Assembly (NCBI GenBank): GCA_021786095.1
Contig: JAJYNX010000078.1
Coordinates: forward strand, 1 to 40,207
Origin: Actinomycetes bacterium
Lineage (GTDB): Bacteria > Actinomycetota > Acidimicrobiia > Acidimicrobiales > RAAP-2
Length of the DNA stretch: 40,207 bases
Direction: 5' to 3'
Shown: one piece after another, positions 1 to 40,207 of the stretch
How positions within the stretch are numbered: the stretch's first letter is position 1
How the letters are laid out: each line of letters begins with the position of its first letter
Program-made: the position numbers and the translations under genes
The notes under the pieces: generated by a model
Told to the model about the DNA's origin: nothing
The model's database searches: none
Seen by the model: only the letters and a program-made list of their open reading frames with translations

Positions 1-612
1 CTGGTGGCGGAGGGCTTCGACGAGTCTCGCCTGCACCCCGTACGCCTGGGCGTCGACGACGGGGTCACGCCGGACTCCGCGACGCGGGTGCGCGCGGCGC
101 TGGCCGAGGCGGGGGTGGACGGCCCCTACACCCTGTACGTCGGCACGCGCGAGCCCCGAAAGAACCTGGACCGGCTGGTGGCGGCTCACCGGCACGCGCG
201 CGCTCGGGCCGAGGAGCTCGGCCCCCTGGTGCTGGTGGGTCCGCGCGGGTGGGGCGACGTCGACAGCGACGACGCCGTCGTGCTGGGTCCGGTGGCGCGG
301 TCGCTGCTGCTCGGGCTGTACCGCGACGCGGCCGTGTGCGCGTACGTGCCCCTGGCCGAAGGGTGGGGACTGCCCCCGGTGGAGGCGCTCCACGTGGGAA
401 CCCGCGTGGTCGCCAGCACCTCGACGCCGAGCGTGAGCGGGCGCGCGGACGTCGTCGCGGTCGAGGCCGGCGACGTCGAGGCGATCGCCGAGGGACTGGT
501 GCGAGCCCTCGCGCTCGCCGACGACGACGCGTCGCGCGCCCGGCGTCGCGCCGCGGTCGCCGAGCTCACCTGGCGCAACTGCGCCCTCGATCACCTGGCG
601 GGGTGGTCGTGA
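1..612 (+). CDS. Glycosyltransferase family 4, C-terminal part (5' end outside window)
   Basis: The frame is open from the first base, so the gene starts upstream and only about 203 C-terminal residues are seen. They form the nucleotide-sugar-binding half of a GT-B (GT4) enzyme: YVGTREPRKNLDRLV, where the donor-binding domain begins, then LVLVGPRGWG, and the E-x7-E type segment PLAEGWGLPPVEALHVGTRVV. Enzymes of this type move a sugar (often mannose or rhamnose) from a nucleotide sugar onto a cell-envelope acceptor on the cytoplasmic side. The stop overlaps the GTG of the next gene (GTGA), so the two are translationally coupled. Donor and acceptor cannot be read from sequence. Confidence 0.85.
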   Translation: MVAEGFDESRLHPVRLGVDDGVTPDSATRVRAALAEAGVDGPYTLYVGTREPRKNLDRLVAAHRHARARAEELGPLVLVGPRGWGDVDSDDAVVLGPVARSLLLGLYRDAAVCAYVPLAEGWGLPPVEALHVGTRVVASTSTPSVSGRADVVAVEAGDVEAIAEGLVRALALADDDASRARRRAAVAELTWRNCALDHLAGWS

Positions 613-1724
613 GAGTCGCGCTGGACGTCTCGGCGGTGCCCGAGCGCCCCGCGGGAGCCGGTCGCTACGTGGTGGAGCTCGCGCGTCGCCTGCCCCGGGG
701 AGCCGAGGAGGTCACGCTGGTCGCGCGCCGGGGTGACGCCGCGCGGTGGCGCGTCTGGTCCCCCGCGTCGCGGGTGGTCGCTCCGGTTCCGGCCGCGCGC
801 CCGGCGCGCCTGATCTACGAGGCGTGGGTCGCGGGGCGCAGCCCGGCCGCGCGCGACGCCGACGTGTGGCACGGTCCGCACTACACGATGCCCCACAGCG
901 GGACGACGCCGCGCGTGGTCACCATCCACGACCTCACGTTCTTCACGAATCCGGAGTGGCACGAGCCGGTGAAGGTCCGCTTCTTTCGCCGCGCCATCCT
1001 CTACGCGGCGCGCCACGCCGCGGTCCTGGTGAGCGTGAGCGCGTACACGGCCCGCGTGCTCGACGAGGTCGTGGCCGAGCACGCGCCGGTCGTGGTCGCG
1101 CCCCACGGGGTGTTCCTGGGGCGCTTCGACCCCCGCGACCGCGACGACGACGAGAGGCTGCGTCGGGCGGGCTGGCCCGCGCCGACGCCCTACGTGGCCT
1201 TCGTGGGCACTCTGGAGCCGCGCAAGGGTCTCGACGTGCTGCTGGGCGCCTTCGCCGAGCTCGCCCGCGAGGACCGCGAGATCGAGCTGTGGATCGCGGG
1301 CCAGCGCGGGTGGGGCGACGCATTCGAGGCCCTGGTGGCCGGTCACCCGGCCGCGGCGCGTATCCGTCGTCTCGGCTTCGTTGACGATGACCTGGTACCC
1401 GTGCTGCTGCGTCGGGCCCGCGTCGTGGCCTACCCGTCGCGGGCCGAGGGGTTCGGGCTACCCGTGCTGGAGGCCCTGGCGTGCGGCGCGGTCGTCGTGA
1501 CCACCGCCGACACCGTCATGGCCGAGGTCGGGGGCGACGCGGTGACCCTGGTGCCGGTGGGCGACACCGACGCGCTGGCCGACGCGCTGGCTCGCGCACT
1601 GGCCCTGGACGCGCACGAGCGCGCGGCCGTGGGGCTCGCCGCGCGGCGCCGCGCGGAGCTCTTCACGTGGGACGCCTCGCTGGCCCAGCACCGGCGCGCC
1701 TACGCGATGGCGGTGGCGCGGTGA
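609..1724 (+). CDS. Glycosyltransferase family 4 (GT-B fold)
   Basis: A protein of 371 residues starting at GTG 609, which overlaps the previous stop by 4 bases. The longer open frame upstream is only a shadow of the preceding gene. The N-terminus VRVALDVSAVPERPAGAGRY is the usual GT4 opening with a glycine-rich loop. The middle has HDLTFF and VSVSAYTARVL, and the C-terminal donor domain has FVGTLEPRKGLDVLL and the E-x7-E segment AEGFGLPVLEAL. It resembles mannosyl- or rhamnosyltransferases of surface polysaccharide assembly. It is a close relative of its upstream neighbour, which suggests tandem duplication and successive sugar additions. It overlaps the next gene by GTGA, so it belongs to a tight operon. 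The exact linkage is unknown. Confidence 0.88.
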   Translation: MRVALDVSAVPERPAGAGRYVVELARRLPRGAEEVTLVARRGDAARWRVWSPASRVVAPVPAARPARLIYEAWVAGRSPAARDADVWHGPHYTMPHSGTTPRVVTIHDLTFFTNPEWHEPVKVRFFRRAILYAARHAAVLVSVSAYTARVLDEVVAEHAPVVVAPHGVFLGRFDPRDRDDDERLRRAGWPAPTPYVAFVGTLEPRKGLDVLLGAFAELAREDREIELWIAGQRGWGDAFEALVAGHPAAARIRRLGFVDDDLVPVLLRRARVVAYPSRAEGFGLPVLEALACGAVVVTTADTVMAEVGGDAVTLVPVGDTDALADALARALALDAHERAAVGLAARRRAELFTWDASLAQHRRAYAMAVAR

Positions 1725-2614
1725 GCGTCGTCGTGACGGGGGCCGAGGGCTTCGTGGGTCGCCACCTCGTGGCCCACCTTCGGGCCGAGGGCGAGCAGGT
1801 CGTGGCTCTGGACCGTGAGACCGACGTCACCGACCGCGACGCACTCGGCGCACGCCTGCGCGACGTCGCCCCCGACGTCGTCTACCACCTCGCCGCGCTC
1901 TCGCACGTCGGCGAGTCGTGGCGCGATCCGGGGGCCTACGCGCGGGTGAACGTGACGGGCACGCGCCACGTGCTGGCGGCGGCGCGCGAGTCCGGGGGCG
2001 ACCCGCTGGTCGTGGTGGTCTCGTCGGCTGACGTGTACGGCGTCGTCGACGAGCGAGACCTGCCCCTGGACGAGTCGTACCCGCCCGCACCGGCCAATCC
2101 GTACGCCGCGTCCAAGCTCGAGGCGGAGCGGGTCGCGCGCGAGGCGGCGCGCCAGGGGCAGCGGATCGTGATCGTGCGACCGTTCAACCACGTCGGGCCG
2201 GGCCAGGCGGCGTCGTTCGTCGTGCCGGCGCTCGCGCGCCGTCTGCTCGCGGCGCGCGAGTCCGGCCACGACGAGGTGGCCGTGGGGGACTTGAGCGCGC
2301 GCCGGGACTTCACCGACGTACGCGACGTCGTGCGGGCCTACCGGTTGCTCGCTCGCCGCGCGCCGAGCGGGGAGACGTACCACGTCGCGTCGGGTCGTGA
2401 CGTGTCGATCGCCGAGGTGGCCCACGAGCTCGCTCGGCGGATCCTCCCGGAGGCGCGCCTCGTGCGCGACGAGGCGCTCGTGCGACCGGTGGAGTTGCCC
2501 GTCCTGCGCGGTGACGCTACCAAGATCCGCGATCTCACCGGCTGGGAGCCGACGATCAGCCTGTCGCGGTCGCTGGATGACGTGGTCGCGTCACTGGTCG
2601 AAGGCTCGTCGTGA
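1721..2614 (+). CDS. NAD(P)-dependent sugar epimerase/dehydratase, extended SDR
   Basis: A protein of 297 residues starting at GTG 1721 in a GTGA overlap with the upstream glycosyltransferase. It is an extended short-chain dehydrogenase. The Rossmann motif GAEGFVG is at residues 7-13, the segment VYHLAALSHVG near 54-64, the catalytic serine in SSADVYG (about 101-107), and Y128-x3-K132 in PYAASK. The overall pattern (RPFNHVGPGQ, FTDVRDVVRAY, YHVASGRDVSI) is closest to GDP-6-deoxy-4-keto-mannose reductase (Rmd) and GDP-mannose 4,6-dehydratase-like enzymes, which make deoxyhexose donors. The position between glycosyltransferases fits supply of an activated sugar. The exact substrate is inference. 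Confidence 0.85.
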   Translation: MSVVVTGAEGFVGRHLVAHLRAEGEQVVALDRETDVTDRDALGARLRDVAPDVVYHLAALSHVGESWRDPGAYARVNVTGTRHVLAAARESGGDPLVVVVSSADVYGVVDERDLPLDESYPPAPANPYAASKLEAERVAREAARQGQRIVIVRPFNHVGPGQAASFVVPALARRLLAARESGHDEVAVGDLSARRDFTDVRDVVRAYRLLARRAPSGETYHVASGRDVSIAEVAHELARRILPEARLVRDEALVRPVELPVLRGDATKIRDLTGWEPTISLSRSLDDVVASLVEGSS

Positions 2615-2663
2615 CGGCACCGGTCCGTCGACCCGTGGCGGGGCTACTAGCCTTGGTGCACTG

Positions 2664-5600
2664 ATGGAGACCCGTGCCCCAGCCGTCGTGGCGGTCGTCG
2701 TGACGACCGCGCCCGGCCCGGGCCTGGAGGCGACGCTGGCGTCACTGGCGGCGCAGGACTACGCCGAGCTGAGTGTGCTGGTGGTGGCCAACGGTGACCA
2801 CGCACACGTCGTGGAGCGGGTGGCCTCGGTGGCGCCCGCCGCCTTCGTGCGGGTGCTGGCCGAGAACCGGGGATTCGCCGCCGCGTGCAACGAGGCCTCG
2901 CTCATGGTCGAGGGGTCCGCGTTCTTCCTCTTCTGCCACGACGACGTCCGCCTCGCCCCGGACGCGGTGCAGCGGCTCGTCGAGTCGGCGTTTCGCACCA
3001 ACGCCGGCGTCGTCACACCCAAGGTGGTCTCCTACGAGGACCGACTGGTCCTGCTCCACGTCGGCCAGACCTGTGACCGATTCGGGGTCGTCCAGGAGCG
3101 CCTCGAACCCGGCGAGATCGACGACGGCCAGCAGGACCTCGAGCGCGACGTGTTCGTCGCCCCCGGCGGCGTCACGCTCGTGCGCTCCGACCTGTTCGCG
3201 ACTCTGGAGGGGTTCGATCCGCTCATCATCGCCCTGGGCGAGGACCTGGACCTGTGCTGGCGCGCGCAACTGGCCGGCGCGCGCATCGTCGTGGCTCCCG
3301 CGGCGGTGGTGGCGCACCGTGAGTCGCTGGCGCGCGGGGAGCGGCCGGTCACCGCCGTCGGAGTCGGGCGAGCGAGTCGCCAGGACCTCCAGCGGCGCCA
3401 TCGGCTGATGGTCGTGGCCACGGGCGGCCGGCGTCGCACGGTCGCACTCACGCTGACCCTGTTGGCCGTGATGGAAGTCATGGAGCTGATCGTGGCGGTG
3501 GCGGGGCGCGACACCGATCGCGCCGGGGCCATCGTCGGGTCGTGGCGCTGGGTGGCGCGACACCGAGCTCACCTGCGTCACCGACGCCGCCAGCGCGAGG
3601 CGACGCGGGTCCTGAGCGACGCGCAGCTGCGTCGGCTCCAGGAGGGCGGGGCCACCCGACTGCGGCGCTTTCTCGTCACGCTGGTGCGGGACGGTCTCGA
3701 CCGAGCCCGCGGGATCCTGCCACCGCCCGCACCGAGCGATCTCGACGACGCCGAGGCCGGCGTGGGCTTCGCGGCGGCCTTCGCCGAGCTCGAGGAGTTC
3801 GACGAGATTCCCGAGAATCCGCGGATGGAGGAGCGTCGTCGCCCGTCGCGCGTGCTCACCACGTTCCGTTCGCAGGCGATGGTGGTGGTGCTGGCCGTGG
3901 CGCTGTGGGCGATCGGCTCGCGCAACCTCGTGGCGATGCCGCTGCCCCTGATCGGTCGTCTCGCCCCCCTGGACTCGTGGTGGACGACGTGGCGACACCT
4001 CTTCGCCACGTGGTCCTCGAGCGGGCTGGGCAGCGGCTCGCCCGGCTCGCCCGGCTACGGCGTGCTCGCGGTGGCGGGCACCTTCGTCCTGGGACGCATG
4101 GGCATCCTGCCCCGACTGATGCTCATCGGCGCCGCGCCGGTGGGGGCGTGGGGCGTCGCGCGCCTGCTCGGCGCCCGCGTGTCGAACCGGGCGCGGCTGG
4201 TGGCGGCGCTGGCCTACCTGGCGTTGCCGGTCGGGCTCACCATGATCAGCCAGGGTCGCGTCGACGTGCTGGTCGCCGTCGCCGGGCTGCCCTTCGCGGT
4301 GCGTCGTCTGTTCGAGCTGCTCGGCGTGACCGGATACCCCGCGACGCCCTACGCCGCGCCGGTGGCCTTCGGCGGGCGGGGTTGGCGCGCCACCGCGTCG
4401 GGCCAGCGGCTGGTGGCGATGCTGCTCATCGCGCTGCTCTGCGCGCTGGCGCCCGCGACTCTGGTCGCGGTCGTGGTGGTCGTGGTGGGGGTCGTCGTCG
4501 CCCGGCTCTTCGACCACGGCGATCGCCCGCGGGCGCGACCGGGACGCACCCTCGTGCGCCTGGTCGTCGGGGTGGCAATCCTGCTCGCGCCAATGAGCGT
4601 CGACGTCGTCATCGCGGGTCGCCGGGCCCTGGACGTCTTCGGCCTGGCTCGAGGTCCCTGGTCGACGCCCAGCTTCGCCCAGTTGCTGCGCGGCGTCGAC
4701 GGAGGTTTTGGCGGGTCGTGGCTGGGCTGGCTACTCCCGGCCGCCGCGGCCATCGGCCTGCTGCTCGCGCGCGGCCCGCGCCGGGTGATCGCCTCGCGCC
4801 TGGCCACCATCGCCGTGATCGACCTGGTCGTGGCCGACCTGGCCGCCCGGCACTGGATGGGGTCCTTCGCGCCGGACCTGGACGTGCTGCTGGCGCTGTA
4901 CGCGGTGATGCTCGCTGGACTGGTGGGGCTCGGACTGAGCGCCGTCGAGGTGGACCTGCGCGAGGTCAGCTTCGGCTGGCGCCAACTGGGCGCCGGGGTT
5001 CTGGTCGTGGTGACCGTCGTGGGCCTCTGGCCGCTGCTGGCCAGCGTCGGCAGCGGGCGCTTCGACCTGCCCACCTCCAGCGTGGCCCAGTCGATGAGTG
5101 CCCTCGCCCCCTCGGACGCGGGGGGCTATCGGGTGCTGTGGCTGGGCGACCCCTCGGTCGTACCCCTGCCCGGGTGGTCCGTGGAGCCGGGACTCGAGGT
5201 CGCGACCTCGCTCAACGGGCTGCCCGGCGGTGCCAACCTCTTCGCGACCCCGGACGCACGGACGGCGGGGGTCCTCGTGAACGACGTCACGCTGGCGATC
5301 CAGGGCCGTACGGTCCACCTCGGGGCGCTGCTGGCCCAGGCGGGCGTGGCCACGATCGTCGTGATGAACAGCGCGGCGCCCGAGCTGACGGGGGTGCAGT
5401 CCGCGCCGTTGCGCCCCGCTCCCGGGGTACTGGTCACGGCGCTCTCACGCCAGACGGACCTCTCCCTGGAGCTGCAGACCCGCTCGGTGGCGGTCTACGG
5501 GAACTCGCTCTTCCACGGGGTCGTCGCGCGCGCCCCGTCACCGGGTGCGGGCTGGGCGCCCCTGCGCGGGGAGCTCTTCGGACCGGCTCCGGTGACGTCG

Positions 5601-5918
5601 GGCGCGTCGGTCGTGGCGGCGCTGGCGCCCGCGAGTGACTTCGCGCTCGACGTCGACGGCGCGGCGGCGCCGCGCACGCTGAGCGACGGGTGGGCACCGA
5701 CCTTCCAGGTCGCCACCTACCACCAGCCACCGGGCTCGACGATCACGGCGCGGGTGGTGCTCGACCACCTGCCCTGGAACGGGCTGCTGGCGCTGGTGAC
5801 GCTCCTGCTCTGGGCGCTGGCGGGGCTGGCCTTCACCGGGCTGTACCGGGGGTCGTGGCGTGCGCGTCGCCGGGGCCGCACGGGACGTCACGTGAAGGGG
5901 GTCCCCGATGGCGCGTGA
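2664..5918 (+). CDS. Giant GT2 glycosyltransferase fused to multi-pass membrane domain
   Basis: A protein of 1084 residues starting at ATG 2664. Residues 1 to about 300 are a GT-A family 2 domain: VVTTAPGPGLEATLASL, the metal-binding acidic motif in CHDDVRL (about 91-97) and GEDLDLCWR (192-200), which carries the catalytic-base region. A charged linker follows (about 300-440), then many hydrophobic segments (about 440-880), a large probably extracytoplasmic domain (about 880-1050) and a last membrane helix near the C-terminus. The usual partner in actinobacteria is a DUF5719 protein, and here a DUF5719-like gene overlaps by 11 bases. This suggests a membrane complex that assembles or exports an envelope glycan. 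A possible -10 (TAGCCT, 2648-2653) lies 10 bases before the ATG. Acceptor unknown. Confidence 0.85.
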   Translation: METRAPAVVAVVVTTAPGPGLEATLASLAAQDYAELSVLVVANGDHAHVVERVASVAPAAFVRVLAENRGFAAACNEASLMVEGSAFFLFCHDDVRLAPDAVQRLVESAFRTNAGVVTPKVVSYEDRLVLLHVGQTCDRFGVVQERLEPGEIDDGQQDLERDVFVAPGGVTLVRSDLFATLEGFDPLIIALGEDLDLCWRAQLAGARIVVAPAAVVAHRESLARGERPVTAVGVGRASRQDLQRRHRLMVVATGGRRRTVALTLTLLAVMEVMELIVAVAGRDTDRAGAIVGSWRWVARHRAHLRHRRRQREATRVLSDAQLRRLQEGGATRLRRFLVTLVRDGLDRARGILPPPAPSDLDDAEAGVGFAAAFAELEEFDEIPENPRMEERRRPSRVLTTFRSQAMVVVLAVALWAIGSRNLVAMPLPLIGRLAPLDSWWTTWRHLFATWSSSGLGSGSPGSPGYGVLAVAGTFVLGRMGILPRLMLIGAAPVGAWGVARLLGARVSNRARLVAALAYLALPVGLTMISQGRVDVLVAVAGLPFAVRRLFELLGVTGYPATPYAAPVAFGGRGWRATASGQRLVAMLLIALLCALAPATLVAVVVVVVGVVVARLFDHGDRPRARPGRTLVRLVVGVAILLAPMSVDVVIAGRRALDVFGLARGPWSTPSFAQLLRGVDGGFGGSWLGWLLPAAAAIGLLLARGPRRVIASRLATIAVIDLVVADLAARHWMGSFAPDLDVLLALYAVMLAGLVGLGLSAVEVDLREVSFGWRQLGAGVLVVVTVVGLWPLLASVGSGRFDLPTSSVAQSMSALAPSDAGGYRVLWLGDPSVVPLPGWSVEPGLEVATSLNGLPGGANLFATPDARTAGVLVNDVTLAIQGRTVHLGALLAQAGVATIVVMNSAAPELTGVQSAPLRPAPGVLVTALSRQTDLSLELQTRSVAVYGNSLFHGVVARAPSPGAGWAPLRGELFGPAPVTSGASVVAALAPASDFALDVDGAAAPRTLSDGWAPTFQVATYHQPPGSTITARVVLDHLPWNGLLALVTLLLWALAGLAFTGLYRGSWRARRRGRTGRHVKGVPDGA

Positions 5919-7251
5919 GCGACCCGCCGCCCTGGTGGTGGCCCTGGCGCTGGTCCTGGCGGCCACCGCGACGGTGAGCGCCATGGTGCACTCGTCGAAC
6001 CCGACGTCGCTGCCCAACGCGCTCAGCGTCGCCGGCGACGCCGAGTCGACCGCCGTGTACTGCACCGGGCTGAGCGCCGCGGGGGGCGGTGCCGCGGGGG
6101 TGGTGTCCTTCCTCAACACCCAGCCGCACGCGCGAACGCTCAGCGTGACCGTGGTGAGCGACACCGGCCGGCGCGTGACGCGCCGGCTGACGGTCGCGGC
6201 CGCGTCGACGGCACGCGTCGCACCCTCGTCCTGGCTGGGGGGGCACAGCTACGGCCTCGAGGCGGTGGTCGACGGGGGCGGGGTCGTCGCCGAGGAGGTG
6301 GGCGCCGGCGCCAGCGCGCTGGCCCCGTGCGTCGCGGGAGGGGTCACCAGCTGGTACGCGTCGGGCTTCGACACCAAGGTGGGTTCGAGCGCCGTGCTCA
6401 GCTTCTTCAACCCCACGGCGACCCCGGCCGTGATCGACGTGACCACCTACTCCTCGACCGGGTACGCGGCGCCCGCGCCCTTCCAGGGATTCGCCGTCGG
6501 ACCCCACGACCAGGTCGAGATCAACCTCGGCGCGCAGGTCGTGAACACCGACAACGTGGGCGTGGGGGTGAGCGTGGTGCGCGGCGCCGTCGCGGTCCTC
6601 GGGGTGCAGCGCTCGGGCGCGGTGACCTCGTTCATGACGGGATCCGCCTCACCGAGCACTCTCGCCTGGTTCCCCCAGGTCACCACCGCCGCGGCCGCGC
6701 GCGCCGAGATCCGCCTGACCAACCCCTCCTCGCAACCGGCCGACGTCACGGTGGCGGTCTCACTGGGGTCCTTCCACGTGGTCCCGCGCACGGTCACCGT
6801 CGCCGCGCGGGCGACTGGGCTGGTCACGATCACGCCCAATCCAGCGATCCCCGCGGCGGGGTTCGCCAGCCTTCGCGTGCACTCCTCGCAGCCGGTGGTA
6901 GCCGCGCTGGCGACCGGCAGCGCGGCGGGTCTGTCACTCTCCGCGCCGATCGGCCCGCGGCGTGAGTTCCTCGTCAGCGACTTCTCGGGACGGGGATTCG
7001 CGACGGCGACGCTGACCAACGTCGGCGCCCGACCGCTGGCGGTTGCCCTGCGCACCCTGGCCACGCCGGGCTCAACGGCCACCACGACCAGCGCGACGGT
7101 GCCCGGCGGGGCCACGGTTGCCCTGCGCACCCTGTTCGCCGGCCTCGGGCCGCTCCACGATCGCTCGTTCTTCGTCAGCGCCCCGCGCCCCGCGCTGGTG
7201 GCGACCTTGACCCTGCCCGGCCGTCCGGCCGGGGTGGTCGTGGTGGCGCCG

Positions 7252-7266
<15 letters not shown>
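5908..7266 (+). CDS. DUF5719-like secreted/anchored protein
   Basis: A protein of 452 residues starting at ATG 5908, overlapping the end of the GT2-membrane gene by 11 bases, with an AAGGGGG ribosome-binding site inside that gene. An N-terminal hydrophobic segment (about residues 8-28, after MARERP) is a signal peptide or anchor. The rest is Gly/Ala/Val/Ser/Thr-rich with recurring beta-sandwich-like patterns (VLSFFNPTATPAVIDV, EIRLTNPSSQPADVTV, ATLTNVGARPLAVAL). This is the look of DUF5719 proteins, which in actinobacteria follow a large GT2 gene. No catalytic motif is visible. It probably acts outside the membrane with the GT2 protein. The end overlaps the convergent ftsH by 15 bases. The family call is by pattern and context. 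Confidence 0.65.
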
Positions 7267-9294
<2,028 letters not shown>

Positions 9295-9306
9295 TCACCC
9301 AATCTA
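9295..9306 (-). promoter_or_regulatory. Leaderless-type -10 of ftsH
   Basis: On the minus strand TAGATT (9306-9301) is followed by six bases and the GTG start of ftsH. A TSS at the GTG would give a message with no 5' leader. No good -35 is visible at 17-18 bases. Confidence 0.5.
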
Positions 9307-9365
9307 GAGGTGATTGCGCCCCGGCGGGACTCGTGGGCTCGGAGGCGTTGTTAGCGTGGGGGGCC

Positions 9366-10112
9366 GTGAGCCCCTCCGACGACCGCCCGCCGAGCGCCGG
9401 GGTGCGCGCGGGTGCGGTCGTGCTGGCCGCGCTGGGCGGCTTCGTGCTCGGCGAGCTGGTCGCCACGGCGCTGATCGCGCTGGGGGCCGGCGTCGCGCAC
9501 TACCCCGGGGGCCTCGACGCCCTGGCGCACGCCAGCGCGCCACCTTGGTGGGTCAACGCGTTGAGCCTTATCGGCCTGTGGACGGGTTTCGCCGCGGCGA
9601 TCGTGGTCGCGACGCGCTACGCGGGCCTCGTCGCCCTGGCCCACCAGTGGCGTCTGCGCGGCTCCGACGTGCTCTACGTGGGACTCGGCGTGGTGGTGCA
9701 GCTGGCGGTGGACCTCGCGTACGCGCCGTTTCACCTGCACACGTTCAACCAGCCGGTTACTCACCTCTTCGGCGGGGCTCGGGGTCCGAGCTTCGTCTTG
9801 CTCGGTCTGCTCACGGTCGTGGGCGCACCGTTCATGGAGGAGTGGTTCTTTCGCGGCGTGCTCTTCCGGGGGCTCGCCGCGGCCACGGCGGGCGCGGGAC
9901 GGTGGGGACTCGCTGGCGCGGTGGTCGCCTCGGCGCTGCTCTTCGCGCTGGCCCACGGCGAGCCGCTCCAGTTCGCGGGGCTCGCGGCGCTCGGCGTCGT
10001 GCTCGCCGTGCTGGTGGTTCGCACTCGGCGGCTGACCCCGAGCATCATCACGCACATGTCCTTCAACGCGGTGGCCTTCGTGGCCCTGGCGGCGCAACGA
10101 GGAGGTCACTAG
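9366..10112 (+). CDS. CPBP (CAAX/bacteriocin-processing) family intramembrane metalloprotease
   Basis: A protein of 248 residues if it starts at GTG 9366, preceded by TAGCGT (9352-9357), a possible -10 giving an almost leaderless message. The longer open frame upstream has no good start. Several membrane helices are visible. The CPBP glutamates and arginine are in MEEWFFRG (E158, E159, R163), the first histidine in FALAHG (H197), and H230-x3-N234 in HMSFNAV, so all catalytic positions are present. Such membrane proteases cleave membrane or lipidated substrates; the bacterial targets are mostly unknown. The stop overlaps the start of the next gene (TAG/GTG share a base), so both are probably co-transcribed. 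Confidence 0.88.
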   Translation: MSPSDDRPPSAGVRAGAVVLAALGGFVLGELVATALIALGAGVAHYPGGLDALAHASAPPWWVNALSLIGLWTGFAAAIVVATRYAGLVALAHQWRLRGSDVLYVGLGVVVQLAVDLAYAPFHLHTFNQPVTHLFGGARGPSFVLLGLLTVVGAPFMEEWFFRGVLFRGLAAATAGAGRWGLAGAVVASALLFALAHGEPLQFAGLAALGVVLAVLVVRTRRLTPSIITHMSFNAVAFVALAAQRGGH

Positions 10113-12658
10113 TGCGTGGGCGGTGGCGGGCGCGGGTGAGCGCCGGAGGTCTGCTCGACGCGCTTGTGATCCTGGCGGTGATCTACGTCGTGATCTGGTC
10201 GCTGCACCCGAATCTTCTGTTCTCGTCGTCTCTGATCACGGGGGGCGACACCGGCTCGCACCTGGCGCTGCCGGCGTACCTGCGCACCCAGGGCAACCTG
10301 TTCGACCTGACCCCGTGGTACCCGGGCTGGTTCGCGGGCATGCCCGCCTACACCTACTACTTCGTCCTGCCCGACTACCTCGCCGTGCTGGGCAGCTACG
10401 TGATCGGCTTCGCCGTCGCCTTCAAGTTGGCCACGGTCCTGGGTTCGGTGCTGATGCCGGTCGGGGCCTACGTGATGGCTCGACTCTTCCGCGCGCCGCG
10501 CCCGGTGCCGGCGGCGCTGGCGGTGGCGACACTGCCCTTCCTCTTCGACGCGTCCTTCACGATCGACGGCGGCAACCTCTTCTCGACGATGGCGGGGGAG
10601 TACGCCTTCGCGCTCTCGCTGGCGGTCGGGCTGGTGGCGATCGGCCTCTTCGCGCGTGGCGTGCGCACCGGGCGGGGGTACTGGTGGGCGGCGATCGCGC
10701 TCAGCGTCACCCTGGCCGCACACGTCCTGCCGTGGCTCTTCGTGATCGGCGCGGTCGGGGTGCTGGTCGTGCTCGAGCTCGCGGGGTTCGCGTCGCGAGG
10801 CGACGACGAGCGCGCGGCGACGCCCGGCGACCGCGCGCGACCGCTGCGCTTCGCGGTGGGGGCGGGTCTCGTGTCGGCGGGATTGTCCGCCTGGTGGCTG
10901 CTGCCCTTCGCGACCACCCAGTCACTGACCAACTCGATGGGCTACGTCAACGGCAGCGTGAGCTCGTTGCACGCGATCTTCACCACACTGGGCTGGTTCA
11001 ACGCGACGGGCGGGGTGGGTGGCGATCGCTGGGTGATCGCCCTGGCCGCGGTGGCGATCGTCGTGGCCGTGGTGGTGCGTGACCGGCTGGGCGTCTTCCT
11101 CGCGGTGGTGACGGTGCTCTCGTTCGTGGCCTACGTGGCCGATCCCCAGAGCGTGATCTGGAACGAGCGGCTGGTGCCGTTCTGGTTCATCTCGATCCAC
11201 CTGAGTGCGGGGTGGCTGGTGGGCTACGCGGCCCTGCTCTGGAGTCGCCGGGCGCCACGGGCGGCGCCCTGGCAGCGCCAGATCCTGGACGGCGACCAGC
11301 TGGGCGACCTGACCGCCCTCCCCAGCCTGGACCGGATCGGTGGGACCGTCGCCCGAGTCGCACCGGTCGAGTCGGTACCCAGTGAGCCGGCGTCGAGTGA
11401 GCCGGCGTCGAGCGAGCCGGCGTCGAGCGAGCCGGCGTCGAGTGATCCGGTGGCGGCGGCGTCGGCCGAGGCGTCGGCCTACGAGGTGTGGGTTCGCCCG
11501 GTCGTGACCGCGGACTCGTCGGGGGTTGCGTCGCGCCGGACGCTGATCGCCACGGTGGCCGTGGCGATCGCCGGGCTCCTGTCGACGGTGCCGGGTCTGG
11601 TGACCCCCGTGGCGTCGGCGTTGGGGCTGTCCACGAGCGGCAACCAGGTGACGGCGTGGGCTCAGTGGAACTACTCCGGCTACCAGGGCAAGGCCGCCTG
11701 GCCCGAGTACCACGACCTCATCACCACGATGGCTCGCGTGGCCCGGCGCGACGGGTGCGGGCGAGCGATGTGGGAGTACAACTCGAGCGAGAACCGCTTC
11801 GGTACCCCCGAGGCCCTCATGCTGCTGCCCTACTGGACCAATAACTGCGTCGACTCGATGGAGGGACTGTTCTTCGAGTCGTCCCCGACGACCCCCTACC
11901 ACTTCCTCGACCAGGCGGAGCTGAGTGCCGTCCCGAGCGAGGCGCAGGTCGGGTTGCCCTACGGACCGCCCGACGTGATCGAGGGGGTCCAGCACCTGCA
12001 GATGCTCGGGGTGCGCTACTTCATCGCGTTCTCGCCGTACATCGTCGCGCAGGCCAACAGTGACCCCCAGCTGCGCTTCGTGGCCCAGACGCGGGCGTGG
12101 CCGTCACCGGGGGTGCGCTGGCGCATCTACCTGGTGCGCCACAGCGCGATGGTGACTGCGCTGCGGTCGCTGCCGAACGTCGTGGCCAACGTCGGCGGCC
12201 GCACGACCTGGCTCGCGGCCAACGTGACGTGGTGGATGGACCCGAGGGACTGGCCGGTCCTGATCGCGGGCGCCGGCCCGGCGTCGTGGCCACGCGTGGC
12301 CCGCGTCGCCGATCTGCACCCAACCCGCCCACTGCCGCCGGTGGCGGTGACCCACGTCGTGACGGGTACCCAGTCGATCTCGTTCCACGTGTCGCGCGTG
12401 GGGGTGCCGGTGCTCGTGAAGATCTCCTACTACCCCCGCTGGCACGCCACCGGCGCGACGGGGCCCTATCGCGCGAGCCCCAACCTGATGGTGGTGGTGC
12501 CCACGTCACACGAGGTGTCGCTGACCTACGCCTCGACGCCGGCCCTGACCGCGGGCAACGTGATCAGCGACGTCACCACGCTGGCGGCGCTGGTGACGCT
12601 GGGCCTGTGGTGGCGTCGCCGGCGCCGCACGCGTCGGCTGACGACCGACGCGCTGTAA
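10112..12658 (+). CDS. Large multi-pass membrane protein (PTPS-related/YfhO-like, envelope glycan)
   Basis: A protein of 848 residues starting at GTG 10112, with GAGGAGG 7 bases upstream inside the CPBP gene. After one N-terminal helix comes a periplasmic loop with GGDTGSHLALP and a Trp/Tyr-rich stretch (WYPGWFAGMPAYTYYF), then about ten more helices, as in the '6-pyruvoyl-tetrahydropterin synthase-related' membrane family and GT-C-like proteins, whose first loop often carries acidic catalytic residues. A Ser/Glu/Pro/Ala repeat (four SEPAS units) sits in the cytoplasmic-looking linker at about residues 424-448, followed by an extracytoplasmic C-terminal domain and a last helix with an Arg-rich tail. 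The place before phosphomannomutase suggests lipid-linked sugar transfer, but this is inference. Confidence 0.6.
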   Translation: MRGRWRARVSAGGLLDALVILAVIYVVIWSLHPNLLFSSSLITGGDTGSHLALPAYLRTQGNLFDLTPWYPGWFAGMPAYTYYFVLPDYLAVLGSYVIGFAVAFKLATVLGSVLMPVGAYVMARLFRAPRPVPAALAVATLPFLFDASFTIDGGNLFSTMAGEYAFALSLAVGLVAIGLFARGVRTGRGYWWAAIALSVTLAAHVLPWLFVIGAVGVLVVLELAGFASRGDDERAATPGDRARPLRFAVGAGLVSAGLSAWWLLPFATTQSLTNSMGYVNGSVSSLHAIFTTLGWFNATGGVGGDRWVIALAAVAIVVAVVVRDRLGVFLAVVTVLSFVAYVADPQSVIWNERLVPFWFISIHLSAGWLVGYAALLWSRRAPRAAPWQRQILDGDQLGDLTALPSLDRIGGTVARVAPVESVPSEPASSEPASSEPASSEPASSDPVAAASAEASAYEVWVRPVVTADSSGVASRRTLIATVAVAIAGLLSTVPGLVTPVASALGLSTSGNQVTAWAQWNYSGYQGKAAWPEYHDLITTMARVARRDGCGRAMWEYNSSENRFGTPEALMLLPYWTNNCVDSMEGLFFESSPTTPYHFLDQAELSAVPSEAQVGLPYGPPDVIEGVQHLQMLGVRYFIAFSPYIVAQANSDPQLRFVAQTRAWPSPGVRWRIYLVRHSAMVTALRSLPNVVANVGGRTTWLAANVTWWMDPRDWPVLIAGAGPASWPRVARVADLHPTRPLPPVAVTHVVTGTQSISFHVSRVGVPVLVKISYYPRWHATGATGPYRASPNLMVVVPTSHEVSLTYASTPALTAGNVISDVTTLAALVTLGLWWRRRRRTRRLTTDAL
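11381..11455 (+). repeat. 15-bp in-frame tandem repeat (SEPAS units)
   Basis: Four copies of AGTGAGCCGGCGTCG (copies 3 and 4 have AGC for AGT) followed by one degenerate copy. Each encodes Ser-Glu-Pro-Ala-Ser. The synonymous AGT/AGC split suggests duplication in two steps. The linker is likely disordered and copy number may vary between strains. Confidence 0.9.
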
Positions 12659-12669
12659 GGTGAGCCCCC

Positions 12670-14031
12670 GTGGACACTCGAGCCGTCTTCAAGGCGTACG
12701 ACGTGCGTGGCACCTACCCCGATCAGCTGAACGAGGAGTTGGCGCGGGCGCTGGGCTCGGCGTTCGCCACCTTCATCGACCGACCGTCACTGGTGATGGC
12801 GCGTGACATGCGTGAGTCGGGCGTCGCGCTCAGCCGAGCCTTCGCCGAGGGGGCGCGTTCGCGCGGCGTGAGCGTGACGGACCTGGGGCTGGCCTCCACC
12901 GATCTCCTGTACTTCGCGTCGGGCTACCTCGACGAGCCCGGCGTGATGTTCACCGCGTCGCACAACCCCGCTCGCTACAACGGGGTGAAGTTCTGCGGCC
13001 CCGGGGCCAGCCCGGTGGGATCGGCGTCGGGCCTGGACGAGATCGAACGGCTCACCCGGCACTACCTCGACCAGCCGGCGAGCGGCCCGCTCGCCCCGCG
13101 GGCGTCGCGTGACCTCACCGCCGAGTGGGTCGCGCACGTGCACTCCTTCGTCGACCGTTCGTCCCTGCGACCCCTGCGGGTGGTCGCCGACGCCGCCAAC
13201 GCGATGGGCGCCCTGGTCGCGCCGGCGGTGTTCGCGGGCTTGCCCTTCGACCTGGAGATCCTGTACGGCGACCTGGACGGCTCGTTCCCCCACCACCCGG
13301 CGGATCCGCTCAACCCGGCCAACCTGGTGGATCTGCAGCGCCGGGTGCTGGCGACGGGGGCCGACGTCGGCCTCGCCTTCGACGGCGACGCCGACCGGGT
13401 GTTCCTGATCGACGAGCGGGCGCGCCCGGTGAGCGGCTCGACGACGACGGCACTGGTCGCCTCGGTGATGCTCCAGCGCCACCGGGGGGCTACGGTGCTC
13501 TACAACCTGATCTGCTCGCGGGCGGTGCCCGAGGTCATCGACGAGTGCGGGGGCGTGGGGGTGCGCACCCGGGTCGGCCATAGTTTCATCAAGCAGGTGA
13601 TGGCCGAGACCGGGGCGGTCTTCGGCGGGGAGCACTCGGGCCACTACTACTATCGCGACAACTACCGCGCGGACTCGGGAATCATCACGGCCCTCATCGT
13701 GCTGGAGGCGCTGGCTCGATCCGAGCGCCCGCTGTCCTCGCTCGTGGCGCCCCTCGAGCGCTACGCCAGCTCGGGCGAGGTGAACGTGGCGGTGCCCGAC
13801 GCGCCCGCGGCCGCCGCGCGCCTCGCGGCGTACTGGGGCGCGCGGTCCGCGACGCTCGAGGAGGTCGACGGGCTGAGCGTGACGACCGACGACGCCTGGT
13901 TCAACGTGCGCTCCTCCAACACCGAGCCGCTGATGCGCGTCAACGTCGAGGCGCGTGACGCTGCGCGCTGCGCCGCGACCCTGGCCGAGGTCGTGGCGGT
14001 GCTGGATCCGACGAGTGAGGCGGTGCGATGA
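12670..14031 (+). CDS. manB: Phosphomannomutase/phosphoglucomutase
   Basis: A 453-residue alpha-D-phosphohexomutase that interconverts hexose 6-phosphate and 1-phosphate, feeding GDP-mannose or UDP-glucose synthesis. The N-terminus KAYDVRGTYPDQL is typical. The catalytic phosphoserine is S97 in TASHNP, the Mg-binding loop is DGDADR (238-243), the sugar-binding loop GGEHSGH is at 319-325, and the phosphate-binding loop RSSNTEP at 414-420. It starts at GTG 12670 with AAGGTGA 6 bases upstream; the same bases contain TAAGGT, which could also serve as a -10. It overlaps the next gene by ATGA. The order phosphomannomutase then Trm112-like protein is common in actinobacteria, next to GT2/DUF5719 genes. 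The choice between Man and Glc is uncertain. Confidence 0.93.
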   Translation: MDTRAVFKAYDVRGTYPDQLNEELARALGSAFATFIDRPSLVMARDMRESGVALSRAFAEGARSRGVSVTDLGLASTDLLYFASGYLDEPGVMFTASHNPARYNGVKFCGPGASPVGSASGLDEIERLTRHYLDQPASGPLAPRASRDLTAEWVAHVHSFVDRSSLRPLRVVADAANAMGALVAPAVFAGLPFDLEILYGDLDGSFPHHPADPLNPANLVDLQRRVLATGADVGLAFDGDADRVFLIDERARPVSGSTTTALVASVMLQRHRGATVLYNLICSRAVPEVIDECGGVGVRTRVGHSFIKQVMAETGAVFGGEHSGHYYYRDNYRADSGIITALIVLEALARSERPLSSLVAPLERYASSGEVNVAVPDAPAAAARLAAYWGARSATLEEVDGLSVTTDDAWFNVRSSNTEPLMRVNVEARDAARCAATLAEVVAVLDPTSEAVR

Positions 14032-14255
14032 CCCTGGACAACTTTCTGGTGGGGCTGCTGGTGGACCCCGTCGACCACGGCGAGCTGCTCTACGTCGAGG
14101 ACCGCGATCTGCTCTACAACCCGCGTCGGCGGGTCGCCTACCCCGTGCGTGACGCGATCGCGGTGCTCCTGGTCGACGAGGCGCTCGAGGTCGACGACGA
14201 CGAGCACGAGGCCCTGGTGCACGACCCCTCGGTCCGACCCACCGGACCGCGCTAG
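14028..14255 (+). CDS. Trm112-like small protein (YcaR type) lacking cysteines
   Basis: A protein of 75 residues starting at ATG 14028, overlapping the mutase stop by 4 bases. The pattern LVGLLVDPVDHGELLY, then LLYNPRRRVAYPVRDAIAVLL, matches the Trm112/UPF0434 fold, where the usual text is LVCPVCKGPL and LAYPIRDGIPVML. Both CxxC positions have lost their cysteines (Asp-Pro-Val-Asp replaces the first pair), so it cannot bind zinc as classical Trm112 does. In actinobacteria this gene usually sits right after phosphomannomutase, but its role there is unknown. It converges with the thiolase, leaving only 13 bases between the two stops. Confidence 0.7.
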   Translation: MTLDNFLVGLLVDPVDHGELLYVEDRDLLYNPRRRVAYPVRDAIAVLLVDEALEVDDDEHEALVHDPSVRPTGPR

Positions 14256-14268
14256 TCGACCGGTCGGC

Positions 14269-15477
14269 TCAGGAGAGGCGTTCGACGATCATCGCCATGC
14301 CCTGGCCACCGCCGATGCACATCGTCTCGAGTCCATAGCGTGCACCGCGGTCCTCGAGGCCGTTGAGCAGCGTCGTCATGATGCGCGCGCCGGTCATGCC
14401 GAAGGGGTGACCGAGGGCGATCGCGCCGCCGTTCACGTTCAGCTTGTCCCAACTGATCCCGAGGTGCTTGGCGCTGGGGATGACCTGCGCGGCGAAGGCC
14501 TCGTTGATCTCGACGAGGTCGATGTCCTCGATGGTCATGCCAGCCCGGCGCAGGGCCTGGCGCGACGCCTCGACGGGCCCGAGGCCCATGATCTCGGGGT
14601 TGAGCGCGCTGACGCCGCTGGCGACGATGCGCGCGAGGGGCGTGATGCCGAGCTCGCGGGCGCGGGTGTCGCTCATGACGACCACCGCGGCGGCCCCGTC
14701 GTTGAGGGGACAGGCGTTGCCGGCGGTCACCGTCCCGCCCTCGCGGAAGACCGGGGCGAGCGACGCCAGCTTCTCCAGGGTCGTGTCCGGGCGGGGCCCG
14801 TCGTCGGTGGACACGATCGTGCCGTCGGGGCGCACGACCGGGATGATCTCGCGCTCGAAGAAGCCATTGTGCTGGCTCGCGACCGCGAGCTGCTGGCTGC
14901 GTAGTGCGAACTCGTCCATCTCGGCGCGCGAGACCCCCTCGAACTCGGCGACGTTCTCGGCGGTCTGGCCCATCGCGATGTAGACGTCGGGCAGGCCAGC
15001 GGCCGGCGCCCACGGCGTGGTGACGCGCGCCGTGCGCTCGGCGGTGCGCGCCAGCGCCTCGTCGAAGCGCGGGTTCATCGCCTTGGGGTTGTCCGAGGTG
15101 CCCGCGGCGAAGCGCGAGACGGTCTCGACGCCGGCGGCCACGAAGACGTCGCCCTCGCCCGCGCGGATCGCGTGGGCCGCCATGCGGATGGCCTGCAGGG
15201 ACGAGGAGCAGTAACGGTTCACGGTGACCCCGGGCACGTCGTCCAGGCCGGCTAGAACGGCGGCGACGCGGGCCACGTTGAAGCCGGCCTCGCCGGCGGG
15301 CTCGCCACACCCGACGATGAGGTCCTCGACGCTGTGGGGGTCGAGGGCGGGCACCTTGTCCAGGACCGCGCGCACGACGTGGGCGGTGAGGTCGTCGGGG
15401 CGCAGGTCGACGAGCGACCCCTTGAAGGCTCGTCCGATTGGGGTGCGACCGGTGGCGACAATGACGGCTTCGGGCAT
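14269..15477 (-). CDS. Acetyl-CoA acetyltransferase / thiolase
   Basis: A 402-residue thiolase, acting either in beta-oxidation (3-ketoacyl-CoA cleavage) or in acetoacetyl-CoA synthesis. The nucleophile is C90 in NRYCSSSLQA, the second active-site loop GHPFGMTG holds H357, and the proton-donor cysteine C387 is in CIGGGQGMA. The N-terminus VIVATGRTPIGRAFKG is canonical. The start is ATG 15477 with GAGGAGG about 6 bases upstream. It lies 39 bases downstream of the riboflavin synthase stop on the same strand, so it may be co-transcribed, but TAGGCT-like -10 sequences and a small palindrome in the gap suggest a promoter of its own. Substrate chain length cannot be told. Confidence 0.93.
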   Translation of the reverse strand: MPEAVIVATGRTPIGRAFKGSLVDLRPDDLTAHVVRAVLDKVPALDPHSVEDLIVGCGEPAGEAGFNVARVAAVLAGLDDVPGVTVNRYCSSSLQAIRMAAHAIRAGEGDVFVAAGVETVSRFAAGTSDNPKAMNPRFDEALARTAERTARVTTPWAPAAGLPDVYIAMGQTAENVAEFEGVSRAEMDEFALRSQQLAVASQHNGFFEREIIPVVRPDGTIVSTDDGPRPDTTLEKLASLAPVFREGGTVTAGNACPLNDGAAAVVVMSDTRARELGITPLARIVASGVSALNPEIMGLGPVEASRQALRRAGMTIEDIDLVEINEAFAAQVIPSAKHLGISWDKLNVNGGAIALGHPFGMTGARIMTTLLNGLEDRGARYGLETMCIGGGQGMAMIVERLS

Positions 15478-15493
15478 GGGATCCTCCTCGTGG

Positions 15494-15507
15494 TTACCGC
15501 AGGGTAA
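15494..15507. promoter_or_regulatory. Small palindrome before the thiolase gene
   Basis: TTACC-GCAG-GGTAA, five-base arms with a four-base centre, lies 17 bases upstream of the thiolase ATG and downstream of possible -10 hexamers near the end of the riboflavin synthase gene. It could be a repressor site for a fatty-acid regulator, but arms this short can arise by chance. Confidence 0.3.
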
Positions 15508-15516
15508 TGAGAGAGC

Positions 15517-16065
15517 CTACCTAACGGGGCCGACCCCGTCCGACGAGGCCAGCGGCCCGGCGTCGGCGAACCCCTGGCGCACCCCCTGGCCGGCGCGCGC
15601 GCGCAACTGCTCGGGTTCGAAGAGCATCCAGTAGGCGTTGCGTGCGTGGCGCCGCGAGCGGTCCTCGAAGACGCGGGCGAGGACCGCGGGGTCGTCGGCC
15701 TCGTCCTCGTGCACGAAGACCTCCAGGATCGGCGTCGAGGTCAGCAGTTGGGCCATCATGATCCCCTGGGAGGCCTCGTGGGCGCACTGCTTGTCGATCG
15801 GGGCGCTCCCGGGCATCCCCAGGGCGACCACGATCGCGCAGTGGTCGCGCTCGATGAGGTTCTTGGCGGCCACCGCGAGGTCCTTGAAGCCGGGCACGGT
15901 GGCGGCGACGACAGTGAAGGCGTCGCCGTGGCCGGGACACTGGGCCAGCTCGTCGCGCGCCGCAGCTCCCATGTCGTAGCGCGCGAACATGGTGTCGACC
16001 ACGCCGATGCGCACGGGCTCGCCCGGCGCGGGGGGACGGGGGGACGGGGACTTCGTGGACGGCAC
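15517..16065 (-). CDS. ribC: Riboflavin synthase of the archaeal type
   Basis: A protein of 182 residues. After a Pro-rich start it reads like archaeal riboflavin synthase (the MJ1184 family, related to lumazine synthase, not to the usual bacterial RibE): RIGVVDTMFARYDMG (19-33), ATVPGFKDLAVAAKNL (55-70), IVVALGMPGSAPIDKQCAHE (78-97), then MMAQLLTSTPILEVFVHEDE (103-122) and RAGQGVRQGFADAGP (157-171). The enzyme dismutates two 6,7-dimethyl-8-ribityllumazines into riboflavin and the pyrimidinedione. The start is GTG 16065 with AAGGAGA about 9 bases upstream. No other rib gene is near; the upstream gene is a flavin/F420-type oxidoreductase. A promoter with three 12-base direct repeats precedes it. 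Confidence 0.85.
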   Translation of the reverse strand: MPSTKSPSPRPPAPGEPVRIGVVDTMFARYDMGAAARDELAQCPGHGDAFTVVAATVPGFKDLAVAAKNLIERDHCAIVVALGMPGSAPIDKQCAHEASQGIMMAQLLTSTPILEVFVHEDEADDPAVLARVFEDRSRRHARNAYWMLFEPEQLRARAGQGVRQGFADAGPLASSDGVGPVR

Positions 16066-16088
16066 CGCAGCTCTCCTTGCTCGGACCC

Positions 16089-16128
16089 AGTCTAGGAACT
16101 CGGATAGGAACTCGGCGGGGAACCCGGT
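16089..16128 (-). promoter_or_regulatory. Promoter of ribC with 12-bp direct repeats
   Basis: On the minus strand TAGACT (16094-16089) is a good -10 about 24 bases before the GTG. On the + strand TAGGAACTCGG occurs twice with a 12-base period (16093-16104, 16105-16116), followed by a weaker third copy GGGGAACCCGG (16117-16128). The repeats cover the -10 to -35 interval, where a regulator could bind as tandem monomers. Confidence 0.45.
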
Positions 16129-16129
16129 G

Positions 16130-17098
16130 TCAGCGCGGGGCCAGCCCGGCCACCGCGTCGGCCAGCTCGACGCCCGCGGGGATCACCGCGAGAACGGGCA
16201 CGTCGACGCCGCCGGCCACGTAGCGCGCCACGTGCTCTCGGCAGTCCTCGAACGAGCCGTGGATGATCAGCTGGTCGACCAGGTCGTCGGGCACCGCCCT
16301 CGTCGCTCCCGCCCGATCACCGGCGGACCACCGGTCCCACACGGGCTGGAGCACCTCGGCGCGGCCGAGCCAGCGGTGGAACTCGGCGTAGGCCCCGACG
16401 GTCAGGTAGGAGGAGATCAGGCGCCGCCCGATCGCGCGCGCGGCGTCGGCGTCGGTGGTGGGGATGACGAAGAGCCGGGCCGCGACCGTGGCGTCGGCGC
16501 CGATCTCGTCGCGACAGCGCGCCACGTCGCTCGCCGCGAGCCAGTTGAGGATGGCGCCGTCGGCCTCGCGCCCGGCCAGACGCAGCATTCGCGGCCGCAG
16601 GGCACCGAGCAGCAGGGGCGGTCGCACGGTGACCGGTCGGCTGAGTCGAAAGCCGTGCACCGCGAAGGTCTCGAACTCCTCGTCGATTCGCTCGTTGTTC
16701 AGTGCGCGGCGCAGGAAGCGCAGGACGTCACGGGTGTGCGCGTAGGGCCGGTCGTAGGCGATCGCGTTCCAGCGCTCTACCACCGGCTGGCTCGACGCGC
16801 CCAGTCCCATGAGGAAACGGTCCCCGGCGGCCTCGGCCATGGCCGCCACGGTCATGGCGAGCAGGGCGGGGCCGCGCGTGAACGCCGGGGCGACGGCGAC
16901 GCCGACGCGCAGTCGCGCCTCCCAGGCGGCGGCCAGGGCGAGGGGGGTGAAGCCGTCGACGCCGTCCACCTCCGAGGACCAGACGTCGCTGTAGCCGAGG
17001 TCGGCCAGGCGCGTGAACCAGTCGCGATGCTCGGCCAGGGTGACGCCGTCGAAGGGGATGGTGATGGCGTAGCGCGCGGGCGCAGCGAACGGGCTCAT
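16130..17098 (-). CDS. LLM-class (luciferase-like) F420/flavin-dependent oxidoreductase
   Basis: A 322-residue TIM-barrel enzyme of the bacterial luciferase superfamily. The text ITIPFDGVTLAEHRDWFTRL, then LGYSDVWSSEVDGVDGFTPL (33-52), RLRVGVAVAPAFTRGPALLA and GDRFLMGLGASSQPVVERWN follows the LLM-class F420-dependent pattern, including READGAILNW near residue 186. Such enzymes reduce or oxidise C=O and C=N groups with F420H2 or FMNH2; substrates are rarely predictable. The start is ATG 17098, with TACTGT 8 bases upstream as a possible -10. The stop lies 64 bases before ribC on the same strand, so flavin supply and flavin or deazaflavin use may be linked, but ribC appears to have its own promoter. 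Confidence 0.85.
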   Translation of the reverse strand: MSPFAAPARYAITIPFDGVTLAEHRDWFTRLADLGYSDVWSSEVDGVDGFTPLALAAAWEARLRVGVAVAPAFTRGPALLAMTVAAMAEAAGDRFLMGLGASSQPVVERWNAIAYDRPYAHTRDVLRFLRRALNNERIDEEFETFAVHGFRLSRPVTVRPPLLLGALRPRMLRLAGREADGAILNWLAASDVARCRDEIGADATVAARLFVIPTTDADAARAIGRRLISSYLTVGAYAEFHRWLGRAEVLQPVWDRWSAGDRAGATRAVPDDLVDQLIIHGSFEDCREHVARYVAGGVDVPVLAVIPAGVELADAVAGLAPR

Positions 17099-17114
17099 GG
17101 GAGTCGACAGTAGT

Positions 17115-17145
17115 GTCTCGCACCTTCCCGCGCGGGGGGCGAGAC
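17115..17145 (-). terminator. Hairpin after the PPK2 gene
   Basis: Arms GTCTCGC (17115-17121) and GCGAGAC (17139-17145) enclose an inner CCCGCGCGGG palindrome. It lies just downstream of the PPK2 stop and upstream of the LLM gene. There is no T-run, so it is an unproven terminator. Confidence 0.35.
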
Positions 17146-17156
17146 CACGTCGCGGG

Positions 17157-17939
17157 TCAGAGCAGGTAGTCGTTGCCGCGCGAGGGCGGCACGGGGAAGC
17201 CCCGGCGCTCGAGGTCGTGGGTCCAGCGCTCGATGAGCGTCTCGACGACCGCGACGCGCGCGTAGTGCTTGTTCTCCCCGGCGATGAGGTCCCAGTGCGC
17301 GTGGGCGTGGTCGGTCCACGCGAGCACGTCGCGCAGTGCCTCGAGGTAGGCGGGTCGCTTCATCCGGTTGCGCCAGTCGTCGGGGGTCAGCTTCCACTGC
17401 TTCAGGGGATCGTTGGCCCGCTCGGTGAAGCGGCGCAGCTGCTCCTCGTCGGAGATGTGCAGCCAGAACTTGACCACGGTGACCCCGTCGTCGACGAGCG
17501 AGCGCTCCAGGTTGACGATCTCCTTGGCCGACGTCTGGGCCGTGGCGCGGTCGATCTCACCCTCGACGCGCTCGACGAGCAGGCGCCCGTACCAGGAGCG
17601 GTCGTAGACGGTCATCTCGCCGCGGCCCGGGATCGACGGCTGGAAGCGCCACAGGAAGTGGTGACGGGCCTCCTCCTCGGTGGGTGCGGCGATGGGCACC
17701 ACCAGCACGTGGCGCGGGTCGAGTCCCTGGGTGAGCCGACGGATCGCGCCGCCCTTGCCGGCGGCGTCGAAGCCCTCGAAGAGCACGAGCAGGCCCGGGC
17801 CTCGGGCGGGGGAGTCGAGGAGGCCCGCGGTCGTCAGGCGCAGGTGTTCGAGGCGCCGCTGGGCCAGGACGACGCGCCGCTCGGACTCCTCGCGCGAGAG
17901 GCTCGCCGTGAGGTCCAGGGTGTCGAGCCGGTCGCTCAC
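17157..17939 (-). CDS. ppk2: Polyphosphate kinase 2 family protein
   Basis: A protein of 260 residues starting at GTG 17939, overlapping the stop of the YfhO-like gene by GTGA. The much longer open frame reaching to 20114 is a shadow of yfhO in another frame. PPK2 enzymes transfer phosphate between polyphosphate and nucleotides. Walker A is GFDAAGKGG (56-64), Walker B-like YDRSWYGR is at 112-119, followed by RLLVERVEGEI and the lid region. The block VKFWLHISDEEQLRRF then the run ending KLTPDDWRNR is typical. The class (ADP, AMP or both) cannot be assigned by eye. Translational coupling to a membrane glycan protein is unusual. Confidence 0.92.
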   Translation of the reverse strand: MSDRLDTLDLTASLSREESERRVVLAQRRLEHLRLTTAGLLDSPARGPGLLVLFEGFDAAGKGGAIRRLTQGLDPRHVLVVPIAAPTEEEARHHFLWRFQPSIPGRGEMTVYDRSWYGRLLVERVEGEIDRATAQTSAKEIVNLERSLVDDGVTVVKFWLHISDEEQLRRFTERANDPLKQWKLTPDDWRNRMKRPAYLEALRDVLAWTDHAHAHWDLIAGENKHYARVAVVETLIERWTHDLERRGFPVPPSRGNDYLL

Positions 17940-20254
17940 GGCGAGCGCTCGCGCCACGTGGGCGCCGCCGAGCTCGCGCCGCGGCGGATGACGCGGCGCA
18001 CGGACCGCGCGTGGCGCGCGTGGCGTGGCGACGAGGTCGGGCGTCGTCGCTCGACGATCCAGGCGCCGAGCAGGAAGAGCAGCGCCACGGCGCCCGCGCC
18101 GAGGGCCAGGGTCTCGTGGGGTGGCAGGAAGGTGTAGGCGACCTCGGAGCGGCCCGCCGGGAGCGCGATGCGCTGGTAGGCGCTCTCGGCCGTGGTGATG
18201 GGCACGGCGCGCCCGTTGACGGTGGCGTGCCAGCCCGCCATGGAGAGCTCGGTGCGCAGAAGCGTGGTGGGGTGCGCGCAGGTCACGGTCGCGGCGTCGA
18301 TCGTCGTGCTGGTGATCGTACAGGGCGTCGCGGTGGTGAAGAAGGGCCGCGGGTGGGGCATCTGGTAGATCGTGGCGAGCGAGTCCCGGTACACGCGCCT
18401 CACGCCGAGGGTGGTCAGGGCGGGCAGGATCACGGCCGTGCTCGGGAGCAGGAGGTACTTGACCGAGGCCGCCTCGAAGGCGGCGAAGTGAGCGACCAGG
18501 TCCTTCTCCTGGGTGATGACGCCGGTCATGCCGCCCTGGACCACGAACTGGTTGGAGGGCGAGAGCGTGGGGTAGAGCGTGGTCGCGAGCAGGTTCGCGA
18601 ACTCGTTGGGGAAGGGCAGGTCGATGGCGCTCAGCGAGTAGACGTCGTACTGCGATCCCCAGTTGGGGTAGAGCACCGCGAAGTCCAGGTAGCGCTGCTC
18701 GCCCTGGTGGGTCTGCAGGAAGGTGATGGGAGCCCGGTCCACCGTGATCTGCTTGGGGGCCTCGGCGGTGGGTACGAAGAACAGGAGCAGGGCCTCGCCG
18801 ACCAGCACGATGGCCATCAGCAGGGGGGTGTAGCGCCATCGCGCGAACGCCCCGAGCACGAGGAGCAGCCCGATCGCGATGAAGGGCAGGGCGTGCAGGC
18901 CCATGAAGATGATGCGGGCCTTGTGCACCAGCACCACGCCGTCGTTGACCTGCGCGGCGTCGAGCGCCCCCCAGGTCATCAGCGCCAGCGCCACCACCGT
19001 GGTCAGCCAGAAGAGACGACGGGCGCGCACGCTCTCGGCGAAGTCCATCAGGCCCAGGGCGGCCAGGATGATCAGTGCCATCTCGGCGCTCGGGAAGATG
19101 TAGCGCGACAGCGCCACCGTGTCCATGCGCGGCAGGATGTTCCAGACGTGGCGCATGTCGAGCAGGTCGAAGGCGCCGAGCAGCCCGGCGGCGACCCAGG
19201 CGCCCAGCACGATGCGCAGGGCGCGGTGGCGGGCGCCGAACAGTCCGAGCAGGGCCAGTGCGGCCACGCCGACCGAGAAGTACCCGCCGATGCCGCCCCA
19301 GCCGTCGATGGCGTTGTGGTTGGACAGGATCGTGCCGTAGATGTAGGGATCCAGCAGCATCGGCCCCGCCTGGGGCGAGAGGAAGGCGACGCCGTCGCTG
19401 GCCGCGACGTGGCCGCCGACGTTGGCCACCTTCAAGAAGTCGAGGAAGGGGACGGCGATCGGCAGCGAGAGCACCGCGCCGACGACCGCGGCGAGGCCGA
19501 GGCGCCGGGCCGCGACCAGTCGCGCGGCGCGCTCGAGGGAGAACCAGCGCACGACCGCCCAGGCGGCGGCGAGCAGGCCGTCGAGGTAGGCCACCTCCGG
19601 GAAGCCGGCGTAGATCGACAGGGCCAGGGCCAGGGCCGCCAGGTACCAGCCTCCGCGGCGGCGCGCCCCCGCCGACTCGATGATCATCTCCACGCCGAGC
19701 AGCAGCATCGGCAGGAACGCCACCGGGTTCAGGACCGCGTTGCCCAGCCAGGCGTAGGTCCCGTTCAGCGCGAAGAGCGCCCCGGCGGCCGTCGCGAAGA
19801 CCACCGGGATCGAGAGGCGCCGGGCGAGGAAGTAGGTGCACAGGCCGGCGATGACCTCGAGGATCACGTGGAACCACACGAGGCCACTGGACAGCGCGAA
19901 GAGCAGCGTGAGGGGGAACAGCGAGGCGCCCTGCATCTCGCCGGCGAGGGGCTGGCCGAGTCCCTCGTAGGGGTTCCACCACGGCATGTGCCCGTGGAGC
20001 AGGTCCATCGCGGCCAGGTGGCCGAGCGGCTGGGTGAGGAAGCCGACGTTGGGGTCGATCATCGGCCGTCCGCAGGTGACGCGGCAGATGGAGTGCGAGA
20101 TGCCGGCGGTCCACGAGATCGGGTCGTTGTTCGCCAGGCCGCTGACGTACATAAAGTTGCCGAGCAGCACCATCACGATGATCACCGCCACGGGGATCAC
20201 GGACGGGGGAAGGCGCCGGTACCGTGCGAGGAGGCGGGTCCCGAGTGATGGCAC
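17936..20254 (-). CDS. YfhO-like large multi-pass membrane protein
   Basis: A 772-residue polytopic protein. It opens with a short cytosolic part and a hydrophobic helix (about 17-36), then a large first loop with PIDPNVGF-like and MPWWNPYEGLGQPLAGEMQG text, which is the YfhO signature. About a dozen helices follow, then an extracytoplasmic domain (about 490-690) with YRDSLATIYQMP and WHATVNGRAVPI, and a last helix before an Arg-rich tail. Characterised YfhO proteins act in glycosylation of lipoteichoic acid or other envelope polymers with undecaprenyl-linked sugars. The start is GTG 20254: TAGCCT lies exactly six bases upstream, giving a leaderless message. The next gene, PPK2, overlaps by GTGA. 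Confidence 0.82.
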   Translation of the reverse strand: MPSLGTRLLARYRRLPPSVIPVAVIIVMVLLGNFMYVSGLANNDPISWTAGISHSICRVTCGRPMIDPNVGFLTQPLGHLAAMDLLHGHMPWWNPYEGLGQPLAGEMQGASLFPLTLLFALSSGLVWFHVILEVIAGLCTYFLARRLSIPVVFATAAGALFALNGTYAWLGNAVLNPVAFLPMLLLGVEMIIESAGARRRGGWYLAALALALSIYAGFPEVAYLDGLLAAAWAVVRWFSLERAARLVAARRLGLAAVVGAVLSLPIAVPFLDFLKVANVGGHVAASDGVAFLSPQAGPMLLDPYIYGTILSNHNAIDGWGGIGGYFSVGVAALALLGLFGARHRALRIVLGAWVAAGLLGAFDLLDMRHVWNILPRMDTVALSRYIFPSAEMALIILAALGLMDFAESVRARRLFWLTTVVALALMTWGALDAAQVNDGVVLVHKARIIFMGLHALPFIAIGLLLVLGAFARWRYTPLLMAIVLVGEALLLFFVPTAEAPKQITVDRAPITFLQTHQGEQRYLDFAVLYPNWGSQYDVYSLSAIDLPFPNEFANLLATTLYPTLSPSNQFVVQGGMTGVITQEKDLVAHFAAFEAASVKYLLLPSTAVILPALTTLGVRRVYRDSLATIYQMPHPRPFFTTATPCTITSTTIDAATVTCAHPTTLLRTELSMAGWHATVNGRAVPITTAESAYQRIALPAGRSEVAYTFLPPHETLALGAGAVALLFLLGAWIVERRRPTSSPRHARHARSVRRVIRRGASSAAPTWRERSP

Positions 20255-20266
20255 CCGAACAGGCTA
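20255..20266 (-). promoter_or_regulatory. Leaderless-type -10 of the yfhO-like gene
   Basis: Minus-strand TAGCCT (20266-20261), six bases, then GTG 20254. It lies in the 41-base gap between the upstream GT2 stop and this gene, so the yfhO-like/ppk2 pair can be transcribed independently. Confidence 0.5.
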
Positions 20267-20295
20267 CAGGGACACTCGACGCGCCTCGGGACGTC

Positions 20296-22017
20296 TCAGC
20301 GGTAGCGGTAGTACATCGTCTCGCCGAGCAGGAGCAGTGACTCGGGGAAGTACGGGTCGCGGAAGCTGCCGAAGATGTCCCAGCGGCGGATGAACCGGTT
20401 GCGGTCGTCGAGTGGGTCCAGGGTGCCGCGCGACGAGCTGACGTGGTGGTAGAGCTGCACGTCGGGGGTGTAGACGACGTGACGACCGCGCACCTGGGCG
20501 CGCAGGCAGATGTCCACGTCGTTCATGACCACCTTGAGCGTCTCGTCCATCCCGCCCAGCTCCTCCCAGAACTCTCGGGCGACCATCTGGACCGCGCCGG
20601 TGACGGCCGCCACGTCGCGCGTGGCGCGTGAGAACTGGTCGCGGTGCGGGTAGTTCGAGTCGGTGCGCAGGTGCTGGGGGTAGGGAGAGATGACGATGCT
20701 CTCGTGCTCGCGACGCCCGTTCTGGTCGATGAGGCACCCCCCCACGATTCCCACGTCGGGCAGCGCGCACAGCGCGACCAGCCGCTCGAGCCAGTCCGGG
20801 GTGATCACGATGGTGTCGTTGTTGAGCGTGACCACGTACTGCGCGTTCGAGTGGCTCACGCCGCGATTGACGATGTGCGCGTAGTTGAAGGGTCCCGGAC
20901 AGGCCACCACTCGGTAGCGGGTGGTGGCGAAGAAGTCGAGGGTCTCGGGCTCCTTCGAGTCGTTGTCGAGGATGATGATGTCGTAGTTGGGGTAGGTGGT
21001 GGTGGTCTCGATGGCGTCGAGGCATCGGCGCACCAGGTCCAGTCGGTCGCGGGTGGGAATGACGATGTCGATGGACGGTGCCGGGGTGGGCGGGTCCAGG
21101 CGCCAGTGCACGAGGCCGGCCACCTCGTCGTCCGCCACGACCCGACCCGACCATCCACGCCGCGCGAGGGCCGCCTCGACCACGCGAACCGTCGCGTCGT
21201 TGATCTGCGCGGGGTCGAAGGCGCGTGGGCCCCGCCCCCCCGGCAGGACGAGCGCGACGTGGCGGAAGGTGGCGCCGTCCTCGCTCAGGCGCAGGTAGGC
21301 GTCGTGCTCGACGGCCCGGCCCGCGTCGGTGGCGAAGCCGCCCACGGCGCGCAGGCGGCTCACCCGGATCAGCGCGGGTCGCCCGACGACGTCGTAGCTG
21401 AGCAGCGTGTGCGTCCCGACCGCGGGGCTCTTCAGGATCGGCGTCGCCGGATTGGGACCGGTCTCGTCGGCGAAGACGACGTCGTCCTCGTCGCGGGCGT
21501 GGTCGAGCAGCAGCCGGGTGGTGGCCACGCGCTCGGTGGGCGTGGCCGACCGGTCGAGCACCAGGATCCAGGTGGTGTCGGTCGCGGCGAGGGCGTCGTT
21601 GAGCTGGTCCGACGCCTGCGCCGGTGGGGCGTCGTCGTCGAGTTCGACGACCAGCACCGACGCGAAGCGGTGGTCGGCCTCGAAGGAGATCTTCAGCGTG
21701 GCCAGGGGCTGGGGCTGGTAGTTGATCGGAAAGGCGAGGTCGGGGTCGACCGGGGCGACCACGCGGGCGTCGCGCGGCACGACGCGCTTCTGGCGTCCCG
21801 TGGCGGCGCGGTAGAGCCGCAGCAGCGGTCGTCCCACGACGCGCGCGGCCCGGTAGCGCCAGGTGTCGTCGCCCAGCAGGCGACCGATGCCGCGCTGGAG
21901 CCGGTTGCCCGAGACCATCCGGATGCTCCCGTGGAACTGGGCCCAGCGTCGACGCAGGTCGCGGTCGGTGAGTACCGGCAGAGACTCCTCGATGTTGAAC
22001 TGTTGTATGCCAGACAC
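20296..22017 (-). CDS. Two-domain GT2 glycosyltransferase (O-antigen/rhamnan type)
   Basis: A protein of 573 residues if it begins at GTG 22017 (VSGIQQFNIEESLP). An open frame reaches up to 22149, but TACAAT on the minus strand at 22073-22068 is an excellent -10 lying inside that extension, which supports the shorter start. The N-terminal half is a degenerate GT2 fold: it keeps VFADETGPN and the HTLLSYDVVGRPALIRVSRL pattern, but the donor-binding start is eroded. The second domain is complete: PSIDIVIPTRDRLDLVRRCL, LNNDTIV, GGMDETLKVVMNDVDICLRA and a HHVSSSRG end. This layout is common in O-antigen or rhamnose-glucose polysaccharide synthases. It is probably cytoplasmic or membrane-associated, with donor unknown. 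Confidence 0.85.
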   Translation of the reverse strand: MSGIQQFNIEESLPVLTDRDLRRRWAQFHGSIRMVSGNRLQRGIGRLLGDDTWRYRAARVVGRPLLRLYRAATGRQKRVVPRDARVVAPVDPDLAFPINYQPQPLATLKISFEADHRFASVLVVELDDDAPPAQASDQLNDALAATDTTWILVLDRSATPTERVATTRLLLDHARDEDDVVFADETGPNPATPILKSPAVGTHTLLSYDVVGRPALIRVSRLRAVGGFATDAGRAVEHDAYLRLSEDGATFRHVALVLPGGRGPRAFDPAQINDATVRVVEAALARRGWSGRVVADDEVAGLVHWRLDPPTPAPSIDIVIPTRDRLDLVRRCLDAIETTTTYPNYDIIILDNDSKEPETLDFFATTRYRVVACPGPFNYAHIVNRGVSHSNAQYVVTLNNDTIVITPDWLERLVALCALPDVGIVGGCLIDQNGRREHESIVISPYPQHLRTDSNYPHRDQFSRATRDVAAVTGAVQMVAREFWEELGGMDETLKVVMNDVDICLRAQVRGRHVVYTPDVQLYHHVSSSRGTLDPLDDRNRFIRRWDIFGSFRDPYFPESLLLLGETMYYRYR

Positions 22018-22067
22018 GTGATCGGTCTCTCGTCGCTCGACGGACCGCGCGGCGCGGACCAGTTCGC

Positions 22068-22073
22068 ATTGTA
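22068..22073 (-). promoter_or_regulatory. -10 element TACAAT of the GT2 gene
   Basis: Minus-strand TACAAT (22073-22068). With a start site near 22061 it gives a leader of about 44 bases before GTG 22017. The -35 side is GC-rich with no clear match. Confidence 0.5.
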
Positions 22074-22140
22074 GCGAGGGGCTCCGGGGGCCCCGCGGCG
22101 TCGACCTCGGCGACGGCGCCTCGTCATCACGAGAGCCAGT

Positions 22141-22173
22141 TTTCCTCACTCGTTCACCTGACGTTCACCAGAG
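22141..22173 (+). promoter_or_regulatory. Candidate PHO box (PhoP-type direct repeats)
   Basis: GTTCACCTGAC (22152-22162) is followed directly by GTTCACCAGAG (22163-22173): two 11-base units sharing a perfect GTTCACC, preceded by a weaker unit TTTCCTCACTC (22141-22151). The Streptomyces PhoP PHO box is built from 11-base direct-repeat units beginning GTTCACC. The site lies 69 bases before the start of a phosphate-transporter-type gene, which fits phosphate-starvation control. Confidence 0.6.
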
Positions 22174-22241
22174 GATAAGGGTGTGATCACCTCGTCGTGG
22201 AACACTCGAGACGTGGGGCGAGACCGAGGAGTTGGTGGCGC

Positions 22242-23723
22242 GTGACCGAGTTCGAGGTGAGCGAGACGGCGGGCGCGAGCGACGCGCAGGAGATTCCCCC
22301 GACGGGGCTGGCGGCGTCGACGCGCACCGTGAGCGAGTTGCTCGACGAGGCCCCGACGAGCCGATTCCATCGCCGGGCGGTGGTGATCTCGGGCATGGGA
22401 TTCTTCACCGACGCCTACGACCTGTTCGTCATCGGCATCGTCGGCGCGATCGTGACCGCGCAGTGGCACCTGTCCACCACGCAGACCAGTTGGGTCACGG
22501 GCTCGGCCATCCTGGGCGCCTTCGTGGGCGCCTTCGTGTTCGGGCGGATCGCCGACGTGCTCGGGCGCAAGGTGGTCTACACGGTGGTCGCCCTGATCAT
22601 GATCATCGGTGCGATCGGCTCGGCCCTGGCTCCGGGTTTCCTCCTCCTGGTGCTGGCCCGCTTCGTGCTGGGTCTCGGCATCGGTGGTGACTACCCGGTG
22701 TCGGCGGTATTGATGAGCGAGTACGCGAACCGGGCGGATCGGGGACGTCTCGTGGGACTGGTCTTCTCGATGCAGGCCGTGGGACTGATCGTGGGGCCGC
22801 TGTTCGGCCTGATCCTGCTCTCGAGTGGCCTGAGCCAGAGTCTCGCGTGGCGCGTGCTGCTCGGTGCCGGTGCCCTGCCCGCCGCGGGCGTCATCTATCT
22901 GCGCGCGCGGATGCCCGAGTCGCCGCGCTTTCGCGCTCGCGTGAAGGGACAGGCGAGCCAGGCGGCCCACGAGCTGCACCACTTCACGGCGGGCGTCATC
23001 GCGGCGAGCAGCGTCGCCGAGGCCCCCCGGCGGCGCATGAGCGTGCGTCAGTTCATCACCAATCCTCGCATGCTGCTCCTCATTCTGGGCACGGCGGGCT
23101 CGTGGTTCCTCTTCGACTACGCCTACTACGGCAACACCATCTCGCTGCCCAGCATCCTGCTCGAGGTGGCGCCCCACGCCTCGCTCGTCGGCAAGCTGTG
23201 GCTGACGCTGGGGATCTTCGTCGTCTTCGCGCTACCCGGCTACCTGCTCGCGGTCTGGAAGATCGACTCGATCGGTCATCGCGCGCTCCAGGTGATCGGC
23301 TTCGCGGTGATGGCGGCGTGCTTCCTCGTGCTCGGCCTGGTGCCGGCCCTCACCGTCGACGTGGTCCCCTTCATCGCCATCTTCGGCTTCAGCTACCTGT
23401 TCACCGAGTTCGGTCCCAACACCACGACCTTCGTGCTGCCCTCCGAGGTCTTCCCGGTCGAGATGCGAACGACTGGCCACGGCATCGCGGCGGGGATCGG
23501 CAAGTTCGGCGCCTTCGTGGGCGTGTTCCTCGTGCCCCAGCTCGAGTTGCACGTCGGGCTGCGCGGGATGCTCCTGGTGGCGGCCGGCGCGGCCCTGGTC
23601 GGCATGGGGCTGACCTTCGTGCTGCCCGAGCCGGCCTCGCGGTCCCTCGAGGAGGTGTCGGGTGAGAATCGCGACGCGGGCGCTCCGGCGTCAAGCCGGC
23701 CCTCCGCGGCCGCCCGGAGGTAG
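22242..23723 (+). CDS. MFS transporter, phosphate:H+ symporter (PHS) family
   Basis: A protein of 493 residues starting at GTG 22242, with GAGGA about 11 bases upstream. It is a 12-helix MFS protein. GMGFFTDAYDLFVIG in helix 1, GRIADVLGRK after helix 2, GIGGDYPVSAVLMSEYANR in helix 4, and the late signature GFSYLFTEFGPNTTTF, then LPSEVFPVEMRTTGHGI are those of the Pho84-like PHS family (phosphate:H+ symport), with Asp residues in helix 1 and the GGDYP phosphate-binding region. A hydrophilic loop separates the two halves. The upstream PHO-box-like repeats support phosphate uptake over a related organic-acid or aromatic-acid substrate. A Ser/Ala/Pro-rich tail ends the protein. Confidence 0.87.
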   Translation: MTEFEVSETAGASDAQEIPPTGLAASTRTVSELLDEAPTSRFHRRAVVISGMGFFTDAYDLFVIGIVGAIVTAQWHLSTTQTSWVTGSAILGAFVGAFVFGRIADVLGRKVVYTVVALIMIIGAIGSALAPGFLLLVLARFVLGLGIGGDYPVSAVLMSEYANRADRGRLVGLVFSMQAVGLIVGPLFGLILLSSGLSQSLAWRVLLGAGALPAAGVIYLRARMPESPRFRARVKGQASQAAHELHHFTAGVIAASSVAEAPRRRMSVRQFITNPRMLLLILGTAGSWFLFDYAYYGNTISLPSILLEVAPHASLVGKLWLTLGIFVVFALPGYLLAVWKIDSIGHRALQVIGFAVMAACFLVLGLVPALTVDVVPFIAIFGFSYLFTEFGPNTTTFVLPSEVFPVEMRTTGHGIAAGIGKFGAFVGVFLVPQLELHVGLRGMLLVAAGAALVGMGLTFVLPEPASRSLEEVSGENRDAGAPASSRPSAAARR

Positions 23724-23738
23724 GGCGTCGGACGTCGG

Positions 23739-23772
23739 GTGTCACCGTCGCGAGTGCGCGTGGTGACACAAT
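23739..23772 (+). promoter_or_regulatory. Inverted repeat overlapping the -10 of the DUF3048 gene
   Basis: GTGTCACC (23739-23746) and GGTGACAC (23762-23769) form a perfect eight-base inverted repeat with a 15-base centre. The right arm overlaps CACAAT (23767-23772), a -10-like hexamer six bases before GTG 23779. It may be an operator, or a hairpin ending the upstream transporter transcript. Confidence 0.4.
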
Positions 23773-23778
23773 GGCGGG

Positions 23779-24954
23779 GTGCCAAAAGACCCATCCCGGA
23801 CTCGTGTCGTGCGCCGTGGCGCCTCACTCGCCGGAGGGTCGCCGCCGCGACGGGTCGCGACGATGGTGGGTCTGCTCGCGCTGTCCGGCGTCCTGCTCAG
23901 CGCGTGCGGTTCGGGATCCTCGTCCCCCACGCCCGCCACCGCGGCGCCCACGACCACGACGACCGCTCGTGCGGTGGCGCTCTGCCCGTTGACCGGCACG
24001 CCCGCGCCGGGCGGTGTGGTGCCCCAGCGTCCGGCGCTGGCGATGAAGGTGGACAACTACTCGCTCGGCCCGGCCCCCGCCGAGGCCCGGCCCCAGAGCG
24101 GGCTCGACTACGCGGACATCGTCTTCGAGGAGCAGGTCGAGGGGTCGATCACCCGCTACGCGGCGGTCTTCCAGTGCCACGACGCCCCCGGCCTGGTCGG
24201 GCCCATCCGCAGCGCCCGCTGGACGGACATCCAGATGCTCTCCCAGCTCGGTCACCCATTGTTCGTGCACGTCGGTGGGATCAATCAGGTGCTGGCGCTG
24301 GTGAACGCCTCGAATCTGGTGAACGTGGACCTCATGTTCAATCCGCAACTCGTGGTGCACCCGGCCGGTCGCTACGCCCCCTACGACACCTACACCACCA
24401 CCCAGGCGGTCTGGGCGCAGGAGTCGCACCTGAGGACGCCACCGTCGCCCATCTTCTCGTACTCCCGCCTGCCCCAGGCCGGCGAGTCGGTGTCCCAGGT
24501 CCACCTGGACTGGTCGACCACCTCGGACATCTACTGGCGCTGGAACCGCTCGACGGGCACGTGGTTGCGCTTCTACAACGTGGGTAGCCCGTCGGCACCG
24601 GTGATCCAGCCCGACGTCCTCACCGACGGCGTCCAGAACCAGGCCCAGAACGTGGTCGTCCAGGACGTCACCATCACCTACGGGCCGTGGGTCGAGAACT
24701 CCCAGGGTGGCCTGGAGGCCGAGTCGCACATTCTGGACAACTCGGGCAAGGCCTACGTCTTTCGCAATGGACGGATGATCACGGGCACCTGGAGCGCCGG
24801 CGGCGCCGGCAGCCCGACGATCTTTCGCGACGCCGCGGGCCAGGTTCTCACCCTGGCGCCGGGCCGCACCTGGGTCGAGATCTACCCCAACAACGCGCCC
24901 ATGGTGGTCACGCCCACCGCGAGCGCGACGCCGACTACGACGCCCGCCGGGTAG
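23779..24954 (+). CDS. DUF3048 domain lipoprotein
   Basis: A protein of 391 residues starting at GTG 23779. A twin-arginine-free signal with lipobox LSAC (C43) is followed by a Ser/Pro/Thr-rich spacer (about 45-65), so it is a membrane-anchored extracytoplasmic lipoprotein. The rest matches DUF3048 (YerB-like): CPLTGTP, RPALAMKVDNY, ARPQSGLDYADIVFEEQVEG (start about 84), RYAAVFQC and GPIRSARWTDI, and a C-terminal region with NVVVQDVTITYG and GRTWVEIYP. Bacillus YerB-like proteins have been tied to cell-wall biology, but no enzymatic activity can be read here. A leaderless-type promoter with an overlapping inverted repeat precedes it, and a hairpin follows the stop. Confidence 0.88.
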   Translation: MPKDPSRTRVVRRGASLAGGSPPRRVATMVGLLALSGVLLSACGSGSSSPTPATAAPTTTTTARAVALCPLTGTPAPGGVVPQRPALAMKVDNYSLGPAPAEARPQSGLDYADIVFEEQVEGSITRYAAVFQCHDAPGLVGPIRSARWTDIQMLSQLGHPLFVHVGGINQVLALVNASNLVNVDLMFNPQLVVHPAGRYAPYDTYTTTQAVWAQESHLRTPPSPIFSYSRLPQAGESVSQVHLDWSTTSDIYWRWNRSTGTWLRFYNVGSPSAPVIQPDVLTDGVQNQAQNVVVQDVTITYGPWVENSQGGLEAESHILDNSGKAYVFRNGRMITGTWSAGGAGSPTIFRDAAGQVLTLAPGRTWVEIYPNNAPMVVTPTASATPTTTPAG

Positions 24955-24958
24955 CGGC

Positions 24959-24979
24959 GCGCTGGGTGGCGGCCAGCGC
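24959..24979 (+). terminator. Hairpin after the DUF3048 gene
   Basis: GCGCTGG (24959-24965), a seven-base loop, then CCAGCGC (24973-24979), five bases after the stop codon. There is no T-run, so it is a possible GC-type terminator only. Confidence 0.4.
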
Positions 24980-25024
24980 TCGGCGTCCGTATCCGGTGCC
25001 CTGGACGGGTCGTGCCGGGCCGCC

Positions 25025-25052
25025 TACGATGGGCTCGTCGGAGGTTCCGACG
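25025..25052 (+). promoter_or_regulatory. Promoter and leader palindrome of the S53 peptidase gene
   Basis: TACGAT (25025-25030) is a good -10. The predicted start site falls at the edge of a perfect palindrome CGTCGGA-GGT-TCCGACG (25036-25042 and 25046-25052), which could be an operator or a 5' mRNA hairpin ahead of the GGGGGGG ribosome-binding site at about 25058. Confidence 0.45.
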
Positions 25053-25068
25053 CTGATGGGGGGGCAGA

Positions 25069-26517
25069 ATGCCTACTACACACTACGGGCGGCGTCGTCG
25101 CTCTCGACGCCTAGGAGTCGTGGCCGCCGCCGGGGTACTGGCGATGAGTCCACTCGTCCTGGGCGCCTCGAGCGGTGCGGCGGCGAGCGCCAACACGTCC
25201 GCGATCGTCTACGCCGTGCACCCGATCGCGGTGCAGGCGACGAGTTCGACGTCGGTGGCGGGGCTCACGCCGAGCCAGTGCATCGCCCAGACCGGACTGG
25301 CGTGCTACGACCCGCAGATCTTCCACACGGCGTATCAGATCCCGTGGACCATCAACGGGTCGCTCGCCGGCACCGGTGAGCAGATCGCCATCATCGACGC
25401 GTACGGCAGCCCGACGGTCGCGTCGGACCTCGCCACCTTCGACGCGGCCTTCGGTCTGCCGCCGGCGAACCTACACGTGTACTACCCGAGCGGGCAACCC
25501 GCCTTCAACCCGCAGAGCGCCAACGAGACCGGGTGGGCGGAGGAGACCAGTCTGGACGTGCAGACCGCCCACGCGCTGGCCCCGGGAGCGACGATCAACC
25601 TGATCGTTGCGGCGTCGGCGGGTGGCAACGACCTCAACGTCGCGGAGAACTACGCCGTCACCAACCACCTGGGCAACGTGATGTCGATGAGCTTCGGGGC
25701 CCCCGAGGCGGCGATCGCCGGCGGCGGCAACAACCTGCAACTGCAGCAGGCCAACGCCATCTACCAGCAGGCCACCGCCCAGGGCGTGAGCGTCTTCGCC
25801 TCCTCGGGCGACAGCGGCGCGAGCAACGGCTACGCCACTGCCAACGCGTTGTTCCCGGCCTCGGACCCCTACGTCACCGCGGCCGGGGGCACGGACCTGT
25901 TCGTGAAGGCCGACACCGCCACGAGCTCCAAGGGCAAGGGCTCGTCGACCGGCTCGACGAACGGGACCTACGTGAGCGAGTACGCGTGGAACGACGCGAA
26001 CCCGAGCACCTGTCCCTTCGGCTGCGACTACGGCCCGTTCGGGGCGACCGGTGGGGCGCCGAGCTCGGTGTTCGCCGCACCCTCGTACCAGAGCGGCACT
26101 GGTAACCCGATGCGCACGACCTCGGACGTGTCGTTCAACGCCTCGGTCTACACCGCCACGATGATCTACCTGGGCTTCCTCGGCGGCTCCAACAACGGCT
26201 TCTACTTCTTCGGCGGCACCAGTGAGTCGTCGCCGAGCTGGGCCGCCATCACCGCCGACCTCGACCAGGCCGCGGGCGGGCCGCTCGGGGCGATGAACCC
26301 CCGGCTCTACCAGCTGGCCGCGAAGCCCAAGACGTACGCCGCGGACTTCCACGACGTGACCGTGGGGACCAACAACTTCCCGTCGACCACGTCGGCGGGC
26401 TTCGCCGCCGGTACGGGTTACGACCTGCCCACCGGTCTGGGGACGCCGATCGTGACCGGCTTGATCAACTCGCTGGCGCCGGGGGCGTCGTACTCGCTGA
26501 GCCAGCCGCTATCGTGA
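25069..26517 (+). CDS. S53 family (sedolisin) secreted peptidase
   Basis: A protein of 482 residues with an Arg-rich start and hydrophobic signal (about 15-40, ending ASSGAAAS), so it is exported. The catalytic set is present: E159 and D163 in EETSLDVQTAHAL (the Glu/Asp pair with spacing 4), D248 in SSGDSG (oxyanion hole) and nucleophile S385 in GGTSESSPSWAA. The C-terminal Ca-binding loop shows FHDVTVGTN and AGTGYDLPTGLGTP. Sedolisins are active at acid pH, which hints at an acid habitat. The long N-terminal pro-kumamolisin domain (about 150-190 residues in most family members) is not there; only about 70 residues lie between signal and catalytic core. It is followed by a strong inverted repeat. 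Confidence 0.92.
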   Translation: MPTTHYGRRRRSRRLGVVAAAGVLAMSPLVLGASSGAAASANTSAIVYAVHPIAVQATSSTSVAGLTPSQCIAQTGLACYDPQIFHTAYQIPWTINGSLAGTGEQIAIIDAYGSPTVASDLATFDAAFGLPPANLHVYYPSGQPAFNPQSANETGWAEETSLDVQTAHALAPGATINLIVAASAGGNDLNVAENYAVTNHLGNVMSMSFGAPEAAIAGGGNNLQLQQANAIYQQATAQGVSVFASSGDSGASNGYATANALFPASDPYVTAAGGTDLFVKADTATSSKGKGSSTGSTNGTYVSEYAWNDANPSTCPFGCDYGPFGATGGAPSSVFAAPSYQSGTGNPMRTTSDVSFNASVYTATMIYLGFLGGSNNGFYFFGGTSESSPSWAAITADLDQAAGGPLGAMNPRLYQLAAKPKTYAADFHDVTVGTNNFPSTTSAGFAAGTGYDLPTGLGTPIVTGLINSLAPGASYSLSQPLS

Positions 26518-26524
26518 CATCGTC

Positions 26525-26564
26525 GCGTCGGGTCCCGCGCCGCGGCTGGCGCGGGACCCGACGC
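26525..26564. terminator. 17-bp perfect inverted repeat between convergent genes
   Basis: Arms 26525-26541 and 26548-26564 (left arm begins GCGTCGGGTCCC) with a six-base loop GCGGCT. It sits between the convergent S53 and crotonase stops and probably ends both transcripts. There is no T-run on either side. Confidence 0.75.
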
Positions 26565-27343
26565 TACGCGCGACCCCAGACGGCGGGGCGCTTCTCCAGG
26601 AACGCGGCGATGCCCTCCTGAGCGTCGTCGATGAGGCTCGCCGCGGCCATGACCTCGATCGCCAGGTCGTACGCCGCGTGCTGGTCGAGACCGATCTGGG
26701 CGTAGAAGGCGTGCTTGCCGATGGCGCGTGACGCGACGCTGCCGCGGGTGACCCGCGCGATCAGCGCGTCGGTGGCCGCCACCAGTTCGTCCTCGTCCAC
26801 GACGTCGTTGACCAGCCCCCACTCGTAGGCGGTGCGCGCGTCGATGGCGTCGCCGCTCAGGCCCATCTCCAGGGCTCGCTTGCGCCCGATGGACCGTCCG
26901 ACCGCGACGAGGGGCGTGGTGCAGAACAGCCCGCCCTTGCCCCCGGGAGTCGCGAAGCTCGCGCCGCGCGACGCGACGGCCAGGTCGGCGCTGGCCACCA
27001 GCTGGCAGCCGGCTCCGGTGGCCAGGGCGTGGACCCGCGCGATCACCGGCTGGGGGATCTGCTGCATGGTGTCCATCATGGCGGTGCACGACGCGAAGAG
27101 GCGCCGTACGCTCACCAGGTCCTGGTGGTACATCTCGGCGAAGTCGTGGCCGGCGCAGTACACCGGGCCGTTGGCTGCGAGGACTACCGCCAGGGCGTCG
27201 CTCTCGCCCACCTCGGCCAAGGTGCGGTGCAGCTCGCCGATCATCTCGGTCGTCAGGGCGTTTCGCTGCGCCGGACGATTGAGGGTGATGGTGACCGTCG
27301 TGTCGGATCGCTCGACGGTGAGGGTGCGCAACTCGCTCTCCAT
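26564..27343 (-). CDS. Enoyl-CoA hydratase/isomerase family protein (ECHDC3-like)
   Basis: A 259-residue crotonase-fold protein. The oxyanion-hole glycines are in CAGHD (G65) and ATGAGCQL (G112). The text ATPGGKGGLFCTTPLVAVGR (131-150), RKRALEM, the HAFYAQIGLDQHAAYDLA block and the end GIAAFLEKRPAVWG follows the ECHDC3 branch. In that branch the two catalytic glutamates of true enoyl-CoA hydratase are not conserved, and neither is seen at the expected places here. The reaction is therefore unknown (hydratase, thioesterase or other CoA-thioester chemistry). It starts at ATG 27343 with AAGGAGA 6 bases upstream, and it diverges from the DUF1295 gene. Confidence 0.85.
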   Translation of the reverse strand: MESELRTLTVERSDTTVTITLNRPAQRNALTTEMIGELHRTLAEVGESDALAVVLAANGPVYCAGHDFAEMYHQDLVSVRRLFASCTAMMDTMQQIPQPVIARVHALATGAGCQLVASADLAVASRGASFATPGGKGGLFCTTPLVAVGRSIGRKRALEMGLSGDAIDARTAYEWGLVNDVVDEDELVAATDALIARVTRGSVASRAIGKHAFYAQIGLDQHAAYDLAIEVMAAASLIDDAQEGIAAFLEKRPAVWGRA

Positions 27344-27441
27344 GGTGTCTCCTTGGTGTCGTTCCCGAGGCTACCGACCGGCTCGCCGAGTCGCCAGTGG
27401 GGGCCGCGCTGGGTACACGCGGCGGGCCGGGTGCGGTTGGG

Positions 27442-27453
27442 TAGGCTCGCCGT
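27442..27453 (+). promoter_or_regulatory. Leaderless-type -10 of the DUF1295 gene
   Basis: TAGGCT (27442-27447), six bases, then GTG 27454. A second in-phase-looking GTG two bases earlier is out of frame. Confidence 0.5.
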
Positions 27454-28281
27454 GTGGGACCGCTCGAGGTCGTCGTGGCCGTGGCGTCGGGGGCGGCGTT
27501 GCTCTCGTGGGTCGCGTCGCTGGTGACGCACGACACCTCGTGGGTGGACCGGCTCTGGTCGATCCTTCCGGTGCTCTACGTCTGGGTGTTCGCCGGCGCG
27601 GCGCACCTCACCGACGCCCGGCTCGACGTCATGGCCGGCGTCGTCACTCTCTGGGGGGCTCGGCTCACCTTCAACTTCGCGCGTCGCGGTGGCTACCGGG
27701 GGGTGGAGGACTACCGGTGGGCGGTGCTGCGCCAGTCGATGAGCGGCCCGGTCTTCGCCGTCTTCAACGTCGTGTTCATCTCGCTCTACCAGAACCTGCT
27801 GCTGGTCCTGATCACCCTGCCAGCACTGAGCGCGTACCAGCACCGCGGGCGCGGTGGCTACGGAGTGGCGGACCTGGCCCTGGCGGTGCTGTTCGTCGCC
27901 GGGACGGTGGGCGAGACGGTGGCGGACCAGCAGCAGTGGAACTTCCAGGAGCGCAAGCGCCGCCTGCGCGAGCGCGGCGTGGTGCCCGCGGAGAACTTCC
28001 TCCAGACCGGCTTGTTCGCCTACTCGCGCCACCCCAACTACTTCTTCGAGCTGGCCCAGTGGTGGCTGCTCCTCGCGATGGGGGTGGCGGCCGCGGGCAC
28101 CATCGACGTGTGGAGCGTGGCGGGACCCGTGCTGCTCAGCGCGCTGTTCGTCGGCTCGACGCGCTTCACCGAGAGCATCTCGTGCTCGCGCTACCCCGAG
28201 TACGCGCGGTACCAGCGCCGGGTGCCGGCGATCGTGCCCCGGCCCCGGCGCCCCGCGGCCCCGATCCTCGCCGACGACTGA
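27454..28281 (+). CDS. DUF1295 membrane protein (steroid 5-alpha-reductase-like)
   Basis: A protein of 275 residues starting at GTG 27454, with a leaderless-type promoter. It has about six membrane helices. VDRLWSILPVLYVWVF, ARLTFNFARRGGYRGVEDYR, VGETVADQQQWNFQERKRR and the C-terminal FAYSRHPNYFFELAQWW are typical of the DUF1295 / steroid 5-alpha-reductase C-terminal fold, which shares its end with isoprenylcysteine methyltransferases. Relatives reduce double bonds in lipids with NADPH; the substrate is not known. The stop lies 79 bases before the LigD-type gene, which has its own -10, so coupling is weak. Confidence 0.85.
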   Translation: MGPLEVVVAVASGAALLSWVASLVTHDTSWVDRLWSILPVLYVWVFAGAAHLTDARLDVMAGVVTLWGARLTFNFARRGGYRGVEDYRWAVLRQSMSGPVFAVFNVVFISLYQNLLLVLITLPALSAYQHRGRGGYGVADLALAVLFVAGTVGETVADQQQWNFQERKRRLRERGVVPAENFLQTGLFAYSRHPNYFFELAQWWLLLAMGVAAAGTIDVWSVAGPVLLSALFVGSTRFTESISCSRYPEYARYQRRVPAIVPRPRRPAAPILADD

Positions 28282-28301
28282 GGATCCGCGCGGACCCGCT
28301 C

Positions 28302-28307
28302 TACACT
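28302..28307 (+). promoter_or_regulatory. -10 TACACT of the LigD-polymerase gene
   Basis: TACACT 54 bases before the ATG. The resulting leader of about 47 bases carries GGTGGAGGGGGC as ribosome-binding site. No clear -35. Confidence 0.4.
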
Positions 28308-28360
28308 CGAAGTCGCGCGGCCCGACGGGCGACGCGCGGGGGTGGAGGGGGCGTCGACGG

Positions 28361-29287
28361 ATGACGGTGGTGCGCGTCGGGGGCCGGTCGATCACCGTCG
28401 CCCATCCCGACAAGGTCCTCTTCGCGGACGTCGGTCTCACCAAGGCTGACCTGATCGACTTCTACCGGAGCGCCGCGCCGCGGCTGCTGGCGCTGCTGCG
28501 TGATCGGCCCCTGGTCCTGCACCGGTACCCCGACGGGGCGGGGGCGCCGGGCTTCATCCAGCACGACGTCGACGCGTCGCCGCCGCCGTGGGTGACGCGA
28601 GTGGTCGTCGGGAAGAAGGGCGGGACCGTCACCCACGTGGTGGCCAACGACGAGGCCACGCTGGTCTACCTGGCGAGTCTCGACTGCGTCGAACTGCACC
28701 CGTGGCTGGCGACGCGTGATGACCTGACCCACCCCGACCGCATGGTGGTGGACCTCGATCCGTCCGAGGAGACGTCGCTCGACGTCCTACGCGCCACGGC
28801 ACGCTCGCTGCGCGACGCGCTGACGTCGCTCGACCTCACGCCGTTCCTGATGACCACCGGATCGCGGGGGTATCACGTCGTGGTGCCGCTCGCGCGCCGT
28901 CAGACCTTCGACCAGGTCCGGACCGTGGCGCGCGCGGTGGCGAACCTCGTGGCCGCCGAGGCCCCCGACGAGCGCACCGTCGAGCTCGCGCGATCGCGGC
29001 GCGGGGGGCGGCTCTTCCTCGACTACCTACGCAACGGCTACGCCCAGACCTCGGTGGCGCCCTACTCGCTGCGCGCACGTCCGGGTGCGCCGATGGCGAC
29101 GCCTCTGGACTGGTCCGAGTTGGCGGTCACGGCGCCCACGACGTGGACGTGGTCGCGCTCCGGCGAGCGGCTCGGCGCACCCGACCCCTGGGCCTCGATG
29201 GCGGCGGCGAGCGCGGACCTGACTCGTGCGCAACACCAACTCGCTCGGGCGACGCCGCCCGCGACCGAGCCCTTCCCGTCGGACTAG
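28361..29287 (+). CDS. Stand-alone LigD-type DNA polymerase/primase (AEP superfamily)
   Basis: A protein of 308 residues from ATG 28361. It is a complete LigD polymerase (LigPol) domain without ligase or nuclease parts. The opening ITVAHPDKVLFADVGLTKAD is characteristic, followed by RPLVLHRYPDG, GFIQHDV, and HPWLATRDDLTHPDRMVVDL with the metal-binding D131-x-D133 in VVDLDPSE, then TTGSRGYHVVVPL (165-177) and a third acidic site in FLDYLRNGY near 222. Such enzymes fill gaps and add ribonucleotides during non-homologous end joining or excision repair. No Ku or ATP-dependent ligase gene is in the window, so its partner is elsewhere or not needed. The stop shares a CTAG palindrome with the convergent ABC gene. 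Confidence 0.92.
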   Translation: MTVVRVGGRSITVAHPDKVLFADVGLTKADLIDFYRSAAPRLLALLRDRPLVLHRYPDGAGAPGFIQHDVDASPPPWVTRVVVGKKGGTVTHVVANDEATLVYLASLDCVELHPWLATRDDLTHPDRMVVDLDPSEETSLDVLRATARSLRDALTSLDLTPFLMTTGSRGYHVVVPLARRQTFDQVRTVARAVANLVAAEAPDERTVELARSRRGGRLFLDYLRNGYAQTSVAPYSLRARPGAPMATPLDWSELAVTAPTTWTWSRSGERLGAPDPWASMAAASADLTRAQHQLARATPPATEPFPSD

Positions 29288-31218
29288 GTCTCGGCGCCGG
29301 CGAACTGACTGGTGTAGAGCGCGTAGTAGAGGCCCTGGTGGGCCATCAGCTCGTCGTGGTCGCCCTGCTCGACGATGCGCCCGTGATCCATGACGAGGAT
29401 GACGTGGGCGTGGCGGATGGTGGAGAGACGGTGGGCGATGACGAAGCTGGTGCGCCCCTCGCGCAGGCGGGCCATCGCCTCCTGGATCAGCACCTCGGTG
29501 CGCGTGTCCACGTTGCTCGTGGCCTCGTCGAGGATCAGGATGCTCTGATCGGCGAGGAACGCGCGCGCGATCGTCAGCAACTGCTTCTGGCCCGAGGAGA
29601 GATTCGAGGCGTCCTCGTCCAGGATCGTGTCGTAGCCGTCGGGGAGGGTGCGCACGAAGTTGTCGACGTGCGCGGCGCGCGCGGCCGCCACGACGTCGTC
29701 GAGTGACGCATCGGGCCGGCCGTAGGCGATGTTCTCGCGGATGGTGCCGGTGAACACCCAGGTGTCCTGGAGCACCATGCCGAAGGCCCGGCGGACCTCG
29801 TCGCGGGTGAGGTCGCGGTAGTCCACGCCGTTGAGCAGGATGCGCCCCTCGTTGATCTCGTAGAAGCGGACCAGCAGGTTCACGATGGTCGTCTTGCCGG
29901 CCCCCGTGGGACCCACCAGGGCCACCGTCTCGCCTGGCGCGACCTCGAGGCTGAAGTCCTCGATGAGCGGCTTGTCCGGCTCGTAGCGGAACGAGACGTG
30001 CTCGAGGGTCACTCGTCCGCCGCGTGCCGACGCCGTCGGCGGGGCGACCACGGCCGTCGTCACGTCCGGCGTCTCCTCGTCGGCGTCGAGGAACTCGAAG
30101 ACCCGCTCGGCCGAGGCCAAGCCGGACTGGAGCATGTTCATCTGCCCGGCGATCTGGGTGAGCGGCATGGTGAACTGGCGCGAGTACTGGATGAAGGCGA
30201 TCACCGCCCCGAGCGAGAGCAGCCCCGACGCCACCCGGTAGCCGCCCACCACGGCGATGACGACGTAGTTGACGTTGGTGATGAACTGGATCGACGGCTG
30301 GATGATCCCCGAGAGGAACTGCGCGCGAAAGCTCGAGTGCAACAGCCGCTGGTTCTGGGACGTGAACTCCGAGATCGTCGCCCGCCGCCGCCCGAAGGCC
30401 TGGACGAGCTCGTGGCCGCTGTGGGTCTCCTCGACCAGGCCGTTCAGGGTCCCGGTGCGCTCCCACTGGGCCGCGAACTGGGTCTGGGAGCGGCGCGCGA
30501 TGACGACGGTGATCCCGAAGGCCACCGGGACCGTGACCGCGGCCACCGCCGCGAGTAGGGGGGAGATCCAGAACATCATGATCAGCACGCCGATCACCGT
30601 GAGCACGGAGGTCAGGAGCTGGCTCAGACCCTGTTGGATCGTGGTCGTGAGGTTGTCGATGTCGTTGGTGACTCGGCTGAGGACGTCACCGTGGGGATGG
30701 CTGTCGAAGTAGCGCAGGGGCAGCCGGCGCAGCTTCTCCTCGACGTCGCGACGCATCGCCGCCATCACGCGCTGGGTGATGCCGGCCATCGTGAAGCCCT
30801 GGAAGTAGTTGAAGGCGGCGCCGCCGAGGTAGACCAGGGCCGCCGCCCCCAGCACCCGACCCAGTTCGCCCACGTTGACGCCGGTGCCCGGGATCACGTT
30901 CATGCTCGACACCATGGCCGCGATCTGGGCGTGCCCGTGCAGGCGCAGGTACTCGATCGCCTGCGCCTTGGTCGTGCCCGGTGGCAGCCTCTTCGAGATG
31001 AGCCCGTCGAAGAGGACGTTGGTGGCGTTGCCCAGGATCTGGGGGCCCGACACCATGAACGCTACCGAGGCCACTCCGAGGACGAGGGCGCCGAGGAGCT
31101 TCGCACGGTCGGGACGCAGGAGCGCCAGCAGACGCCGGGTGGTGGCGCGCAGGTCGCGGCTGCGCCGCGGAGGCGCCACCCCGGCACCGCGCATGGCTCC
31201 CATGGGCCCCATACTCAT
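29284..31218 (-). CDS. ABC exporter half-transporter, canonical subunit
   Basis: A 644-residue membrane-ATPase fusion: six helices (about 30-330) and an ATPase domain with Walker A GPTGAGKTT, signature LSSGQKQL, Walker B ILILDEATS with the catalytic Glu present, and the H-loop in VIAHRLS. The start is ATG 31218, in an ATGA overlap with the preceding ABC gene; the open frame reaching 31728 is a shadow of that gene. The pair reads as a heterodimeric (TM287/288- or EfrCD-like) multidrug or lipid exporter in which this subunit carries the full catalytic site. The N-terminus is Met/Gly-rich. The end overlaps the LigD-type gene by four bases. Confidence 0.93.
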   Translation of the reverse strand: MSMGPMGAMRGAGVAPPRRSRDLRATTRRLLALLRPDRAKLLGALVLGVASVAFMVSGPQILGNATNVLFDGLISKRLPPGTTKAQAIEYLRLHGHAQIAAMVSSMNVIPGTGVNVGELGRVLGAAALVYLGGAAFNYFQGFTMAGITQRVMAAMRRDVEEKLRRLPLRYFDSHPHGDVLSRVTNDIDNLTTTIQQGLSQLLTSVLTVIGVLIMMFWISPLLAAVAAVTVPVAFGITVVIARRSQTQFAAQWERTGTLNGLVEETHSGHELVQAFGRRRATISEFTSQNQRLLHSSFRAQFLSGIIQPSIQFITNVNYVVIAVVGGYRVASGLLSLGAVIAFIQYSRQFTMPLTQIAGQMNMLQSGLASAERVFEFLDADEETPDVTTAVVAPPTASARGGRVTLEHVSFRYEPDKPLIEDFSLEVAPGETVALVGPTGAGKTTIVNLLVRFYEINEGRILLNGVDYRDLTRDEVRRAFGMVLQDTWVFTGTIRENIAYGRPDASLDDVVAAARAAHVDNFVRTLPDGYDTILDEDASNLSSGQKQLLTIARAFLADQSILILDEATSNVDTRTEVLIQEAMARLREGRTSFVIAHRLSTIRHAHVILVMDHGRIVEQGDHDELMAHQGLYYALYTSQFAGAET

Positions 31219-32948
31219 CGCACGGCCTCCTCGCCGAGCTGGGAGATCACGATCTCGCGATACGGATCGCAACTCGCCAGGAGATCGTCGTGGGTGCCGA
31301 CACCGACGATGCGTCCGTCGTCGAGCACGACGATGCGTTCGGCGTGCATGATCGTGCTCACCCGTTGGGCGACGATCACCACGGTGGCGTCGCTCACCTC
31401 CTCGCGCAGCGCCTCGCGCAGGCGCGCGTCGGTGGCCGCGTCCAGGGCCGAGAAGCAGTCGTCGAAGAGGTACACGGACGGCTTCTTCACCAGCGCGCGG
31501 GCGATGGAGAGGCGCTGGCGCTGACCGCCCGAGACGTTGGTGCCGCCCTGGTCGATGGGGGCGTCGAGGCCTCCCGGCATGGTGGCCACGAAGTCGCGCG
31601 CCTGGGCGATCTCGAGGGCGCGCCACAGCTCGGCGTCGGTGGCGTCGGGTCGACCGAAGCGCAGATTGCTCGCCACCGTGCCGCTGAAGAGGTAGGCGGC
31701 CTGAGGGACGAGGCCGATCGAGGACCACAGGGACTCCAGCTCCTGGTCGCGCACGTCCACGCCGTTGACGAGCACTGTCCCGGCCGTCACGTCGAAGAAG
31801 CGCGGGATCAGGTTGAGCAGAGTCGTCTTGCCGCTCCCGGTGCCCCCGATGATGGCGCTGGTCTGGCCGGGCTCGAAGTCGACGCGCAGCGCGTCCAGGA
31901 CGGGGCGCTCGCTGCCGGGGTAGGCGAACGAGACGCCGTCGAGGCGCACGAGTCCGTCGCTACGCGAGGGGGCGATCGGCGTGGTGGGATCGGTGACCGC
32001 TGGCGCCGTGTCCAGGACCTGCTCGATTCGCTCGGCGCTGGCCGCCGCTCGCGGCAGGAGGATGGCGACCATGACCGCCATCATCACCGAGATCAGGATC
32101 TGCAGGATGTAGGTCAGGAACGCGGTCAGGTTGCCGATCGGCATGACGTTCTCGCTGACGAGCCTTCCGCCGAACCAGATCACCGCGACGCTCGACAGGT
32201 TCAGGATCATCATCATGACCGGCAGGGCCAGGGCGAAGACGCGGTTGACGCTGAGGGCGGTGGCCGTCAGGTCCGCGTTGGCGACGGCGAAGCGATCGGA
32301 CTCGGCGTCGTTGCGCACGAAGGCGCGAATGACGCGCACGCCGGTGATCTGTTCGCGCAGTACCTGGTTGATTCGGTCGATCTTGCGTTGCATGGAGCGG
32401 AAGCGAGGGATGACGCGGATCATGACGGCCCCGATGAAGATCGCCATGATCGGGACCGCCACGAGGAGCAGGGTTGACAGCGTCGCGCCCTCGTGGATCG
32501 CCATGATGACGCCGCCCACCGACATGATGGGCGCGATGACCATCATGGTGAGGGCCATCTGCAAGAAGATCTGGATCTGCTGGACGTCGTTGGTGTTACG
32601 GGTGATCAGCGACGCCGTGCCGAACGTGTTCATGTCGCGGGCGGAGAAGTCCTGGACGCGTGTGAAGATGGCCTGACGGATGTCGGCGCCCGCGCCCATC
32701 GAGACGCGCGACGCCCAGTAGATGCCGATGATCGCGAAGACGCCGATGGCGAGGGTCAGGATCAGCATCCACAGGCCGGTGTGCAGGATGTAGTGCAGGT
32801 TGCCCGTGACGACGCCGCCGTCGATGATGTCAGCGTTGAGATTGGGCAGGTAGAGGTTGCCCGCGGTCTGGGCGACCAGGAGCAGGACCAGTATCGTGAT
32901 GCGTCCGGCGTAGGGTCGCAGGAATGTGCGCATCAGGCGGGTCAGCAC
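31215..32948 (-). CDS. ABC exporter half-transporter, degenerate-site subunit
   Basis: A 577-residue ABC exporter half starting at GTG 32948 with GAGGAGG upstream, overlapping the tetR end by 7 bases. The membrane part has six helices (about 18-310). The ATPase domain has Walker A GGTGSGKTT, signature VSGGQRQRLS and Walker B VYLFDDCFSALD, where the catalytic Glu is replaced by Asp, and a Gln at the switch position (VAQRVS instead of His). Together these mark the non-catalytic half of a heterodimeric exporter. The next gene, with a complete site, overlaps by ATGA. Regulation by the upstream TetR is likely. Confidence 0.93.
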   Translation of the reverse strand: MLTRLMRTFLRPYAGRITILVLLLVAQTAGNLYLPNLNADIIDGGVVTGNLHYILHTGLWMLILTLAIGVFAIIGIYWASRVSMGAGADIRQAIFTRVQDFSARDMNTFGTASLITRNTNDVQQIQIFLQMALTMMVIAPIMSVGGVIMAIHEGATLSTLLLVAVPIMAIFIGAVMIRVIPRFRSMQRKIDRINQVLREQITGVRVIRAFVRNDAESDRFAVANADLTATALSVNRVFALALPVMMMILNLSSVAVIWFGGRLVSENVMPIGNLTAFLTYILQILISVMMAVMVAILLPRAAASAERIEQVLDTAPAVTDPTTPIAPSRSDGLVRLDGVSFAYPGSERPVLDALRVDFEPGQTSAIIGGTGSGKTTLLNLIPRFFDVTAGTVLVNGVDVRDQELESLWSSIGLVPQAAYLFSGTVASNLRFGRPDATDAELWRALEIAQARDFVATMPGGLDAPIDQGGTNVSGGQRQRLSIARALVKKPSVYLFDDCFSALDAATDARLREALREEVSDATVVIVAQRVSTIMHAERIVVLDDGRIVGVGTHDDLLASCDPYREIVISQLGEEAVR

Positions 32949-33574
32949 GGCGCCTCCTCGCGTGCGCCGCCCGACGGGGGTCGACGCCAGCGCAGGCCTC
33001 GCGCCAGGTTGGCGAAGGCGTCGTCAAAGACGGCGAGCAGGTCCACGGCGCCACCATTGGCGCGCCAGTTCGTCATGGTCGCTCGAAAGGCGCCGCTGGC
33101 CACAGTGGTCAGCAGGGTGGGGAAGAGGTCGAGAGTGGGGTCCAGACCCGTGCGCTCGGCAATGACCTCCACGATGGCGCGTTCGTAGCCGACGAAGGAG
33201 GAGAACATGTGCGGCAGCATCGTGGGGTCGCCGGCGACCGCTCTCATGCGTAGGGGCCATTCGGCGCTCGACTCGGCGAGCAGGTCGCGCAACACCGCGT
33301 GGAGCGCGACGCGGGGCGACTCGTGCGCGGGCCGGGCTCGCAGGGCGTCGCGCAGCTGAGCGACGCGCCACTCGTCGAAGCCGATGACCGCGTCCTGCTT
33401 GGAGGGGAAGTGATCGTAGAAGGTTCGCACCGAGACGTCGGCCTCGTTGGCGATCTCCTCGACCGTGACGTGCTGGAAGCCGCGCTCGGCGCCGAGTCGT
33501 AGGGCTGCCGTGCGCAGCGCCTGATGGGTCGCCTCGCGCTTTCGATCGCGACGTCCGAGAGAGGTTTGCGCCAC
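32942..33574 (-). CDS. TetR/AcrR family regulator of the ABC operon
   Basis: A protein of 210 residues starting at GTG 33574 (VAQTSLGRRDRKREATHQAL). The open frame upstream to 33742 is not used, since the promoter-like elements lie between. Residues about 12-60 are the TetR helix-turn-helix: ALRLGAERGFQHVTVEEIA, NEADVSVRTFYDHFPSKQDA. The C-terminal ligand domain cannot be assigned. The stop overlaps the ABC start by 7 bases, so tetR and the exporter form one operon that it most likely represses through the two palindromes at 33595-33626. The C-terminal AREEAPC ends inside the overlap. Confidence 0.9.
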   Translation of the reverse strand: MAQTSLGRRDRKREATHQALRTAALRLGAERGFQHVTVEEIANEADVSVRTFYDHFPSKQDAVIGFDEWRVAQLRDALRARPAHESPRVALHAVLRDLLAESSAEWPLRMRAVAGDPTMLPHMFSSFVGYERAIVEVIAERTGLDPTLDLFPTLLTTVASGAFRATMTNWRANGGAVDLLAVFDDAFANLARGLRWRRPPSGGAREEAPC

Positions 33575-33626
33575 GTACCCAGTGTGGCAAGTTTTTGCAC
33601 GGTGTGCAACTTTGCACAAGGTGCGA
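33575..33626 (-). promoter_or_regulatory. Leaderless-type promoter with two tandem TetR palindromes
   Basis: TTGCAC-GGT-GTGCAA (33595-33609) is a perfect palindrome. TTGCAC-AAG-GTGCGA (33612-33626) is a near copy, with centres 17 bases apart. On the minus strand a TTGCAC -35 (33609-33604), 17 bases, CACACT (33586-33581), six bases and then GTG 33574 form a leaderless-type promoter, so the first palindrome covers the -35 and spacer. Confidence 0.6.
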
Positions 33627-33779
33627 TTGTTCAGTGTTCGAGGACCACGGCGTTGGCGCCGTGTCGCGACGTGGTGGTCGTCGGGGCGAACGTGGTCGAT
33701 CGCATGGTGTCGGCGTCCTCGCACCCGTAACCACCCTGACACGTTGTCGCCGCGCTCGCTCTCGGGCGCGGTGCCAGGA

Positions 33780-33925
33780 CGTCAACGACGAGGGCTCGGT
33801 CGTTCTGGTCCCGACGTCTCGCGCCACGTCCTGGCTGTCCGACTGGGGCCACGCCAACCGTGGCGAGCGCGCCGCCGGCACTGGTCCGGAGACGACGGAG
33901 AGCGGGACTCGCGCAGGGAGCAGAC
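33780..33925 (-). pseudogene. Decayed hicA-like toxin remnant (copy 1)
   Basis: On the minus strand this stretch aligns base by base with the better-kept hicA at 36056-36276. One frame still reads ALATVGVAPVGQPGRGARRR, then DQNDRALVVD, where intact HicA would read as ALAKAGFAQVGQSGSHAKLRD...RAVIVPLH. Start, double-stranded-RNA-binding core and frame are lost. It lies right after the hicB remnant, as in copy 2. Confidence 0.6.
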
Positions 33926-34110
33926 GGGAGTCATGAGTGACGCCGTGAGCGTGTGGGGCAACTCCTCACCGTCGACGTCGGGGGTGAGCGCCTCCTCAAG
34001 ATTCGCCCGCACCCCGTCGACCGACTCACCCTGGCTCACGACGTCGACGTCGAGGCATTCCGCGACGAACCAGGGCCTCGAGTACGGCCGCAGCCGAGAA
34101 CGGCGCGAGG
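33926..34110 (-). pseudogene. Decayed hicB-like antitoxin remnant (copy 1)
   Basis: Minus-strand text RPWFVAECLDVDVVSQGESV, then NLEEALTPDVDGEELPHTL, is clearly the HicB pattern. Its N-terminal strand (KFTVAITHHA-like in copy 2) is replaced by Arg-rich nonsense and no start codon precedes it. Sequence is more GC-rich than copy 2. HicB proteins neutralise the HicA mRNA interferase and repress their own operon; here neither function can remain. Confidence 0.65.
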
Positions 34111-34387
34111 AGGTGCGTACCAGCGGGCCGCGCAATCGGATCCGGGCGACCTGGTTCGACGGTGAGTCACAGACGAGAACTACGAGGATGTGGCCTCGTA
34201 CGAGAGCCGGGCACTGATGTAGATCTGACGATGCCCTTCGAGAGGCGATGAATCGTTCCGCGGGAACTGCCGAGGTCGACGACGCTCTGTGAGCCACGGC
34301 TACGATCTCCTAACGTCGCGCGAGCCGCCGATTCACCGCGCCCTCGCCGCCCTTGGGAGCATCGGCACCTCTGTTTCGCCGAGAGAC
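34111..34387. other. Intergenic, no gene recognised
   Basis: Between the hicBA remnant and galU. Short open frames exist on both strands but none has a recognised motif, good start or coherent composition. Confidence 0.5.
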
Positions 34388-35266
34388 CTACGAACCGAGT
34401 GACTGGGCGAGATGGGCCCTCAACGCGGGGCCGAGCTGTTCGTCCTCTAGTCCAAGATCGATGATCGTCTTTAAGTACTCGAACTTGTCCCCCGTGTCAA
34501 AGTAGCGGGCATTCTCAATCTCATATCCGAGGAGGAAGTGCCCGTCATCGATCAAGCGCTGCATCGCATCCTGCAGCGACAGCTGATTGCCGTGGGGCAG
34601 TTCAGAGGCGAGGTCACTGAGGTACCCCAAAATCGATGGTGTGAAGATGTAACTGCTCACGCTCGCGAGATCTGACGGCGCACCGGATCGGCCGGGCTTC
34701 TCGACGATCGACTCGATCTTCACAACGCCTGGCTCGATCTCCATGCCGCCGACGTAGCCGTACCGCGCGTAGTCGTCATCGTTGTCCGCGCGAATACAGG
34801 ACAGCACGCCGATACCCGTGCGCTGGTGGAGAGCGACCATCTGGCTGAACCGCCCGGGAGTAGCGCGGATGAAGTCATCCCCGAAGGTGTAGATGAAGGG
34901 TTCATCACCGATCAGGTGGGCGGCGTTCAGCAGCGGCGTACCGTTGCCATCGGGACCCTTCTGCCTCATGTACGCAAAATTCGCCAGGTTGGCGATGTGC
35001 TCGATTTCCCTCAGCACGTTCTCCTTCGGGCCTTCCAGCGCCGATACGAGTTCCTGATTCGGCTCCGCGAAGTGATCCTCTATCGCACGCTTGTGATAAC
35101 CGGTCACGATGACAATGTCTTCGATCCCGGCATCGACGAGCTCCTCGACGATGTACTGAATAATCGGCTTGTCGAGGATCGGCAGCATCTCCTTCGGCAT
35201 AGCCTTGGTTTGGGGGAGGAACCGGGTTCCGAGGCCAGCTGCGGCGATCACTGCTTTGCGTATCAA
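34388..35266 (-). CDS. galU: UTP-glucose-1-phosphate uridylyltransferase
   Basis: A 292-residue enzyme making UDP-glucose from glucose-1-phosphate and UTP. The nucleotide-binding loop GLGTRFLPQTKAMPKEMLP (11-29) with the catalytic Arg/Lys is intact, followed by DKPIIQYIVEELVDAGI, YTFGDDFI (metal-binding Asp), VEKPG and the FDTGDKFEYLKT end. It starts at TTG 35266 with GGAGGA 6 bases upstream; family alignment (start MIRKAVIAAAGLG) supports it. Codon use is much less GC-biased than in the left 33 kb, so it may have been acquired or sits in an island. Product would feed envelope-glycan synthesis together with the phosphohexomutase. It stands alone without neighbours of the same pathway. Confidence 0.95.
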   Translation of the reverse strand: MIRKAVIAAAGLGTRFLPQTKAMPKEMLPILDKPIIQYIVEELVDAGIEDIVIVTGYHKRAIEDHFAEPNQELVSALEGPKENVLREIEHIANLANFAYMRQKGPDGNGTPLLNAAHLIGDEPFIYTFGDDFIRATPGRFSQMVALHQRTGIGVLSCIRADNDDDYARYGYVGGMEIEPGVVKIESIVEKPGRSGAPSDLASVSSYIFTPSILGYLSDLASELPHGNQLSLQDAMQRLIDDGHFLLGYEIENARYFDTGDKFEYLKTIIDLGLEDEQLGPALRAHLAQSLGS

Positions 35267-35610
35267 CTAAATCCTCCACTCGCGTGACCTGTCAGTGATT
35301 CACTCAACCTGACCCGCCGCTACGCCCCTCGCGCCGCGGTTCCACACTACGCGGCAATCTACCTTCGTCTCCGCTGTGCGTTCGGCTACGGCTCATCGAC
35401 GAACGTGGGCTGACCACTGTGCCGTTCAGTGAAGGTAGGGGATTCGCAGACATCTCGGGAAGGTGTGGCTCCGCAGGAGAACGAGATTGCGTTACGCCAA
35501 TGGGTTACGCCAACGACCACTTCACGACCCAACTCTGCGACACCTTCTGGGACACGAATTCGTCATGTCCGCTGGCATCGTCATCGAATAGAGAACGTAT
35601 TGGTGCCGCC
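35267..35610. other. Intergenic with tRNA-like 3' end segment
   Basis: No gene is recognised. A 17-base stretch at 35430-35446 (TGAAGGTAGGGGATTCG) resembles the 3' end of tRNA-Ala at 40099-40116 (TGGAGGTAAGGGGATTCG) with one mismatch and one gap, so it could be a degenerate attachment site. Confidence 0.35.
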
Positions 35611-35940
35611 ATGGAAGATCGTCGGGACTGGGATGTGACGGTTCGGCCCCGAGTAGAAGGTGTCACCGACCGGGAGGCTTTCCCCGACATGTGGCGATCC
35701 GAGCTCGCAATTGAGACAGGTCTTTCGCACCTTCACGTGAATCACCACACGGTGCCGCACTCGACTTCGGTGGTTGTTCGTGTCGTCGCAACCTCGAAGG
35801 AGGATGCGGAACGCCAAGTCTAAGACTTCGCGCTGCACGCCCTGCTCCGCGTTGCGCGGGATTTTGTCGGTGAACACGCATTTGGCTGGACACTCGGAAT
35901 CGATGCTGTCCCCAGCGGGGCCTTACCAGAACACCGTTGA
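35611..35940 (+). pseudogene. Small hypothetical protein gene interrupted by an in-frame TAA
   Basis: From ATG 35611 the frame reads MEDRRDWDVTVRPRVEGVT, then HTTSVVVRVVA-like SVVVRVVATSKEDAERQV, then TAA at 35821-35823, and continues in the same frame with DFALHALLRVARDFVGEHAF, GWTLGIDAVPSGA to a TGA at 35938-35940. The second half is coherent protein text without other stops, so this looks like one 109-codon gene broken by a single nonsense change (for example CAA or GAA to TAA) at codon 71. Family not recognised; it has a beta-strand/helix pattern without membrane or catalytic motifs. A new start in the second half or read-through cannot be excluded. Confidence 0.5.
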
Positions 35941-36023
35941 GCGGCCATGCCTGCTCGTGTAGTGGTGCCTTAGATACACATCGAAAGGGCGAGCCGATTC
36001 CTCCCGCCTAGAAACGGGACGTC

Positions 36024-36047
36024 TCCACCCTTTGCCGCGAAGGTGGA
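36024..36047. terminator. Weak hairpin between convergent remnants
   Basis: TCCACC (36024-36029) and GGTGGA (36042-36047) can pair, extended by CTT/AAG with one bulged base. It lies between the interrupted gene and the hicA remnant. Confidence 0.25.
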
Positions 36048-36055
36048 TTGTACCG

Positions 36056-36276
36056 CTACGGAAGGTTGATGAATTCAGTGGCGGTCATGCCGGCTCGTTG
36101 AAGGATTGCTGAAAGCGTTCCTCGGGCGAGTTCCCGGTGAAGGGGCACGATGACGGCTCGGCCGCTCTGGTCCCGAAGTTTCGCGTGGCTTCCTCACTGC
36201 CCGACTTGGGCGAAGCCAGCCTTGGCAAGCGCGACAACGACCTCTTTCCCGGAGACCACGGGAGCGCGAGACTCAT
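36056..36276 (-). pseudogene. hicA: hicA-like toxin gene with frameshift and in-frame stop (copy 2)
   Basis: The frame still reads VSGKEVVVALAKAGFAQVGQ, stop, GSHAKLRDQSGRAVIV, PLHRELARGTLSAILQRAG, MTATEFINLP, which is a full HicA mRNA interferase with the catalytic His in GSH. Two lesions break it. The TGA at 36196-36194 replaces the usual Ser before GSH. The start ATG 36276, placed in an ATGA overlap with hicB, is one base out of frame, as if one G were missing near 36259. The length of 221 bases is one less than 74 codons, consistent with that. The toxin should be inactive. Confidence 0.75.
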
Positions 36277-36473
36277 GCAGGAAGAAGGAAGGTGGTGATG
36301 ACCGGCGGCTCGAGCGTGTCGGGCAACTCCTCACCCTCGAGGTAGAGGCTTAACCCTTCCTTGAGATTGACCAGTTCCTCGTCGACCGACTCACCTTGGC
36401 TCGCGACGTCGACGTCAAGGCATCTGGCGACGAACCATGGCGCATGGTGAGTGATAGCAACGGTGAACTTCAC
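36273..36473 (-). CDS. hicB: HicB-like antitoxin (partner of broken hicA)
   Basis: A protein of 66 residues if it begins at GTG 36473 (KFTVAITHHAPWFVARCLDV). An open frame extends 26 codons further upstream without family similarity. It shows the HicB partial RNase-H-like fold: FVARCLDVDVASQGESVDEE, then LVNLKEGLSLYLEGEELPDT. The C-terminal DNA-binding domain of longer HicB proteins is absent, as in many short ones. The stop overlaps the ATG of the broken hicA by ATGA. With its toxin inactive it is probably an orphan under decay. A second, more decayed hicBA lies 2.3 kb to the left in the same orientation. Confidence 0.65.
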   Translation of the reverse strand: MKFTVAITHHAPWFVARCLDVDVASQGESVDEELVNLKEGLSLYLEGEELPDTLEPPVITTFLLPA

Positions 36474-36605
36474 GATCAAGCTCGTACTAGCGGCATCTGT
36501 CTTCAGGTCCGGCCTACTTGGTGGACCTTGAGGGACACAATAAGAACCCACCTAGCGACAATGGTGTTCTCTGAGCCAAATTAGATCAGGACGGTGCTCT
36601 GTAAT

Positions 36606-36632
36606 GCAGTAGAGCCGTATTACTGCTATACT
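36606..36632 (+). promoter_or_regulatory. Promoter and inverted repeat of the AbrB/RelE-type pair
   Basis: GCAGTA (36606-36611) and TACTGC (36621-36626) form an inverted repeat with a nine-base centre, immediately followed by TATACT (36627-36632), six bases and ATG 36639. This is a leaderless-type promoter with a likely antitoxin operator. Confidence 0.55.
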
Positions 36633-36638
36633 TCCGAC

Positions 36639-36926
36639 ATGACTACTACGCCAACTTTCGTCACGGTGCAGAGCCGCGGTCTCATCGCCATTCCAACCTC
36701 GATTCGGCGTCACTTCGGCTTGGACCAGCCCGGAGCGCAAGTTGAGGTGATCGAGCGTGAGGGCGAGATTGTCCTTCGACCACACGTTGCCGTGCCGGTC
36801 GACCAGGCGTGGTTCTGGACCGAGCGCTGGCAACAGATGGAGCGCGAAGCCGACGATGCCATAGTCGCCGGGCGCATCACGACCACCGAGGGCGTTAACG
36901 AGTTCCTTCACGAACTCGATTCGTGA
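36639..36926 (+). CDS. AbrB/SpoVT-type antitoxin
   Basis: A protein of 95 residues starting at ATG 36639, chosen because TATACT lies six bases upstream. Residues 4-45 form a swapped-hairpin AbrB (MazE-like) DNA-binding domain: FVTVQSRGLIAIPTSIRRHF, GLDQPGAQVEVIEREGEIVL. The C-terminal part (WFWTERWQQMEREADDAIVA and GVNEFLHELDS) would wrap around a toxin. It overlaps the following RelE-like gene by GTGA, the usual antitoxin-toxin arrangement. Autoregulation through the inverted repeat just before the -10 is likely. Sequence is less GC-rich than the left part of the window. Confidence 0.82.
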   Translation: MTTTPTFVTVQSRGLIAIPTSIRRHFGLDQPGAQVEVIEREGEIVLRPHVAVPVDQAWFWTERWQQMEREADDAIVAGRITTTEGVNEFLHELDS

Positions 36927-37249
36927 GGTTCGAGCGGACTGAACCCTTCAAGTCCGACTACCAACGGTTATCCGAAGATGAGCGTGAGATGTTCCGTACT
37001 GCGGCCCGCGCCTTCAATGCGGCTTGTGATCTCTTCATCGAAACGCACAATCCGTCATCATGGCCAGCCAACCTCCGCGTGAAGGGGGTCGTCAACGCGC
37101 CTGGGGTCTTCGAAATGACTTGGAGCTTCAGCGGACCCGACGGACGGGCAACTTGGCAATGGACAACTATAAACACCACCGAGGGTGGCTCGTTACCTGC
37201 GGTGCGCTGGCGACGGCTTGGAGGTCACAGGATCTTTCGCGAACCATGA
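36923..37249 (+). CDS. RelE/ParE-like toxin candidate
   Basis: A protein of 108 residues starting at GTG 36923 inside the antitoxin stop (GTGA); there is no separate ribosome-binding site, so it is translationally coupled. FERTEPFKSDYQRLSEDERE, then FNAACDLFIE, LRVKGVVNAPGVFEMTWSFS, GPDGRATWQW and AVRWRRLGGHRIFREP match the RelE-type fold with its beta-sheet core and basic C-terminus. If active it would cut ribosome-bound mRNA, but the catalytic residues of RelE-family members vary and cannot be fixed by eye. No stops or frame breaks are seen, so this is the one intact-looking toxin in the region. Confidence 0.72.
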   Translation: MRFERTEPFKSDYQRLSEDEREMFRTAARAFNAACDLFIETHNPSSWPANLRVKGVVNAPGVFEMTWSFSGPDGRATWQWTTINTTEGGSLPAVRWRRLGGHRIFREP

Positions 37250-37519
37250 TTGATTCGGTGGTCAAGATCCATTCATCAACGGACGAACCGTGGTTCGCGC
37301 ATTCCAATTTTGTGAGGCGTTCGCGTTTGACCCCGTGCAAGCCCGATGAAACGTGGTCCGTCCTGGACCGAATCACACGCTGTGTCTCAAAAAGGTTGAC
37401 AGGCGCCGTAGTGACCAGAATGTGACCAGAAATGGATGATCTGGCGGCGCCGTGCCTGCTCTGTTTCAACTGAGCGGAGCCCACCTGGTTTGCCCGCTCG
37501 TAGCCCCGCAGTTGATCGG
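37250..37519. other. Intergenic with 10-bp direct repeat
   Basis: No gene recognised. GTGACCAGAA occurs at 37411-37420 and again at 37422-37431 (11-base period). A GAGCGG/CCGCTC inverted repeat near 37475-37500 may end the SDR transcript coming from the right. Confidence 0.4.
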
Positions 37520-38335
37520 TCAGAGCACGTCTGCTGTTGCTGCTTGGTACATGCTGCGTATGGCCGGCGCGAATCCGAGTTCGCGGGCGAGGGTACCGTC
37601 GAGGTGGCCGTTCCATGGGTTCTCCAGGGGCTTGTTCGACTCTGGGTAGTCGGCGCCGACGACCCGTGCGATCTCGGCGACTGTCGCGGGGGCGTCATCG
37701 GTGAGGTTGACGACCTTGTTGTCCATCGCGCCGTCGAGCGCGAGGAGAATGGCGCCGGCGATGTCGCGGTGGTGGATGAGGCTGAGGGTCGCGGCAGGGT
37801 GCCAGTTCCACCTCCCGAGCAGTTCGGGCGCTGATTGGAGGTGCCCGTCTCCGTCGCCGTACACGAACGCGAACCGCAGGATGCTCCAAGTGAGCCCGCT
37901 CTCACGAAGGGATTGCTCGGCGGTGACTTTGCTTGCCGGGTACGGCATCGGCGCGGTCGTCGGGTCGTCCTCACGGGCGGGGTGTGGGAGGTCCGCAGCG
38001 TAGACCAGGCCGGTGCTGGCCATGATCACGCGGGCGTTTGGCGCGTGTTCGGAAACGGCGGTGATGAGGTTGGCGGTGCCGTCGACGTTCGCGCGAATGA
38101 TGTCCTGCGGGTCTGGGGTGCGGAGGACCGCCGCGAGGTGGATCACGGCGTCGACGCCGGTGACGGCAGCGGGCAAGGTCGCCGGGTCGAGGAGGTCACC
38201 CTCGACGATGACGACGCTACCGGGCACGGTCTTGCCCGGCCGAACGAGGGCGCGCACGTCGATGTCAGCGTCGATAAGGCGCCTCAGGAGGCGGGTGCCG
38301 ACGAGACCGGTGGCCCCGGTAACGAGAACGGTCAT
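37520..38335 (-). CDS. NAD(P)-dependent atypical/extended SDR
   Basis: A 271-residue short-chain dehydrogenase. The start MTVLVTGATGLVGTRLLRRL has the extended-type GxxGxxG (7-13), VDAVIHLAAVLRTPDP follows, ASTGLVYA holds the serine, and PYPASK the Tyr-x3-Lys pair. The C-terminal substrate part is short. It starts at ATG 38335 in an ATGA overlap with the marR gene, so it is the second gene of a repressor-enzyme operon. MarR-controlled SDRs often deal with aromatic, quinone or aldehyde stress; the substrate here is unknown. Confidence 0.88.
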   Translation of the reverse strand: MTVLVTGATGLVGTRLLRRLIDADIDVRALVRPGKTVPGSVVIVEGDLLDPATLPAAVTGVDAVIHLAAVLRTPDPQDIIRANVDGTANLITAVSEHAPNARVIMASTGLVYAADLPHPAREDDPTTAPMPYPASKVTAEQSLRESGLTWSILRFAFVYGDGDGHLQSAPELLGRWNWHPAATLSLIHHRDIAGAILLALDGAMDNKVVNLTDDAPATVAEIARVVGADYPESNKPLENPWNGHLDGTLARELGFAPAIRSMYQAATADVL

Positions 38336-38796
38336 TGGGATGTTCCTTTCGAGAGGAGGTCATTGAGTCGTGCCGTGCCGGTGCTGAGGACCCGGACGGT
38401 GGCGGCTAGGTCGTCGTCAGAGATGCCGTCGAACGCGGTGCGGAGGATGAGCTCGATCGGGTCGGGAAGTCGCTCCCATAGTTCACGGCCGTCGTGAGCG
38501 AGGGTCAGAACCTTCTGGCGCTGATCACGCTGGTCGGGATGCTGCTCGACCAGCCCCTTGCGGGCCAGCGCGGCGACAACGCCGGAGAGCGTCGCCCGCT
38601 CGACCCGCAGCAGGCGAACCAGATCACGCTGCGAGGTCGGGCCGGTGTTCGCGAGCTCGTAAAGCACGTACCACTGCGTCGGGCCGAGATCGAATGGGCG
38701 CAGCACGGTTTCCATCACGGCGCGGGACGCGAAGTGATACTTCTTTGCCCACGCACCGGCTGACTGGTGTTCGGGATCCACAGGTTTGTTAGGCAC
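38332..38796 (-). CDS. MarR family transcriptional regulator
   Basis: A protein of 154 residues starting at GTG 38796. Residues about 40-105 form the winged helix: GPTQWYVLYELANTGPTSQR, DLVRLLRVERATLSGVVAAL, then the wing QHPDQRDQRQKVLTLAHDGR. N- and C-terminal helices would make the dimer. It lies in front of and overlaps an SDR gene, and its own promoter contains two 18-base palindromes 21 bases apart, one covering the start codon, so it most likely represses the operon and is released by a small ligand. Confidence 0.92.
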   Translation of the reverse strand: MPNKPVDPEHQSAGAWAKKYHFASRAVMETVLRPFDLGPTQWYVLYELANTGPTSQRDLVRLLRVERATLSGVVAALARKGLVEQHPDQRDQRQKVLTLAHDGRELWERLPDPIELILRTAFDGISDDDLAATVRVLSTGTARLNDLLSKGTSQ

Positions 38797-38831
38797 CTGA
38801 CAATTATTGCAAGGTGCCTAACAAAATGCAA
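38786..38831 (-). promoter_or_regulatory. Twin MarR operators on a leaderless-type promoter
   Basis: Site A TTGTTAGGCACCTGACAA (38786-38803) and site B TTGCAAGGTGCCTAACAA (38807-38824) are imperfect palindromes, inverted copies of each other with centres 21 bases (two helical turns) apart. The shared 14-base arms are 38785-38798 and 38812-38825. On the minus strand TTGCAT (38831-38826), 17 bases, AATAAT (38808-38803), six bases and GTG 38796 form the promoter, so both sites cover it. Confidence 0.7.
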
Positions 38832-39035
38832 GCCAAACCTCTGACCCGCATCGACACCGGTCCGCTCACCTTGCTGTGAGAAGCCGACCTTCGCAATCTC
38901 ATCTGGCCCAGGATTAATCCCGACCAACCGACCGAATATGCGCTGTGACCCCAGTTTTCGCGTCACGGCCGATCCGTATGACAGCAACCTCTCCCCATCG
39001 CCGACTATAGATTCAGCCGAGCAAGCAAAAGCAAG
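38832..39035. other. Intergenic, no gene recognised
   Basis: Stretch between the marR promoter and an NlpC/P60 fragment. Only short frames without recognisable motifs are seen. Confidence 0.45.
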
Positions 39036-39185
39036 ACGCTACGACGTTTGCCGGCCCACGGGGGCATCATCTTCTACACGAATCCCGGCGCCAGTGAGCC
39101 GCATCATGTCGTGATCTACCTCGGTGGCGATCGCATCCCACAGGGGCCGCAGGCCGGTGAGAACATGCGTTACGGCACCCTATAG
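39036..39185 (+). pseudogene. NlpC/P60 peptidase C-terminal fragment
   Basis: The frame reads LPAHGGIIFYTNPGASEPHH, then VVIYLGGDRIPQGPQAGENM, RYGTL and stop TAG 39183-39185. This is the latter half of an NlpC/P60 domain, where H/VGIYLG and the IHAPQTGD-like end are expected. The half with the catalytic Cys is missing, and no start is near, so it is a remnant of a cell-wall or phage endolysin-like gene. Confidence 0.6.
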
Positions 39186-39214
39186 GAGTTCCCCGGCCAG
39201 ACTTGTCGGCGGTC

Positions 39215-39542
39215 ATGAAATAATCACCTCTTGCGTGTGGCAACGTCACCGCTGCGATCTGTGTTGCGTCGCTATCCAATCTCAGCGGTGTGATACTGAC
39301 CCCTGCTCTCGCTGCCTTGAACCTTGGTTCCCGGGTGACGATCTCTTCGAGTTCCATGGTGCATATCGGCGGACAGATAGTTCTGCCCTTGGCGATCGGA
39401 CAGGTGATCCGCCCGTTCGTCGCTCGGCTCGTTGGTCGATATCGGAAACAGCTCGGACTATTCAAACGCGGGGTTGTGCTGACGGTTGTCTACAGTGCGT
39501 TCAGCGTAGGAGTCGCCGCAGGCATCTGGAGTCAGATCGCGG
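39215..39542 (+). pseudogene. Bile-acid:Na+ symporter-like (SBF-like) fragment cut by IS
   Basis: Frame text CGNVTAAICVASLSNLSGVI, then LTPALAALNLGSRVTISSSS, MVHIGGQIVLPLAIGQVIRP, and VLTVVYSAFSVGVAAGIWSQ follows PF13593-type transporters (YfeH/SBF-like), but the N-terminal helices are missing and the frame is cut at about 39542, where an IS3-like end begins. About 105 codons remain. It cannot make a working transporter. Confidence 0.65.
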
Positions 39543-39756
39543 TGAAGCGCCCCGGGTCTGATGCACACCTTCTTTCGAGGGAAGGATGGCATCATGCCAA
39601 AGAGATGGGATACAGAGACCGAGGAGAAGGCGATCCGGCTGGTGATCGAGCACCGGAGTGACTACTCCTCGGAGTGGGCGGCCATCACAACGATCGCAAC
39701 GCGGCTTGGGATGAGTACCGAGACGCTCCGTAAGTGGGTTCGTCAAAGCCGGGCCG
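39543..39756 (+). mobile_element. IS3-family left end with truncated orfA
   Basis: TGAAGCGCCCCGGGTCTGATG at 39543 resembles the left ends of actinobacterial IS3 elements (TGAACCGCCCCGG-type). OrfA begins at ATG 39594 with GAAGGATGG before it: MPKRWDTETEEKAIRLVIEH and the helix-turn-helix ending in RLGMSTETLRKWVRQ. Soon after, the text stops matching OrfA. The DDE-encoding orfB and the right end are absent, so the element cannot move alone. Confidence 0.65.
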
Positions 39757-40133
39757 ATGCCGACTTCGAGCAGACCAGGGAGGTACTGTCGGACACGTTG
39801 GATCTGACCCGAGATTGCCATACCGCCTATCTGCAGGCCAACGACGGCACCAGACGCCTCTTCAACCAGCCGTTCTTCGCCTAGATCTATATCGACGAGG
39901 ACGACGAGACCCGAGAGAGAACGATCCGGGTTGACTACAACGAGCCATTCGACAACTTGCTCTCACGGCTAGTGCCGGCACGGGTGCATCGTGAACTGGA
40001 AGCAAAGAAAACCGCCCTTCCGGCGGCTGCCGGGGGCGGTACAGGGGTCGAAACCGGGCGCACCGACGAGGTGCAGGACTCCCATAAGGATACTTTGGTG
40101 GAGGTAAGGGGATTCGAACCCCTGACCTCTTGA
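39757..40133 (+). pseudogene. Serine recombinase C-terminal remnant running into tRNA-Ala
   Basis: In the same frame as orfA the text becomes DADFEQTREVLSDTLDLTRD, then CHTAYLQANDGTRRLFNQPFF, stop TAG 39882-39884, then IYIDEDDETRERTIRVDYNE, PFDNLLSRLV, and finally LVEVRGFEPLTS ending at TGA 40131-40133. The first two parts are the C-terminus of a large serine recombinase (usual text CHAAYL...RRLFNQAFFTKIYIDED). The last part is translated from the tRNA-Ala 3' half, the usual ending of recombinase genes next to a tRNA attachment site. The catalytic domain is lost. Junction with IS orfA is close to 39757. Confidence 0.68.
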
Positions 40134-40171
40134 CTGCCAGTCAAGCGCTCTACCAACTGAGCTATACCCCC
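40096..40171 (-). tRNA. tRNA-Ala (anticodon GGC)
   Basis: Minus strand, 5' end at 40171 (GGGGGTATAGCTCAG...), T-arm GGGGTTCGAATCCCC and encoded CCA at 40098-40096. Acceptor stem pairs GGGGGTA with TACCTCC (one G-U). The anticodon stem CTTGA/TCAAG encloses CTGGCAG with anticodon GGC (40138-40136). A possible -10 TAACAT on the minus strand (40190-40185) lies about 14 bases upstream. Its 3' half is inside the recombinase reading frame, so it is a likely integration site. Confidence 0.95.
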
Positions 40172-40207
40172 GGAAAACCTCTCGATGTTAGCAGTTGCGT
40201 CCGCCTC

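Follow-up and report, generated by a model that had tools for sequence, protein, structure and literature searches.

An archaeal-type riboflavin synthase very likely displaces bacterial RibE in an actinobacterium of the order Acidimicrobiales

Bacterial RibE, which carries two PF00677 domains, and archaeal-type RibC have the same predicted reaction and occupy the same position in the riboflavin pathway. The archaeal-type family (TIGR01506) is represented among solved structures by RibC of Methanocaldococcus (2B98 and 2B99); in M. jannaschii, we found the TIGR01506 and lumazine synthase families, with PF00677 unmatched at E 0.001. The lumazine synthase RibH (TIGR00114) shares its superfamily fold with the RibC described here. 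Archaeal-type synthases have been found in actinobacteria before: in one report, RibE2 of the roseoflavin-making Streptomyces (S. davaonensis, S. cinnabarinus, S. berlinensis and HUAS 2-6) is an archaeal-like, additional synthase alongside the ribE1 operon, belonging to an antibiotic cluster (PMC11039241). This precedent for a second copy in other actinobacteria goes beyond the initial annotation of the locus studied here.

We analyzed a stretch of 40,207 nucleotides (the window; assembly GCA_021786095.1, contig JAJYNX010000078.1) from an acidimicrobial actinobacterium. It encodes a new member of the archaeal riboflavin synthase family, which resembles Methanocaldococcus RibC in its full-length match, predicted fold and conserved blocks. 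It differs from that enzyme in having a possible 17-residue N-terminal extension and in coming from a host whose RibBA, RibD and RibF are, like the host itself, bacterial. Like Streptomyces RibE2 it is an archaeal-type synthase in an actinobacterium, but it is the only synthase found in its host and lies beside genes for a thiolase and an F420-dependent oxidoreductase. In contrast to bacterial RibE, the protein has no PF00677 match, and RibE itself was not found in the host; in contrast to RibH, it scores under the TIGR00114 cut-off, and the host has a separate, true RibH. The features at the locus are as follows.

14269-15477, minus strand: acetyl-CoA C-acetyltransferase (thiolase; NF005890, 694.7 bits), 39 bases downstream of ribC
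15517-16065, minus strand: archaeal-type riboflavin synthase RibC (TIGR01506), 182 amino acids, identified by NCBIfam, Pfam, phmmer and predicted fold
16073-16078, minus strand: AAGGAG, resembling a ribosome binding site as read from the sequence, seven bases 5' of the RibC GTG start
16130-17098, minus strand: F420-dependent LLM class oxidoreductase (TIGR03841, NCBIfam), upstream of ribC
17157-17930, minus strand: PPK2-type polyphosphate kinase (PF03976, 240 bits, 257 amino acids of the frame scanned), upstream, with a provisional start

The ribC reading frame runs on the minus strand from a GTG at 16065 to a stop at 15517. An alternative GTG at 16014 would give a protein of 165 amino acids; it is the start at 16065 that adds the 17-residue extension. 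The initial annotation had placed the protein in the archaeal riboflavin synthase family and had set it apart from the trimeric RibE with its internal repeat, and both assignments held. All of the motifs it quoted are present in the translation, and the NCBIfam model TIGR01506 (ribC_arch) matched above its equivalog cut-off of 100.55 with 172.7 bits (4.5e-51), compared with 29.5 bits for the lumazine synthase model TIGR00114, under its cut-off of 84.6. The sole Pfam match at E 0.01 was PF00885 (DMRL_synthase; 56 bits, passing the cut-off of 26.7), a family that takes in both RibH and archaeal-type enzymes and is not specific to RibH. No Lum_binding (PF00677) repeat was found in the protein by Pfam at E 0.01, so that the two repeats of RibE are missing.

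The best solved relative by sequence was 2B98, the archaeal pentameric riboflavin synthase (phmmer 4.1e-46), with 53% identity over 150 residues; the closest structures were 2B98 and 2B99 together with designed or fused constructs bearing the archaeal enzyme's name. The predicted monomer had a mean pLDDT of 89.1, with residues 144-149 and 153-155 at the C-terminal end below 50. Foldseek ranked 2B98/2B99 at the top for this model (E 1e-16, TM 0.82/0.90), with lumazine synthases below them (E 2e-8 and weaker). Across 12 aligned sequences including 2B98, the invariant columns were D7, T8, F10, A11 and R12; P41, G42, K44 and D45; G66, M67 and G69; C77, A78 and H79; E98, V99 and F100; and R146, Q147 and G148. 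By analogy with the solved enzyme, a pentameric assembly is predicted.

A phylogenetic tree of 44 RibC and five RibH rows separated the two groups at a 100/100 branch, at which long branches meet and for which the bootstrap had not settled, and the window protein fell outside the five lumazine synthases used, as the initial annotation would have it. The tree covered 30 of the 38 carriers in our sample of the order and 12 of the 80 loci of named relatives; the carriers outside it were L051 (a stop at the coordinates used), L039 and six without a locus. The GC and GC3 contents of ribC (73% and 95%) are close to those of the neighboring thiolase gene (72% and 94%).

We then considered the pathway in the host genome, which is 96.4% complete in 117 contigs. 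RibBA, RibD, RibH and RibF are all present, and a search with PF00677, which matched 11 of 14 control genomes, gave no RibE match in the host, nor did a second search at E 10. The initial annotation had proposed that an archaeal-type enzyme replaced the last step if the genome was without RibE, and that one of the two enzymes might have a different role if both occurred; it had also suggested searching for the rib genes. The search yielded ribH, ribD and ribBA and no ribE, in line with the first of these proposals. The host keeps RibBA, RibD, RibH and RibF, and no riboflavin synthase other than the product of the window gene was found. All other pathway steps searched have a bacterial-type gene (the phosphatase step lay outside the search). 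The gene is indeed far from the other rib genes: ribC lies on contig C24, ribH follows rpe, ribD and ribBA on contig C43, and ribF lies on contig C62. A search for an FMN riboswitch found none in either the window or the rib locus. At 96% completeness and 117 contigs, this one genome could still have a ribE hidden in a gap.

In the wider order, archaeal-type RibC scored above the cut-off in 38 of 248 sampled genomes and RibE in 154. RibE was above the cut-off in none of the 38 RibC genomes (direct PF00677 search, E up to 10), an exclusion with a Fisher p of 3e-19, uncorrected for shared ancestry. On the assumption that the completeness values are accurate and independent, the chance that assembly gaps alone hide RibE in all 38 carriers is about 4e-42. 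RibH was above the cut-off in all of the 23 RibC genomes tested. Four further genomes of the window's genus carry archaeal-type RibC, and the RibE-negative carriers include same-genus assemblies of 7, 40, 40 and 60 contigs. The archaeal-type trait is thus common to many families of the order, a breadth that the initial annotation had not described; one family, f93, holds RibC genomes as well as RibE genomes. The complement of the two synthases is not perfect, as six genomes have RibH and neither synthase above the cut-off (G289, a member of the window's own genus, and G299, G442, G462, G466 and G477). These are drafts of 71 to 97% completeness, and either assembly gaps or a third riboflavin synthase may explain them. 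In two wider samples of the phylum, whose draws overlap, the genomes with RibC above the cut-off all belonged to this order (8 of 296 and 9 of 396 genomes). In the literature searched, with most subscription journals outside it, we found no earlier report of archaeal-type RibC as the only synthase across an order.

Of the 38 carriers, 18 gave PF00677 matches under the cut-off; the match in G294 was the strongest, at E 1.8e-4, and all others lay above 0.005. We rejected the G294 match as RibE, as it spans 45-49 positions within a von Willebrand-type protein. The matches in G453, G327 and G429 were likewise rejected; judged by eye, they fall in proteins of about 200-250 amino acids that are hydrophobic over a stretch close to the N terminus and of low complexity at their ends. 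With G294, the weak matches inspected represent four of the 18 carriers.

The rib operon was compared across 54 loci, comprising 29 that contain RibE, 22 from RibC genomes and those of G289, G228 and G264 (four further loci, L188, L199, L246 and L247, stand outside this comparison). The order ribD-ribE-ribBA was found in 20 of the 29 RibE loci, that is, in every one where all three genes were seen; ribE precedes ribBA in 27, was found alone in the remaining two, and at none of the 29 does ribD abut ribBA. In RibC genomes, ribD lies directly before ribBA in 21 of 22, and the 2-201 bases between them leave no room for ribE; the one exception, G204, has ribD on a separate contig. The operon otherwise reads ribD-ribE-ribBA-ribH, and ribE is missing from that of the host. 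Two relatives keep RibE outside the ribD-ribBA-ribH operon (G228:C1:66854-67405 and G264:C62:19051-19566), so an empty operon slot alone is no proof of loss, and the claim that RibE was lost is carried by the whole-genome searches rather than by the slot.

Among 91 ribC loci, many of which end at contig ends and at least three of which repeat others, a thiolase gene was found near ribC in 68, PPK2 in 63, an F420-dependent oxidoreductase in 61 and phosphomannomutase in 54. ribD, ribBA and ribH were found in the available ribC flanks of none of the 91 loci (E 1e-15). As 80 of the 91 are the window's nearest relatives (the best 80 of at least 556), these neighbor counts describe close kin.

Could the protein instead be a paralogue of lumazine synthase that has diverged and serves some other role, such as a second RibH, in a host whose riboflavin comes from an unrecognised enzyme? 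Its lumazine-synthase fold and its passing of the DMRL_synthase cut-off would fit, but the riboflavin synthase equivalog gives the protein 172.7 bits and the lumazine synthase model gives it 29.5, its identity to a solved enzyme of the archaeal type reaches 53%, and the group to which it belongs parts from RibH at 100/100. A true RibH is moreover encoded elsewhere in the host genome, and RibE is above the cut-off in none of the 38 carriers, which makes such a paralogue very improbable. We give an equally small chance to a RibE hidden in an assembly gap, which would make the archaeal-type enzyme an additional synthase as in the roseoflavin-making Streptomyces. The completeness of 96.4% in 117 contigs leaves some room for such a gap, RibE2 is reported as an extra copy (PMC11039241), and in the relatives G228 and G264 RibE is encoded outside the rib operon. 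Against this stand the 38 carriers without RibE, among them the same-genus assemblies of 7, 40, 40 and 60 contigs, and the location of the strongest match under the cut-off (G294) within a von Willebrand-type protein. Least probable of all, to the point of being barely credible, is contamination by a contig from an archaeon. An archaeal-type gene in a fragmented assembly, with named relatives that are mostly metagenome bins, could raise that suspicion, but the flanking genes belong to bacterial families (thiolase, F420-dependent LLM oxidoreductase and PPK2) and are found next to ribC time and again in related genomes, ribC is close to the adjoining thiolase gene in GC and GC3, and four more genomes of the genus carry ribC.

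The reading that best fits the pattern is a non-orthologous displacement of RibE, which the genome context makes very likely. The basis for a replacement comprises the family and predicted fold of the protein, the undetectable RibE, the other pathway genes, the mutual exclusion of the two synthases and the ribE-less operon, and we hold with high confidence that a working RibC of the archaeal family replaced bacterial RibE in this host. In the proposed course of events, ribC would have arrived by horizontal transfer from an archaeal-type source, ribE would have gone from the rib operon, and RibC would have taken over the last riboflavin step. The host's bacterial RibBA, RibD and RibH would still make lumazine; RibC, putatively expressed and predicted from its sequence to act as a riboflavin synthase, would probably dismutate two molecules of 6,7-dimethyl-8-ribityllumazine to riboflavin and 5-amino-6-ribitylaminouracil; and the host's RibF would convert riboflavin to FMN and FAD.

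In many families of this environmental actinobacterial order, one enzyme seems to have given way to an unrelated one at a core step of vitamin B2 synthesis, and the steps before and after it stayed bacterial. Annotation that takes RibE as the sole bacterial riboflavin synthase would overlook RibC or call its hosts auxotrophs. The order also offers natural before-and-after genomes for asking why enzyme swaps are tolerated.

To gauge the number of transfers, we took a RibBA tree as a proxy for descent. On this tree, which is a quick one with 21 of 49 inner branches open, four changes are required for the RibC/RibE label, with G228 and G264 counted as RibE and G289 left out; RibBA itself could also have moved between genomes. 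Only one of these changes is forced by branches with good support, which makes the tree compatible with a single acquisition and losses. When the 28 acidimicrobial RibC sequences were constrained to a single clade that excluded Streptomyces RibE2 and the archaeal protein, the arrangement was not rejected (p-AU 0.268), in a tree made from the 44-row RibC set minus the 12 named-relative loci and two more. As the trees include one archaeal RibC sequence, the direction of transfer rests on a single sequence. Archaeal-type ribC was found neither among viral contigs nor among phages, and a plasmid search with either query returned one Streptomyces record only. It is conceivable, though rather doubtful, that RibE was displaced repeatedly within the order, with ribC moving between families after its acquisition from archaea, and that the order or its donor was the source of Streptomyces RibE2.

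The Streptomyces plasmid copy comes from S. camelliae HUAS 2-6 (NZ_CP115301.1), and its RibC is 63% identical to the core of the window protein. On this linear plasmid, ribC lies beside ribA, a gamma-glutamyltransferase gene, ribX and rosB (L067, 9318-15490), and the region is the roseoflavin rosB cluster.

Among the best 80 of at least 556 relatives of the window's ribC, 37 had titles with Acidimicrobi-, 37 named other actinobacteria, five Acidobacteria and one Saccharibacteria; these titles point to Acidimicrobiales as the order sampled here. The records titled Acidobacteria or Saccharibacteria (L079, L101, L102, L114, L124 and L130) are 81-86% identical to the window's ribC and are probably mislabelled bins. 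The L101 sequence is shared with a contig of G284, a genome placed in the window's genus.

Finally, 27 of the 49 genomes of the order without RibH retain RibD above the cut-off. The F420 gene cofH was found in all 27 (E 1e-20; in G407 as fragments only), compared with eight of the 22 genomes lacking both RibH and RibD above the cut-off (Fisher p 5e-7, with no correction for ancestry or incompleteness, and with two genomes in the set, G088 and G178, lacking a RibE test). This distribution suggests that the genomes keeping RibD are riboflavin auxotrophs that retain the early steps for F420.
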